Made by a program: the position numbers and the translations under genes. The notes beneath the pieces were generated by a model that saw only the letters and a list, made by a program, of their open reading frames with translations, did not search any database and was not told the DNA's origin. A stretch of DNA of 64,000 bases from Mycobacterium barrassiae (GTDB lineage: Bacteria; Actinomycetota; Actinomycetes; Mycobacteriales; Mycobacteriaceae): positions 62,001 to 126,000 of the forward strand of contig NZ_JACKUK010000014.1 in the NCBI RefSeq assembly GCF_025822765.1. Direction: 5' to 3'. Shown here piece after piece: positions 1 through 64,000 of the stretch (position 1 is its first letter; every line of letters starts with the position of its first letter).

Positions 1-129
1 TTCGACCCGGAACCCGTTGGCCAGACCGGTCAGAACGAGGGTCATCGCGAAGATGATGGCGGTGGACAGGATCGCGATGACGAATCGCCGTCGTCGCCAC
101 TGCATGTCGCGCAGCGCGGCCATCAGCAT
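1..129 (-). CDS. ABC transporter permease, N-terminal fragment
   Basis: Partial gene running off the left edge; only about 43 N-terminal residues are inside the window. The visible part starts with two possible ATG codons (129 and 123), then a short basic segment (RDMQWRRRRF) and a long hydrophobic helix, VIAILSTAIIFAMTLVLTGL. This is the typical start of FtsX/MacB-like permeases in mycobacteria, in which a cytoplasmic N-terminus precedes the first membrane helix and a large extracytoplasmic domain. The substrate cannot be judged. The rest of the gene and any partner ATPase lie outside the window. Confidence 0.5.
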   Translation of the reverse strand, partial: MLMAALRDMQWRRRRFVIAILSTAIIFAMTLVLTGLANGFRVE

Positions 130-203
130 GGCGGCGACGTTACCGACGCCGACACGTTCGCGGGACAGGTTTGGCTTGGATGTGACCTTCTACGCCGTGA
201 CTT

Positions 204-767
204 CTACGCTGTGACCCTGCCGACGACCTCGACCAACGCATTACAGAATGCGGGCAGATCATCGGGCTTACGGCTGGAAACCAATGTGTTTGGGCCGCGC
301 GAGCATTCGACGACTTCGTTGTCGACCCAATTCGCACCGGCATTGACGAGGTCGGTCTTGACGCTGGGCCACGAGGTCATCGTCCGCCCGCGCACCACGT
401 CGGCCTCCACCAGCGTCCAAGGCCCGTGGCAGATGACCGCGACGGGTTTGCCCGTGTCGAAGAAGCTCTTGGCGAAGGCGACAGCGTCGGCGTTCGTGCG
501 CAGAAAGTCCGGATTGGCAACGCCGCCCGGGAGCACCAACGCCGCGTAATCCGATGCGGAAACGGCGTTGGCGGCCTTGTCGGCCTCAAACGTGTCGGCG
601 GGAGTGAGGTGGTTGAACGCCTGAACCTTGCCGACTTCCGTCGACACGAGTTCGGGTGTGCCGCCCGCGTCCTGTACGGCCTTCCACGGTTCGGTCAGCT
701 CGACCTGTTCGACGCCCTCGGTGGCCACCAAAAACGCTATTTTCTTGCCACTCAGTGAACTTGCCAT
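204..767 (-). CDS. PfpI/DJ-1 family protein (type 1 glutamine amidotransferase-like)
   Basis: A 187-residue single-domain protein of the DJ-1/PfpI superfamily, the usual length for the family. The nucleophile elbow is VICHGPW, giving Cys113 and His114, and an acidic residue near position 18 (GVEQVEL) fits the residue that polarises the cysteine. Family members act as proteases, deglycases, chaperones or glyoxalase III; the sequence alone does not choose between these. The start is ATG at 767 with GGAGG ten bases upstream. A SigF-type promoter precedes it, so a general stress role is likely. Transcribed alone, away from the small gene at 954. Confidence 0.85.
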   Translation of the reverse strand: MASSLSGKKIAFLVATEGVEQVELTEPWKAVQDAGGTPELVSTEVGKVQAFNHLTPADTFEADKAANAVSASDYAALVLPGGVANPDFLRTNADAVAFAKSFFDTGKPVAVICHGPWTLVEADVVRGRTMTSWPSVKTDLVNAGANWVDNEVVECSRGPNTLVSSRKPDDLPAFCNALVEVVGRVTA

Positions 768-806
768 TGATTATCGTCCTCCGAAATTGTTGCCTTCCTC
801 ACGCGC

Positions 807-832
807 ATACCCGGCGTAGTGAGCAGCAAACC
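807..832 (-). promoter_or_regulatory. SigF-type promoter of the PfpI gene
   Basis: On the minus strand GGTTT (832-828) is followed after exactly 15 bases by GGGTAT (812-807). This matches the mycobacterial SigF consensus (GTTT, 15-17 bases, GGGTA). Transcription would begin near 798-800 and leave a leader of about 32 nt holding the GGAGG ribosome site. Motif match only. Confidence 0.6.
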
Positions 833-953
833 GGGGACCCTACGTCGGTACACTCGTACCAGAGTCAGCCACCGTGGCCTGACGTTTGTTATCGCCGTAT
901 CGCGCTTTCACCGACGAGCTGCGCGTGTGAGCACGAAACGAAGGACGACGAGC

Positions 954-1115
954 ATGACTGCATTGCAGGACTGGCTCAGCGAGCGCCCCGTGAATCCGCT
1001 GAATCCGCGAAATCTCAAGGCGTTGATTCGCGACGCCTTGCGGGGCGGTCCCAGCGACGAGCCTGAAATCCGTACCGAACCCACCCTGATGGGGCGGGGC
1101 CGAGAGCGCTGCTGA
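954..1115 (+). CDS. small hypothetical protein
   Basis: A 53-residue open frame beginning MTALQDWLSERPVNPLNP and ending in a basic, Gly/Arg-rich tail. The ATG at 954 has AAGGACG upstream; an in-frame GTG at 927 would add nine residues. No signal peptide, membrane helix or known domain is visible. Third codon positions are mostly G or C, which favours real coding. It lies alone between the divergent PfpI gene and the end of the p55 gene. The upstream space (768-953) holds the SigF-type promoter of the PfpI gene and a perfect GGTAC-ACTC-GTACC inverted repeat at 847-860. Function unknown. Confidence 0.5.
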   Translation: MTALQDWLSERPVNPLNPRNLKALIRDALRGGPSDEPEIRTEPTLMGRGRERC

Positions 1116-1124
1116 GCTCCGGTG

Positions 1125-2846
1125 TCAGTCTGGGCGGTGGTGGCCGCGCGGCTGCTCCAGCCGGGCCGTCTCGTCGGCGGCCTGACCCGATATCGCCTGG
1201 GTAGGCGCCTCGAAGGCCCGTGTCGGGTTGTCGTCGGCGGGTGAGCCGACGGCTGCCCGGTGCGGGGTGGCGTCCACCGCTTCGGTCATCGGCTCATCGG
1301 CGTGCTCATGGCGGCCGCTGATCAGCAGCGCGAGCAGCGCACCGATCACGCACACAACCGCCGTGATCTTGAAGATTTCTCCGTACTGCATCACGTAGGC
1401 CTCGACGGAGGCCTGCGCGAGCCGCGTGGTCTCGGCAGCAAATCGGCCAGCGGGGGTGTCGGCGTTGGCGGGCGGCAGCGCCGCCAGGCGTTCCTGCAGG
1501 TACTGGTTGAACTTGTAGAGTCCCCACGCCGAGAGTGCCGCGAGACCGATCAGCATGCCGATCATGCGCGCGACCACGACCGCAGCGGACGCGATGCCGT
1601 GCTGAGCGGCAGGCACCACCCGCAGGGTCGCCGACGTCAATGGGCCGATGACCAGGCCAAGACCCAGGCCGGCGATCACAAGGTCGGTATCCAGCATGGG
1701 CAACGTGATGAATCCGAGGTCGTGATGGGAGGACAGCACATCGGCACGCCACCCCGCGACCAGGTAGTAGCCGCCGGCAGCGATCAGCAGTCCCGCACAC
1801 GCGACGATCCGGTCGCCGACCTTGGTGGCGATCCAACCGCCAAGCAGGGCACCGATCGGGAGCGCGACCAGGAAGCGCAGGAGGAGGAAGGCGGCCTGGT
1901 TCTGGTCCTGGTTGAGTACGCCCTGGCCGAACAGCTCGACGTTCACCAGGGTCACCATCAGCGCCGCGCCCGCGACCAGGGAGGCACCCAGGGCGGCGAG
2001 GAACGGCCGGAAGTGCACGCCTGCGGGTTCGATCAGCCGGGTCCGGGCGAACCGCTCCCACACGAAGAACGCCACAGCCGCGACCACCGCGCCGATGATC
2101 AACGGCGGACCGTAGCTGGGCAGCACCTGTTTGCCGTCGGGCGCCGGGTTGTAGAGACCCCAGGTCGCCAGGCCGAGGGTGACCGCGAGCAGCAGCCCGC
2201 CGATGACATCGACCTTCTCCGGATGGTCGGTCTTCTGGCGCGACGGCAGGCTGAAGTGGATCATCACCATCGCGATCAGGGCGAGCGGCACATTGACCCA
2301 GAACACCGACTGCCAGTGGTGGAAAAGCCAGACCAGGCTGATGCCGTAGATGGGACCGAGCACGCTGCCCAGTTCCTGGGCCGCACCCACACCGCCGAGC
2401 ACGGCCGCACGGTTGCGGGCGGTCCACAGGTCGGCGGCGAGGGCCAGCGTGACCGGTAGCAGCGCGCCGCTGGCGATGCCCTGAATCAACCGGCCGATTA
2501 CGAGGATGTCCAGATCCGTCGACATGGCCGTGACCACGGAACCGACGGCGAAACCGGCGAGGCTGGCCTGTAGCAACAGCTTTCGGCCGAACCGGTCCGA
2601 TGCCCGGCCGAGCAGCGGCATCGCCGCGATGTAGCCGAGCAGATACACGGTGACGATCGGTGTGACCCGCTGGATCTGATTGATGCCGATGCCGACGTCG
2701 ACCATGATGTCGCGGATGATCGTGACCACGACGTAGGTGTCGAGGGCACCGAGCAACACCGCGAGGCTGCCCGCGCTTATCGCGATGCGCCTGCCGGCCG
2801 TCGCCGACGCCGTGCCTTCGAGCGAGGCTTCGGGCGAGGCGGCCAT
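1125..2846 (-). CDS. p55: MFS efflux/lipid transporter P55
   Basis: A 573-residue major facilitator protein of the DHA2 (14-helix) type, orthologous by sequence and context to M. tuberculosis Rv1410c. It works with LprG to move triacylglycerides and lipoglycans to the outer envelope and affects drug susceptibility. Helix 1 carries [13 protein letters not shown] and motif A is [13 protein letters not shown] near residue 81. The C-terminal 60 residues are hydrophilic. The start ATG at 2846 shares one base with the lprG stop codon (TGATG), so translation is coupled. The two genes form the conserved lprG-p55 operon. Confidence 0.93.
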
Positions 2847-3538
2847 CAGACGGCCGGCTTGGTGACCGTCACAGGCTTACCCCAGTCCGACAACGTCATC
2901 GTGAGGCTGGTGTCCTTGCTCGGATCCAACTTGGCCTGCACCAGTTCGTGGTTGCCTTCCTCGGCGATCCACGCGGTGCCCGGCACCGGGCCGGTGGCCC
3001 CGACCTGCGGCACGATCTTGTCGACGGCGTCCTTGCTGACGGTTCCCGTCACGCGGACGGTCTTGACGCCGTTGATGGTCTCGCGGCCCTCGGCCTTGGC
3101 ATCGGAGAAGTTGGACAGCACGTTGGCCAGACCCTTGTCGGGCGACAGGAGCACCGAGGCGTCGTAGATGTCGGCGGCCGGGCCGAAATCCTGGAAGGTG
3201 CCCGCGGTGATCGCGCCGTACAGGATGCCGTCGACGACGACGAAGTTCACGCCCTGCAACTTCTGGCCGAGGAACAGGATGTCGGCCTTGCCCTGCGCGG
3301 CGACCGCGGGCGTGGTCGTCAGATCGCCCTCGAGGGTTTCGATCGGGAACGAGGCGATCTGGCCCTGCACCGTCAGCAGGAGATGCACGCTCGATTGGGC
3401 TCTGGTGGTCTCGGCGGACTGCTTGAGCAGTGTCGCGGCGTCGGGCAGGTTCTTGTTGTCCTCGGAGCCGGAGCACCCTGCGAGGAGAGCGGCGGCGGTG
3501 ACGAGGGCGGCGAAGATCGCCAGGAGGCGGGTCTGCAT
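2846..3538 (-). CDS. lprG: lipoprotein LprG
   Basis: A 230-residue lipoprotein that carries triacylated lipids and lipoarabinomannan across the periplasm. The chosen start is ATG at 3538 because it gives a clean signal peptide, [19 protein letters not shown], ending in the lipobox LAGC with acylated Cys22; the frame is open 30 codons further but that would bury the signal peptide. The mature part matches the LppX_LprAFG fold (alternating strands, one disulfide-free domain). First gene of the lprG-p55 operon, with a possible leaderless promoter directly before it. Confidence 0.93.
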
Positions 3539-3544
3539 GACTGC

Positions 3545-3550
3545 ATCGTA
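3545..3550 (-). promoter_or_regulatory. -10 element of lprG-p55, leaderless layout
   Basis: On the minus strand TACGAT lies six bases before the lprG ATG. A TANNNT box at this distance puts the transcription start on the start codon, the standard leaderless layout in mycobacteria. No strong -35 box is seen. Confidence 0.45.
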
Positions 3551-3601
3551 GAGGGTCGGCTCACCTGGACGGGGTCGCCGGGCGCGGGTAGAAGTGGAAA
3601 T

Positions 3602-4093
3602 ATGGCTGCTGAGCTGGACTTTCGTCATGTCTCCGCGGAGGACGGTGACGGCGCTGCGCTACTGGCCGCGATGGTCGAGGAGATGCGCGAGCTTTACTGG
3701 GACATCGGCGACGGCCTGGATCTCACGTCGCCGGACATGCCCGCGGCGGGTCCCGCGGAGCTCAGCCCGCCGGGTGGCGCGTATCTGGTCGGGTACCGCG
3801 ACGGTCGACCGGTCTGCGGCGGCGGCATCAAACGGCTTTCCGACGACGCATGCGAGATCAAGCGGATGTACGTCGTCCCCGCCGCGCGCGGCCAAGGCCT
3901 CGCGAAGGCGCTGCTGCACGCGCTCGAGGACGCGGCGCAGCACATCGGCTATGCCGTCGTCCGGCTCGACACCGGACCGCGGCAGCCACACGCCCGGGAC
4001 CTCTATCTGGCCCACGGCTATCGGGAGATCGGCAACTTCAACGGCAATCCGGTGGCGACGTTCTTCGGCGAGAAGCGACTGTCCGGGGATTAG
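3602..4093 (+). CDS. GNAT family N-acetyltransferase
   Basis: A 163-residue GCN5-related acetyltransferase. The acetyl-CoA binding signature is visible as the strand MYVVPAARGQGLAKALL (about residues 90-106), matching the family Q/RxxGxG/A loop; the C-terminal DLYLAHGYREIGNF is the usual motif B region. The acceptor is unknown. The start is ATG at 3602; the frame stays open far upstream, but that part is antisense to lprG. Its stop codon overlaps the probable -10 box of ribC. Divergent from lprG. Confidence 0.85.
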   Translation: MAAELDFRHVSAEDGDGAALLAAMVEEMRELYWDIGDGLDLTSPDMPAAGPAELSPPGGAYLVGYRDGRPVCGGGIKRLSDDACEIKRMYVVPAARGQGLAKALLHALEDAAQHIGYAVVRLDTGPRQPHARDLYLAHGYREIGNFNGNPVATFFGEKRLSGD

Positions 4094-4096
4094 TCT
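4091..4096 (+). promoter_or_regulatory. -10 element of ribC, leaderless layout
   Basis: TAGTCT, six bases before the ribC GTG, fits a leaderless TANNNT promoter. It overlaps the TAG stop codon of the acetyltransferase gene. Confidence 0.45.
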
Positions 4097-4102
4097 GGCG
4101 GC

Positions 4103-4723
4103 GTGTTCACCGGAATCGTCGAAGAAATGGGCGAAGTCGTCGGCAAGGAAGACCTCGGCGATTTCGCCCGGTTTGCCATCCGGGGACCCGTCGTCACCTC
4201 GGACGCCGGTCACGGCGACTCGATCGCAGTGAACGGCGTTTGCCTCACCGTGGTCGAAGTGCGCCCCGACGGTGCCTTCACCGCCGACGTCATGGGCGAA
4301 ACGCTGAACCGAACCAGCCTGCGCCGTGTCGGGGTGGGCAGCCGCGTCAATCTGGAGCGCGCCGCTGCCGTGAACAGCCGGCTGGGTGGTCACATCGTGC
4401 AGGGCCATGTCGACGGCACCGGCCACGTGATCGCGCGTACCCCGGCCGAGCACTGGGAGGTGGTGCGGATCGCGCTACCGATGGCGCTTAGCCGGTATGT
4501 GGTCGAGAAGGGCTCGATCACGGTCGACGGGGTGTCGCTGACGGTCTCCGCGGTGGGGCACGACTGGTTCGAGATCTCCCTGATTCCGACGACGCTCCAG
4601 TTGACGACGCTTGGTCAGGCCGAGGTCGGCAGCCCCGTCAACCTCGAGGTCGACATCATCGCGAAGTATGTCGAACGGCTGCTGGATGCCAAGGACGGCA
4701 CCATCGACGCCATGGGTGATTGA
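4103..4723 (+). CDS. ribC: riboflavin synthase, alpha chain
   Basis: A 206-residue riboflavin synthase (called ribC in mycobacteria, ribE elsewhere). It dismutates two 6,7-dimethyl-8-ribityllumazine molecules to riboflavin and a pyrimidine. Two lumazine-binding half domains are evident: [12 protein letters not shown] at the start and [15 protein letters not shown] at about residues 93-107, each with the expected internal repeat. Starts at GTG 4103. Followed by ribBA and ribH in the same direction, so lumazine synthase and its substrates are made from the same cluster. Length is normal for the family. Confidence 0.96.
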
Positions 4724-4776
4724 CGGCCGAAGTCCCAGGTCAGGGGAGCGGCAATAAGACTTGGGCTCTGGTGGTT

Positions 4777-4782
4777 CATACT
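4777..4782 (+). promoter_or_regulatory. possible internal -10 element of ribBA
   Basis: CATACT lies six bases before GTG 4789. It supports that codon as the ribBA start and suggests an internal leaderless promoter. It deviates from TANNNT only at its first base. Confidence 0.3.
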
Positions 4783-4788
4783 GATGTG

Positions 4789-7025
<2,237 letters not shown>

Positions 7026-7039
<14 letters not shown>

Positions 7040-7496
7040 GCGTCATCGCGACTTCGTTTTCGGGGCCAAGGGTTTCGACCGTCGGCGACGCGGCGAACCC
7101 CAGACTGCGGTACACGGCACGTGCCGCGGCATTGTCGGAGGCCACCCGGAGCGTGATGGTGCGCGCCCGCTGTTCGCGTGCCCAGTCCACCGCGGCGGCA
7201 ACCAATTGGCGCGCCAGGCCGCGTCCGCGTGCGGCGGGGTCCAGCCACAGCGAGTAGAGGTAGACCGAGTCCGGGTTCTCTTGCTGCGCGGCGATCAGTC
7301 CGACAGGACGGTCGCCGACCAGTGCCGCGAACTGCGCGTGGTCCCGGAGCCGGCGTCGCCACTGCGCAGCAGTGAACGTGACCTCCTTCCGGTACTGGGG
7401 ATCCTTCTCGCCCAGCGAGTCAACCAGGGCGCGCAACCGAATCACAGCGAAGGCCCGCCAATCCGATTCGGTCAGGCGGGTGATGCGTACGGTCAC
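7026..7496 (-). CDS. GNAT family N-acetyltransferase
   Basis: A 156-residue acetyltransferase. The CoA loop is SLWLDPAARGRGLARQLV (about residues 80-97) and the later AARAVYRSLGFAASP is the standard motif-B helix and strand. The acceptor is unknown. The GTG start at 7496 overlaps the stop of the gamma-glutamyltranspeptidase gene (GTGA), so both are made from one transcript; a role in modifying or detoxifying a peptide or amino acid released by that enzyme is possible but only inferred. Confidence 0.85.
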
Positions 7497-9433
7497 CTGG
7501 TGTCGCCCATCACCAGCCCCTCGCGGCGAGGGTCGGCGCCACCGATCAGGCCCGTATCGGTGCGGATGATCGCGGACAGGCCGCTCGACTGGTCCGCCAG
7601 ATCGACTTGATGTCCCAGCTCCCGCAGACCGGTGACGAGTGGGTCGTGGTCTCCGTTGTCGGAGGTGTCGATGATGGGATGCTCACCGCCGATGTTGGTC
7701 TTGGGTGTGTTCGCCGCCCCGAAGTCGACCGAGGACACGGCCTGTTGGGGATCGAGCCCCCAATCCAGCATGGAGACAATCGTTTTGACGACGAACTGGA
7801 TGATGACCGATCCGCCCGGCGAACCGAGCACCGAATAGAGCCTGCCGCCGCTCCCGACGGGGCCGTCGAAGATCAGCGTCGGTGCCATCGAGCTGCGCGG
7901 CCGCTTGCCGGGCTGGATCCGGTTGGCAATCGGAGCACCGTCGGGCCCTACCGGTTCGACTGAGAAGTCGGTGAGCTGATTGTTCAGGATGAACCCGTCG
8001 ACCATGTGAAACGAGCCGAATGCCGACTCGACCGTGGTGGTCAGCGACGCTGCGTTGCCGTACGAGTCGATGATGCTCACTTGACTCGTACCGTGCTCGG
8101 GGGTCGGTGGCGCCGGGCTGGTCGGTGGGCCGAATTCACCCGGCTTCGCCGTCCCCATCGAGCGTGTTTCGGAGATCAGCCGCGCGCGCCCCGCGAGATA
8201 GTCGCTGTTGATCAACGAATTCGGCGAGCCACCGGGTAGCGGCACGAAATCGGTGTCGGCCACGTACTTGTCGCGGTCGGCATAGGCCAGCCGCTCGGCC
8301 TCGGAAATCAGGTGGACACCCATCACCGACGGTCTGCCGCCGTTGAGGTCGACGTCACCGGGGCCGTGCTCGGCCATGGCGAACTGCTCCAATATGCCCA
8401 GCGTCGCGGCGACGGCGATACCGCCCGACGACGGCGGTGGCATGCCGCAGACCTGTCTACCGCGGTACGGGGAACAGAGCGGGTCGCGTTTCTTGACGGC
8501 GTAGCCGGCCAGGTCCTCCGTGGTCATCAGGCTGGGCGTCCGGCCGCCGGACGTGTCGGCCGCCGCGTCGACGACGGCCTCGGCGATCGCGCCGGTGTAG
8601 AACGACTGTGGATCAGATGCGATGGCGCCCAACGTCTTTGCGTAGGCGGGGTTGGTCAGCCGAGTCCCTTCGGTTTTGGGGTTGCCGTCGGGATCGAGGA
8701 AGTATTCGCCTGCCTGGGGATCTGCCTTCAGCTCCGGTGCGGCATCGGCGATGGCTGCCGCCAGCCGCGGGCTGATGTCGAAGCCGTCGTCGGCGAGGGT
8801 GACGGCCGGGGTGAACAGGTCGCGCCAGCCGGTCTTGCCCTGCTCGGCGTGGACATCGGCCATGAGGCGGACGATGCCGGGCACGCCGATGGAACGTCCC
8901 GATGCGCGGGCGTCGGGCTTGGGCTCGGCGCGATCGGTGTCGGAGACCCAGCGCAGGTAGTTCTCGGTCGCCGCGGCGGGTGCGACCTCGCGCCCGTCGT
9001 ACGCCTCTACGGAACCCGCCGCCGCGTCGTAGTACAGCAGGAACCCGCCGCCGCCGATGCCGGAGGACTGGGGCTCGACGAGGCCGAGCACCAACTGCGC
9101 GGTCACCAGCGCGTCGGCGGCGGTGCCGCCCTCGCGAAGCGCCTCGCATGCGGCCTGGGTGGCCAGCGGGTTGGCGGTGGCGACCGAATAGCTGCTGGTG
9201 CGCACGGTGGTCATGTCCGTGCGATAGCCGACTGCGATCTCGGGGTTGGTGGAGATGTCCTGGGAGCCCGTGGTGGGGGCCGTCGACGTCTTGAGGACCG
9301 GGGTTCCGTTGGCCACGATCGCACACGGTGTGGCAGCGCTCGGCTGGGAGCCGTCTTCGGCGGCGCATCCGGCCAGCACCAGCGCAACCCCTGTCAGCGG
9401 CGCCATCACTTTACTGAGCGATGAGATCCGCAT
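7493..9433 (-). CDS. ggt: gamma-glutamyltranspeptidase, lipoprotein
   Basis: A 646-residue gamma-glutamyltransferase that cleaves glutathione-type gamma-glutamyl bonds outside the membrane. The N-terminus is a lipoprotein signal (VALVLAGC, acylated Cys23 from ATG 9433; GTG 9436 is an alternative). The autoprocessing site is PEHGTSQVSIID, where the threonine becomes the N-terminal nucleophile of the small subunit; GSPGGSVI further on matches the oxyanion region. It resembles M. tuberculosis Rv2394 (GgtB) but lies in a different place, so its insertion here, between the rib cluster and uvrC, is lineage-specific. Coupled to a downstream acetyltransferase. Confidence 0.92.
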   Translation of the reverse strand: MRISSLSKVMAPLTGVALVLAGCAAEDGSQPSAATPCAIVANGTPVLKTSTAPTTGSQDISTNPEIAVGYRTDMTTVRTSSYSVATANPLATQAACEALREGGTAADALVTAQLVLGLVEPQSSGIGGGGFLLYYDAAAGSVEAYDGREVAPAAATENYLRWVSDTDRAEPKPDARASGRSIGVPGIVRLMADVHAEQGKTGWRDLFTPAVTLADDGFDISPRLAAAIADAAPELKADPQAGEYFLDPDGNPKTEGTRLTNPAYAKTLGAIASDPQSFYTGAIAEAVVDAAADTSGGRTPSLMTTEDLAGYAVKKRDPLCSPYRGRQVCGMPPPSSGGIAVAATLGILEQFAMAEHGPGDVDLNGGRPSVMGVHLISEAERLAYADRDKYVADTDFVPLPGGSPNSLINSDYLAGRARLISETRSMGTAKPGEFGPPTSPAPPTPEHGTSQVSIIDSYGNAASLTTTVESAFGSFHMVDGFILNNQLTDFSVEPVGPDGAPIANRIQPGKRPRSSMAPTLIFDGPVGSGGRLYSVLGSPGGSVIIQFVVKTIVSMLDWGLDPQQAVSSVDFGAANTPKTNIGGEHPIIDTSDNGDHDPLVTGLRELGHQVDLADQSSGLSAIIRTDTGLIGGADPRREGLVMGDTR

Positions 9434-9473
9434 CACCCGACGGTAGTTGATCTGACCCGTCTGAGGTCGGCAG

Positions 9474-9479
9474 TAACCT
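9474..9479 (+). promoter_or_regulatory. -10 element of uvrC, leaderless layout
   Basis: TAACCT seven bases before GTG 9487 fits a leaderless promoter for the uvrC-rapZ-cuvA-whiA operon. A CTGACC 16 bases upstream could serve as a weak -35. Confidence 0.45.
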
Positions 9480-9486
9480 GGAATCC

Positions 9487-11469
9487 GTGCCCGATCCAGC
9501 GACGTACCGACCTGCCCCAGGGTCGATTCCCGTGGAACCGGGTGTCTACCGATTCCGGGATCCGCACGGCCGGGTGATCTACGTCGGCAAGGCCAAGAGC
9601 CTGCGCAGCCGACTGAACTCCTACTTCGCCGACCTCTCCGGGCTGGCGCCGCGCACCCGTCAGATGGTGACGACGGCGGCAGGCGTCGAGTGGACGGTGG
9701 TCAACACCGAAGTCGAGGCGCTTCAGCTCGAGTACAACTGGATCAAGGAATTCGATCCGCGATTCAACGTGCGGTACCGCGACGACAAGTCGTATCCGGT
9801 GCTGGCGGTGACGTTGAACGAGGAGTACCCGCGGCTGATGGTCTACCGGGGTGCGCGTCGTAAGGGAGTCCGGTACTTCGGGCCGTACTCCCACGCGTGG
9901 GCCATCCGCGAGACGCTGGACCTCCTCACCCGGGTGTTCCCGGCGCGTACCTGCTCTGCGGGAGTCTTCAAGCGGCACAGTCAAATCGACCGGCCGTGCC
10001 TGCTGGGGTACATCGACAAGTGTTCGGCACCGTGCGTCGGGCGGGTGACCGCCGAGGAGCATCGGCGGATCGTCGAAGACTTCTGCGACTTCCTGGCCGG
10101 CAAGACCGACCGCCTGGTCCGTGACATGGAGCACCAGATGAACCAGGCGGCAGAGCTGCTCGACTTCGAGCGGGCAGCCCGGTTGCGGGACAACATCTCT
10201 GCGATGAAACGGGCCATGGAGAAGCAGGCCGTGGTGTTCGGTGACGGCACCGACGCTGACGTGGTCGCCTTCGCCGACGACGCGCTGGAGGCGGCCGTGC
10301 AGGTGTTCCACGTGCGTGGTGGCCGGGTGCGTGGCCAGCGGGGGTGGATCGTCGAAAAGTCAGGGGAGCCAGGCGACTCGGGCCAGGAGCGCCTCGTCGA
10401 GCAGTTCCTGACGCAGTTCTACGGCGATCAGGCCGAACTCGACGGCGCGGCCGACGTGTCGTTGACTCCGGTGCCGCGACAGGTGCTGGTGCCGTGCCTG
10501 CCCGACAACGCCGAGGAGTTGGAGACGTGGTTGTCCCAACTGCGCGGGTCACGGGTGTCGGTGCGGGTGCCGCAGCGCGGCGACAAGCGCGCGCTCGCCG
10601 AGACCGTGCGGCGCAATGCGCAGGATGCGCTGGCCCAACACAAACTCAAGCGCGCGGGCGACTTCACCGCGAGAAGCGCTGCACTGCAGAACATTCAGGA
10701 GTCGCTGGGGCTCGCCGAAGCACCGTTGCGCATCGAATGTGTCGACATCAGCCATGTGCAGGGCACCGATGTGGTGGCGTCGCTGGTGGTCTTCGAGGAC
10801 GGCCTGCCGCGAAAGTCGGACTACCGTCACTATGCGATCAGGAGCGCCGCGGGCGAGGGTCGTTCCGACGACGTGGCGTCCATCGCCGAGGTCACCCGAC
10901 GGCGCTTCTACCGGCACCTGCACGACATGCAACACCCGACCGAGCTTGCGCCGGAGGGTAAATCGCGCAAATTCGCCTATCCGCCCAACCTGTACGTGGT
11001 CGACGGCGGCGCCCCGCAGGTCAATGCCGCGCAGGCGGTGCTCGACGACCTGGGCATCGACGATGTCGCCGTCATCGGGCTGGCCAAACGGCTGGAAGAG
11101 GTGTGGGTGCCCGCCGAGCCCGACCCGCTGATCATGCCGCGCAACAGCGAGGGCCTGTATCTGCTGCAACGGGTGCGCGACGAAGCCCACCGGTTCGCGA
11201 TCACCTACCACCGCAGCAAGCGGTCCAAGCGGATGACGGCGTCGGCGCTGGATTCGATCCGTGGGCTTGGCGAGCATCGCCGCAAGGCGCTGGTGACACA
11301 CTTCGGATCGGTGGCGCGCCTGAAAGAGGCCAGCGTCGAGGAGATCACCGCGGTACCCGGCATCGGGGTCGCGACCGCCAAGGCCGTCCTGGAGGCATTG
11401 GGAGTCCCGCCCGATTCGTCTCCGTCCGCAACGGGTATCGGCGATGATCAGAGCAGAGCATCCGGATGA
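9487..11469 (+). CDS. uvrC: excinuclease ABC subunit C
   Basis: A 660-residue UvrC that makes both incisions in nucleotide excision repair after UvrA/UvrB damage loading. The GIY-YIG nuclease comes first ([19 protein letters not shown], about residues 19-37), then the Cys-rich/UVR segment ([19 protein letters not shown] near 225), the RNase H-like 5' nuclease ([14 protein letters not shown]), and a C-terminal helix-hairpin-helix pair ([12 protein letters not shown] and [12 protein letters not shown]). Complete. The stop overlaps the rapZ start (ATGA). Confidence 0.97.
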
Positions 11470-12392
11470 CAGACCAAGGCATGCACGAAGAACTCCACGA
11501 AGGCGCACCAACCGGCGACGGCGCTGAATCCGGCATTGACGTCGTACTGGTCACCGGGCTGTCCGGCGCGGGCCGGGGTACGGCGGCCAAGGTGCTGGAG
11601 GATCTCGGCTGGTACGTGGCGGACAACCTGCCGCCCGAGCTGATCGCGCGGATGGTCGAGCTGGGGCTCGCGGCGGGGTCGCGCATCACCCAGCTCGCGG
11701 TGGTGATGGACGTGCGGTCACGCGGGTTCACCGGCGACCTGGACTGGGTGCGCAACGAGCTGGCCACCCGCAACATCACCCCGCGGGTGCTGTTCCTGGA
11801 GGCGTCAGACGACATCCTGGTTCGCCGATATGAGCAGAACCGGCGCAGCCATCCGCTGCAGGGGAATCAGACACTTGCGGAAGGCATCGCGGCCGAGCGG
11901 GCGATGCTCGCGCCGGTACGGGCCGCGGCCGATCTGGTGATCGACACGTCAACGCTGCCGGTGCCCGCTCTGCGGGAGAGCATCGAGCGGGCCTTCGGCG
12001 GGGAGACCGTCGCGTACACGAATGTGACCGTCGAGTCGTTCGGATACAAGTACGGGCTGCCCATGGACGCGGATACGGTGATGGACGTGCGTTTTCTGCC
12101 CAACCCGCATTGGGTGGACGCACTACGGCCACATACCGGGCAGGACCCCGCGGTACGCGATTACGTGCTCGGTCAGCCGGGCGCGACGGAGTTCCTCGAG
12201 ACCTATCATCGACTGCTGGACTTCGTCATCGACGGATACCGTCGCGAGGGAAAGCGCTATATGACTGTTGCCATCGGCTGCACGGGCGGCAAGCATCGCA
12301 GCGTCGCCATCGCCGAGGCGCTGGCGGCGCGACTGCAGGGCGGAGACGGCCTGACGGTGCGGGTACTGCACCGGGATCTGGGCCGCGAATGA
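11466..12392 (+). CDS. rapZ: RapZ/YvcJ-family nucleotide-binding protein
   Basis: A 308-residue protein of the RapZ (YvcJ) family, orthologue of Rv1421. In E. coli RapZ binds small RNAs controlling glmS; here the partner is unknown. An acidic N-terminal tail (residues 1-23) precedes the P-loop region [12 protein letters not shown] (30-41), in which the usual lysine-serine is replaced by arginine-glycine. The C-terminal RNA-binding-type domain has [16 protein letters not shown]. It overlaps uvrC and cuvA by four bases on each side, the conserved arrangement in actinobacteria and firmicutes. Confidence 0.93.
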
Positions 12393-13411
12393 CTCCACGG
12401 ATCGTCGCTCTGGGGGGTGGGCACGGCCTCTACGCCACGCTGTCCGCGGCCCGCAGACTGACCCCGCACGTCACCGCCATCGTCACGGTCGCCGACGACG
12501 GCGGTTCCTCGGGCCGGTTGCGCAGCGAACTCGATGTGCTGCCCCCCGGCGATCTGCGAATGGCGCTGGCCGCGTTGGCATCTGACAGCCCGCAGGGCCG
12601 GCTGTGGGCGACCATCCTCCAGCACCGCTTCGGGGGCAACGGTGCGCTTGCAGGTCATCCGATCGGCAACCTCATGCTCGCGGGTCTCAATGAGGTGCTG
12701 GCCGACCCCGTCGCGGCGCTCGACGAGCTCGGCCGCCTGCTCGGCATCCACGGCCGGGTGTTACCGATGTGCCCGATGGGGCTCGAGATCGAGGCCGACG
12801 TCGCGGGTCTGGAATCCGACCCCCGGATGAGCCGGGTGATCCGGGGTCAGGTGGCGATCGCGACCACCGTCGGCAAGGTGCGCCGGGTGCGGCTGATACC
12901 GGGCGATCCGCCGGCCACCCGTCAGGCCGTCGACGCGATCATGGCCGCCGATCTTGTGGTGCTGGGACCCGGATCGTGGTTCACCAGCGTCATCCCGCAC
13001 GTGCTGGTTCCGCAGCTTGCGGCCGCCCTGCAGGCGACGACGGCGCGGCGGGCCCTGGTCGTGAACCTGGTCGCCGAACCGGGGGAGACGGCGGAGTTCT
13101 CCGCGGAGCGGCATATCCACGTGCTGTCGCAGCACGCGCCGGGTTTCACAATGCACGATGTGATCGTCGATGCGAGCCGTGTGCCCAGCGAGCGCGAACG
13201 TGAGCAGTTGCGCCGCACCGCCAGAATTTTGGATGCCCAAGTTGAGTTTGCCGATGTGTCCAGACCTGGTACACCTTTACATGACCCGGCGAAGTTGGCC
13301 GCGGCCCTGGAAGGTGTGAGGTTGCGCGGGACGGCGCCGCCGACGCCCGCAGCGCCGACTGTGCCCACACCGACAGCGAACGGACCGAGAGGTGACGACC
13401 AGTGGCGATGA
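12389..13411 (+). CDS. cuvA: YvcK-family cell-wall metabolism protein CuvA
   Basis: A 340-residue member of the YvcK/CofD-like family, corresponding to M. tuberculosis CuvA (Rv1422), which localises to growth sites and is needed for cell-wall synthesis and growth on certain carbon sources; homologues bind UDP-sugars. Visible motifs are [16 protein letters not shown] at the N-terminus, [12 protein letters not shown], and the family [12 protein letters not shown]. The C-terminal 30 residues are Pro/Thr-rich and probably disordered. ATG 12389 overlaps the rapZ stop; the last bases overlap whiA. Confidence 0.92.
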
Positions 13412-14385
13412 CAGCCGAGGTCAAAGACGAGCTCAGCCGCCTGGTGGTCAATTCGGTGAGTGCTCGTCGTGCCGAGGTGGCCTCACTGCTGCGGTTTGCC
13501 GGGGGCCTGCACATCGTGTCGGGACGGGTGGTCGTCGAGGCCGAGGTCGATCTGGGCATCATCGCGAGGCGTCTGCGCAAGGACATCTACGACCTCTACG
13601 GCTACAACGCGGTGGTGCACGTGTTGTCGGCCAGCGGGATCCGTAAGAACACCCGTTATGTGCTGCGGGTCGCCAAGGACGGCGAAGCGTTGGCGCGGCA
13701 GACCGGCCTGCTCGATCTGCGTGGCCGGCCGGTGCGGGGTCTGCCCGCGCAAGTGGTCGGCGGCAGCGTGGCCGACGCCGAAGCCGCCTGGCGCGGTGCA
13801 TTTTTGGCGCATGGTTCGTTGACCGAGCCGGGCCGGTCGTCGGCGCTGGAGGTCAGTTGTCCCGGGCCGGAGGCGGCGTTGGCGCTCGTCGGCGCGGCCC
13901 GACGACTGGGGGTCAGCGCCAAGGCCCGCGAAGTCCGTGGCGCGGACCGGGTGGTGGTGCGCGATGGTGAGGCCATCGGTGCGCTGCTGACCCGCATGGG
14001 CGCCCAGGACACCAGGTTGACGTGGGAGGAGCGGCGGATGCGCCGCGAGGTGCGCGCGACCGCGAATCGACTGGCCAATTTCGACGACGCCAACCTGCGG
14101 CGGTCGGCGCGAGCGGCGGTGGCCGCCGCAGCGCGAGTGGAGCGCGCGCTCGAGATTCTCGGCGATACGGTGCCCGACCATCTGGCCGCGGCGGGCAAGC
14201 TGCGCGTCGAGCACCGACAGGCGTCGCTGGAGGAGCTGGGCCGCCTCGCCGACCCGCCGATGACCAAAGATGCTGTGGCAGGCCGTATTCGACGGTTGCT
14301 GTCCATGGCCGATCGTAAGGCGAAACAGGACGGCATTCCCGATACAGAGTCGGCTGTCACGCCGGATCTGCTCGAAGACGCCTAA
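13402..14385 (+). CDS. whiA: sporulation/cell-division regulator WhiA
   Basis: A 327-residue WhiA homologue (Rv1423). It has the degenerate LAGLIDADG-type N-terminal domain (ending about residue 200, with [16 protein letters not shown]-like segment) and a C-terminal helix-turn-helix ([17 protein letters not shown], then RIRRLLSMA). In Streptomyces WhiA works with WhiB to control division genes. GTG 13402 gives MAMTAEV; the ATG at 13408 forms an ATGA overlap with cuvA and is equally possible. Last gene of the four-gene operon, followed by a strong hairpin. Confidence 0.94.
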
Positions 14386-14399
14386 TTCTCTGCCCCGAC

Positions 14400-14449
14400 T
14401 GCACGCTTGTTGTACTCATTCGTCGAGTAGCCGCGAAAACAAGCGTGCA
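14400..14449. repeat. two-tier hairpin between convergent genes
   Basis: A perfect 12-bp inverted repeat, TGCACGCTTGTT (14400-14411) and AACAAGCGTGCA (14438-14449), encloses a second one, TACTC (14413-14417) and GAGTA (14425-14429). It sits between the whiA stop and the stop of the convergent gene at 14460. It could terminate transcription from both sides, or be a copy of a mobile palindromic element. Confidence 0.7.
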
Positions 14450-14459
14450 CTCGAGGAGG

Positions 14460-14882
14460 TCAATCCGACATCTGCTGCAGCATGTCCTCGTCACCCTGCG
14501 ACAGCTGCTGCAAGAGCGTGGCGAGTTCGCGCTCTGTGCGGGTGAAGCTCTCAAACGCATTGAGAGCCAATGCATCTGACATGGCGGCTTCGTCGTGCGG
14601 CGCCATCGGTAGATCCCGGTAGCCGGCCATCTGTCGGGCGATTGCCGTCAATCGATCCGCGACGTCACGGTGCGCAACCACGAGTGCCGCATAGGCGTCG
14701 AGTTCGTGCCTGGCCTGAAGGTCATCGGGGTCGAGCGCTCTGGCGTGGACTTCGAGAATCGTTGCTTGCGCTGCAAACAACTCGCCGAGCTTGGCGGGCA
14801 GACTGGATCGGCTGGCCAAGCCCCGGCCGCAGGTCGATGGTTCGTCCATGCTTGGGGTCTGCCCGATATCGGCGGTACTCAA
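14460..14882 (-). CDS. hypothetical helical protein of the whiA-gap island
   Basis: A protein of 140 residues from TTG 14882, whose start overlaps the stop of the upstream gene (TTGA); ATG 14849 is a shorter alternative. After about 30 polar residues it is almost entirely helical (LPAKLGELFAAQATILEVHA, later FTRTERELATLLQQLSQGD), with no signal peptide or membrane helix. The acidic C-terminus DEDMLQQMSD is typical of a soluble interaction protein. No family recognised. Co-transcribed with the coiled-coil protein before it. Confidence 0.55.
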   Translation of the reverse strand: MSTADIGQTPSMDEPSTCGRGLASRSSLPAKLGELFAAQATILEVHARALDPDDLQARHELDAYAALVVAHRDVADRLTAIARQMAGYRDLPMAPHDEAAMSDALALNAFESFTRTERELATLLQQLSQGDEDMLQQMSD

Positions 14883-15205
14883 CCGTCGCGAAGGCTGATG
14901 ATCAGATCCTTGACTTCGGCGAACTGCTCGTCGACCGAGCGGAAGTTCGCTCGCGTCTCCTGGCGGAAGTCGATGAACTCGATCTTGAGTGCCGCCAGGT
15001 CCGTCTTGACGGCCGCGACATCGGTCTTGACGGCCGCGACATCGGTTTTGACGGCCGCAAGTTCGGAGTTGGCGCGCGCCAGACCAACCGAATGGTCCCG
15101 TTGGTTCGCACCGAGAGCGTTGACAGCGGATAGGACGGCGCGATAGTCGGCGTGCGAGGCCTCCAGTGCAGCTACCCGCGCTTCCAACTCGTCCATCCTG
15201 GCCAC
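14879..15205 (-). CDS. coiled-coil protein with heptad repeats
   Basis: A protein of 108 residues. After MARMDELEARVAALE, a first coiled coil, come four consecutive heptads of the form AAVKTDV (about residues 47-74) encoded by a 21-bp DNA repeat, then an Arg/Glu-rich helix (DFRQETRANFRSVDEQF). It resembles the small DUF1640-like coiled-coil proteins, but no firm family can be given. The GTG 15205 start is seven bases after TACGAT, suggesting a leaderless mRNA; ATG 15196 is the alternative. Divergent from the cyclase-STAND gene. Confidence 0.65.
   Translation of the reverse strand: MARMDELEARVAALEASHADYRAVLSAVNALGANQRDHSVGLARANSELAAVKTDVAAVKTDVAAVKTDLAALKIEFIDFRQETRANFRSVDEQFAEVKDLIISLRDG
14982..15065 (-). 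repeat. 21-bp tandem repeat encoding heptads
   Basis: Four tandem 21-base units at 14982-15002 (degenerate), 15003-15023, 15024-15044 and 15045-15065. The middle two are identical and the last differs in a few positions. Each encodes one seven-residue coiled-coil turn, so the unit length equals the structural repeat. Confidence 0.85.
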
Positions 15206-15212
15206 ACGCCTG

Positions 15213-15218
15213 ATCGTA
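15213..15218 (-). promoter_or_regulatory. -10 element of the coiled-coil gene pair
   Basis: TACGAT on the minus strand lies seven bases before GTG 15205, the leaderless spacing. Within the same 81-base divergent interval GATTCT lies six bases before GTG 15287 on the plus strand, a weaker candidate for the cyclase gene. Confidence 0.4.
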
Positions 15219-15286
15219 ACCGCATAAGGCCAACTCCTCCTGCAGCTATCCACAGGGTCGACCGCGTTCTGTGCGATTCTGTGCAG

Positions 15287-17929
15287 GTGTCCGCGGGGGA
15301 CCCGCCCACGGGTGTGGTCACGTTCCTGTTCACCGATATCGAGGGTTCGACCCGTCGGTGGGAGTCCGACGCGGACGAAATGCGGTCGGCGTTGGCCGCA
15401 CATGACAAGGTGTTGCGTTCTGCAATCGAAGCTCATGAGGGCTTCGTGTTCAGTCACAGCGGCGACGGGATGGCTGCAGCGTTCTCGTCGCCGATGGCCG
15501 CCATCGATGCGGCGATTGATGCTCAACGGGAGTTGCAGCTACCGGTCCGGATGGGTATCGCCACTGGCGAGGCCGAGTTACGCGACAACGACTATTTCGG
15601 CACAGTGCTCAACCGGGCGGCGCGGGTGATGGCTGCCGGCCATGGCGGGCAGATCCTGGTGGCCGAATCGACGGCCGGACTGCTCAGCGGAGTAGATCTG
15701 ATTGATCTGGGGTCGCGACGTCTGCGAGATCTGCCGAATCCGGTCAGGGTGTACCAATTGCAGGTGCAGGGATTGCGTTCCGACTTCCCGCCATTACGGA
15801 CACTCGACCCAACTCTTGGCAATCTGCGGCGTGCGACGTCGGCCTTCATTGGGCGAGAGGCCGAAGTTGCCGAGATCGCAACTCTGCTTCGCTCACGACG
15901 AATGGTCACGCTGACCGGTGTCGGGGGAGTCGGCAAGACCCGGCTCGCCGTCGAAGTTGCCGCGCAGCTATCGGGCGAGTTTCCAGACGGTATATGGGTT
16001 TTCGAGCTTGCCGCCGTCAGCGACCCCGTCGTAGTCCCGGAAGCGGTCGCGGCGGTCATGGGTATCACCCAGCAGCCTGGTCATACGATGACTGAGTCAG
16101 TCGCAGCCGCACTTGAGGGTCGACGCCGCTTGTTGGTCTTCGACAACTGCGAGCATTTGCTTGACGCGGTCGGGGATTTGGCCGAGGCCATTCTTGCCGC
16201 TTCGGCAACCTCAACGATCCTGGCGACGGGTCGTGAGGGTCTGGCGTTAGCTGACGAACAGGTCTGGCCGGTACGTTCTTTGAACGTCGATGCAGCGACG
16301 GAACTGTTCATCGAACGAGCCCGTCAGGTCGCCCCGACTCTGCAGATCGACAATGCGAACGTGGTCGCTGACGTGTGTCGACGGCTCGATGGAATACCGT
16401 TGGCCATCGAACTCGCGGCGTCGCGTATGTCGTCGATGGCCGTGGAGGAGATCCGTGATCATCTCGATCATCGATTCAAACTGCTTGTCGGTTCGCGGCG
16501 CGCCCTAGGACGTCACCAGACGTTACGTCAAGCTGTTGCGTGGTCCTACGACCTGCTAAGCGATGCGGAAAAGCAACTGTTGGAACGGTGTTCGGTGTTC
16601 GCGGGTGGATTCGACATCGAAGGCGCATGTGCAGTAGCTGGATTCGAGTCCGACAGCTACCACGTTCTGGACCTGCTCGACGCTCTGGTGCGCAAATCGC
16701 TTGTCATCGCCGAGCGGACGTCTGGGCGGACGCGGTTCTCGATGCTCGAGACGATCCGTGAGTTCGCCGACGAAAAGCTTGTGGACCACGGCGGCGGTGT
16801 CGAAGCGCGTGACGCACACGCCGGGTACTACGCGGGGCGCGAAGCCGAGATCATGGCGGTGTGGGACAGCCCACGTCAGCGCGAGACTTACCGTTGGTTT
16901 GGCACCGAGCTGTCCAACCTGCGCTCTGCATTCCGGTGGACCGCGGATCGGGAGCAGATTGATCCGGCCGCAACGATCGCCACGTACGCCGCATTGCTCG
17001 GCTTCTGCATCGAGAACTACGAGCCTGTCACTTGGGCTGAAGAACTGATCGAGACTGCCCGCGCTGTCAATCACCGCCGACTTGCGTATCTATGCACGAT
17101 GGCGAGTGGTTGCTGGTTCGTAGGGCGTCTCGAGGAGGCCGTCCGATACAGCGACTCCGGACACGCGGCGTTACGCACCAGTGCGGATGAAATTCCATTC
17201 GGGTTCGCGGGCATTTTGGGCAGTCCCTATCTAGCCATCGGTCAGCCCGACCAGGCAGTCGAGCAGTGCCGTACCCGCCTCGCAGAGCGCGGTAACAAGC
17301 ACCCGGTCATCGTGGCGGACTTAGTCATGTTCTTGACGATCGCAGGCCGCGATGAAGAGGCGATGGCTGCTACCGACGGCCTGCTCGCCAGCGCCGAGGA
17401 CACCAGCAACCCTTTTGCAGTGTCGTTGGCGCTCATGGCTTTAGGTTTCGCCTGGCGCAACGCGGACCCTGACCGCGCGCTGGCGGCGACGCGCAGGGGC
17501 CTCGCGATTGCCCGCGACAGCGGCAACCGTTTCAACGAGTCCCACCTGACCGCCAATCTGGCCCAGCTCGACGCCGAGCGTGGTGATCCGTTGTCGGCGC
17601 TGGACCACATCGGCCTCGCGATTCGTCATATGCACGATTCCGGCAACATCGTCACCGTTCGCTCGCCGCTAGCCAACCTCGCGATCTTCCTCGACGGGAT
17701 CGGACAGTACGAGGCAGCGGCTACCGTCGCGGGCTTTGCATTCAGTCCGCTGATGAGGGCGTCTTTCCCAAATCTCGAGGTTGCGGTCGCACACCTGCGC
17801 GGCGTTTTGGGCGAGCCGGCTTACGAATCGTTTGCTAGCAAGGGAAGGTCGATGACGACAGCTGCGATGGCGGCATATGCGTACGAGCAAATCGATCAGA
17901 CACGGGCTCAACTCGAACAACTACGGTGA
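15287..17929 (+). CDS. class III nucleotide cyclase fused to STAND ATPase and TPR-like region
   Basis: An 880-residue multidomain signalling protein. Residues 8-165 form a class III adenylate/guanylate cyclase: FTDIEGST gives metal ligand Asp17, SGDGM gives Asp60, and LNRAAR retains the transition-state Asn109 and Arg113; the purine-selecting lysine before SGDG is replaced, so the substrate is uncertain. Residues about 185-480 are an NB-ARC/STAND ATPase with Walker A GVGGVGKT (211-218) and Walker B LLVFDNCEH. The rest is helical and TPR-like. M. tuberculosis relatives (Rv0386, Rv2488c) end in a LuxR DNA-binding domain; this protein does not. A start at GTG 15281 is also possible. GC looks lower than its neighbours. 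Confidence 0.88.
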   Translation: MSAGDPPTGVVTFLFTDIEGSTRRWESDADEMRSALAAHDKVLRSAIEAHEGFVFSHSGDGMAAAFSSPMAAIDAAIDAQRELQLPVRMGIATGEAELRDNDYFGTVLNRAARVMAAGHGGQILVAESTAGLLSGVDLIDLGSRRLRDLPNPVRVYQLQVQGLRSDFPPLRTLDPTLGNLRRATSAFIGREAEVAEIATLLRSRRMVTLTGVGGVGKTRLAVEVAAQLSGEFPDGIWVFELAAVSDPVVVPEAVAAVMGITQQPGHTMTESVAAALEGRRRLLVFDNCEHLLDAVGDLAEAILAASATSTILATGREGLALADEQVWPVRSLNVDAATELFIERARQVAPTLQIDNANVVADVCRRLDGIPLAIELAASRMSSMAVEEIRDHLDHRFKLLVGSRRALGRHQTLRQAVAWSYDLLSDAEKQLLERCSVFAGGFDIEGACAVAGFESDSYHVLDLLDALVRKSLVIAERTSGRTRFSMLETIREFADEKLVDHGGGVEARDAHAGYYAGREAEIMAVWDSPRQRETYRWFGTELSNLRSAFRWTADREQIDPAATIATYAALLGFCIENYEPVTWAEELIETARAVNHRRLAYLCTMASGCWFVGRLEEAVRYSDSGHAALRTSADEIPFGFAGILGSPYLAIGQPDQAVEQCRTRLAERGNKHPVIVADLVMFLTIAGRDEEAMAATDGLLASAEDTSNPFAVSLALMALGFAWRNADPDRALAATRRGLAIARDSGNRFNESHLTANLAQLDAERGDPLSALDHIGLAIRHMHDSGNIVTVRSPLANLAIFLDGIGQYEAAATVAGFAFSPLMRASFPNLEVAVAHLRGVLGEPAYESFASKGRSMTTAAMAAYAYEQIDQTRAQLEQLR

Positions 17930-17933
17930 ACCC

Positions 17934-18644
17934 ATGGAGACGTTGAGAGTCGGTGCGGCCTTTCCCGATCCACCGTTCAACGGCATGCCGGACGATGGCG
18001 GTCTCGACATCGACCTGATGGCGGCAATCGCCGAGAAACTCGGTGCGACAGTCGAATTCATTTCCTATGACGGGCCTGACTTCAACGGTATCTTCGACGG
18101 GCTCGGATCGGCCTACGACTGCGTCACCGCCGGCACCACCGTGACACCCGAACGTGAGAAGAAGGCACGGTTCGTTCCGCCCTACCTCATCTCCGGACAG
18201 TCACTCGCCGTCGACACCAGGCGACTGCCCAACGTCACCTCCATCGACGACCTCGAAGGCCTGACCATCGGCGTGCAACAGGGCAACACCAGCCAGCCCA
18301 TCGCCGACAAGCTCGTCGCCGACGGCAGGGCCAAGGCCGTCCGGGTCTACGACTACGGGACCATTCGCACCGCGCTCACCGACCTGACCACCGGCGCATG
18401 CGATGCGTTCATGAAACTCGCACCCGTGCTGACCGAGCTCGTCAAGCCGATCCCGGGTGTCGAGGTGGTGCAGCGCGGCATCTCGGTCGAGCACATCGCC
18501 ATCGCGGTTCCCCTGCATGACCAGGCGCTACTGAGCCGCATCACCGTCGCCCAGGCCGAATTGGAAGACGACGGCACACTGCAGCGGATCCGGCGAAAGT
18601 GGCTGGGCAACCCGTATACGGATCAGAGTCTGGCCGTGCACTGA
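17934..18644 (+). CDS. solute-binding protein family 3, no signal peptide
   Basis: A 236-residue protein with the full type-2 periplasmic-binding fold for amino acids (SBP_bac_3): LRVGAAFPDPPFNGM at the start, then DIDLMAAIAEKLGA, TVTPEREKKARFVPPY and the ligand-lobe IGVQQGNTS. Homologues are exported, yet this one starts directly at the first strand of the fold with no signal peptide, lipobox or membrane helix, so it should be cytoplasmic. It starts four bases after the cyclase-STAND stop and so probably shares its transcript. It may sense a ligand for the cyclase; that is inference. Confidence 0.82.
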   Translation: METLRVGAAFPDPPFNGMPDDGGLDIDLMAAIAEKLGATVEFISYDGPDFNGIFDGLGSAYDCVTAGTTVTPEREKKARFVPPYLISGQSLAVDTRRLPNVTSIDDLEGLTIGVQQGNTSQPIADKLVADGRAKAVRVYDYGTIRTALTDLTTGACDAFMKLAPVLTELVKPIPGVEVVQRGISVEHIAIAVPLHDQALLSRITVAQAELEDDGTLQRIRRKWLGNPYTDQSLAVH

Positions 18645-18674
18645 CCAGCCCGCACGTGTCGACTGTCACAGCAT

Positions 18675-18680
18675 TAGGCT
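18675..18680 (+). promoter_or_regulatory. -10 element of the gap operon
   Basis: TAGGCT lies 36 bases before the gap GTG, giving a leader of roughly 30 nt that contains the ribosome site GGGAGA. No clear -35 box is visible. Confidence 0.4.
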
Positions 18681-18689
18681 GGCCGGTGA

Positions 18690-19739
<1,050 letters not shown>

Positions 19740-19744
19740 TCGTC

Positions 19745-20959
19745 ATGGCCGTCAAGACCCTCGACGATCTGCTCACCGAGGGCGTCGAGGGTCGGGGCGT
19801 GTTGGTGCGCTCCGACCTGAACGTCCCACTCGACGACGACCGCAACATCACCGATCCGGGACGCATCATCGCGTCTGTCCCGACGCTGAAGGCACTCTCG
19901 GACGCCGGTGCGAAGGTGGTCGTCACGGCGCACCTCGGCAGGCCGAAAGGTGGCCCGTCGCCGGAGTTCTCGCTCGCCCCGGTCGCCAAGGCGCTGGGGG
20001 AGCAGCTCGGCAGGCATGTCCAGCTGGCCGGCGACGTCGTCGGAACTGACGCGCTCGCACGGGCCGAAGGGCTGACCGACGGCGACATCCTGCTGCTGGA
20101 GAACATCCGGTTCGACGCCCGCGAGACCAGCAAGGACGACGGCGAGCGCCTGGCCCTGGCCCGCCAGCTCGTCGAACTCGTCGGGGATGACGGCGCTTTC
20201 GTGTCCGACGGCTTCGGCGTGGTGCACCGCAAGCAGGCGTCGGTGTACGACGTGGCGACCCTGCTGCCGCACTATGCCGGCACTTTGGTGGCCGCCGAGA
20301 TCAAGGTGCTCGAACAGCTGACCAGCTCCACCGAGCGGCCCTACGCCGTGGTCCTCGGCGGCTCGAAGGTGTCGGACAAACTGGCCGTCATCGAGAACCT
20401 CGCGACCAAGGCCGACAGCATCGTCATCGGCGGCGGCATGTGCTTCACCTTCCTTGCCTCTCAAGGTGTTTCGGTGGGCAGCTCGCTGCTTGAAGAGGGT
20501 ATGATCGACACCTGCCGCAAGCTGCTCGAGGACTACGGCGACGTCATCCACCTGCCGGTGGACATCGTTGTGGCCGACGAGTTCAAAGCCGACTCGCCTG
20601 CGGAGACCGTTGCGGCCGACCGCATTCCGGACAACAAGATGGGCCTGGACATCGGGCCCGGGTCGGTCGAGCGGTTCACCACGCTGCTGTCCAACGCCAA
20701 GACCATCTTCTGGAACGGCCCGATGGGTGTGTTCGAATTCCCCGCATTCGCGGCGGGCACCAAGGGTCTGGCGGAGGCCATCATCGCGGCGACGGGTAAG
20801 GGCGCGTTCAGCGTCGTCGGCGGTGGCGACTCGGCCGCTGCGGTACGCCAGCTCGGACTGCCCGAGGACGGCTTCTCTCACATTTCTACCGGCGGCGGCG
20901 CCTCCCTGGAATACCTTGAGGGCAAGACGCTCCCGGGTATCGAAGTGCTCGACGACTGA
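19745..20959 (+). CDS. pgk: phosphoglycerate kinase
   Basis: A 404-residue phosphoglycerate kinase forming ATP from 1,3-bisphosphoglycerate. Signatures are [10 protein letters not shown] (substrate loop), [26 protein letters not shown] and the C-terminal nucleotide loop [14 protein letters not shown] 19745 lies five bases after the gap stop; 13 bases separate its stop from tpiA. Normal length. Confidence 0.98.
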
Positions 20960-20972
20960 AAGGCGCTAGACC

Positions 20973-21758
20973 ATGAGCCGTACGCCGCTGATCGCCGGCA
21001 ACTGGAAGATGAACCTCAACCACTTCGAGGCGATCGCGCTGGTCCAGAAGATCGCGTTCTCGCTGCCGGACAAGTACTTCGACAAGGTCGATGTCGCGGT
21101 GCTGCCGCCGTTCACCGATCTGCGCAGTGTGCAGACCCTGGTCGACGGCGACAAGCTGCGCCTGACGTACGGGGCGCAGGACCTGTCCCAGCACGATTCG
21201 GGCGCCTACACCGGTGAGATCAGCGGCGCCTTCCTCGCCAAGCTGGGCTGCACCTATGTCGTCGTCGGGCACTCGGAGCGCCGCACCTACCACCACGAGG
21301 ACGACGCCCTGGTGGCCGCGAAGGCGGCCGCCGCGTTCAAGCACGGCATCACCCCGATCATCTGCATCGGCGAGCAGCTCGAGGTCCGCGAGGCGGGCAA
21401 CCACGTCGAATACAACGTGGAGTCGCTTCGTGGCTCGCTGGCCGGGCTGAGCGCTGAGCAGATCGGCCAGTCCGTCATCGCCTACGAGCCGGTCTGGGCA
21501 ATCGGCACCGGCCGAGTGGCAAGCGCCACAGACGCGCAGGAGGTCTGCAAGGCCATCCGCGACGAGCTGGGCAAACTGGCGTCCCCGCAGCTCGCGGCCG
21601 CGGTCCGGATCCTGTACGGCGGCTCGGTGAACGCCAAGAACGTCGGCGAGATCGTCGCGCAGGAGGACGTCGACGGTGCACTGGTCGGCGGCGCGTCGCT
21701 GGATGGTGAGCAGTTCGCCACCCTGTCGGCCATCGCCGCTGGTGGGCCGTTGCCGTAG
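20973..21758 (+). CDS. tpiA: triosephosphate isomerase
   Basis: A 261-residue TIM-barrel enzyme interconverting dihydroxyacetone phosphate and glyceraldehyde 3-phosphate. Catalytic residues are Lys in GNWKMNLNH (about position 12), His in VGHSERR, and Glu in [11 protein letters not shown]; the phosphate loop LYGGSVN is near the end. Starts ATG with AAAGG upstream, in the gap operon. Confidence 0.98.
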
Positions 21759-21775
21759 CGGTACTTTTCGGCCTG

Positions 21776-21781
21776 TAGGCT
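21776..21781 (+). promoter_or_regulatory. -10 element of secG, leaderless layout
   Basis: TAGGCT, seven bases before the secG ATG, fits a leaderless promoter, so secG can be transcribed apart from the glycolytic genes. Confidence 0.45.
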
Positions 21782-21788
21782 GTCGCCC

Positions 21789-22025
21789 ATGCTCCTTGCC
21801 CTGCAGATCACGCTCATCGTCACCAGCTTGCTCGTGGTGTTGCTCGTGTTGCTGCACCGCGCCAAGGGTGGCGGTCTGTCGACCCTGTTCGGCGGCGGCG
21901 TCCAGTCCAGCCTGTCCGGCTCGACCGTCGTGGAGAAGAACCTTGACCGGTTGACGTACTTCGTCACCGGCATCTGGGTGGTCTCGATCATCGGCGTCGC
22001 GCTGCAGATCAAGTACGGCGTCTAG
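21789..22025 (+). CDS. secG: preprotein translocase subunit SecG
   Basis: A 78-residue SecG, the small accessory subunit of the SecYEG channel. Two membrane helices (residues about 3-22 and 53-73) flank the conserved loop [15 protein letters not shown]. Position directly behind tpiA is conserved across actinobacteria. The stretch between it and ppc (22026-22080) is GC-rich and can fold weakly (GCGCG...CGCGC), with no clear terminator. Confidence 0.95.
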
Positions 22026-22080
22026 CCCCTCAGCGCGCCCTCGGCCTGCAGCCGACGGCGGCCGCGCCGATACTGGGGTC

Positions 22081-24876
22081 ATGGTCATGGCAGAGGTCGG
22101 CGGACTGGAACCCATCGGTGCGGTACAGCGCACGAAGGTGGGTCGCGAAGCCACCGAGCCAATGCGCGAGGACATCAGGCTGCTGGGCACGATCCTCGGT
22201 GAAACCGTCCGTGAGCAGAACGGCGAGGACGTGTTCGACCTCGTCGAACGCGCTCGGGTGGAATCGTTCCGGGTGCGGCGCTCCGAGATCGACCGCGCCG
22301 AGCTCGCGTCCATGTTCGACGGCATCGACATCCACCAGGCCATCCCTGTCATCCGGGCGTTCACCCACTTCGCATTGCTGGCCAACGTCGCCGAGGACAT
22401 TCACCGTGAGCGCAGGCGGCAGATCCACGTCGCCGCGGGCGAGCCTCCACAGGACAGCAGCCTGGCCGCGACGTACGCCAAACTCGAATCGGCCGAACTC
22501 GATTCGGCGACGGTGGCCGACGCGCTCGCAGATGCACTGGTTTCACCGGTGATCACGGCGCATCCCACCGAGACGCGGCGGCGCACGGTCTTTGACACCC
22601 AGCACCGCATCACCCAACTGATGCGGCTGCGCATGAGGGGCCACCATCACACCGACGACGGCCGCGAGATCGAGCGTGAGCTGCGTCGCAACATTCTCAC
22701 GCTGTGGCAGACGGCACTGATCCGGTTGTCCCGGTTGAAGATTCAGGACGAGATCGAGACCGGCCTGCGCTATTACCCTGCGGCGTTCTTCGAGGTCGTG
22801 CCGCAGGTCAACGCCCAGGTGCGCAACGCGCTGCGATCACGGTGGCCCGATGCCGAACTGCTGAACAAGCCGATCCTGCGACCGGGCTCGTGGATCGGCG
22901 GTGACCGCGACGGCAACCCGAACGTCACCGCCGACGTGGTGCGGCTGGCGACGGGCGGTGCCGCCTATACCGCGCTGGAGCACTACTTCAACGAGATCAC
23001 GGCGCTCGAAGAGGAACTGTCGATGTCGGCGCGGCTGGTGAAGATCAGCGACGAGCTCGCTGCGCTCGCGGATCAATGTCATGAGCCCGCCCGCGCCGAC
23101 GAACCGTACCGGCGGGCACTGCGTGTCATCCACGCGCGGCTGACCGCCACCGCGAGCGAGATCCTCGACCGTCAACCTGAACACGTGCTCGACCTCGGAC
23201 TCGAGAGTTACGAGACGCCGGCCGAACTGTTGGCCGACCTGGACGTCGTCGACAACTCGCTGCGCGTGAACGGCAGCGCGGTGCTGGCCGACGACCGGCT
23301 GTCGCGGCTGCGGGAAGCCGTCCACGTCTTCGGGTTTCACCTGTCCGGCCTCGACATGCGGCAGAACTCCGAAGTACACGAGGAGGTTGTCGCCGAGCTG
23401 CTGGCGTGGGCCGGCGTGCACCCCGACTACCGGTCGCTGCCGGAACCCGACCGCGTCGAGTTGCTTGCCGCCGAAGTGGCCACGCGGCGGCCGCTCATCG
23501 GGGAGGGCGCCGAACTCTCCGAGTTAGCCCGCAAGGAACTCGACATCGTCGCCGCGGCCGCCCGCGCCGTGAAGGTGTTCGGCTCGCAGGCCGTGCCGAA
23601 CTACATCATCTCGATGTGTCAGTCGGTGTCGGACATGCTCGAGGCCGCTGTCCTGCTCAAGGAGGTCGGCCTGCTGGACGTCTCCGGACCGCACACCTAC
23701 ACACCCGTCGGCATCGTGCCGCTCTTCGAGACCATCGACGACCTGCAGCGCGGTTCGTCGATTCTCGAACAGGCCCTTGACCTTCCGGTGTATCGGGCCA
23801 TCGTGGCGGCGCGCGGGGACAGCCAGGAAGTGATGCTCGGCTACTCCGACTCCAACAAGGACGGCGGCTACCTCGCGGCGAACTGGGCGCTGTATCGCGC
23901 TGAACTCGACCTTGTCGAGTCGGCACGCAAGACGGGAATACGGTTGCGACTCTTTCACGGTCGCGGCGGGACCGTCGGTCGTGGCGGCGGACCCAGCTAC
24001 GATGCGATCCGCGCACAGCCTCCCGGCGCGGTGAACGGGTCACTCCGGATCACCGAGCAGGGTGAGGTCATCGCGGCCAAGTACGCCGAGCCGCAGACCG
24101 CCCACCGAAATCTCGAAACTCTGTTGGCCGCGACGCTGGAAGCCACGCTTTTGGACATCGAGGGCCTCGGCGACGCCGCCGGTCCCGCCTACGAGGTGCT
24201 CGACGACCTGGCGGCACGCGCACAGCGGGCGTACTCCGAATTGGTGCACGAGACACCGGGATTCGTCGAATACTTCAAGGCGTCGACACCGGTCAGCGAG
24301 ATCGGGGCGCTGAACATCGGAAGCCGACCGACCTCGCGTAAGCCCACCACCTCCATCTCCGACCTACGCGCCATCCCGTGGGTGCTGGCCTGGAGCCAGT
24401 CGCGGGTGATGCTGCCCGGGTGGTACGGCACCGGCACCGCGTTCGAGGGCTGGATCAACGAGGGCGACGGGCGGCTGGAGGTACTGCAGGATCTGTATCG
24501 ACGGTGGCCGTTCTTCCGCACCGTGTTGTCGAACATGGCGCAGGTGCTGGCGAAGGCCGATTTGGGTCTGGCGGCGCGCTACTCCGAGCTGGTCTCCGAT
24601 GGGCAGTTGCGGCGGCGGGTGTTCGACAAGATCGCCGACGAGTACACGCGCACGCTGCGGATGCACAAGCTCATCACCGGTCAGGAGGATCTGCTCGCCG
24701 ACAACCCGGCGCTGGCGCGGTCGGTCTTCAACCGGTTCCCTTACCTCGAGCCCCTCAACCATCTGCAGGTGGAGTTGTTGCGCCGCTACCGATCTGGCGA
24801 TGACGACGAACTGGTGCAGCGCGGCATCCTGCTCACGATGAGCGGGCTGGCGACCGCACTGCGCAACAGCGGCTAG
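22081..24876 (+). CDS. ppc: phosphoenolpyruvate carboxylase
   Basis: A 931-residue PEP carboxylase converting PEP and bicarbonate to oxaloacetate, an anaplerotic step fed by the adjacent glycolytic genes. The two active-site signatures are [14 protein letters not shown] (about residues 160-173) and [18 protein letters not shown] (about 583-600); the glycine-rich [15 protein letters not shown] follows at about 625, and the C-terminus NSG matches the family's allosteric-site ending. ATG 22087 is an alternative start. GATACT before the start is a weak -10. Confidence 0.97.
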
Positions 24877-24885
24877 GACACCCGG

Positions 24886-25179
24886 CTAGTACGCCGCGCT
24901 GTCGCGGGCCTTCTCGAGCGCGGCGATCAGCGCGTCGACTTCGGCGCGCTTCTCCGCGGGCACGATCAGGGAGTAGAACGTCCCCACGTTGACGGTTAGC
25001 TGAAGCAGTTCTTCCCGCTCACCACCGAAGAGCTTCTTCCGACGGCTGATCTCCTTGATGTCGGTGCCCGCATATTTGTCTGCGGGGTTGCGGCCCCGCG
25101 AGGTGTTGGCCCGCAGCTTCTCGACCCAGTTGCCGTCGACCACGATGCTCTCGCCGTTGATCCCGTCGATCCGAAACAT
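24886..25179 (-). CDS. hypothetical protein, 97 aa
   Basis: A soluble 97-residue protein with a strand-rich N-terminus (FRIDGINGESIVVDGNWVEK), a basic middle (KEISRRKKLFGGERE) and a C-terminal helix, EKRAEVDALIAALEKAR. The layout resembles small bacterial PH-like domains that end in one helix, but similarity is too low to assign. Convergent with ppc (nine bases between stops) and possibly last gene of the P450 transcript, 56 bases behind it. Confidence 0.65.
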   Translation of the reverse strand: MFRIDGINGESIVVDGNWVEKLRANTSRGRNPADKYAGTDIKEISRRKKLFGGEREELLQLTVNVGTFYSLIVPAEKRAEVDALIAALEKARDSAAY

Positions 25180-25235
25180 CCGGCGATCCTATCGGCCTAG
25201 GCGGGGTGAAGCTGGGTGAACGCCCTCGTGGAAGA

Positions 25236-26519
25236 TTACGTTCGGGCGTACGCGATGGGGCATTCATCGGCAGCGCGCGCGACGCCGCCGATCTGTGCGG
25301 GCACCGGCCGCGGGTAGCCAGTCCATCCCGGTGACATCTCGAATGTGTTGAGCAGACACGTCATTGCCGCACTCATGGCCGCCAGCGAGAACGGTTGCGC
25401 GGGGCATGAGTGCTTGCCGTGTCCGAATGCCGTCACAAGTACGGGGGAGGGCAGGGCTGCCGCATCGACGAGGCGGTGGCGCTGCCAGCGATCAGGGTCC
25501 CAGACTTCCAGGCCCGGTGCCGCCGAGGTGTTCAGTAGCGGCAGTAGCGTGGCGATGGTCCAGCCGGCGGGGACGTGGTAGACCACGTCGCCGGTGTCGA
25601 GGTCGACGGGTGCCAGTACCGCCCGCGACATGATGGATCGCTGTGCCAGCCGGGTGCTCTCCAGCGCACATCGCTGGGCGAACTCGCTGTCGCCTGCGGC
25701 CACGCGCTGTCGTTGTTCGGGGTGCTCGAGCAGGTCGACCAGCGCCCAGCCGAGCGCGGCCATCAGGTTGGACATCGACGCGATATGGATGAGCGCGACG
25801 TCGAGTGCGATACCGCGCAGCCGCACAGCATCCGGTTCCGAGGACCACGCATTGACGATGCGGCCGAACAGATCGCTTTCATTGGAATCCGATGCCCGCA
25901 TGGAGGTTTCGATGACCGCGACGATGTCCGCGAGGGCGGCCCGCTCAGCCTGCTTGTCCGCGGCCGCGACGGCCGCCATGGCGTCGGGATGCACGAACGC
26001 ATCCGAACCGTCGAGGGTCTCGAAGGCCTCGACCAGACGTTCGAACGCGGTTCCCTCGCTACAACCGGGTCCCGCCCAGGAGGCCAGGCCCATGCGGTGC
26101 CCGAGACGGCGGGTGAGGGCGAACAGATCCACGGTCCCCTCGTCGCCCAGCTCGGCCACCGTCTGGATCAATGCATGGTCGAGGTTCGCGAGATAGGAGG
26201 CCACGTCGTCGCGGCGGAACAACGACGTCGGGAGAATGCGCCTGCCATCGAAGATGTCGTCGGGGAGTTTTCGTCGCAGCATCAGGTAGTCGGCGACGCC
26301 CTTGCTCGACGTCTCCTCGGGAAGCCGGTAGAACGCTTCGACGCCGGCCGGGGAGAACGTGAACAGGTAATGGTCGTCGCCACTGTGGACGGCGAAGGTG
26401 TCGCCGTATCGGGCGCGCGCTGCGGCGATGGTGGCGACCGCGTCGTCGACGGACACGTCCCACGGAAGGCCGACGCCCTCGGCGACCGGGGGCTTGGGAA
26501 CCGGGTGGCTCTCGGGCAC
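25236..26519 (-). CDS. cytochrome P450 with an unusual I-helix
   Basis: A 427-residue P450. The heme-thiolate loop is FGHGKHSCPAQ with Cys372 and the K-helix ExxR is ESTR (287-290). The I-helix segment HIASMSNLMAALGW (about 245-258) lacks the usual acid-threonine pair that delivers protons to bound dioxygen, so the reaction may be atypical or the enzyme may use peroxide or act on NO-like ligands. No adjacent ferredoxin. GTG start shares a base with the stop of the upstream helical-protein gene (TAGTG), so they are co-translated. CYP family cannot be given from sequence alone. Confidence 0.85.
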   Translation of the reverse strand: MPESHPVPKPPVAEGVGLPWDVSVDDAVATIAAARARYGDTFAVHSGDDHYLFTFSPAGVEAFYRLPEETSSKGVADYLMLRRKLPDDIFDGRRILPTSLFRRDDVASYLANLDHALIQTVAELGDEGTVDLFALTRRLGHRMGLASWAGPGCSEGTAFERLVEAFETLDGSDAFVHPDAMAAVAAADKQAERAALADIVAVIETSMRASDSNESDLFGRIVNAWSSEPDAVRLRGIALDVALIHIASMSNLMAALGWALVDLLEHPEQRQRVAAGDSEFAQRCALESTRLAQRSIMSRAVLAPVDLDTGDVVYHVPAGWTIATLLPLLNTSAAPGLEVWDPDRWQRHRLVDAAALPSPVLVTAFGHGKHSCPAQPFSLAAMSAAMTCLLNTFEMSPGWTGYPRPVPAQIGGVARAADECPIAYART

Positions 26520-26905
26520 TAGAGACCGGTGGTCTTGCGCACCTTGTTGACCGCGCCGCGGACCACCTGTTCGGTCGCGGCCAAGGGGGAGATCACGGAT
26601 TCGCCGAGACCCACGATGCGTTCGACGCGATCGACGATGCCCTCGAGGCGATCGACCATCGCGATGAGACGCGGCGCGAGTTCGTTGATGCGGCTGATCG
26701 TGTCGTTGAACCTCTCCAGCGTCGTGTCGAGCTTCTCGGTCGACTTGTCGAGGTCGACGAGCGTCTCGCTCAGTCCCTCGAGGATGGTGTCGACCTGCTC
26801 GACCGTGACGTCGGCGTTCAGTGCAGCCTGTGCCAGTTTCTGGATCCGTTCCCGGCCACTTCGCGGGGCGGGCTTACCAACACCCTTGTCTGCCATGACG
26901 GTCAT
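26519..26905 (-). CDS. helical heptad-rich protein (Rv1444c-like position)
   Basis: A 128-residue protein, ATG 26905 (or 26896, MADKG). From about residue 25 it is a continuous amphipathic helix: VEQVDTILEGLSETLVDLDK, then a long DRLEGIVDRVERIVGLGESV stretch, similar in style to phasins and to methyl-accepting helical bundles. M. tuberculosis has a comparable unknown protein, Rv1444c, next to the pgl gene. Function unknown. Coupled to the P450 gene downstream. Confidence 0.65.
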   Translation of the reverse strand: MTVMADKGVGKPAPRSGRERIQKLAQAALNADVTVEQVDTILEGLSETLVDLDKSTEKLDTTLERFNDTISRINELAPRLIAMVDRLEGIVDRVERIVGLGESVISPLAATEQVVRGAVNKVRKTTGL

Positions 26906-26956
26906 TGGACCACACGCGCGGGAACCGCCGAGGCGGACTGGTCGTCTGACTCTGAT

Positions 26957-27109
26957 GTGACGACGCGCAGAGGGAACACGACATCGCGCCAATGTCCGAG
27001 TGATTCGTGGCGCAGGACCGACGCGCCTGACGCGACCAGCCGGCGCCCCGACTACGACGCAGGCTTCCGGGATGGCGAGCGGGATCGCCGGGCCGACAAG
27101 CGGGGTTAG
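26957..27109 (+). CDS. possible small arginine-rich protein
   Basis: A 50-codon frame from GTG 26957 (MTTRRGNTTS) ending DAGFRDGERDRRADKRG before TAG at 27107. It is in the 209-base gap between the helical-protein gene and pgl, on the opposite strand to both. The C-terminal half has GC-rich third positions and a natural charged tail. No ribosome site or homologue could be checked; it may be chance. Confidence 0.3.
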   Translation: MTTRRGNTTSRQCPSDSWRRTDAPDATSRRPDYDAGFRDGERDRRADKRG

Positions 27110-27114
27110 GGCCG

Positions 27115-27852
27115 CTACAGCTTGGACGCGGCTGCCTCGTCGAGCAGCCACACGGTCGCCTCACGACCGACCGCCCCTGCGGCGGGCAAGTCGACGGGCT
27201 CAGCGCCCCCGATGGCCGCCGCAACGGCGTCGGCCTTCGCCTCGCCCGACACCACCAACCACACCTCGCGGGACCGCTGCACAGCGGGCAGTGTCAACGT
27301 GATCCGCCGCGGCGGCGGCTTGGGGGAGTCGGTCACGCCGACCACCATCCGGGTGGTTTCGCGAACCGCCGGGGTGTCGGGGAACAGCGAGTTGATGTGT
27401 CCCTCGCCGCCCATGCCGAGCAGATGGACATCGAAATCAGGTGTCGGCTGGTCGTCGTCGGCGTACTCGGCCACCACCTGCGCATACGCCGCCGCGGCCG
27501 CATCGAGGTCGTCGCCGAACGCGCCGCCGCTCGGTGCCATCGCGTGCACGTTGGCTGCGGGGATGCCGACGTGGTCGATCAGCGCCTCGCGGGCCTGCTT
27601 CTCGTTGCGCTCATCGTCGTCCGCGGGCACGAAGCGGTCGTCGCCCCAGAACAGCTGGACCTTGGACCAATCGATTCCGGCACCCTGCTCACGGACCCGC
27701 TTCAGCAGTCCGGTCCCGGTGCCGCCGCCGGTCAGCACGATGAGCGCGCGTCCCCGTTGGCTGATCGCATCGGTGATCGCGGCCACCAACCGGTCGCCGG
27801 CGGCGGCGACCAAAGCAGCTGTGTCCGGGTACTTTTCGACGACTGTGCTCAT
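27115..27852 (-). CDS. pgl: 6-phosphogluconolactonase
   Basis: A 245-residue 6-phosphogluconolactonase (also called devB) hydrolysing the lactone made by glucose-6-phosphate dehydrogenase. Family segments are [33 protein letters not shown] and [19 protein letters not shown] 27852 overlaps the opcA stop by four bases (ATGA); any longer reading frame upstream is antisense-type noise within opcA. Last gene of the tkt-tal-zwf-opcA-pgl operon. Confidence 0.95.
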
Positions 27853-28760
27853 ACGTACTGCACCTTCTCGATTCCCTGCAGGGCCTCGTGGTAGATCTCG
27901 TCGGCGTCGAGCCTGCGCAGGTCCTCGGCGAGGCATTCCTTGGCCTCCCTGCGAGCCAACGGGATCAGCGAGTCCGGCTTCGCGGTCCTGCTGATCGTCG
28001 CCGTCACCCCGTTCTGCGGCCGGCGCAGCGTGATGGTCTCGGTGTTGCGGATCAGCTCCACCTTCAGTTCGCCGACCACCCTCTGCACGGGACCGTCGAT
28101 CCGCGTCGCCAGCCAACCGGCGAGAACATCCAACGACGGTTCGTCGCGCAGGCCCGACACCACCGCTGACGTGACGGGCTCAAAAGGAGGCTGATCGAGT
28201 GCCGCCGTCAGGAGTGCGCGCCAGTAGGTGATGCGAGCCCACGCCAGATCGGTGTCTCCGGACGTGTACCCGGCCAGGCGACTCTTGATCGCGCGCATCG
28301 GGTCGGCGCAGTCCGTGGCATTGGTGATCCGCCGAACCGCCAAGTGCCCCAGCGGGTCCCGCGCCGGAACATCGGGACCGCCCGCCGGCCACCAGGCCAC
28401 CACCGGGGTATCGGGCAACAGGAACGGCAGCACGACGCTGTTGGCGTGGTCAGCCATCTCGCCGTGCAGATGAAGGGCGACAACCTCACCCGCCCCTGCG
28501 TCGGCGCCGACACGCAGCTGCGCATCCAGCCGAGGTCGCTCCGCATTCCGATCGCCGGCGACCACGACGATCACCCGGCACGGGTGCTCACGGCTGGCGA
28601 AGTTGGCCGCCTCGATGGCGTCCTCGAGCAGCTCGTCCGTGTGCAGCGAGATGACAAGGGTGAGCACGCGGCTCAGCGTGATCGCGCCGCCCTCTTCGCG
28701 GAGTCCGGTGATCTTCTTGTTGATGTCGTTGGTGTTCGTATCGGGCAGGTCGACGATCAT
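27849..28760 (-). CDS. opcA: glucose-6-phosphate dehydrogenase assembly protein OpcA
   Basis: A 303-residue OpcA, which allosterically activates or helps assemble Zwf; in cyanobacteria it is a redox-linked effector. It has the N-terminal regulatory lobe ([13 protein letters not shown], then [12 protein letters not shown]) and the conserved [16 protein letters not shown]. Starts ATG 28760, preceded by a purine-rich repeat that contains GAGGAGG. Position between zwf and pgl is conserved in actinobacteria. Confidence 0.93.
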
Positions 28761-28770
28761 TTCGGCTCGA

Positions 28771-28806
28771 CGCCTCCTCGCTCCGCTCCTCGCTGCGTTC
28801 CTCGCG
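28771..28806 (-). repeat. three degenerate 12-bp units before opcA
   Basis: The 97-base gap between zwf and opcA contains three head-to-tail 12-base units (28771-28782, 28783-28794, 28795-28806), on the transcript of type GCGAGGAGCGGA. The most 3' unit supplies the opcA ribosome site GAGGAGG. The remaining bases to the zwf stop (28807-28857) show no gene. Confidence 0.6.
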
Positions 28807-28857
28807 CCGAGGGCGCTGCGGTACTCACTGCGATGCTCGCTCGTCGTCGCCTTCGCG

Positions 28858-30384
28858 TCACGGCCGCCTCCATTCCCTGCCCATGCGGTGCAACATCTCG
28901 TCGGCGGACGCAGGTCCCCAGGTACCGGACTCGTATGCTTCGGGTTTGCCGTGCGACGCCCAGTAGTCCAGCACCGGATCCAGTATTTCCCAGGAGAATT
29001 CGACCTCGCGGTTCACCGGGAACAACGACGGCTCGCCAAGCAGTACGTCGAGGATCAGGCGTTCATAGGCCTCGGGGGAGTCCTCGGCGAACGCCGAGCC
29101 GTACGAGAAGTCCATGTTCACGTCGCGGACTTCCATGGCACTGCCCGGGACCTTGGAGCCGAATCTCGTGGTGATGCCTTCGTCGGGCTGAACCCGGATC
29201 ACCAACGCGTTCTGCCCGAGTTCCTCGGTCATCGTCTTGTCGAAGGGCAGGTGCGGGGCCCGCTTGAAGATCAGCGCGATCTCGGTGACCCTGCGGCCCA
29301 AGCGTTTTCCGGTGCGAAGGAAGAACGGCACCCCGGCCCATCGGCGGGTGTCGATCTCGAGGGCGATCGCCGCGTACGTCTCGGTGGTCGAATCCTTGGA
29401 GAAGCCCTCCTCCTCGAGCAGGCCGACCACCTTCTCGCTGCCCTGCCATCCCGCGGCGTACTGACCGCGCGCCGTGGTCTGGTCCAGCGGCTGCATCACC
29501 TGGGTGGCGGAGAGCACCTTGATCTTCTCGGCCTGCAACTCGCCGGGTCCGAAGTTGACGGGCTCCTCCATCGCGGTCAGCGCCATCAGCTGCAGCAGGT
29601 GATTCTGGATGACGTCACGGGCCGCGCCGACACCGTCGTAATAGCCGCCGCGGCCACCGAGGCCGATGTCCTCGGCCATGGTGATCTGGACGCTGTCGAC
29701 GTAGTTGTTGTTCCAGATCGGTTCATACAACTCGTTCGCGAAACGCAGCGCCAGGATGTTCTGGACCGTCTCCTTGCCGAGGTAGTGGTCGATGCGGAAC
29801 ACCGACTCCTCGGGAAACACACTGTTGACCACTGCGTTGAGATCTCGTGCGCTGGCCAGGTCGTGCCCGAACGGCTTCTCGATGACCACCCTGCTCCACG
29901 AGCCCTCGCGTTGATTGGCCAGCCCCGACTGCTTGAGCTGTTCGCACACCACGGGGAACGCGTTCGGTGGGATCGACAGGTAGAAGGCGTGGTTGCCGCC
30001 GGTGCCGCGTTCAGCGTCCAGCTTCTGCAGCGTCTCGGCGAGCCGCTCGTAGCCCTTTGGGTCGTCAAAGGTGCCCTGGGCGAATCGAATTCCCTCCGCC
30101 AAGCGGTCCCAGACTTCCTGACGGAACGGCGTACGGGCGTGCGCCTGGACGGCCTCATAGACCAGCTTGGCGAAATCCTCGTCCGCCCAGTCGCGCCGGG
30201 CGAACCCGACGAGGGCGAAGTTGGCCGGCAGCAGCCCCCGGTTGGCGAGGTCGTAGATCGCCGGCATCAACTTCTTGCGCGCCAGGTCACCCGTCACACC
30301 GAAGATGACCACCGCGCAGGGGCCTGCGATGTGGGGCATCCGCTTGTCGCGCTTGTCGCGCAGCGGATTGCGCCACTCGCTCAT
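28858..30384 (-). CDS. zwf: glucose-6-phosphate 1-dehydrogenase
   Basis: A 508-residue G6PD, the entry enzyme of the oxidative pentose phosphate pathway producing NADPH. Coenzyme site [14 protein letters not shown] is near residue 29 and the active-site signature [13 protein letters not shown] near 195. The start ATG 30384 overlaps the tal stop (ATGA); the frame remains open further upstream but that part lies antisense to nothing known and inside tal. Corresponds to zwf2. Confidence 0.97.
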
Positions 30385-31499
30385 TTCTTGGCGACGTCGA
30401 GCTGACCCTGCGTCGCTTCGAGAAGTTCTAGCCATGACTTCTCGAACTTCTCCACACCCTCGTCTTCGAGGACCCTGAAGACATCCGGCAGATCGATGCC
30501 GACAGCGTCGAGCTTGTCGAACACCGCCTGTGCCTCGCCGGCCGTTCCGGTGACGGTGTCTCCGGTGATGACGCCGTGGTCGGCCACGGCCTCGATCGTC
30601 TTCTCCGGCATGGTGTTCACGGTGTTGGGCGCGACGAGCTCGGTGACATACAGGGTGTCGGAGTAGTCCGGGTTCTTCACACCGGTCGACGCCCACAGCG
30701 GCCGCTGGACCCGCGCGCCGTCGGCCTTGAGAGCCGCGTAACGCGAACCGCCGAGGAACACCTCTTCGTATGCGGCGTAGGCGAGTCGGGCGTTGGCCAC
30801 CCCCGCCTTACCGCGCAGTGCGAGCGCTTCATCGGATCCGATCTTCTCCAGCCGATTGTCGATCTCGGTGTCCACCCGCGACACGAAGAACGATGCGACC
30901 GAATGGATCTTGGAGATGTCGTGGCCGGCCTCCTTGGCCTTCTCCAAGCCCTGGAGATACGCGTCCATCACCAGGCGGTGGCGCTCGACGGAGAAGATCA
31001 GCGTGACGTTTACCGAAATGCCTTCGGCGAGAACAGAGGCAATGGCTGGAATGCCGGCTTCGGTGGCGGGGATCTTGATCAGCAGGTTGGGCCGGTCGAC
31101 GATCTTCCACAGCTCGATGGCCTGCAGGATCGTCTTGTCGGTGTCGTGCGCCAGCCGCGGGTCGACCTCGATCGACACCCGGCCGTCGACACCGTCGGAC
31201 AACTCGTACTGCTTGGCCAGCACGTCGCAGGCGTTGCGCACGTCGTCGGTGGTGACGGTGCGGATGGTCGCGTCGACGTCGGCGCCGCGCTCAGCCAGCT
31301 CCTTGACCTGATCGTCGTAGGCGTTGCCCTTGGACAGCGCCGCCTGGAAGATCGACGGGTTGGTGGTCACTCCGACGACGCTGCGGGTGTCGATGAGCTC
31401 CTGCAGGTTGCCGGTTTGCAGCCGGTCTCGTGACAGGTCGTCGAGCCACACGGAGACGCCTGCGGCGCTCAAGGCGGCCAGATTCGGGTTCTGCGTCAT
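30381..31499 (-). CDS. tal: transaldolase
   Basis: A 372-residue transaldolase of the longer actinobacterial type, moving a dihydroxyacetone unit between sugar phosphates. The N-terminal motif [15 protein letters not shown] and the Schiff-base lysine in [11 protein letters not shown] are present, followed by [12 protein letters not shown]. Start ATG 31499 is 20 bases after the tkt stop. Co-transcribed with tkt and zwf. Confidence 0.97.
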
Positions 31500-31519
31500 G
31501 ATGTTCGCCCTTCTTCGGT

Positions 31520-33613
31520 CTAGTTCTCGATGGATCGCTCTGCCGCGGCGGCGACGGCCTCGGGGGTGAAGCCGAACTCGCGGAACAACGTCTTGTCGTC
31601 GGCCGATTCGCCGTAGTGCTCGATCGACACGATCTCGCCGGTGTCCCCGACCAGCTTGTACCAGCTCTGTGCGACGGCCGCCTCGACCGCCACCCGCGCC
31701 GAAACCGTTGGGGGCAGAACCGAATCGCGGTATTCCTTGGGCTGCGATTCGAACCACTCGACGCACGGCATGGACACCACATACGCCGTGATGTCCTTCT
31801 CGGCCAACAGCTTCTTGGCTTCCACCGCAAGCTGCAGTTCCGAACCGGTGGCGATGATGATCACGTCGGCGTCATCGGCGGGATTACCGCCGCCGAGCAC
31901 ATAGCCGCCCTTTGCGACACCCTCGGCGTCGGTGCCCTCCAGCACTGGAATGCCCTGGCGCGTGAGAATGAAACCCACAGGCCCGCTGCCGTTTCCGCGG
32001 GCGAGGATGCTGCGCCAGGCGTAGGCCGTCTCGTTGGGATCCCCGGGCCGTACCACCGAGAGGTTGGGGATCGCCCGCAGCGCCGCGAGGTGCTCGATCG
32101 GCTGATGTGTCGGCCCGTCCTCACCAAGCCCGATGGAGTCGTGGGTCCAGATGTAGATGGTGTCGATGTCCATCAGCGATGCCAGCCGGACCGCGGGGCG
32201 CATGTAATCGGAGAACTGAAGGAACGTTCCACCGAAGGCGCGCGTCGGGCCGTGCAGCACGATGCCGGACAGGATCGAGCCCATGGCGTGCTCGCGGATG
32301 CCGAAATGCAGCACCCGGCCGTACCAGTCCGCGGTGAAGTCCTCGGTAGAAATGGACGGCGGACCGAACGACTTCACCCCCTTGATGGTGGTGTTGTTGC
32401 TGCCGGCGAGGTCGGCCGAACCGCCCCACAGCTCCGGCAGTTTCGGCGCCACATCGTTGAGCACCTGACCGAACGCAGCCCGAGTCGCGATCGGCTTGCT
32501 GCCGGGCTCCCAGTACGTCAGGTCGGCGTCCCAGCCCTCCGGCATCTCCTGGGCGAGCAGCCGGTCCAGCAGGGCCTTGCGTTCGGGTTCGCGTTCGGCC
32601 CAGGCGTCGAATTGCGGCTGCCACTTCTCGTGGGCTTCCCGGCCGCGGGCCACCAGCTTGCGGGTGTGCTCGATGACCTCAGGGCGCACCTCGAACGTCT
32701 TGTCCGGATCGAATCCGAGCACTTTCTTGGTGGCCGCGACCTCTTCGTCGCCCAGCGCCGATCCGTGCACGCCGCCGGTGTTCATCTTGGTGGGCGCCGG
32801 GTAGCCGATGATCGTGCGCAACGCGATGAACGACGGCTTGTCGGTGACCTTCTTGGCTTCGGCGATGGCTTGTTCTATACCGACGACGTTCTCGCCGCCC
32901 TCGACCTCCTGGACATGCCAGCCGTAGGCGCGGTAGCGGGCAGCGACGTCCTCGGACAGCGCGATGTTGGTGTCGTGCTCGATCGAGATCTGGTTCTTGT
33001 CGTAGAACACGATCAGGTTGCCGAGCTGCTGGGTGCCGGCCAGTGACGACGCCTCGCTGGTGACGCCCTCCTCGATGTCACCGTCGGAGGCGATCACATA
33101 GATGTAGTGGTCGAACGGGCTCTCACCGCACGGCGTGTCCGGGTCGAACAGGCCGCGCTCATACCGCGACGCCATCGCCATCCCGACGGCCGAGGCCAGG
33201 CCCTGCCCCAGGGGTCCCGTGGTGATCTCCACGCCCTTGGTGTGGCGGAACTCCGGATGGCCGGGGGTCTTGGACTTCCACGTCCGCAGCGACTCGATGT
33301 CGGAGAGCTCCAACCCGAAGCCGCCGAGGTAGAGCTGGATGTACAGCGTGAGGCTGGAATGTCCGCAGGACAACACGAAGCGGTCGCGGCCCAGCCAGTG
33401 CACATCACTGGGGTCGTGGCGCATCTGGCGCTGGAACAACGTGTACGCGAGCGGCGCCAGGCTCATCGCCGTGCCGGGGTGCCCGTTACCGACCTTCTGC
33501 ACCGCGTCGGCGGCCAACACCCGCGCAGTGTCGACAGCCAGGGAGTCGACATCGGTCCAGTCATCGGGGTGATGCGGACGGGTCAGGGTGGAAATCTCTT
33601 CGAGCGTGGTCAC
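31520..33613 (-). CDS. tkt: transketolase
   Basis: A 697-residue thiamine-diphosphate transketolase. The N-terminal [13 protein letters not shown] with GHSS, the ThDP/Mg motif [15 protein letters not shown] and the central pyrimidine-binding [12 protein letters not shown] are complete. The chosen GTG 33613 (MTTLEEI) has GGAGAGGG eight bases upstream; TTG 33649 would give a weaker start. First gene of the tkt-tal-zwf-opcA-pgl operon. Confidence 0.97.
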
Positions 33614-33664
33614 AGGCGCCCTCTCCAGGTCGAATGTTGAGCTCGGCAAGCTGCCTCTTCGACC

Positions 33665-33670
33665 ACCCTA
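33665..33670 (-). promoter_or_regulatory. possible -10 of the tkt operon
   Basis: TAGGGT on the minus strand, about 52 bases before the tkt GTG, is the only TANNNT box of reasonable position. No strong -35. The divergent ctaB promoter lies in the same 177-base interval (33614-33790). Confidence 0.3.
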
Positions 33671-33731
33671 GTGCGGGAGCGTCTTCGGCTGCAGTCTGCT
33701 AGGGGGACGATTAGGCCGCCGTTCGGGAGCG

Positions 33732-33754
33732 GTCTACCATCCTCTGTAGTAGAC
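33732..33754. promoter_or_regulatory. inverted repeat over the ctaB promoter
   Basis: GTCTAC (33732-33737) and GTAGAC (33749-33754) form a perfect inverted repeat with an 11-base spacer. It spans TACCAT (33735-33740), a -10 candidate for ctaB, and the likely transcription start. The GTAGT core resembles a motif in front of ctaA. Confidence 0.45.
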
Positions 33755-33790
33755 GCCGTGTGCGCTGCAGCCATTTCAAGGAGTCACTGC

Positions 33791-34723
33791 GTGGATATTC
33801 GCGAGAGCCCGCTCCCCGTTGGGACGCACGGCCGGGTGCGCACCACGCTGTTGGGCTACCTCTCGCTGACGAAGCCGCGGGTCATCGAGCTGCTTCTGGT
33901 CACCACCATCCCGGCCATGCTGCTTGCGCACCGCGGCACCGTCGATCCGCTGCTGATCCTGAACACGCTGTTCGGCGGTCTGCTGGCGGCTGCGGGCGCG
34001 AACACGCTCAACTGTGTGGCCGACGCCGACATCGACAAGAAGATGAAGCGCACCGAGCGCAGGCCGCTGGCCAGGGACATCGTCCCGCGCAGTCATGCGC
34101 TGATCTTCGGGCTGATGCTCTCCGTCGGCTCGTTCTTCTGGCTGTGGTGGACGACGAACATGCTGTCGGCCCACCTGGCCGGCGCGACGATCGCGTTCTA
34201 CGTGCTCGTCTACACGCTGCTGCTCAAGCGCCGCACGACGCAGAACGTGGTGTGGGGCGGCGCGGCGGGCTGCATGCCGGTGATGATCGGCTGGTCGGCG
34301 GTCACCGGCACCATCCAATGGCCCGCGCTCGTCATGTTCGCCATCATCTTCTTCTGGACGCCGCCGCACACCTGGGCGCTGGCGATGCGCTACAAGGAGG
34401 ACTACGCCGCAGCCGGGGTGCCGATGCTGCCCGTGGTGGCCACCGAGACGCAGGTGACCAAGCAGATCCTGATCTACACGTGGCTGACCGTGGTGGCCAC
34501 TCTGGCGCTGACGCTCGCCACCGGCTGGCTGTACGCCGCAGTGGCCATCCTGGCCGGCGCGTGGTTCCTGGTGATGGCGCATCAGCTGTACGGCGGTGTG
34601 CGACGCGGCCAGCCGGTCAAGCCGCTGCGGCTCTTCCTGCAGTCGAACAATTACCTCGCGGTGGTGTTCCTCGCGCTGGCCATCGACTCGGCGCTCGACC
34701 TTCCCACGCTGCTGCACCTGTAG
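33791..34723 (+). CDS. ctaB: protoheme IX farnesyltransferase (heme O synthase)
   Basis: A 310-residue UbiA-family membrane prenyltransferase that converts heme B to heme O for the aa3 oxidase. Eight or nine helices are visible. The prenyl-diphosphate motifs are [15 protein letters not shown] and the second acidic region [19 protein letters not shown]. The start GTG 33791 (MDIRESPLP) follows AAGGAG by seven bases. Works with ctaA, located 4 kb away. Confidence 0.95.
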
Positions 34724-34733
34724 CCGTCGGCCG

Positions 34734-35684
34734 ATGTCCGGTGTCCGCGTCACCCCAGACAACTTCGCTCGCGCCGAGAGCGACCTCTACTTCGGAAACA
34801 TCGTCAAGGACGGTGGTTTCGGCAGGTTCTTCCACATTCGTGAGCTGACCCCGATCGACCACCAGCTCGTCATCCGGGCCAACCGTGACACGCTCTACTC
34901 GGCGGCGGTCTTCGACCTGGACGCCGGCGCGGTAACCATCACGCTGCCCGACGCCGGTGGGCGGTTCCTGTCGATGCAGGTGATCGACGAGGACCACTAC
35001 ACCCCCGAGGTCCTCTACGACGCCGGCGAACACACCTTGACCCGCGAGCAGATCGGCACCCGCTACGTCGCGACCGCGGTGCGCATCCTGGTCGACCCCG
35101 ACGACCCCGACGACCTCTCGGCGGTGCACGCCCTGCAGGACGCCATCGCTGTCAGCCAGGACGACTCCGGATCCTTTGACGTACCGCACTGGGATCCGGT
35201 GAGCCAGAGGACGGTTCGCGACGCCCTGATCACGCTGGCGACCACGCTGACCGACACCAGGGCCGCATTCGGCACCAGGGCGGACACCGACCCGGTGCGC
35301 CACCTGATCGGGGCTGCCAACGCCTGGGGCGGCAATCCGGAGAAGGACGCGCTGTACCTCACCGTCGTCCCAGCCGAGAACGACGGCGCGACGGTGCACC
35401 GGCTGGTCGTTGGTGAGGTCCCCGTGGACGGGTTCTGGTCGGTGACCGTCTACAACGCGGACGGCTACTTCTCGCCGAACGCGCAGAACGCGTACTCGTA
35501 CAACAACGTGACCGCGCAGCGGGACGAGGACGGAACCATCACCATCCAGTTCGGCGGGTGCGACGGTGCGACGCCCAACTGCCTGCCGATCACACCGGGC
35601 TGGAACTACACCGTCCGGCTGTACCGTCCGCGCAGCGAGGTTCTCGACGGCACGTGGACCTTCCCGCAGGCGCAGCCCGTCTAG
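34734..35684 (+). CDS. DUF1254/DUF1214-type protein
   Basis: A 316-residue soluble protein that combines an N-terminal DUF1254-like part (ELTPIDHQLVIRANRDTLYS, FLSMQVIDEDHYTP) and a C-terminal DUF1214-like part (GFWSVTVYNADGYF, GWNYTVRLYRP). These families are common and uncharacterised. There is no signal peptide. ATG 34734 is ten bases after the ctaB stop and probably co-transcribed. Its stop and that of the convergent qor overlap in the palindrome CTAG. Confidence 0.8.
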   Translation: MSGVRVTPDNFARAESDLYFGNIVKDGGFGRFFHIRELTPIDHQLVIRANRDTLYSAAVFDLDAGAVTITLPDAGGRFLSMQVIDEDHYTPEVLYDAGEHTLTREQIGTRYVATAVRILVDPDDPDDLSAVHALQDAIAVSQDDSGSFDVPHWDPVSQRTVRDALITLATTLTDTRAAFGTRADTDPVRHLIGAANAWGGNPEKDALYLTVVPAENDGATVHRLVVGEVPVDGFWSVTVYNADGYFSPNAQNAYSYNNVTAQRDEDGTITIQFGGCDGATPNCLPITPGWNYTVRLYRPRSEVLDGTWTFPQAQPV

Positions 35685-36652
35685 GGGACCAGCACCACCG
35701 AGCCGACGGTTTTGCGGCCGTGCAGATCGCGGTGGGCGTGGGGGGCGTCTTCGAGGCGGTATCGCTCGCTGACGGTGACGGTGAGGGTGCCGTTGGAGAT
35801 CGCATCGAGCAGTTCACCTGCCCGCCAGGCGAACTCGTCGGGGGTGCGGGTGTAATGCACCAGCGTCGGCCGCGTCAAGAACAGTGAACCCGCGGCATTG
35901 AGGCGCTGCGGGTCGAACGGCGGCACTGGTCCGCTGGACGCGCCGAACAGTGCCAGCGTGCCGCGGACGGCGAGGCTGGCGAGACTGGCGTCGAACGTGG
36001 CGGCCCCCACGCCGTCATAGACCACGGCGACGCCGCCGTCGGTGAGCTGCTTGATCTTGGCGCCGAACTCCGCGGGATCGTCGGGGTAGTCGAGCACCTC
36101 GACGGCGCCCGCCTTACGCGAGAGCTCGGCCTTCTCGGGGGTGGACACCGTGGTGATCACCCGCGCCGCCAGGCTGGTCGCCCACTGCGTCAAGATCAGC
36201 CCCACACCGCCTGCGCCCGCATGCACCAGGACCGCGTCACCCTGCTGCACCGGGTACGTCGAGAAGATGAGGTAGTGCGCCGTCATCCCCTTGAGCAGGG
36301 CCGCGGCTGCCACGTCGGCGCTGACACCATCGGGGACGTAGGCGCAGAAATCCGCTGCGGCCAAGGCGTATTCGGCATACGCGCCGTTCGCCTGGGCGGT
36401 CACCACCCGGTCGCCGACCGACAGCGCGGCCACCCCGTCGCCGACAGCCTCGACGGTCCCGCACACCTCGTTGCCGAGGATGAAGGGCAGCTCCCGCGGG
36501 TACTGCCCCGAGCGGAAGTACGTGTCGAGGAAGTTCACCCCGATCGCCTCGGCCTTGATCAGCACCTCGCCGGGCCCAGGGGTCGGCTGCGGCTTCTCGA
36601 CGTAGGTCAGGACTTCTGGTCCGCCGGTCTCGGCGATTTCGATGGCGTACAT
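35681..36652 (-). CDS. qor: NADPH:quinone oxidoreductase
   Basis: A 323-residue zinc-free MDR-family quinone reductase, matching Rv1454c in position. The catalytic domain begins PGEVLIKAEAIGVNFLDTYF and the Rossmann domain carries VHAGAGGVGLILTQWA (about 148-163). It lacks the cysteine cluster of zinc alcohol dehydrogenases. ATG 36652 lies only 17 bases from the divergent ATP-grasp start. Confidence 0.9.
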   Translation of the reverse strand: MYAIEIAETGGPEVLTYVEKPQPTPGPGEVLIKAEAIGVNFLDTYFRSGQYPRELPFILGNEVCGTVEAVGDGVAALSVGDRVVTAQANGAYAEYALAAADFCAYVPDGVSADVAAAALLKGMTAHYLIFSTYPVQQGDAVLVHAGAGGVGLILTQWATSLAARVITTVSTPEKAELSRKAGAVEVLDYPDDPAEFGAKIKQLTDGGVAVVYDGVGAATFDASLASLAVRGTLALFGASSGPVPPFDPQRLNAAGSLFLTRPTLVHYTRTPDEFAWRAGELLDAISNGTLTVTVSERYRLEDAPHAHRDLHGRKTVGSVVLVP

Positions 36653-36657
36653 CCTTC

Positions 36658-36663
36658 TATCCT
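36658..36663 (+). promoter_or_regulatory. -10 element of the ATP-grasp gene, leaderless layout
   Basis: TATCCT, six bases before GTG 36670. Since the opposite gene starts at 36652, this promoter's upstream part lies inside qor. Confidence 0.45.
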
Positions 36664-36669
36664 GCCTTG

Positions 36670-37608
36670 GTGAAACTTGCCCGACCCGACGTCTTCCATC
36701 CCCGCCTCGTACTCGCCGGCTGTCAGGCGTTACCTGAGGGAGACGGGGACGACGCCGGACTGGTCGATGTGCTGCGCAAACACGGCCTGCACGCTCGCTG
36801 GCTGCCCTGGGACGACCCGGCCACACTGGACGCCGATCTGGTGATCCTGCGGGCGACGTGGGACTACATCGAGCGCCTCGACGAGTTCCTGGACTGGACG
36901 ACGAAGGTCAAGAACCTCGTCAACGCCCCGCGCGTGGTGGCGTGGAACACCGACAAGCGGTATCTGCTCGACCTCGCCGAAGCCGGGGTGCCGATCATCC
37001 CCAGCCATTTCGCCGCGCCGGGGGAGCGAGTGCGCCTGCCCGCCGGTGAGGTCGTGGTGAAACCCGCTGTCGGTGCTGGATCTGTTGGTGCACAAAGATT
37101 CACCGATCGCGACGACGCGCGTCGCCACGTCGATGCGTTGCACGCCGACGGTCGGACGGTGCTGGTGCAGCCCTATGACCGACGGGTCGAGAACGGTGAG
37201 ACTGCGATGGTCTTTCTCGGCGGTCGGGAGTCGCACGCATTCACCAAGGGGCCGATTCTGCCGGCGCCGGGTGAACGTCCGGCGTTCGACGATTCGGGCA
37301 CGTACGCCGAGGAGTCGCTGACACCGGCCGAGCCGGACTTCGAGCTGTGGGACGTCGGCCATGCGGCGTTGGCCGCCGCGGCCGCTCACCTCGATATCGA
37401 GGTTGCTGAGCTGCTGTACGCCCGCGTCGACGTGATCGGCGGACCCTCCGATCCGCAACTGCTCGAACTCGAACTCGTCGAGCCGTCGCTGGGTTGGCGT
37501 CAGCTAGACGCCGCGACCAGGGCGCGCAGGCAGCGCGACTTCGTCGTCGGGGTCGAGGACACCCTCGAGCGGCGCGGTCTCGGTCCGCTCTCGCATCGAC
37601 GCCCATAG
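36670..37608 (+). CDS. ATP-grasp domain protein (Rv1455-like)
   Basis: A 312-residue protein with the central strands of the RimK-type ATP-grasp fold: GEVVVKPAVGAGSVGAQRF (about residues 120-138), LVQPYDRRVENGETAMVF, and the acidic LLELELVEPSLG near the end that holds the metal. Such enzymes ligate an amine or amino acid to a carboxylate; substrate unknown. Orthologous position to Rv1455. Its last 105 bases are antisense to the ctaA end. Confidence 0.75.
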   Translation: MKLARPDVFHPRLVLAGCQALPEGDGDDAGLVDVLRKHGLHARWLPWDDPATLDADLVILRATWDYIERLDEFLDWTTKVKNLVNAPRVVAWNTDKRYLLDLAEAGVPIIPSHFAAPGERVRLPAGEVVVKPAVGAGSVGAQRFTDRDDARRHVDALHADGRTVLVQPYDRRVENGETAMVFLGGRESHAFTKGPILPAPGERPAFDDSGTYAEESLTPAEPDFELWDVGHAALAAAAAHLDIEVAELLYARVDVIGGPSDPQLLELELVEPSLGWRQLDAATRARRQRDFVVGVEDTLERRGLGPLSHRRP

Positions 37609-38514
37609 CGCGGCGGTCGCGGCCGTACATGCGGCCGCGCCTGCGACGTGGAGGGCGACCAGCGCCGCGGGGACGTTGTTGTAGAACTGGACGGCGCCGA
37701 CGGCTCCCTGGGCGCACACGAGCACAACGAGCACCCCGAGCCGCAGCAGGACCGGCCTCGCTGCGCGGACGGCGAGCAGCCCGAAGCCCAGCGCCACGAG
37801 CAACGACAGGTAGGCCACGAGAAGCGTCGAGTGCATGTGCACGAGCGTGGTGATCTCGACCTGGAGCCGGGGCACCTGCTGGGTGATGCTCTTGTCGCCC
37901 GCGTGCGGGCCCGCGCCGGTGACGAACGTCCCGGTCACCAGCACCGCGGCGAGCGTGATCGCGCTGAGAACGGTCAACTGGCGCAACGGTTTCGGAACAC
38001 GGTGGCGGACGACGCCGTCGTCGGGTTCGCCGATCTTGACGTAGAGCAGCACCGCGACCCAGACCATGGTCATCGATGCCAGCAGATGGATGGCCACCGT
38101 CCACCACAGCAGCCCGGTGAGCACCGTGATGCCACCGATGACAGCCTGGACCACCGTCGATGCGGGCATCAGCCACGCGTAGATCAGCACCTCGCGGCGC
38201 CTGCGTGCCCGGGTCACGGCGAGCACGGCCAGCGCTGCGGTCAGCACCACCAGGAACGTGAGCATTCGGTTGCCGAACTCGACGGCCTGATGGATACCGG
38301 CGACCTCGGGGTGGGGGATGGGCGTGAAGCTGCCGGGGAAGCACTGGGGCCACGTCGGGCAGCCGAGGCCCGAGGCGGTGACGCGGACGATCGCTCCGGT
38401 CACCGCGATACCGCCCTGGGTCACGATGACGGCGGCGGCGATGGCGCGCTGGACTCGCAGGCTCGGCAAGGGCAGAAGGTCGACGAGCCGCAGGAAGATT
38501 CGTCCGACGGGCAC
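37504..38514 (-). CDS. ctaA: heme A synthase
   Basis: A 336-residue CtaA/COX15 membrane protein that oxidises heme O to heme A. Eight helices in two four-helix halves; conserved histidines are in GIHQAVEFGNRML, VAIHLLASMTM and LVHMHSTLLVAYL, and an extracellular loop has the redox cysteines in GLGCPTWPQCFPG (about residues 50-62). The hydrophilic C-terminus DPDDEVALPARPGRGV overlaps the convergent ATP-grasp gene. GTG 38514 start with a leaderless -10. Confidence 0.94.
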   Translation of the reverse strand: MPVGRIFLRLVDLLPLPSLRVQRAIAAAVIVTQGGIAVTGAIVRVTASGLGCPTWPQCFPGSFTPIPHPEVAGIHQAVEFGNRMLTFLVVLTAALAVLAVTRARRRREVLIYAWLMPASTVVQAVIGGITVLTGLLWWTVAIHLLASMTMVWVAVLLYVKIGEPDDGVVRHRVPKPLRQLTVLSAITLAAVLVTGTFVTGAGPHAGDKSITQQVPRLQVEITTLVHMHSTLLVAYLSLLVALGFGLLAVRAARPVLLRLGVLVVLVCAQGAVGAVQFYNNVPAALVALHVAGAAACTAATAALWASMRERTETAPLEGVLDPDDEVALPARPGRGV

Positions 38515-38521
38515 GGCTTAG

Positions 38522-38553
38522 ATCGTAGAGCAGCTGTAACTACAGCCCGTAGT
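38522..38553 (-). promoter_or_regulatory. ctaA promoter and inverted repeat
   Basis: On the minus strand TACGAT (38527-38522) lies seven bases before the ctaA GTG, the leaderless spacing. Upstream is ACTAC-AGCCC-GTAGT (38539-38553), a perfect inverted repeat over the -35 region, within an overlapping CTGTA-AC-TACAG (38534-38545). A regulator binding there would block or modulate RNA polymerase. Confidence 0.5.
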
Positions 38554-38565
38554 AGGGCTGGCCCA

Positions 38566-38626
38566 ATCGCTATCCACGAAGTGCAGAGGAAGTTCGAGTG
38601 CGGACCTGCAAAACGTGGATAGCGAT
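38566..38626. repeat. two-tier hairpin between ctaA and tetR
   Basis: A perfect 13-bp inverted repeat, ATCGCTATCCACG (38566-38578) and CGTGGATAGCGAT (38614-38626), encloses TGCAG (38582-38586) and CTGCA (38606-38610). It begins seven bases beyond the TetR stop, on the TetR transcript. Outer-plus-inner stem layout matches the hairpin at 14400-14449 although sequences differ. Possible terminator without a U run or a repeated palindromic element. Confidence 0.7.
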
Positions 38627-38632
38627 GCGAGC

Positions 38633-39211
38633 TCAGGCGGGACGACGTGGCGACACGAACGGCACCAGGACCTCGTCGACCAGCTGGACCACCAGCTCGT
38701 CGGTGATCGGGTCGCCCGTGATCAGCAGGCGGTGCCACAACACGCTCTGTCCCAGTTCACGCGCGATCTCGACGGGTACGTCGGACCGGACATCGCCGCG
38801 CTCGATTCCGCGGGCCAGCAGCGCGGCCATCTCCCGCTTGCGCCAGCCGATGACGTCCTGCTGAAAGGTCGCCATCAACTCGGGGTCGTGGGCCGCGGCC
38901 GCGACGGCGGCGCGCAGCACGTCGGCCTGCGGCCCGGTGAACAGCGCCGCCCATCCGCGCAGGATCGCGAGCATGTCGGTGCGGTAGCTGCCGGTGTCCT
39001 CGTGGGGGATCGCGGTGGTGGCGATGCGTAACAACGTGTCCCGCAGCAGTGCGGCGCGGTCGGGCCAGCGCCGATACAGCACAGGCTTGCTCGTCTGCGC
39101 CGCTGCGGCGACGGCCTCCATGGTGACCCCGGCCGGGCCGTGCTCGGCCAGGAGATCGAGGACGGCGGTGCGTATCGCCGCATCCAGTTCGTCACCGTGA
39201 CGTCGCCGCAT
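38633..39211 (-). CDS. TetR-family repressor
   Basis: A 192-residue TetR regulator with the N-terminal helix-turn-helix at about residues 22-52 (LAEHGPAGVTMEAVAAAAQT then SKPVLYRRWPDR). The ligand domain has a WRKREMAALLARGIERGDV helix typical of the TetR_C subgroup. It is divergent from the PhlG-like gene, with two operator copies between them, so it most likely represses both. ATG 39211 follows GAGGAGG. Confidence 0.9.
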   Translation of the reverse strand: MRRRHGDELDAAIRTAVLDLLAEHGPAGVTMEAVAAAAQTSKPVLYRRWPDRAALLRDTLLRIATTAIPHEDTGSYRTDMLAILRGWAALFTGPQADVLRAAVAAAAHDPELMATFQQDVIGWRKREMAALLARGIERGDVRSDVPVEIARELGQSVLWHRLLITGDPITDELVVQLVDEVLVPFVSPRRPA

Positions 39212-39224
39212 CGGACCTCCTCAA

Positions 39225-39244
39225 AAGAAACGCTTGCGTATCTT
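39225..39244. promoter_or_regulatory. TetR operator copy 1
   Basis: AAGAAACGCTTGCGTATCTT, a 20-bp palindrome (8 of 9 paired positions around a TT centre). It covers the TAAGAT -10 of tetR and the TTGCGT -35 candidate of the divergent gene. Confidence 0.65.
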
Positions 39245-39270
39245 ACGACCGAAGTCTAACCTGACCTCAT

Positions 39271-39290
39271 AAGAAACGCTACCGTATCTT
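39271..39290. promoter_or_regulatory. TetR operator copy 2
   Basis: AAGAAACGCTACCGTATCTT, 46 bases after copy 1 and identical at 18 of 20 positions. It ends right before the GGAGG of the gene at 39302, so it would sit just downstream of its transcription start (TAACCT -10 at 39257-39262). Confidence 0.65.
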
Positions 39291-39301
39291 GGAGGTTCAC
39301 A

Positions 39302-39988
39302 ATGAGTCGTCTTGTGCTCTATCCGCTGCGCCCCGTCAGCTCAGCGACAGTCCATTTCAGCGAGCATCCGCACGGCCGGCGCCGCATCACGATCGATCAC
39401 CGGCCGCTACCAGGCGTCACCCCGGCGATGATGCTCGACTGGTTCACCCACCTCGGCGGCACGATGTCCTACGGCGGCGAGGTCATCGATCGCTACCTCG
39501 CCTGGCATCCCATCGACCACATCAAGTGGGAACTCGCCCGGGAGGCGCCGGGCGGTGGTGCGGCCGAGGGGGCGCGGTTCCACATGGTCGAGGCGTTCGG
39601 CGCCAGGCCTGAGTACACGATCGATGAGATCGCCCGCGTCGAGAAACTCGACGAGACCGGCATCCGGCTGGTCAGGAGGGTGGCCGGTGTTCCCGTGTTC
39701 CAACTCGAGCACACCTGGTCGGCGGGCAGCGACGGCGCGCACTATGTCTCGGTGATGGACCTCGGCGTCCGGTCGGCGCTGCTGGCCCCGATCAACCGCA
39801 TCGTGTGCCGCCTGTTTCCCGAGGACAAGATGCGGGCCTGGGTCAAGCACAACATCGAAGAAGTCGGTCAGCTGGAATATCTGCTGCCGCAACTGAAATC
39901 GTCAGGTGAAACGGAACCAGCGCAGGGCGGCCAGCGCCGCGACGCCGCCCCACACCGCGAGTACCGCCAGGCCGAACCAGTCAACTGA
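39302..39988 (+). CDS. PhlG (DAPG hydrolase)-like protein
   Basis: A 228-residue protein. The stretch MMLDWFTHLGG...YLAWHPIDHIKWEL (about residues 40-80) resembles the metal-binding core of DAPG hydrolase (PhlG), which cleaves a carbon-carbon bond in acylphloroglucinols; ligand-type His and Glu residues are present. The family assignment is moderate. The last 30 residues (SSGETEPAQGGQRRDAAPHR) look disordered and overlap the ABC permease gene by 87 bases. Regulated by the adjacent TetR, so the substrate is probably a phenolic or polyketide-like compound (inference). Confidence 0.5.
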   Translation: MSRLVLYPLRPVSSATVHFSEHPHGRRRITIDHRPLPGVTPAMMLDWFTHLGGTMSYGGEVIDRYLAWHPIDHIKWELAREAPGGGAAEGARFHMVEAFGARPEYTIDEIARVEKLDETGIRLVRRVAGVPVFQLEHTWSAGSDGAHYVSVMDLGVRSALLAPINRIVCRLFPEDKMRAWVKHNIEEVGQLEYLLPQLKSSGETEPAQGGQRRDAAPHREYRQAEPVN

Positions 39989-40675
39989 CGGCGTCATCGC
40001 CTGCGACAGCGCCTCGGTGAGCGCGCCCGACGGGGTCAGTCGCGCCACCCAGGCCAGCGCGGTGGGCACCATGCCGGTCTCCACTGTCAGCGCGCCGAGT
40101 CCGGCGAAGACGAACCACAACAGGTTGGCCACCGCCAGCACGATCTCGGCGCGCAGGGTGCCGCCCAGCAGGAGGCCGAGCGCGGCGAAACCGGCGGTGC
40201 CCAACGCGATGATCACCGCGCCAAGGGCGAGGCCGACGAGGCTCGGACGCCAGCCGAGCGCAAACCCTATGACGCCCAAGATGATTGCCTGGAGGAACAC
40301 GACCGCGACGACGGCCAGCGACTTGCCCGCGATGATGCCCCATACCGGCAGCGCGGTCGCGCCAAGCCGTTTGAGCGCCCCGTACCGGCGATCGAACGCC
40401 ACGGCGATCGCCTGTCCCGTGAATGCGGTAGAGATCACCGCCAGCGCCATGATCGCGGGGACGAAGGTCGCCGCCCGGTTGTCGCCGAACGATCCCAACG
40501 GCAGCAGCGTCAGCCCCACCAGCAGGGTGATCGGGATGAACATCGTGAGCAGCAGCTGTTCGCCGTTGCGCAACAGCAACTTCAGCTCGAGACCGAACTG
40601 TGCGGTCAGCATCTTCCGGACCGTCGCCGGACGCGGGTCGGGCGTAAACGTCCCTGGCGCAAAGCGATTCGTCAC
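39902..40675 (-). CDS. ABC-2 type transporter permease
   Basis: A 257-residue six-helix ABC-2 permease (Rv1457c-like). Helices are near residues 45-65, 72-95, 113-140, 145-168, 180-200 and 230-250, with the cytoplasmic loop AVAFDRRYGALKRLGATALP that contacts the ATPase. GTG 40675 overlaps the ATPase stop (GTGA). Together with the ATPase it forms an exporter. Longer readings of this frame to 41446 merely read antisense-like through the ATPase. Confidence 0.9.
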   Translation of the reverse strand: MTNRFAPGTFTPDPRPATVRKMLTAQFGLELKLLLRNGEQLLLTMFIPITLLVGLTLLPLGSFGDNRAATFVPAIMALAVISTAFTGQAIAVAFDRRYGALKRLGATALPVWGIIAGKSLAVVAVVFLQAIILGVIGFALGWRPSLVGLALGAVIIALGTAGFAALGLLLGGTLRAEIVLAVANLLWFVFAGLGALTVETGMVPTALAWVARLTPSGALTEALSQAMTPSVDWFGLAVLAVWGGVAALAALRWFRFT

Positions 40676-41613
40676 GGCCGCAACTCCCGCCCGGTGAGGT
40701 CCAGAAACACGTCTTCGAGGCTGCGTTGTTCCACCCGCATGTCGGTGGCCAGCACGTTGACCCGCGCGCACCACGCGGTCACGGTCGCCAGCACCTGCGG
40801 GTCGATATCGCCTTCGACCAGATATTCGCCCGGCGCGGTCTCTTTGGCCGTGTACGTCTCGGGCAGGGCGGACACCAGAAGCGACAGGTCGAGCATTCGC
40901 GGGGCGCGGAATCGCAGTTGGTTCTCGGCGCCGCTGCGCATCAGTTCCTGGGGTGTTCCGGTCGCCACCGCGACACCGTGGTCGATGATGACGATCCGAT
41001 CGGCGAGTTCCTCGGCTTCGGCGAGCTGATGGGTGGTCAGCACCACCGTCACACCGTCGCGGCGCAGCCCGTCGATCAACTCCCACACCACGATTCGGGC
41101 GTGTGCGTCCATGCCTGCGGTCGGCTCGTCGAGGAATACCAGCTCCGGGCGGCCCACCACGGCGCACGCGAGTGCCAGTCGCTGCTGCTGGCCGCCGGAG
41201 AGCCTGCGGTACGTGGTCTTGGCCGAGTCCGTCAGGCCCAGCGTGTCCATCAGCCACTGCGGATCGAGCGGGTTGGCGGCATAGGAGGCGACGAGATCGA
41301 GCATTTCGCCGGCCCGTGCGGCGGGGTAGGCGCCGCCGCCCTGCAGCATCACGCCGATGCGTTCGCGCACCGCGGCATTGTCGGCGACCGGATCGAGTCC
41401 GAGGATCTCGATCGTGCCCGAGTCGGGCTTGATGAAGCCCTCGCACATCTCGACGGTCGTGGTCTTACCGGCACCGTTGGGCCCGAGCAGGGCGAGCACC
41501 TCGGCGCGCGCCACCTCGAGGTCGAGCCCTGCCACCGCCGTCGTCGACCCGTACCGCTTGCTGACCCCGCGTAGGCGGACGGGGACGGGGGAGGTCCCCG
41601 ATGGGTCGGTCAC
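40672..41613 (-). CDS. ABC transporter ATP-binding protein
   Basis: A 313-residue ATPase of the daunorubicin-resistance type (Rv1458c-like). Walker A LGPNGAGKTTT (about 39-49), signature LSGGQQQRLALA, Walker B LVFLDEPTAGMD, and a C-terminal extension of 90 residues typical of DrrA-like subunits. Starts GTG 41613, overlapping the mptB stop. The three-gene mptB-ATPase-permease order is conserved in mycobacteria; the substrate may be a lipid-linked envelope precursor, but this is inferred. Confidence 0.92.
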   Translation of the reverse strand: MTDPSGTSPVPVRLRGVSKRYGSTTAVAGLDLEVARAEVLALLGPNGAGKTTTVEMCEGFIKPDSGTIEILGLDPVADNAAVRERIGVMLQGGGAYPAARAGEMLDLVASYAANPLDPQWLMDTLGLTDSAKTTYRRLSGGQQQRLALACAVVGRPELVFLDEPTAGMDAHARIVVWELIDGLRRDGVTVVLTTHQLAEAEELADRIVIIDHGVAVATGTPQELMRSGAENQLRFRAPRMLDLSLLVSALPETYTAKETAPGEYLVEGDIDPQVLATVTAWCARVNVLATDMRVEQRSLEDVFLDLTGRELRP

Positions 41614-43313
41614 GGGGATTCAGCGTAGGCGTCGGGCTGCACCTGTTGTGGCGGCGGTGGCGGTGACGGCTTCGCCGCCATGTCGGCACCGTCCGTCTCG
41701 ACGGGCACGTTGCGCCACGGCAGATGACGGTAGGTCAGCGCGATGAGCAACAACACGATCACCGTGCTCGCCACGACGGCCAGCAGGATCTGGAACAACG
41801 TGAACCGGTCGCCGTTGGCGGTCGGGCCGAAGATGCCGACGACGAGGGTCACGACGATCGTCGTCGTGCGGAAGGCCGGGCGGGTGGCCCACGCGGCCAG
41901 CGGGATGACCGCCCACAGCACGTACCAGGGCTGCACCACCGGAAACAGCAGGACGGTCAACCCGAGGGCGACACCGAGCCCACCGACCGGATGCAGGCGT
42001 CCGCGCAGGACGGCCAGCAGCAGCCAGGTCACCAGAATCGCGATGACGACGACACCGATCGCACGGGTCAGGCCGAGTATCGCGGTGGTGTGGTCGCCCA
42101 GCCCGAGCAGAATGCCGACCTGCCCGGTGCCCAGCGCGGCCAGCGTCGGCAGCGACATCCAGCTGCGCACGACGTTCGCGGTGCCCAGCGTGAAAAGCCA
42201 ACCGAACCCGAGGCCGCTGGCCCAGCCGATCAGTGCCATCACCGCCACCGACACCGCGGTCAGCGAACCGCCCGCCAGGATGAACGCCTTGAACGTGCCG
42301 CCCCATCGGCAGGCCAGCGCCATCGCCACGAAGCCGAGGGCAAGCAGCGACGGCAGTTTGACCTGTGAGGACATCGTGATCAGCACGACGCCCACCAGGA
42401 GCATCAGCGACGGCCGCCAGCGCGCCCACGCTTCGGGCCCCTGCGGCCAGGCCAGCGGCCTTGGAATCAGCGGGCGCGCGGCGTCGATGCCCCGCAGCGC
42501 GAACTCGGTGCCCGCGAGCATCAAGCCCAGCATCAACGCCTCGTTGTGGATGCCCGCGACCAGATGCATGATCAGCAGCGGGTTGGCCGCGCCCAGCCAC
42601 AGCGCACTCACCTCGGCCACCCCACACCGCCGGGCCAAACGCGGTGTGGCCCAGACGATCAGGCCGACGCCAAGCAGCACCACCAGTCGGTGGCACAGCA
42701 CCGCGGCGACGATGTTCTCACCGGTGATCGCCGAAATGCCCTGCCCGATCCACAGGAACAACGGGCCGTACGGTGCGGGCGTTTCGCGCCACATGTTCGG
42801 CACCGACAGCGTGAAGACGTGGTCGAGGCCGAGGCCGGGCGCGGGTCCGACACGGTAGGGATCCAGACCTTTCATGGCGATCTCGCTCTGCGCCAGATAG
42901 GAGTAGACGTCGCGGCTGTACATCGGGGGCGCGATGAGCAGCGGCAGTACCCACAGCAGCAGGGTGCGATCCAGCTGGCTGCGCGACATCCGCCGTTGCC
43001 CGAGCGCAAACCGCCCGAGCATCAGCCATGCGAGCGCCATCATCACCGCGCCGGTGGTGGTCATCGTCAGCGACACCGTCTGGATCCGCGACGGCAGGTT
43101 GAGCAGACGAACGCCGAACGTCGGATCCTGCACCACGGGGCGGGCGCCGACACCCAGCGCGCCGATCGCCATCAGCACCGTGCCGGTCGCGCCGAACAGG
43201 CGGGTGCGCCGCATCGCGACGACTTCGGCGTCGTTGAGCGGCGAGCCCACCGCACGTTCGTCGGCATGCCAACGGGCAATCGACGAGCTCAGGGACCGGG
43301 CGCGGGCGGCCAT
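41610..43313 (-). CDS. mptB: alpha-(1,6)-mannopyranosyltransferase MptB
   Basis: A 567-residue polytopic GT-C glycosyltransferase, orthologue of Rv1459c. It builds the proximal alpha-1,6-mannan core of lipomannan/lipoarabinomannan using polyprenyl-phosphomannose outside the membrane. About 13 helices are visible. The first extracytoplasmic loop contains PPMYSRDVYSYLAQSEIA with the catalytic-type aspartate. A Pro-rich tail follows the last helix. ATG 43313 is chosen over TTG 43316. Confidence 0.92.
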   Translation of the reverse strand: MAARARSLSSSIARWHADERAVGSPLNDAEVVAMRRTRLFGATGTVLMAIGALGVGARPVVQDPTFGVRLLNLPSRIQTVSLTMTTTGAVMMALAWLMLGRFALGQRRMSRSQLDRTLLLWVLPLLIAPPMYSRDVYSYLAQSEIAMKGLDPYRVGPAPGLGLDHVFTLSVPNMWRETPAPYGPLFLWIGQGISAITGENIVAAVLCHRLVVLLGVGLIVWATPRLARRCGVAEVSALWLGAANPLLIMHLVAGIHNEALMLGLMLAGTEFALRGIDAARPLIPRPLAWPQGPEAWARWRPSLMLLVGVVLITMSSQVKLPSLLALGFVAMALACRWGGTFKAFILAGGSLTAVSVAVMALIGWASGLGFGWLFTLGTANVVRSWMSLPTLAALGTGQVGILLGLGDHTTAILGLTRAIGVVVIAILVTWLLLAVLRGRLHPVGGLGVALGLTVLLFPVVQPWYVLWAVIPLAAWATRPAFRTTTIVVTLVVGIFGPTANGDRFTLFQILLAVVASTVIVLLLIALTYRHLPWRNVPVETDGADMAAKPSPPPPPQQVQPDAYAESP

Positions 43314-43329
43314 CAATGCAGCGTAACCG

Positions 43330-44337
43330 TCAAAGCGCGACGATCACCTTTCCGGTGTTTCCGCCGCTGAACAACAGATTCAACGCATCGGGCGCCTTCT
43401 CGAGGCCCTCGACGATGTGCTCCGACGACTTGATTTTGCCTTCAGCGATCCAGCCGGCCATCTCGATCTGCGCGGCAGGGAAGCGGTCCAGGTAGTCGAG
43501 AATGATGAACCCCTCCATGCGCCCACGGCGCACCAGCAGGTTCAGATAGTTGCTCGGGCCGGGCGGCGGACCGTCTTCGTTGTAGGTGGAGATGGCCCCG
43601 CACAGCACCACGCGGCCGCGGTGCGCGATGTTGGCCAGGCAGTCGTTGAGGATCGAGCCGCCGACGTTGTCGAAGTACAGGTCGATACCGTCCGGGCAGG
43701 CTTCGCGGAGTCGCGCCGCGACGTCCTCGTTCTTATAGTCGATCGCCTCGTCGAAACCGAGCTCGTCGACGATGTGGGCGCACTTCTGCGGCCCGCCGGC
43801 GATGCCCACCACCTTCTTGGCGCCCTTGATCTTCGCGATCTGCCCCGCCGCCGAGCCGGTGGCACCCGCCGCTCCCGAGACCACCACGACGTCGCCCTCG
43901 GCGACCCGGCCCACGTCGGTGATGCCGAAATAGGCGGTCATGCCGGTGACGCCGAGGATCCCGATCGCCATGCCCGGCGAAACGCCCTCGGGCAGCACCT
44001 GCATCGCGCGCTCGCCGGCGTCGACGATCACGTAGTCCTGCCACCCCGTCATGCCGAACACCAGCTGCCCGGGCTGATAGGCGTCGGTCCGGCTCTCGAC
44101 GACCTCGCCGACGCCGCCGCTGCGAACGACCTCGCCGATCTGGATCGGGGGCAGGTAGCTGGGCACGTCGTCCATCCACGTGCGGATCGTCGGGTCGATC
44201 GACAGGTATCGGACCTTCACCAGGGCCTCGCCGTCGCCGGGCTCAGGGGCCGGTTCGGGCTCCAGGCGTACCGTCTCGTCGTCGACGAGCCCGGAGGGCC
44301 GCCTGGCCAGGATCAGGCGCCGGTTGGCTTCGCTCAT
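43330..44337 (-). CDS. MDR-family NADP oxidoreductase (PTGR/LTB4 dehydrogenase type)
   Basis: A 335-residue zinc-independent alkenal/one oxidoreductase. Markers are LSIDPTIRTWMDD near the N-terminus, GMTAYFGITDVGRVAEGDVV, VSGAAGATGSAAGQIAK and YFDNVGGSILN. Enzymes of this family reduce alpha,beta-unsaturated ketones and aldehydes with NADPH. Ends 16 bases before the mptB start and is probably co-transcribed; leaderless promoter TAGGAT upstream. Divergent from sufR. Confidence 0.9.
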   Translation of the reverse strand: MSEANRRLILARRPSGLVDDETVRLEPEPAPEPGDGEALVKVRYLSIDPTIRTWMDDVPSYLPPIQIGEVVRSGGVGEVVESRTDAYQPGQLVFGMTGWQDYVIVDAGERAMQVLPEGVSPGMAIGILGVTGMTAYFGITDVGRVAEGDVVVVSGAAGATGSAAGQIAKIKGAKKVVGIAGGPQKCAHIVDELGFDEAIDYKNEDVAARLREACPDGIDLYFDNVGGSILNDCLANIAHRGRVVLCGAISTYNEDGPPPGPSNYLNLLVRRGRMEGFIILDYLDRFPAAQIEMAGWIAEGKIKSSEHIVEGLEKAPDALNLLFSGGNTGKVIVAL

Positions 44338-44343
44338 TGGCCG

Positions 44344-44349
44344 ATCCTA
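44344..44349 (-). promoter_or_regulatory. -10 element of the MDR oxidoreductase gene, leaderless layout
   Basis: TAGGAT on the minus strand, six bases before the ATG at 44337. Confidence 0.45.
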
Positions 44350-44400
44350 TGACGGTGCTCACGTAAGGCTGCCCTTGCTAGACCCGGTTTCGGAATTCCG

Positions 44401-44417
44401 TCACAATAGTGTTGTGA
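44401..44417. promoter_or_regulatory. SufR-type operator over the sufR start
   Basis: TCACAA-TAGTG-TTGTGA is a perfect 6-bp inverted repeat with a five-base spacer. It overlaps CACAAT (44402-44407, a weak -10) and the GTG start codon. It agrees in layout with the inverted repeat described for mycobacterial SufR autoregulation. A separate perfect palindrome, CGGAATTCCG, lies at 44391-44400. Confidence 0.75.
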
Positions 44418-45133
44418 AATTCAGCCCGGACAGTGCCGACCGCCATACGCGTGGCGCGATCGTCCAGCTCCTGCTGGAGTCCGGGCCCATCACCGCAGGC
44501 GAGATCGGCGATCAGCTGGGTATCTCGGCCGCGGGCGTTCGCAGGCATCTCGACGCGCTTATGGAGGCCGGTGACGCGCAGTCCAGCGCGGCGGCGGCGT
44601 GGCAACACAGCGGCCGCGGCAGGCCCGCCAAGAGGTACCGGCTCACCCCGGCCGGTCGCGCGAAAATGGGCCACGCCTATGACGATCTGGCGGCCGCGGC
44701 CATGCGCCAGCTGCGCGAAATCGGTGGGGACGATGCGGTGCGCACGTTCGCGCGGAGGCGCATCGACAGCATCCTCTCGGGAGTAACCGAGGGAGCCGAT
44801 GACGTTGAAACTGTCGTCGATCGCGTGGCAGATGCACTGACCAAGGCCGGGTACGCTGCGACCGCCACCAAGGTGAGCGGACCCCTCCACGGAATAGAGC
44901 TGTGTCAGCATCACTGCCCGGTGTCGCACGTCGCCGAGGAGTTCCCGGAGCTGTGCGAAACCGAGCGGGAGGCGTTCGCCGAGATCCTGGGTACGCACGT
45001 ACAGAGGCTCGCCACGATCGTCAACGGTGACTGCGCGTGCACCACGCACGTGCCGCTTACCGAGACCCACAAGACCCTTCGGCACACAGCCCACGCCGAA
45101 GAAACCACGAGCAAGCTAGGAGCGTCGACATGA
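44414..45133 (+). CDS. sufR: SufR, iron-sulfur-sensing repressor
   Basis: A 239-residue regulator of the suf operon. The winged helix-turn-helix is at about 14-50 ([18 protein letters not shown] then [15 protein letters not shown]). Cluster ligands are C164, C168, C181, C207 and C209, with the C168-x12-C181 spacing typical of SufR; it binds a 4Fe-4S cluster and represses when Fe-S is sufficient. GTG 44414 is used; the frame stays open upstream but that would bury the operator. Its stop overlaps the sufB start (ATGA). Confidence 0.95.
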
Positions 45134-46557
45134 CGACCACCCCAGAAGCCCTGACCCAGGAGCAGACCATTGAGTCACTGGGTCGCTACGGCTATGGCTG
45201 GGCGGACTCCGACGTCGCGGGGGCCAGCGCCCAGCGCGGCCTGTCCGAGGCAGTGGTGCGCGACATCTCCGCCAAGAAGAGCGAGCCCGAGTGGATGCTG
45301 CAGACCCGGCTCAAGGCGCTGCGCACTTTCGAAAAGAAGCCGATGCCGAACTGGGGTTCCAACCTCGAGGGCATCGACTTCGACAACATCAAGTACTTCG
45401 TGCGGTCCAGCGAGAAGCAGGCCGCCACATGGGACGACCTGCCGGCCGACATCAAGAACACCTACGACAAGTTGGGCATCCCGGAGGCGGAGAAGCAGCG
45501 GCTGGTCTCGGGTGTGGCGGCGCAGTACGAGTCCGAGGTCGTGTACCACTCGATCCGCGAGGACCTCGAGGCCCAGGGCGTGATCTTCCTCGACACCGAC
45601 ACCGCGCTCAAAGAACACGAGGACATCTTCAAGCAGTACTTCGGCACCGTGATCCCCGCCGGTGACAACAAGTTCTCCGCGCTGAACACCGCTGTGTGGT
45701 CGGGTGGTTCGTTCATCTACGTGCCCAAGGGTGTCCACGTCGACATCCCGCTGCAGGCTTACTTCCGGATCAACACCGAGAACATGGGCCAGTTCGAGCG
45801 CACGCTGATCATTGTCGACGAGGACGCCTATGTGCACTACGTCGAGGGCTGCACCGCGCCGATCTACAAGAGCGACTCGCTGCACTCGGCGGTGGTGGAG
45901 ATCATCGTCAAGCCGGGCGGCCGGTGTCGGTACACCACCATCCAGAACTGGTCGAACAACGTCTACAACCTGGTCACCAAGCGGGCGCGGGCCGAGGCCG
46001 GCGCCACGATGGAATGGGTGGACGGCAACATCGGCTCGAAGGTGACGATGAAGTACCCCGCCGTGTGGATGACCGGCGAGCACGCCAAGGGTGAGGTGCT
46101 CTCGGTGGCGTTCGCGGGCGAGGGTCAGCATCAGGACACCGGCGCCAAGATGCTGCACCTGGCGCCGAACACGTCGAGCAACATCGTCTCGAAGTCAGTC
46201 GCGCGTGGCGGCGGCCGCGCCTCCTACCGTGGCCTGGTTCAGGTCAACAAGGGCGCGCACGGCTCGCGGTCCAGCGTGAAATGCGATGCGCTGCTTGTCG
46301 ATACGGTCAGCCGCAGTGACACCTACCCGTACGTCGACATCCGCGAGGACGACGTCACGATGGGCCACGAGGCCACGGTGTCGAAGGTCAGCGAGGACCA
46401 GCTGTTCTATCTGATGAGCCGCGGCCTCACCGAGGACGAGGCGATGGCGATGGTCGTCCGCGGCTTCGTCGAGCCCATCGCCAAGGAACTCCCGATGGAG
46501 TACGCGCTGGAGCTCAACCGGCTGATCGAGCTGCAGATGGAAGGTGCGGTCGGCTAG
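45130..46557 (+). CDS. sufB: Fe-S cluster assembly protein SufB
   Basis: A 475-residue scaffold subunit of SufBC2D. The core beta-helix is intact; [13 protein letters not shown] carries the conserved cysteine at which M. tuberculosis SufB is split by an intein, but here no intein is present. [22 protein letters not shown] is another family hallmark, along with KCDALLVD. Starts at ATG 45130. The stop shares a base with the sufD start (TAGTG). Confidence 0.97.
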
Positions 46558-47743
46558 TGAGCAACTTGACCGAGGCAGTTGAGGGTTCGGCCCTCACTGC
46601 CGTCAACAAGGGTGAACTGTTCTCGTCGTTCGACGTCAACGCGTTCGAGGTGCCCGGCGGCCGTGACGAGATCTGGCGGTTCACGCCGCTGAAGCGGCTG
46701 CGCGGCCTGCACGACGGGTCGAATGGGGACCCGAGCGGCACCGCGCGCATCACCGTGACCGAACGTCCCGGCGTCACCGTTGAATCCGTACAACGTGGGG
46801 ACCAGCGGCTCGGCCAGGCCGGCAAGCCTTCCGATCGCGTTGCCGCGCAGGCCTTCTCGTCATTCGAGTCGGCGACCATCGTGACCGTCGCGCGGGATAC
46901 CGAGATCGCCGAGCCGATCGAGATCGTCATCGACGGACCCGGCGAGGACCAAGTCGCCTACGGCCACCTGCAGATCCGCGTCGAAGAACTGTCGCGGGCC
47001 ATCGTCGTCGTCGACCTGCGTGGCAGCGGGGTCTACGCAGACAACGTCGAGATCATCGTCGGCGACTCGGCAGGGCTTGGCGTCATCTGGATCGCCGACT
47101 GGGCCGACGACACCGTGCACGTCAGCTCGCACCACGCCCTGCTGGGCAAGGATGCGACGCTCGGGCATGTCAACGTCACCCTCGGCGGCGACGTCGTGCG
47201 GACCACCGCCACGGTGCGCTTCACCGCACCCGGCGGCGAGGCCAAGATGCTCGGCACCTACTTCGCCGACGACGGCCAGCACTTCGAATCGCGCCTGCTC
47301 GTGGATCACTCGCAGCCCAACTGCAAGTCGGATGTGCTGTACAAGGGTGCGCTGCAAGGCGATCCGGAGTCGCGCAAGCCTGACGCGCACACCGTGTGGG
47401 TCGGCGACGTGCTGATCCGCGCTGAGGCCACCGGCACCGACACCTTCGAGGTGAACCGCAACCTGGTGCTCACCGACGGCGCCCGCGCCGATTCGGTACC
47501 CAACCTGGAGATCGAGACCGGCGAGATCATCGGCGCCGGCCACGCCAGCGCCACCGGCCGTTTCGACGACGAGCAGTTGTTCTATCTGCGCGCCCGCGGC
47601 ATTCCCGAGGATCAGGCCCGCCGTCTGGTGGTGCGCGGCTTCTTCAACGAGATCATCGCGAAGATCGCCGTGCCCGCAGTGCGCGACCGCCTGACCGAAG
47701 CCATCGAACGAGAATTAGCAATCACGGAATCGAGTACGTCGTA

Positions 47744-47744
<1 letters not shown>
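46557..47744 (+). CDS. sufD: Fe-S cluster assembly protein SufD
   Basis: A 395-residue SufB paralogue, partner in the SufBC2D complex. The C-terminal half repeats the family features (HFESRLLVDHSQPNCKSDVL, then HTVWVGDVLIRAEATGTDTF); the conserved histidine near HVSSHHALLG is present. GTG start 46557; the stop shares one base with the sufC ATG (TAATG). Confidence 0.95.
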
Positions 47745-50217
<2,473 letters not shown>

Positions 50218-50240
<23 letters not shown>

Positions 50241-50565
50241 CGACGAACTGCTCGCCGATCTCGAAGAGGCGATGCGCGACGTCGTCGATCCCGAACTCGG
50301 CATCAACGTCGTCGACCTCGGTCTGGTGTACGGCCTGAACGTCGAGCAGGGGGACGAGGGGAACGTCGCGTTGATCGACATGACGCTGACGTCGGCGGCC
50401 TGCCCCCTGACCGATGTGATCGAGGACCAGTCGCGCACCGCGCTGGTGGGCAGTGGACTGGTCAAGGAGATCAAGATCAACTGGGTGTGGAACCCGCCGT
50501 GGGGTCCGGACAAGATCACCGAGGATGGCCGCGAACAGCTGCGGGCGCTGGGCTTCACAGTCTGA
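50218..50565 (+). CDS. sufT: SufT/MIP18-family Fe-S maturation protein
   Basis: A 115-residue DUF59 protein, Rv1466-like. Motifs are DPELGINVVDLGLVY and the cysteine segment LTSAACPLTD, ending WNPPWGPDKI. It assists Fe-S protein maturation with the rest of the operon. ATG 50218, with GAGGAG upstream, lies inside the end of sufU, so translation is coupled. Confidence 0.94.
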
Positions 50566-50606
50566 GTTCGCGGCCGTCCCGGTCATCGCTGCACAGCCAA
50601 CATCGC

Positions 50607-50951
50607 TCAACAGACGATCTGTCCGCCGAACAGGCCGGTGCCGCATTCGAAGGGCGAAGCCGGAGGCATCGGGCCATCCCAGACATTGCTGGGGCTGTAG
50701 TCGATGGAGCCGTCCAGATTCTTGGTGGCCACATTGCCGGTGCCCATGCTCACGTACTGCCAGGTGTGGCAGACGTTCATGTCCCAGACATAGACGCCTC
50801 CGGGCCCGGACGGCGGGAGCATTGATTGCCCTGGGCACCATTGATGGGGCACCGATGGCGCGGCCACCGCAGTGCCCGTGCCGATGCCCAGGCCTGCCGC
50901 CGCGAGACTGACCGACGCCAGCGCGCCGACGAGTATCCGTTTGGTAGACAT
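50607..50951 (-). CDS. small secreted cysteine protein
   Basis: A 114-residue exported protein. The signal peptide ends at about residue 30 (TAVA before APSVP). The mature part of 84 residues has four cysteines (39, 61, 103, 114), enough for two disulfides, and aromatic motifs (HQWCPGQSM, CHTWQYVSMG). This layout is common in a mycobacterial family of small secreted proteins with no assigned function. Starts ATG 50951 with AAGGAAG upstream; the leader can hide that site in a hairpin. The gap to sufT (50566-50606) shows nothing. Confidence 0.8.
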   Translation of the reverse strand: MSTKRILVGALASVSLAAAGLGIGTGTAVAAPSVPHQWCPGQSMLPPSGPGGVYVWDMNVCHTWQYVSMGTGNVATKNLDGSIDYSPSNVWDGPMPPASPFECGTGLFGGQIVC

Positions 50952-51006
50952 GTACTTCCTTTTGTTCGGGCGCCGCTCCCTTAGCGACGTCGTTCAGCCG
51001 AAGTAC
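50952..51006 (-). promoter_or_regulatory. leader inverted repeat of the secreted protein gene
   Basis: GTACTTC and GAAGTAC (arms 50952-50958 and 51000-51006, 41-base spacer) pair in the mRNA so that GGAAG of the ribosome site is in the stem beside the start codon. May lower translation. Confidence 0.35.
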
Positions 51007-51044
51007 ACCGCGTGGGCCTTGGAAGATCCTTGACGCAGCCGTCT

Positions 51045-51718
51045 CTAGCTAAGTCGGTCGGCGAGTTCCCGCAGGTCGGCGGCCACCACATCAGGCGCAG
51101 GGACCTCACGAGTCGGCAGTGGCGCGTTGCCAGGACGGGTGATCAGCGCGGCGCCGAAACCCGCGGATTGCGCACCCATCGTGTCCCACGGGTGGGCGGC
51201 GACCATCATGCATTGCGACGGCGCCACCCCCAGCGCTTCGGCGGTTCCGGTGTAGAGCTGACGGGCCGGCTTGAACAGCCGCCAGGTGTCGACGCTGAAC
51301 TGTTTCTCGAAGAACTCCGCGACGCCCGCGTTGTCCAGGGGCGTCGCACCGGAACCGGTGGGGGAATTCGTCAGGGTGACCAGGCGATAACCCTGCGCGC
51401 GCAGCGCCGCCAAACCCTCCGCCACATCGGTATGGGCGGGCATGGTGCGCATTCCATGCGCGAGTCGTCGAGATCGCCCTCGGTCACCGGTGTCCCACGA
51501 ATGTCGCCGAGCATCCGCAGCACCGCCTGTCCGAGCGTGAAGAAGTCGACGTACGTCTCCGACAGGGTGACCGCCATCGAGTACATGACGAGCTGGTTGT
51601 ACCACTCGCGAACCACGCCGCAGTCGCCGAAAACCCGGTCGAAATGCGGTTCGAGGGCTTCGATGTCGAGCAGGGTCTCGTTCACGTCGAACACCAGAAC
51701 CGAAGGGCGGTCATCCAT
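51045..51718 (-). pseudogene. haloacid dehalogenase type II, frameshifted
   Basis: Two reading frames join into one HAD protein of about 224 residues. The first part has the nucleophile motif VLVFDVNETLLDIE; after GDLDD the frame moves by one base and resumes AHGMRTMPAHTDVAEGLAAL, followed by RLVTLTNSP (motif II) and MVAAHPWDTMGAQSAGFGAA (motif IV). The break is at about 51464, where one G (plus strand) is missing from CGAGTCGTCG relative to the expected GAGGTCG. Total length 674 bases, one short of a multiple of three. Real mutation or sequencing error cannot be told apart. The gene overlaps the glyoxalase by eight bases. Confidence 0.8.
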
Positions 51719-52145
51719 TCCGATGGTCCCGTTCCTGGAGGACCCAGTGATTTCCGTCGGGATCGCTGAAGTCGGCGAAGCTGGCGTAGTCGGATCTGTG
51801 CGGATCGGCGCCCAGTCGGTAGCGACCTCGCCACTCGCCGTGGTCGATGTCCTTGTGGCGGATGGATGTCACGCCGACACCGCGGTCGACGAGTTCGTCC
51901 CGCACGGCAGTGATGTCGTCGACCACGAGGTACAGGCCACGCACCGAGCCGGGATGCGCGTAGGTGAGCCCGACGCCGAATTGGATCGAGGTGCTTGACC
52001 CAGGCGGTGTCAGCTGCACGACCCGGAAATCCGGCGCGGGTGCATAGTCGACGTCCAGCGTGAACCCGAGTCTGTCCTGGTAGAAATCCAGCGACTTGTC
52101 GATATCCGACACCGGCACGATCACAACCTCCAGCGTCGCCTTCAC
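51711..52145 (-). CDS. glyoxalase/bleomycin-resistance (VOC) family protein
   Basis: A 144-residue vicinal-oxygen-chelate protein. The paired half motifs are VIVPVSDIDKSLDFYQDRLG at the N-terminus and DFSDPDGNHWVLQER at the C-terminus, where Glu is the metal ligand. The GTG 52145 start overlaps the DUF427 stop (GTGA). It ends in an overlap with the HAD gene. Substrate unknown; the company of a dehalogenase and hydrolase suggests a degradation step. Confidence 0.85.
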   Translation of the reverse strand: MKATLEVVIVPVSDIDKSLDFYQDRLGFTLDVDYAPAPDFRVVQLTPPGSSTSIQFGVGLTYAHPGSVRGLYLVVDDITAVRDELVDRGVGVTSIRHKDIDHGEWRGRYRLGADPHRSDYASFADFSDPDGNHWVLQERDHRNG

Positions 52146-53020
52146 GATGTGCTCCGTGCGGCGTTCTGCAGCACCTCGTCGGCGTCCAGTCCGCGGTCGA
52201 TGCCGTGGGCGACGACGGTTTGACCCGGTTCGAGCTGCAGGCGCCGGTCGTCGAGCCACACCTCGATCTTGTCGGGTTCGAAGGAAACCAGACCGCTCAC
52301 CCTGCCGGACTCCGGCCACGCGTCGAGATAGGACCAGGCAGCCTTCTGGTGTTCGCCGACGGTGTAGTAGTCGGCCAACCCTTTGTATGGGCAGAACGTC
52401 TGGCCGTCAACGTGTTCGAGCTGTGTCTCGTCGACGTCCTCGCGCGGCACGTACCACCGCGGCGCGAAACCCGACTCGTACAGGACCACCGGGCGATGGG
52501 TGTCGGCGATCACCCGTTCGCCGTCGCGAACGACGAGATGGCGTGACGAATTCCTGATGTCGATGCGGTGGTACGGGTCTGCCGCATGCCCGACGATGCG
52601 GTCGTCCTCTTCGTAGAAACCGTCCATCGCCCGCCACGCGAATGCGACGCGGTTCGTCAGTTCGTCTGCGTATTCGGGCGGCGCGGTGTGCTCCCACGCC
52701 GCGTGGGGGAGGCGTCGATCACCGACTACCACGGTGTACCACTGCATCTCGCCCAAGTCGCCGTGTTGGGTGACGCGGTCCTCGGCGACCAAGATGCCGT
52801 CGACGATGTCCTCCACAGGAAAGTAGGCGACGGGGTAGCGCCCCGGTTCGTGCAGCGCCAACACGTTCTCGCTGTCGGCGACCCAGTGGTCACCGACGCG
52901 CACCCGCATCCGCCGGCGCAGCGGCTCGGCGAACAGCAGGTGTTCGGGCATCGGTTGCGCGGTCAGGAATCGCCCGATCGAACCCGCGGCCAGCGGACTT
53001 TGTTGCCATGCCAATCCCAT
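52142..53020 (-). CDS. DUF427 domain protein
   Basis: A 292-residue protein holding two DUF427 copies, one about residues 35-130 (MRVRVGDHWVADSENVLALHEPGRYPVAYFP) and one about 155-270 (ERVIADTHRPVVLYESGFAP, later TFCPYKGLADYYTV). The motif CPYKG.A.Y is diagnostic of the family, whose fold is a small beta barrel and whose function is unknown. ATG 53020, 23 bases after the hydrolase stop. Confidence 0.88.
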   Translation of the reverse strand: MGLAWQQSPLAAGSIGRFLTAQPMPEHLLFAEPLRRRMRVRVGDHWVADSENVLALHEPGRYPVAYFPVEDIVDGILVAEDRVTQHGDLGEMQWYTVVVGDRRLPHAAWEHTAPPEYADELTNRVAFAWRAMDGFYEEDDRIVGHAADPYHRIDIRNSSRHLVVRDGERVIADTHRPVVLYESGFAPRWYVPREDVDETQLEHVDGQTFCPYKGLADYYTVGEHQKAAWSYLDAWPESGRVSGLVSFEPDKIEVWLDDRRLQLEPGQTVVAHGIDRGLDADEVLQNAARSTS

Positions 53021-53043
53021 TGTGGTGCCCCTTCGTTCGATGG

Positions 53044-53913
53044 TTATGCAGTGGTTCGCTGGAGGAAGTCGCGGATCAGGTCGGCGACTTTCTCGGCTGC
53101 CGTCTCCAACAGGAAGTGGCCGCCGTCGAGCAGATGAATCTCGGCGCCCGGCGCGTCCTTGCCGAAGGCACGGGCGCCGTCCGGTCCGAAAATCGGGTCG
53201 CCTTCACCCCATACCGCGAGTACCGGCACCCCGCTGGAGCGGAGGTACTCGTGCAGCGCGGGGTACATGGGCGCGTTCGTCGCATAATCCCGGAAGAGCT
53301 TGAGCTGCACCTCGTCGTTGCCGGGTCGGCTCACCAGCGCGGCGTCGTGCATCCACGTGTCGGGGCTGACGAGCGATTCGTCGCTGACGCCGGCCACGTA
53401 CTGCCACCGGATTCCCTCAACGCTGAGCGCCGTGCGCACACCGGCCTCGTTGGCAGGGTTCTGATCGCGCTGGTAGTCCCAGACCGAGGTCCAGAAGGTC
53501 TCGACAAAACCTTCGTCATAGCCGTTGCCGTTCTGCGTGACGATCGCGGTGATCGCCTGCGGGTGCCGCAGGGCCAGCCGCCATCCGATCGGGGCGCCGT
53601 AGTCCTGGACGTAGATCGCGTACCGGGTCTGGCCCAGCTGATCGAGCAGTCCCTCGGTGAGGTCGGTCAAGGCGTCGAAGGTGTAGTCGAATTCGTCGAC
53701 GGTGGGTGCGTCGGACAGTCCGAAGCCGAGGTGGTCCGGAGCGATCACGTGATAACGGTCGGCCAGCCGGGGGATCAGGTCGCGGAACATGAACGAACTG
53801 GTCGGAAACCCGTGCAGCAGGACCAGCGTCGGCGCGTCCTGTGGACCCGCCTCCCGGTAGAACAGCCGATGGCCGCTGACGGTGGCATATCGATAGTGGA
53901 CCTGCGCTCCCAT
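53044..53913 (-). CDS. alpha/beta hydrolase (haloalkane dehalogenase/epoxide hydrolase type)
   Basis: A 289-residue alpha/beta hydrolase. HGFPTSS gives the oxyanion loop, YVQDYGAPIG gives an aspartate nucleophile (about 106), and the histidine is in LDGGHFLLET. An aspartate rather than serine nucleophile points to dehalogenase or epoxide hydrolase chemistry. It opens a four-gene run (hydrolase, DUF427, glyoxalase, HAD). ATG 53913 with AAAGGAG, divergent from a CGNR regulator. Confidence 0.85.
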   Translation of the reverse strand: MGAQVHYRYATVSGHRLFYREAGPQDAPTLVLLHGFPTSSFMFRDLIPRLADRYHVIAPDHLGFGLSDAPTVDEFDYTFDALTDLTEGLLDQLGQTRYAIYVQDYGAPIGWRLALRHPQAITAIVTQNGNGYDEGFVETFWTSVWDYQRDQNPANEAGVRTALSVEGIRWQYVAGVSDESLVSPDTWMHDAALVSRPGNDEVQLKLFRDYATNAPMYPALHEYLRSSGVPVLAVWGEGDPIFGPDGARAFGKDAPGAEIHLLDGGHFLLETAAEKVADLIRDFLQRTTA

Positions 53914-53944
53914 GACTAACTCCTTTAACTAGTTTTATCGGTTA

Positions 53945-53995
53945 GTGACAGTGAACTCTTCGTGATGTAACCTGTCAATAGCAATTTGGAGGTTA
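53945..53995 (+). promoter_or_regulatory. promoter and repeat elements of the CGNR regulator
   Basis: GTGACA (53945-53950), 17 bases, TAACCT (53968-53973) is a near-consensus SigA promoter. The -10 TAACCT pairs with AGGTTA (53990-53995). The hexamer GTTAGT occurs at 53941-53946 and 53992-53997 and in reverse at 53915-53920; AACTAGTT (53927-53934) is a perfect palindrome. These are candidate operator sites of the divergent interval. Confidence 0.55.
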
Positions 53996-53998
53996 GTT

Positions 53999-54520
53999 AT
54001 GGATCTGGTGGCAATAAGCCCGTCCGATGAGGCGTTGTTGCTCGATCTACTCAACACAACGCCCGTGATCGACGGCATCGTGCACGACGGCCTCGCCGAT
54101 TCGACTGCAGCGAAAGCCTGGATGCGCGCACACGGCATCGCTGCTACGAAAGAGGAGGAAGCCGCGCTGGTCGAGGCGCGATCGACACTGCAGAAGGTGG
54201 TGCGTGGCGAGATCGGCACCAAAACGCTGAAGAGGTTCGTGGCGGACGTCCGCTTGCGGCCCGTCGTCGACGGCGACGGATTGGACTGGCGGCTCGACGT
54301 CGAGGCCGGCGCCACCGGTGCGGCGCGCGCGGTGCTGGCCTGGGACGCGCTGCGGATCTCCAGTCCCGGCCGGCTGCGGCCATGTGCGAACTCCGAATGC
54401 CGACTGTTCCTCATCGACCGCAGCAAGCCCAATACGGCCCGCTGGTGTTCGATGGCCATCTGCGGAAACCGGATGAAGGCCCGCAGGCACTACCGTCGCG
54501 CGCGCTCGGCCGACGCGTGA
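53999..54520 (+). CDS. CGNR zinc-finger transcriptional regulator
   Basis: A 173-residue ABATE/CGNR protein. The N-terminal ABATE-like domain (LLLDLLNTTPVIDGIVHD, later the RSTLQKVV segment) senses a ligand, and the C-terminal treble-clef zinc finger is PCANSECRLFLID followed by WCSMAICGNRMKAR with the CGNR signature. Regulators of this family control nearby catabolic genes. ATG 53999 after GGAGG; the stop overlaps the next gene (GTGA). Confidence 0.88.
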   Translation: MDLVAISPSDEALLLDLLNTTPVIDGIVHDGLADSTAAKAWMRAHGIAATKEEEAALVEARSTLQKVVRGEIGTKTLKRFVADVRLRPVVDGDGLDWRLDVEAGATGAARAVLAWDALRISSPGRLRPCANSECRLFLIDRSKPNTARWCSMAICGNRMKARRHYRRARSADA

Positions 54521-56238
54521 CCACACCGGAGATGCCGACGGTCGTGTCCGTCAACGTCGGCATGCCCGCCGATGTGTCGTGGCGGGGCAAGACCGTCCAC
54601 ACCGGCATCTACAAGCACCCGGTGCAGGGCCCCGTCATGGTGCGCAGGCTCAACATCGACGGGGACGGCCAGGGTGACCTCGCGGGCCACGGCGGTGAAC
54701 AACGCGCGGTGATGGTGTACCAGACAGAGTCCTACGACCATTGGCGACGCCATTTCGGGCGCGACGACCTGCGGCCCGGGATGTTCGGCGAGAACTTCAC
54801 GATCACCGGCCTGAGCGATGACGAGGTGTGCATCGGCGACCGGTACCGCATCGGGCACGCGGAGTTCGAGGTCACTCAGCCGCGTGTGACGTGCTTTCGG
54901 GTCGGCATGCGCCTCGGCGAGCCCGAGATGCCCAATCTCCTTGTCGCTCACCATCGCCCGGGCTTCTACTTTCGCGTCATCGAAGAAGGTCTGGTGGCGG
55001 AGGGTGACGAGATCGTGCGGACGCGGCGCGGCCGTCACGAACTGAGCGTCGCCGATGTCGATGCGTTGTTGTACCTACCCGACCGTGACGTGGGCATGCT
55101 CCGTCAGGCGGTCGATGTGCCTGCGCTGAGTCCGGGCTGGCAGCAGTCGTTCGCGGAACTCCTTGCCGCCCACGACAAGCCGTCGGGCACCACACCACCG
55201 CCGATCGGCGTCGAGCCGGGGTGGACCGGGTTCCGCACCCTGCGGGTCGCGCAAACCCGCCGTGAGAGCCCGGCCGTGCTGTCGATGGAGTTGGAGGCCG
55301 CCGACGGCGCCACACTGCCCATCGCGCGGCCGGGCCAGTTCCTGACGCTGCGGTTTCCTGCCGGCGATCCTGCGCCGCTACGCAGCTACTCGTTGTCGAG
55401 CGGCGGCGCACAAACGCGCTACCGGATCAGTGTGAAACGTGAGGAGCACGGTCACGTCAGCGGGTGGATTCACGCCAACGTCCGTGCAGACACCCTCGTG
55501 CAGGCCGCCGCCCCGCGCGGTGACTTCTATCTGGCCGACGGGGCGGAACCGGTCGTGCTCGTTTCGGCAGGCATCGGCATCACGCCCGTGCTCGCGATGC
55601 TGCATGCTCTGGCGGCGCAGCGCAGTGCCCGGGAGATCTGGTGGCTGCACATCGTGCGCGACCGCCACAGCCTCGCGTTCGGTGAGGAAGTCGGCGAGCT
55701 CATCGAATCGCTGACCAACGCGCATCAGCACGTGTTCTACACGGCGGAGTCCGGTCGACCCGACGCCGCGGCGATCTCCGCGCTCGGCCTGCCCGCCGAC
55801 GCCGTCGCCTACCTGTGCGGGCCCGAACTCTTCATGACGGACATGCGCAGCGCGCTGACAGCGGCGGGAATCGCCCAGAGTCGGATCCGCACCGAATTGT
55901 TCGGCGCCCTACCGCCGATCAATCCGGGCATCACCGATACCGCGCACCGGGCACCGCATGTGCCCGACGCGCCGCCTGGCGCGGGACCGTCGGTTTCGTT
56001 CGCGCGCAGCGGGCTCACCGTGAACTGGTCGGAGGCCTACGACAGCATCCTCGAACTCGCCGAGGCCTGTGACGTCCCGACGCGGTTCTCCTGTCGCAGC
56101 GGCGTCTGTCATGTCTGCGCCACCGCGCTGGTGGACGGCGCCATCACCTACACGCAACAGCCGCTCGAGACCCCGTCCGACGGGACCGTACTGATCTGTT
56201 CGGCCCAACCGCGGGTGGGAGTCGTGTTGGACCTGTGA
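54517..56238 (+). CDS. MOSC / ferredoxin reductase / 2Fe-2S ferredoxin fusion
   Basis: A 573-residue three-domain redox protein. Residues about 15-165 form a MOSC domain (YiiM-like) with GMFGENFT and VTCFRVGMRLG; residues about 225-460 form a ferredoxin-NADP reductase-like module with LRSYSLSSGG (FAD) and VLVSAGIGITPVLAM (NAD); residues about 490-573 are a plant-type ferredoxin with CRSGVCHVC and LICSAQ as cluster ligands. It could detoxify hydroxylated or halogenated compounds. GTG 54517 overlaps the CGNR stop; ATG 54532 (MPTVVSV) is an alternative. Confidence 0.88.
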   Translation: MTTPEMPTVVSVNVGMPADVSWRGKTVHTGIYKHPVQGPVMVRRLNIDGDGQGDLAGHGGEQRAVMVYQTESYDHWRRHFGRDDLRPGMFGENFTITGLSDDEVCIGDRYRIGHAEFEVTQPRVTCFRVGMRLGEPEMPNLLVAHHRPGFYFRVIEEGLVAEGDEIVRTRRGRHELSVADVDALLYLPDRDVGMLRQAVDVPALSPGWQQSFAELLAAHDKPSGTTPPPIGVEPGWTGFRTLRVAQTRRESPAVLSMELEAADGATLPIARPGQFLTLRFPAGDPAPLRSYSLSSGGAQTRYRISVKREEHGHVSGWIHANVRADTLVQAAAPRGDFYLADGAEPVVLVSAGIGITPVLAMLHALAAQRSAREIWWLHIVRDRHSLAFGEEVGELIESLTNAHQHVFYTAESGRPDAAAISALGLPADAVAYLCGPELFMTDMRSALTAAGIAQSRIRTELFGALPPINPGITDTAHRAPHVPDAPPGAGPSVSFARSGLTVNWSEAYDSILELAEACDVPTRFSCRSGVCHVCATALVDGAITYTQQPLETPSDGTVLICSAQPRVGVVLDL

Positions 56239-56266
56239 AACCGCCGATATCCGTCACACTTGTCCC

Positions 56267-56809
56267 GTGGTCACGATTCCCGCTGCAGTGTGGCGCGGTG
56301 GGTTCGTCTCTCGGGCGCTGACCACCGGCGTCGTCGTCGGACTCTGCCTGGGAACGTTGGCCTGGCTCGATTCGGGCTTCTGGCTGGCCGCAGCGATCGT
56401 CTTCGTTGTCGTCGGCACGTTCTACGGAATCTGGATGGCCCGCCGCATGGCGAGGTACTGGCCAGGTGCGAAGGAGTTGACCGGCGAGGAGCGCGTGAAA
56501 GTGGCGCGGGCGGTGCGGCGTGGTGAGCCGATCGATGACGCCCGACTGGCACAACCCGTCATCGACTACAGCCGCGGGCTCCACGACGCCGCGGCGAACC
56601 GCATGTGGCGCTGGCTGCTCATCCTCGTCCTCGTCGTGGCGGTGGGTACGGCGATCTGGGATTCGGTGACCGGCACGTGGGGCAACACCGTGGCATCGGT
56701 CGTCTATCTCGCGGCACTGCTGGTCGAATCGTTCTGGATGCCGAAATGGCAGGCGCAGTTGTTGGCCAACGCAGACCGGGCCGCGGCATTGGCCGGAAAG
56801 TCTCTGTAA
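56267..56809 (+). CDS. hypothetical membrane protein
   Basis: A 180-residue protein with two pairs of membrane helices (about 19-52 and 117-155; GVVVGLCLGTLAWLDSGFWL and WLLILVLVVAVGTAIW) joined by a soluble ELTGEERVKVARAVRRGEP linker. No family recognised. GTG 56267, 28 bases after the fusion gene stop, possibly its own transcription unit. Confidence 0.7.
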   Translation: MVTIPAAVWRGGFVSRALTTGVVVGLCLGTLAWLDSGFWLAAAIVFVVVGTFYGIWMARRMARYWPGAKELTGEERVKVARAVRRGEPIDDARLAQPVIDYSRGLHDAAANRMWRWLLILVLVVAVGTAIWDSVTGTWGNTVASVVYLAALLVESFWMPKWQAQLLANADRAAALAGKSL

Positions 56810-56833
56810 CGCCACGCGCCATCTGGTAACTCA

Positions 56834-57490
56834 GTGAGTGTGAGCTTCGAGGCGACCTATGTCGGCACGCGCCGCCAGCTGCGTGGAGTGGCCGAGAGTC
56901 TGATCGCCGGCCCGCAGTACCGATCGTCGGGAACGATCCGCCTCGCTGTACGCCCGGACGGTTTCGCCGCGGTGACCATCCCGGTCGCGGTGCACGGCAT
57001 CGATCTGGTCCTGCCCAACGATGCGGTGCGGCTGGAGGGCCCGATGAGTTCGATCGCCGACGCCGCAGGCATCGTCGCGGGCCCACCCGAAGACGTCTAC
57101 CCGATCGTCGACCCACTGCCGCCCGACATCGATCTGCGGCTCGACGCGGAGGCCGCCGAATGGGTCAACCGAAGCCACTACGCCGGCGGCTACGCACTGA
57201 AGACCTTTCTGCCCGAATGCCATCCGGTGCTCTGGCCCGAACACTTCGACGTTTCGGTGACCGACAGTGAGGTGAACTACGGCGTCTCCGCGGGGGACGA
57301 CCACCACCCGATGCCCTATGCGTACGTCGGTCCGTGGACGGTGCCGACGGGCCCGTTCTGGAATGCGCCGTTCGGCGCGCTCTACCCACTGGATCGCGCC
57401 ACCGATGTCGACGGTCTCACCAGCCGCATCGTCGACTTCTTCGAGCGCGGCCGTCGCGAGTTGTCGAACCCCGTCGCGGGCCCGTCGTGA
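56834..57490 (+). CDS. hypothetical protein coupled to ECF sigma factor
   Basis: A 218-residue soluble protein with an N-terminal catalytic-like or domain portion (FEATYVGTRRQLRGVAESLI) and a region rich in His, Asp and Pro (GDDHHPMPYAYVGPW). A cytoplasmic location is likely; no known family is recognised. Its stop overlaps the sigma-factor start (GTGA), so it is translated with it. Confidence 0.7.
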   Translation: MSVSFEATYVGTRRQLRGVAESLIAGPQYRSSGTIRLAVRPDGFAAVTIPVAVHGIDLVLPNDAVRLEGPMSSIADAAGIVAGPPEDVYPIVDPLPPDIDLRLDAEAAEWVNRSHYAGGYALKTFLPECHPVLWPEHFDVSVTDSEVNYGVSAGDDHHPMPYAYVGPWTVPTGPFWNAPFGALYPLDRATDVDGLTSRIVDFFERGRRELSNPVAGPS

Positions 57491-58122
57491 TCACCACCGT
57501 CGACGAATCCGCACTCGTTGCCGCGCTGCGCGACGGTGATGAAACCGTCTTCGCGCAACTGGTCGACCAGCACACACCGGCGCTGCTGCGGGTGGCCCGT
57601 GGCTACGTGCCCAGCCACGAGATCGCCGAAGAGGTGGTCCAGGAGACATGGATCGCTCTGATCAAGGGAATTGCCGGATTCGAAGGCCGATCCTCGTTGC
57701 GCACTTGGCTTTTCAGCGTGATGATCAACATCGCCAAGGCGCGCGGCTTGCGTGAGCGTCGCGATGCCGACGCGGCGATCGCGGCGTACACCGACGGCAC
57801 GGTGGACCCGGCTCGGTTCCGCGGCACCGACGACCCCTATCCCGGTCACTGGAAACCCGATGAGGTGCCCGAAGCGTTCCCCGACACCCCCGAGGGCTCG
57901 GTGTTGGGTGGTGAGCTCGTCGAGGTGGCCCGCCGCGAAATCGACAAGCTGCCCAACCGGCAGCGGACCGTCGTCGCGCTGCGCGACATGCTCGGGTTCG
58001 ACTCCAAAGAGGTGTGCGAACTGCTCGACATCAGCGTGGCCAACCAACGCGTGCTGTTGCACCGCGGCAGGGCAGTCGTGCGGCAGGCGCTCGAAAACTA
58101 TCTGACGGAGGCCGCATCGTGA
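57487..58122 (+). CDS. ECF-type RNA polymerase sigma factor
   Basis: A 211-residue ECF sigma factor. Sigma-2 covers about residues 24-90 (AEEVVQETWIALIKGIAGFE, then RTWLFSVMINIAKA) and sigma-4 about 155-205 (IDKLPNRQRTVVALRDMLGF, KEVCELLDISVANQRVLLHRG). An unusually long linker (TDGTVDPARF...TPEGSVLG) joins them. GTG 57487 overlaps the previous stop, and its own stop overlaps the anti-sigma gene. Confidence 0.92.
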   Translation: MITTVDESALVAALRDGDETVFAQLVDQHTPALLRVARGYVPSHEIAEEVVQETWIALIKGIAGFEGRSSLRTWLFSVMINIAKARGLRERRDADAAIAAYTDGTVDPARFRGTDDPYPGHWKPDEVPEAFPDTPEGSVLGGELVEVARREIDKLPNRQRTVVALRDMLGFDSKEVCELLDISVANQRVLLHRGRAVVRQALENYLTEAAS

Positions 58123-58358
58123 CCGACTACGCGATGGACTGCAACGAACTCGTCGAGCTGGTGACGGCCTACCTCGACGGGGCGCTCGATCCCGACACCC
58201 GGGCCCGTTTCGACGCGCACCTGCTCGAATGCGAGGGCTGCGAGAACTACCTTCAGCAGTTCCGCAACACCGTCGCGACTGTCGGCCGGATCCGCGACGA
58301 CGAGCTCGATCCGGCCTTTCGGAAACGCCTGCTCGACGCCTTCAAGGATTTCCACTGA
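58119..58358 (+). CDS. ZAS-type zinc-binding anti-sigma factor
   Basis: A 79-residue soluble protein with the redox-type ZAS zinc motif: Cys8, His34, Cys38 and Cys41, in HLLECEGC (H-x3-C-x2-C), with the same spacing as RsrA and RshA. It lacks a membrane helix, so it would retain the sigma factor in the cytoplasm until thiol oxidation releases it. GTG 58119 overlaps the sigma gene (GTGA), which ensures equal synthesis. Confidence 0.9.
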   Translation: MTDYAMDCNELVELVTAYLDGALDPDTRARFDAHLLECEGCENYLQQFRNTVATVGRIRDDELDPAFRKRLLDAFKDFH

Positions 58359-58360
58359 AG

Positions 58361-58384
58361 CGGCCGAACGCCCATGGCCGTTTT
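58361..58384 (+). terminator. hairpin with T run behind the anti-sigma gene
   Basis: CGGCC (58361-58365) and GGCCG (58376-58380) with a ten-base loop, followed by TTTT. Separates the sigma operon from trxA. The stem is short. Confidence 0.45.
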
Positions 58385-58400
58385 GGCTTGACCACATACT

Positions 58401-58427
58401 GGGAACAGACTGCTCGAGCCCGACGTT
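58401..58427 (+). promoter_or_regulatory. SigH-type promoter of trxA
   Basis: GGGAACA (58401-58407), 16 bases, CGTT (58424-58427) matches the oxidative-stress sigma SigH (GGGAACA-N16/17-CGTT). Transcription would begin only a few bases before the GTG at 58437, giving a very short leader. Confidence 0.65.
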
Positions 58428-58436
58428 AGGAGAAGC

Positions 58437-58802
58437 GTGGCTACCAGAGACATCACCGCTGAAGAATTCAACGACACCATCACGGGCAACGACATCGTGC
58501 TGGTGGATTTCTGGGCGTCCTGGTGCGGCCCGTGTAAGGCTTTCGCCCCGACGTTCGCTGCCTCCTCTGAGCAGCACCCTGATGTGGTCTACGCCAAGGT
58601 CGACACCGAGGCCGAGCAGCAGCTGGCGGCCGCAGCCGAGATCCGCTCCATCCCGACGCTGATGGCGTTCAAGAAGGGAAAGCTGGTGTTCAACCAGGCC
58701 GGCGCCCTTCCGCCCGCCGCGCTGGAGGACCTCGTCCAGCAGGTCAAGGCGTTCGACGTGGACGCGGCCATCGCCGCGCAGGAGAGCGGTCAGCCGAACT
58801 AA
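58437..58802 (+). CDS. trxA: thioredoxin
   Basis: A 121-residue thioredoxin, Rv1470-like, that reduces protein disulfides. Active site WASWCGPCK (about residues 29-37) and cis-proline IPTLMAF are intact. A tail of 12-15 residues (AAIAAQESGQPN) follows the fold. GTG 58437 after AGGAGA. Follows the ECF sigma/anti-sigma pair and a SigH-type promoter. Confidence 0.96.
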   Translation: MATRDITAEEFNDTITGNDIVLVDFWASWCGPCKAFAPTFAASSEQHPDVVYAKVDTEAEQQLAAAAEIRSIPTLMAFKKGKLVFNQAGALPPAALEDLVQQVKAFDVDAAIAAQESGQPN

Positions 58803-58807
58803 CCGGT

Positions 58808-58825
58808 TGCACGCGATAGCGTGCA
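58808..58825 (+). promoter_or_regulatory. hairpin and leaderless -10 before echA12
   Basis: TGCACGC-GATA-GCGTGCA is a perfect 7-bp inverted repeat right after the trxA stop. It overlaps TAGCGT (58817-58822), seven bases before GTG 58830. The same bases may end trxA transcription and form the echA12 promoter. Confidence 0.4.
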
Positions 58826-58829
58826 GTCC

Positions 58830-59678
58830 GTGAGCGAGCACTCAGGCCTCCATTCAGGCCCTGTAGAAGACCAATTCGTCCTCGTCGACCGGCCGCGACC
58901 CAATGTCGCATTGGTGACCCTGAACCGCCCCGAGCGGATGAACTCGATGGCGTTCGACGTCATGGTTCCGCTCAAGAAGGTTCTCGACGAACTGAACCAC
59001 GACAACTCCGTGCGGGTGATTGTGCTCACAGGGGCGGGTCGTGGGTTCTCGTCGGGCGCCGACCACAAGTCGGCCGGTTCGGTGCCCCACATCGACGGGC
59101 TGACGCGGCCCACCTTCGCCCTGCGGTCGATGCAGGTGCTCGACGACGTCATCCTCGCGCTGCGCAAGATGCATCAGCCGGTCATCGCGGCGGTCAACGG
59201 TGCGGCAATCGGCGGGGGACTGTGCCTCGCGCTGGCCTGCGATATCCGCGTCGCCGCAGCTGGGGCGTATTTCCGCGCCGCGGGCATCAACAACGGCCTG
59301 ACCGCCAGCGAGCTCGGGCTGTCCTACCTCCTGCCGCGCGCGATCGGGACGTCACGGGCGTTCGAACTGATGCTCACCGGACGCGACGTGGACGCCGAGG
59401 AGGCCGCACGCATCGGCCTGGTGTCGCGGGCCGTACCCGACGCCGAGCTGCTCGAGGTCTGCTACGAGCTCGGCGAACGGATCGCGTCGTTCTCCCGGCC
59501 AGGAATCGAGTTGACCAAGCGCACGCTATGGAGTGGACTGGACGCCGGTAGCCTTGAGGCGCATATGCAGGCCGAAGGCCTGGGACAACTCTTCGTCCGA
59601 CTGCTCACCGCCAACTTCGAAGAAGCGGTAGCCGCGCGCGCAGAACGGCGGTCCCCGGTCTTCACCGACGACAAGTAA
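58830..59678 (+). CDS. echA12: enoyl-CoA hydratase/isomerase family protein
   Basis: A 282-residue crotonase, orthologue by position of EchA12. The oxyanion loops are GRGFSSGADHK and NGAAIGGGLCLALACDIR (about residues 116-133). The following FRAAGINNGLTASELGLS contains the acid residue position used by the hydratases. Substrate chain length is unknown. GTG 58830 chosen; GTG 58821 also possible. It ends in a duplicated 14-base unit. Confidence 0.92.
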   Translation: MSEHSGLHSGPVEDQFVLVDRPRPNVALVTLNRPERMNSMAFDVMVPLKKVLDELNHDNSVRVIVLTGAGRGFSSGADHKSAGSVPHIDGLTRPTFALRSMQVLDDVILALRKMHQPVIAAVNGAAIGGGLCLALACDIRVAAAGAYFRAAGINNGLTASELGLSYLLPRAIGTSRAFELMLTGRDVDAEEAARIGLVSRAVPDAELLEVCYELGERIASFSRPGIELTKRTLWSGLDAGSLEAHMQAEGLGQLFVRLLTANFEEAVAARAERRSPVFTDDK

Positions 59679-59691
59679 CCGACGACAAGTA
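59664..59691 (+). repeat. 14-bp tandem duplication over the echA12 stop
   Basis: ACCGACGACAAGTA occurs at 59664-59677 and 59678-59691. The first copy sets the stop codon TAA (59676-59678); the second repeats the final residues outside the gene. Looks recent. Confidence 0.85.
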
Positions 59692-59704
59692 ACAGGAGAG
59701 CAGC

Positions 59705-61333
59705 GTGATCACCGCAACGGACCTCGAGGTCCGCGCAGGCGCGCGCACGCTGCTTTCGACCGAGGGCGCCGCACTGCGGGTGCAACCCGGCGACCGGATC
59801 GGCCTCGTCGGCCGCAACGGCGCGGGCAAGACGACCACGATGCGAATCCTGGCCGGTGAAGGAGAGCCATACGCGGGTTCGATCTCCCGCACCGGTGAAA
59901 TCGGTTATCTGCCACAGGATCCCAAGGAGGGTGACCTCGACGTCCTGGCTCGCGACCGGGTGCTGTCCGCCCGTGGGCTGGACACGCTGCTGGCCGATCT
60001 GGAGAAGCAACAGGCCCTGATGGCCGAGGTCGCCGACGATGCCGCACGCGACAAGGCGGTCCGGCGCTACGGCCAGCTCGAAGAACGGTTCGCCGCCCTC
60101 GGCGGATACGCCGCCGAAAGCGAGGCCGGCCGCATCTGCGCGAGTCTCGGTCTCCCCGAACGGGTTCTGACGCAGCCCCTGCGCACACTCTCCGGCGGGC
60201 AGCGCCGACGGGTGGAGCTCGCGCGCATCCTGTTCGCCGCGTCCGACACCGGGGCCGGGTCGTCAACGACGCTGCTCCTCGACGAACCCACCAACCACCT
60301 CGACGCCGACTCGATCGGCTGGCTGCGCGAGTTCCTGCACCAGCACAAGGGCGGGCTCATCATCATCAGCCACAACGTCGACCTGCTCGCCGAGGTCGTC
60401 AACCGGGTCTGGTTCCTCGACGCGGTGCGCGGTGAGGTCGACGTCTACAACATGGGCTGGCAGAAGTATCTCGACGCCCGTGCCACCGACGAACAGCGTC
60501 GCCGCCGCGAACGGGCCAACGCCGAACGCAAGGCCACCGCGCTGCGCAACCAGGCCGCCAAGATGGGCGCCAAGGCCACCAAAGCCGTTGCCGCGCAGAA
60601 CATGCTGCGCCGTGCCGACCGGATGATGGCAGCGCTGGACGAGGAACGGGTGGCCGACAAGGTGGCCCGGATCAAGTTTCCGACCCCGGCGCCCTGCGGT
60701 CGCGTCCCGCTGGTCGCCAAGGGCCTGACCAAGAACTACGGCTCGCTCGAGGTGTTCACCGGCGTCGACCTGGCCATCGACCGGGGGTCGCGCGTCGTGG
60801 TGCTGGGCCTCAACGGCGCAGGCAAGACCACGCTGCTGCGCCTGCTGGCGGGCGCCGAGACCCCGGACGCGGGCACGCTGGAGCCCGGTCACGGGCTGAA
60901 GCTCGGCTACTTCGCGCAGGAACATGACACGCTCGATGACCGGGCGACGGTGTGGGAGAACATCCGCCATGCGGCACCCGATACCGGCGAGCAGGATCTG
61001 CGGGGTCTGTTGGGCGCGTTCATGTTCAGCGGTCCGCAGCTCGAGCAGCCCGCGGGCACGCTGTCGGGCGGCGAGAAGACCAGGTTGGCTCTGGCCGGCC
61101 TCGTCGCGTCCACGGCCAACGTGCTGCTGCTCGACGAGCCGACCAACAACCTCGATCCGGCCTCGCGTGAGCAGGTTCTCGATGCGCTGCGGAGCTATGT
61201 CGGTGCGGTGGTGCTGGTGACCCACGATCCGGGTGCGGCCGAAGCGCTGAACCCGCAACGGGTGGTGCTGCTGCCCGACGGCACCGAGGACTTCTGGTCC
61301 GATGACTATCGGGATCTCATCGAGCTGGCCTGA
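59705..61333 (+). CDS. ABC-F family ATPase
   Basis: A 542-residue soluble protein with two ABC modules, orthologue by position of Rv1473. Walker A sites are GRNGAGKTTTM (about 37-47) and GLNGAGKTTLL (about 367-377); signatures are LSGGQRRRVELAR and LSGGEKTRLALA. The linker ERRKATALRNQAAKMGAKAT-like basic helix reaches the ribosome. ABC-F proteins act on translating ribosomes and can confer antibiotic resistance. GTG 59705 after AGGAGAG. Confidence 0.94.
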   Translation: MITATDLEVRAGARTLLSTEGAALRVQPGDRIGLVGRNGAGKTTTMRILAGEGEPYAGSISRTGEIGYLPQDPKEGDLDVLARDRVLSARGLDTLLADLEKQQALMAEVADDAARDKAVRRYGQLEERFAALGGYAAESEAGRICASLGLPERVLTQPLRTLSGGQRRRVELARILFAASDTGAGSSTTLLLDEPTNHLDADSIGWLREFLHQHKGGLIIISHNVDLLAEVVNRVWFLDAVRGEVDVYNMGWQKYLDARATDEQRRRRERANAERKATALRNQAAKMGAKATKAVAAQNMLRRADRMMAALDEERVADKVARIKFPTPAPCGRVPLVAKGLTKNYGSLEVFTGVDLAIDRGSRVVVLGLNGAGKTTLLRLLAGAETPDAGTLEPGHGLKLGYFAQEHDTLDDRATVWENIRHAAPDTGEQDLRGLLGAFMFSGPQLEQPAGTLSGGEKTRLALAGLVASTANVLLLDEPTNNLDPASREQVLDALRSYVGAVVLVTHDPGAAEALNPQRVVLLPDGTEDFWSDDYRDLIELA

Positions 61334-61373
61334 GCCGGAGAAGCAGAACGGTTTCACCGATTTTCGCCACCGC

Positions 61374-61400
61374 GGTGTAACTGGTTCCTACGCTGGGTAT
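61374..61400 (+). promoter_or_regulatory. SigF-like promoter of the small HTH gene
   Basis: GGTGT (61374-61378), 16 bases, GGGTAT (61395-61400) is the SigF consensus with one mismatch in the -35. Start predicted near 61407, leader about 25 nt. Confidence 0.45.
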
Positions 61401-61432
61401 GCGTCGGGAATCAATCGCACGGGGAGGTGTCG

Positions 61433-61630
61433 ATGAAGAAACTGACCAAGGACAGGGATGAACTTCTCACCGAGTTGAGGAGTGCATACGAAGGGGGTGC
61501 GAGCATTCGCACGCTGGTGGCGTCGACCGGTCGTTCATACGGTTCGATTCACAGCATGCTGCGCGAGTCGGGGACTACCATGCGCAGCCGCGGGGGGCCC
61601 AATCACCGCAGCCGCAAGCACTACAGCTGA
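61433..61630 (+). CDS. small helix-turn-helix protein (Rv1473A-like)
   Basis: A 65-residue basic protein with a recognition-type helix-turn-helix in its middle (LRSAYEGGASIRTLVASTGR then SYGSIHSMLRESG), and a basic tail GGPNHRSRKHYS. It matches Rv1473A by position and length. DNA binding is likely; targets unknown. ATG 61433 follows GGGGAGG by five bases (GTG 61427 also possible). Overlaps the convergent TetR by ten bases. Confidence 0.88.
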   Translation: MKKLTKDRDELLTELRSAYEGGASIRTLVASTGRSYGSIHSMLRESGTTMRSRGGPNHRSRKHYS

Positions 61631-62214
61631 CCATCAGGCTCGGGCTGCATCGAAGCCTGCCGCAACGACGCCTCGACGAGGTCCAGTACGCCGCTGAGCT
61701 TTTCGGGATCGTCACCGGAAGCCAGGCGAGCGACCAGGCCGTCGAGGACGAGATCAAGATACGTCTGCATCACTGCGCTCGGCACGTCGTCGCGTAGCCG
61801 ACCCGCCTGCTTCTGGCGGCGCAGCCGTGCTGTGGTGGCGGCCGACAACTCAGCGGAGCGCTCCATCCAGCCCCGATGGAACTCGGGGTCGTTGCGCAGC
61901 TTGCGTGCGATCTCCAACCGGGTAGCGAGCCAGTCGAACTGTTCGGGTGCGGCCAGCATGTCCCTCATCACCTGCACGAGGCCTTCTCGGGACGCCACGT
62001 CCGCCATCCGTTCGGCGTCCTCGCGTGCCAACTCGAAGAACAGCGTGTCCTTATCGCGAAAGTGATGAAAGATGGCGCCGCGCGACAGCCCGATAGTCTG
62101 CTCGAGCCGTCGCACGGTCGCCTTGTCGTAGCCGTACTCCGCGAAACACCGCCGGGCACCGTCAAGAATCTGCCGGCGCCGCGCCGCCAAATGGTCGTCG
62201 GTGACCCGGGGCAT
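61621..62214 (-). CDS. TetR-family regulator downstream of aconitase
   Basis: A 197-residue TetR regulator, Rv1474c-like. HTH at about residues 15-55 (ILDGARRCFAEYGYDKATVRRLEQ then LSRGAIFHHFRDKDTLF). Its start ATG 62214 is two bases after the acn stop, so it is co-transcribed with acn. Family knowledge suggests it helps control acn itself in response to iron; not tested here. Rest of the protein is an all-helical ligand domain. Confidence 0.92.
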   Translation of the reverse strand: MPRVTDDHLAARRRQILDGARRCFAEYGYDKATVRRLEQTIGLSRGAIFHHFRDKDTLFFELAREDAERMADVASREGLVQVMRDMLAAPEQFDWLATRLEIARKLRNDPEFHRGWMERSAELSAATTARLRRQKQAGRLRDDVPSAVMQTYLDLVLDGLVARLASGDDPEKLSGVLDLVEASLRQASMQPEPDGQL

Positions 62215-62216
62215 GC

Positions 62217-64000
<1,784 letters not shown>

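Follow-up and report, generated by a model that had tools for sequence, protein, structure and literature searches.

A solute-binding protein without a recognisable export signal beside gap in Mycobacterium barrassiae, and the changing occupants of the whiA-gap interval

Solute-binding proteins (SBPs) are usually taken to work outside the membrane and to be tied to transporters. In the genome of Mycobacterium barrassiae, a gene for a family-3 SBP lies between whiA and gap, four bases after the stop codon of a gene on the same strand that encodes a large cyclase-STAND protein, and two small genes, called P3 and P4 here, complete the interval. What is such a binding protein doing at this site, and does it work with the genes around it? 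A first-pass annotation of this DNA had read the four genes as a linked set, in which a cytoplasmic sensor of the amino-acid type was coupled to a nucleotide cyclase and a STAND switch to give an unusual signalling or defence-like module. We have analysed a window of 64,000 bases, i.e. bases 62001-126000 of the 283-kb contig C14 of this 5.9-Mb genome, together with the corresponding loci of related genomes. The features of the interval are listed in Table 1; the identity of the two flanking genes is confirmed by Pfam, and the gene content described between them is real and was described accurately.

Table 1. Features of the whiA-gap interval, in window coordinates
Feature	Position	Strand	Remarks
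whiA, upstream flank	13402..14385	+	Pfam: three WhiA domains, all above cut-off
50-nt inverted-repeat element, 12-nt arms, 26-nt loop	14400..14449		1 of 12 genome copies
P4, small protein	14460..14882	-	140 aa with the TTG start, 129 aa with ATG 14849
P3, small coiled-coil-like protein	14879..15196	-	105 aa
cyclase-STAND-TPR-like protein, without LuxR domain	15287..17929	+	880 aa
TACGGT, TANNNT-type -10 box, predicted leaderless SBP promoter	17922..17927	+	within the end of the cyclase gene
SBP, signal-less, family 3	17934..18644	+	236 aa
gap, downstream flank, usual neighbour of the SBP gene	18717..19739	+	Pfam match

Co-occurrence of the genes in related genomes

Two sets of loci were compared. 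The first was drawn from 37 genomes of the same genus, that of M. barrassiae included, 15 of which carry a close SBP orthologue (in one case matched in two pieces), and 8-16 kb were read around the SBP gene in each of the 14 other genomes. The second consists of 80 named SBP loci, which are the best 80 of 102 relatives. As several genomes are shared (e.g. L105 is G033, and L109 is G013), the two sets are not independent. In the first set, the SBP gene lies between whiA and gap in 13 of the 14 other genomes, the exception being G023, in which neither flank was matched; the cyclase gene is found at the site in G033 only, and P3 in G013 only. In the second set (the best 80 of 102 relatives), 69 loci have gap at most 1.7 kb downstream of the SBP gene and 63 have it within 250 nt, and 61 have whiA upstream within the stretch read. 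A cyclase-STAND gene ends at most 150 nt upstream of the SBP gene in 11 of these 80 loci, and any cyclase match is present in 12; the other 68 have none in the stretch read, which in L152 and L169 holds less than 300 nt upstream of the SBP gene. P3 is present at the site in two of the 80 (L109 and L173) and P4 homologues in two (L164 and L165), and in none of them do P3 and P4 occur together, let alone all four genes. In a group of 60 relatives, P3 found a match in four and P4 in none. Conversely, no match to the SBP, whiA or gap was detected near cyclase relatives elsewhere in any of the 16 stretches inspected, one of which is a 4-kb contig and one of which surrounds a relative just 42% identical.

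The linked four-gene set is thus not borne out, and a signalling module made of the four genes is rejected on these co-occurrence counts. The stable part of the locus is the signal-less SBP, which is found beside gap in many mycobacteria, and the cyclase gene, P3 and P4 come and go. The cyclase-STAND gene would be a separate unit, found upstream of the SBP gene in some of the lineages and subject to tandem duplication, and P3 and P4 would be separate occupants too. The overlap reported for the two small genes depends on the start of P4, as it amounts to 4 nt with the TTG start and is gone with the ATG at 14849.

The view that the interval after whiA is variable holds, in that the non-SBP occupants differ among homologous loci. 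Unrelated genes fill the space between whiA and the SBP gene in other loci; in L113, for example, a nitrilase-like and an amino-acid permease-like gene were read from the sequence. In M. smegmatis, the genes MSMEG_3082 and MSMEG_3083 presumably lie between whiA and gap, and our guess is that this species has no SBP gene at the site. In the passages cited from PMC4694148, the products of these two genes are a heme-binding protein and a sugar epimerase, respectively. Searches of an open-licence library gave no paper that we recognised as describing a signal-less SBP at the whiA-gap site.

A predicted promoter of the SBP gene and the cyclase upstream

The four-base gap in the window would suggest an operon, and the conserved bases around the SBP start point elsewhere. 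According to PMC3898074, many mRNAs of M. tuberculosis are leaderless, and TANNNT is centred 7-12 bp before 73% of the primary start sites in this species. Start codons could be assessed in 79 of 81 SBP genes (L115 and L123 have none near the aligned first residue and were dropped), and in 57 of them a TANNNT box ends 6 nt (41 starts) or 7 nt (16 starts) before the start codon, against a sum of three matches over the other 45 offsets. From this position, transcription would begin at the start codon itself. We infer from this conserved, predicted element that the SBP gene has its own leaderless promoter, from which the protein would be made.

In the window, the box overlaps the last codons and the stop of the cyclase gene, and all 11 starts flagged as having an abutting cyclase gene carry it. 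In the eight complete abutting cyclase genes that were read to the stop, the second-last codon is CTA or TTA in every case, although these two codons make up 83 of the 1520 Leu codons (5.5%) in the cyclase genes read; in eight cyclase genes that do not abut the SBP gene, neither is found as second-last codon. The abutting genes are related, so these are not eight independent events. Operons should not be read from gene spacing alone here, as the predicted promoter box of the SBP gene sits inside the end of the preceding gene. The box is absent from 22 of the 79 starts. Nine of these follow just after whiA, the two matches being 5-32 nt apart, and may be expressed from it; five belong to probable lipoproteins (L117, L119, L122, L155 and L160), for which the box was sought before an internal codon and all of which were counted as box-less; three are from Rhodococcus; L097, in which a cyclase gene lies some 100 nt upstream, carries a GGAGG leader; and four have no explanation.

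The cyclase protein itself largely fits its first description as an 880-residue class III cyclase with an NB-ARC domain and without a terminal LuxR domain, as Pfam places PF00211 at residues 8-138 and NB-ARC (PF00931) at residues 198-422, both over the cut-off. Its middle region matches both NB-ARC and AfsR. At E 0.01, 30 members of the cyclase family match 15 domain families in all, none of them a LuxR family. Of the domain string that had been proposed, the cyclase and NB-ARC parts stand, and a TPR-like C-terminal region is suggested by TPR_12 matches in 8 of the 30 members at E 0.01, the window protein not being among them. As for STAND features, the NB-ARC match is accompanied by K217, T218 and D286, which are present in 30 of 30 members, and by the weak repeat region. 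Class III cyclases are recognised by two metal-binding Asp residues, a transition-state Asn and Arg, and a substrate-specifying pair. The window protein keeps D17, D60, N109, R113 and D102, which would correspond to residues of this set, and has Ser56 at the Lys position. This position is Lys in 16 of the 30 members, Ser in 13 (Ser56 of the window included) and Ala in one.

In a rival reading that follows the earlier proposal, the SBP would be the sensor subunit of this protein, and ligand bound to the SBP would free the STAND switch and thereby activate the cyclase. The shared strand and short gap in the window, an abutting cyclase gene in 11 of the 79 starts classed (ten named loci and the window), and the retention of D17, D60, D102, N109, R113 and of Walker K217 and T218 are consistent with this proposal. 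However, the stretch read holds no cyclase match at 68 of 80 SBP loci, none of the 16 stretches inspected around other cyclase genes holds an SBP match, the SBP gene is preceded by its own promoter box, and Ser56 stands where 16 of 30 members have Lys. We consider this proposal very improbable, and the link between SBP and cyclase was the least supported part of the earlier reading. The near-constant spacing where the two genes abut nevertheless makes a functional link possible, and in those lineages there may be one.

Compartment and ligand of the SBP

The SBP matches PF00497 (SBP_bac_3) with 81.2 bits, against a cut-off of 26.4, and its predicted model is a complete type II binding-protein fold, the first strand of which is formed by residues 2-9. 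When the fold was aligned with AncQR by VIA-align 2, the sequence identity was 38%, and the best sequence matches include AncCDT-1 (E 1.3e-37). The observation that the protein begins at its first strand without an export signal, four bases after the cyclase gene, is upheld by sequence tests, and it is a family trait of this site. In the window, the reading frame is open for 26 codons before the start; this stretch shares bases with the cyclase gene and has a single ATG, at -19. The extension failed a hydrophobicity test for a signal, which found a signal in 10 of 12 ordinary SBPs. An in-frame start codon at least 15 codons upstream is absent in 43 of 79 loci, the window not being among them. 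A hydrophobic stretch in an extension of 15-60 residues was found in 10 of 79, five of which are the probable lipoproteins and five of which lie beside gap (L109, L130, L133, L156 and L158), where the stretches are weaker or unconserved. Among the best 80 of 102 homologues, the Tat-lipoprotein pattern is absent in 73, including all 69 with gap downstream, and twin-arginine plus lipobox-like N-termini are present in seven, all among the 11 without gap downstream. In addition, the only permease family searched, BPD_transp_1, gave 38 matches, none of which is on the 283-kb contig of the SBP gene.

The absence of a recognisable signal points to a cytosolic SBP. An ordinary transport receptor that leaves the cell by a route not recognised here, or whose true start lies further upstream, would agree with the Tat-type signals in 7 of 80 relatives, with a permease encoded elsewhere, and with the in-frame ATG 19 codons upstream in the window. 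Against this stand the sensitivity of the hydrophobicity test, the 43 loci that lack such a start, and the box at 6-7 nt, which points to a start at the first strand; we regard export in the window as having little chance of being correct.

We favour, with a probability of roughly 0.6, a cytosolic, transporter-free SBP that is the usual neighbour of gap, in an interval whose other occupants turn over. The protein would fold in the cytosol as a two-lobe binding protein, would close on a small molecule with its carboxylate held by Arg74, and, because no BPD_transp_1 permease is encoded near it, would serve as a soluble sensor or reservoir that passes its bound state to a protein partner. The 22 of 79 starts without a box, the 7 of 80 relatives that are probable Tat lipoproteins, and the weak, unconserved hydrophobic stretches upstream in five loci beside gap go against this reading. 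If it is true, a conserved, promoter-bearing, transporter-free family of cytosolic SBPs raises the question of what this fold does inside the cell.

The ligand is best approached by comparison with the family-3 SBPs (PF00497), such as GlnBP, LAO and AncQR, with which the window SBP shares the whole fold, sequence, the carboxylate-binding Arg and a pocket Thr, and from which it differs in having no export signal found and no BPD_transp_1 permease on its contig. The carboxylate Arg (Arg74) is present in 78 of 81 SBP sequences. In LAO, on the other hand, the alpha-amino group is bound by an Asp, and this position is occupied by Leu in 79 of the 81, the window SBP included. A free amino acid is therefore an improbable ligand, and the label of an amino-acid-type sensor is doubtful. 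Judging from these residues, the ligand would probably be a carboxylate whose alpha-amino group is missing or blocked, such as a keto acid or an N-substituted amino acid. The opine-binding proteins OccJ and NocT also lack LAO Asp161, having Asn202 and Ser207, respectively, at this position in the part of PMC5740067 cited here; they are periplasmic components of ABC importers, whereas the window SBP is signal-less and has Leu. A glycolytic carboxylate is an idea taken from the neighbouring gap-pgk-tpi genes, for which gene order by itself is a weak argument.

Alternatively, the SBP would be an enzyme with a binding protein as its ancestor, like cyclohexadienyl dehydratase. An enzyme would suit a transporter-free cytosolic location, and AncCDT-1 is among the best matches. 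The window SBP shares the fold of the AncCDT line and has a clear sequence relation to it, but the general acid Glu173 of the dehydratase, whose role and numbering follow the passage cited from PMC7683729, is Val (V165) in the window, and V (72), A (6) or T (3) in the 81 SBP sequences. Cyclohexadienyl dehydratase was rejected on this ground; an enzyme catalysing a different reaction could still be encoded, and we think this unlikely.

The Tat-type relatives (L115, L117, L119, L122, L123, L155 and L160) lie outside the whiA-gap interval and have the same named pocket residues. Their hosts are M. gastri, M. innocens, M. persicum, M. simulans and M. angelicum, Smaragdicoccus niigatensis and a Nocardiaceae MAG. 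In the outgroup tree, the five mycobacterial Tat-type SBPs and the two others fall in separate clades, and the signal-less Rhodococcus SBPs branch first with moderate support (92/73 for the rest); the root is unsure because the outgroup join involves long branches. With the root at face value, either three or more losses of the signal or two gains would account for the tree. The window SBP is placed near those of Mycobacterium sp. OAS707, M. neglectum and M. tusciae. Tentatively, it may be suggested that an orphan SBP family has moved between the cell surface, as a Tat lipoprotein, and the cytosol with its pocket kept, and that the whiA-gap member serves inside the cell as a receptor for a carboxylate with no free amino group, which may come from the pathway encoded next door; we hold this to be possible, with the odds against it. 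If it is true, exported relatives that share the pocket residues raise the question of how a receptor changes compartment.

All 81 SBP sequences have two cysteines, C63 and C156 (window positions 18120-18122 and 18399-18401), which directly precede equivalent strands, one in either lobe; AncQR and AncCDT-1, in contrast, lack both in the alignments. The SBP also matches phrog_10776, a phage-derived family with a profile length of 674, at E 7e-27, and some phages may thus encode a longer protein with an SBP domain.

The other occupants of the interval

The window cyclase is a LuxR-less relative of the mycobacterial Mclx cyclases, sometimes duplicated in tandem. The Mclx proteins of M. tuberculosis are about 1100 aa long, and we assume that they carry an NTPase domain in the middle, as the window cyclase does. 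In the M. tuberculosis Mclx proteins (Rv0386, Rv1358 and Rv2488c), a cyclase domain is likewise joined with other domains, including LuxR, as far as the cited part of PMC4452763 goes. The window protein differs from them in having no C-terminal LuxR domain and in belonging to a LuxR-less subfamily of about 880 aa, and 28 of the 29 relatives aligned with it show 55-65% identity, the remaining one 42%. This subfamily is found at many sites, with several copies per genome in some species. Two or more tandem copies lie between whiA and the SBP gene in L095, L098, L100 and L108, most of them with ATGA- or GTGA-type overlaps, and the last cyclase copies in L100, L102 and L110 align in pieces only.

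The idea of a defence-like module gained little from PADLOC, in which the cyclase protein gave weak matches to mad8 (E 0.006) and to PycC (E 0.028), which we take to be the Pycsar cyclase model, P3 gave weak matches at E 0.0044 and 0.045, and the SBP and P4 gave none. On matches as weak as these, the reading as a defence system was not adopted.

P4 has no Pfam match. P3 contains four copies of a 21-nt repeat and matched 10 PHROGs at E 1e-4 to 1e-2, which are taken as coiled-coil noise. P3-like small genes stand alone in unrelated neighbourhoods in several mycobacteria (L091, L092, L093 and L065), and their N-terminus is conserved and their middle variable.

No Rfam family matched positions 14200-18800 at the gathering cut-off, the 50-nt repeat copy included. 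The inverted-repeat element downstream of whiA, which lies outside the reading of the SBP given above, has a loop of fixed length, and its genome copies, with at most three arm mismatches (a control pattern gave 0), are distributed over contigs C9, C14, C16, C23, C25, C26, C27, C29 and C44, several of the loops being alike.
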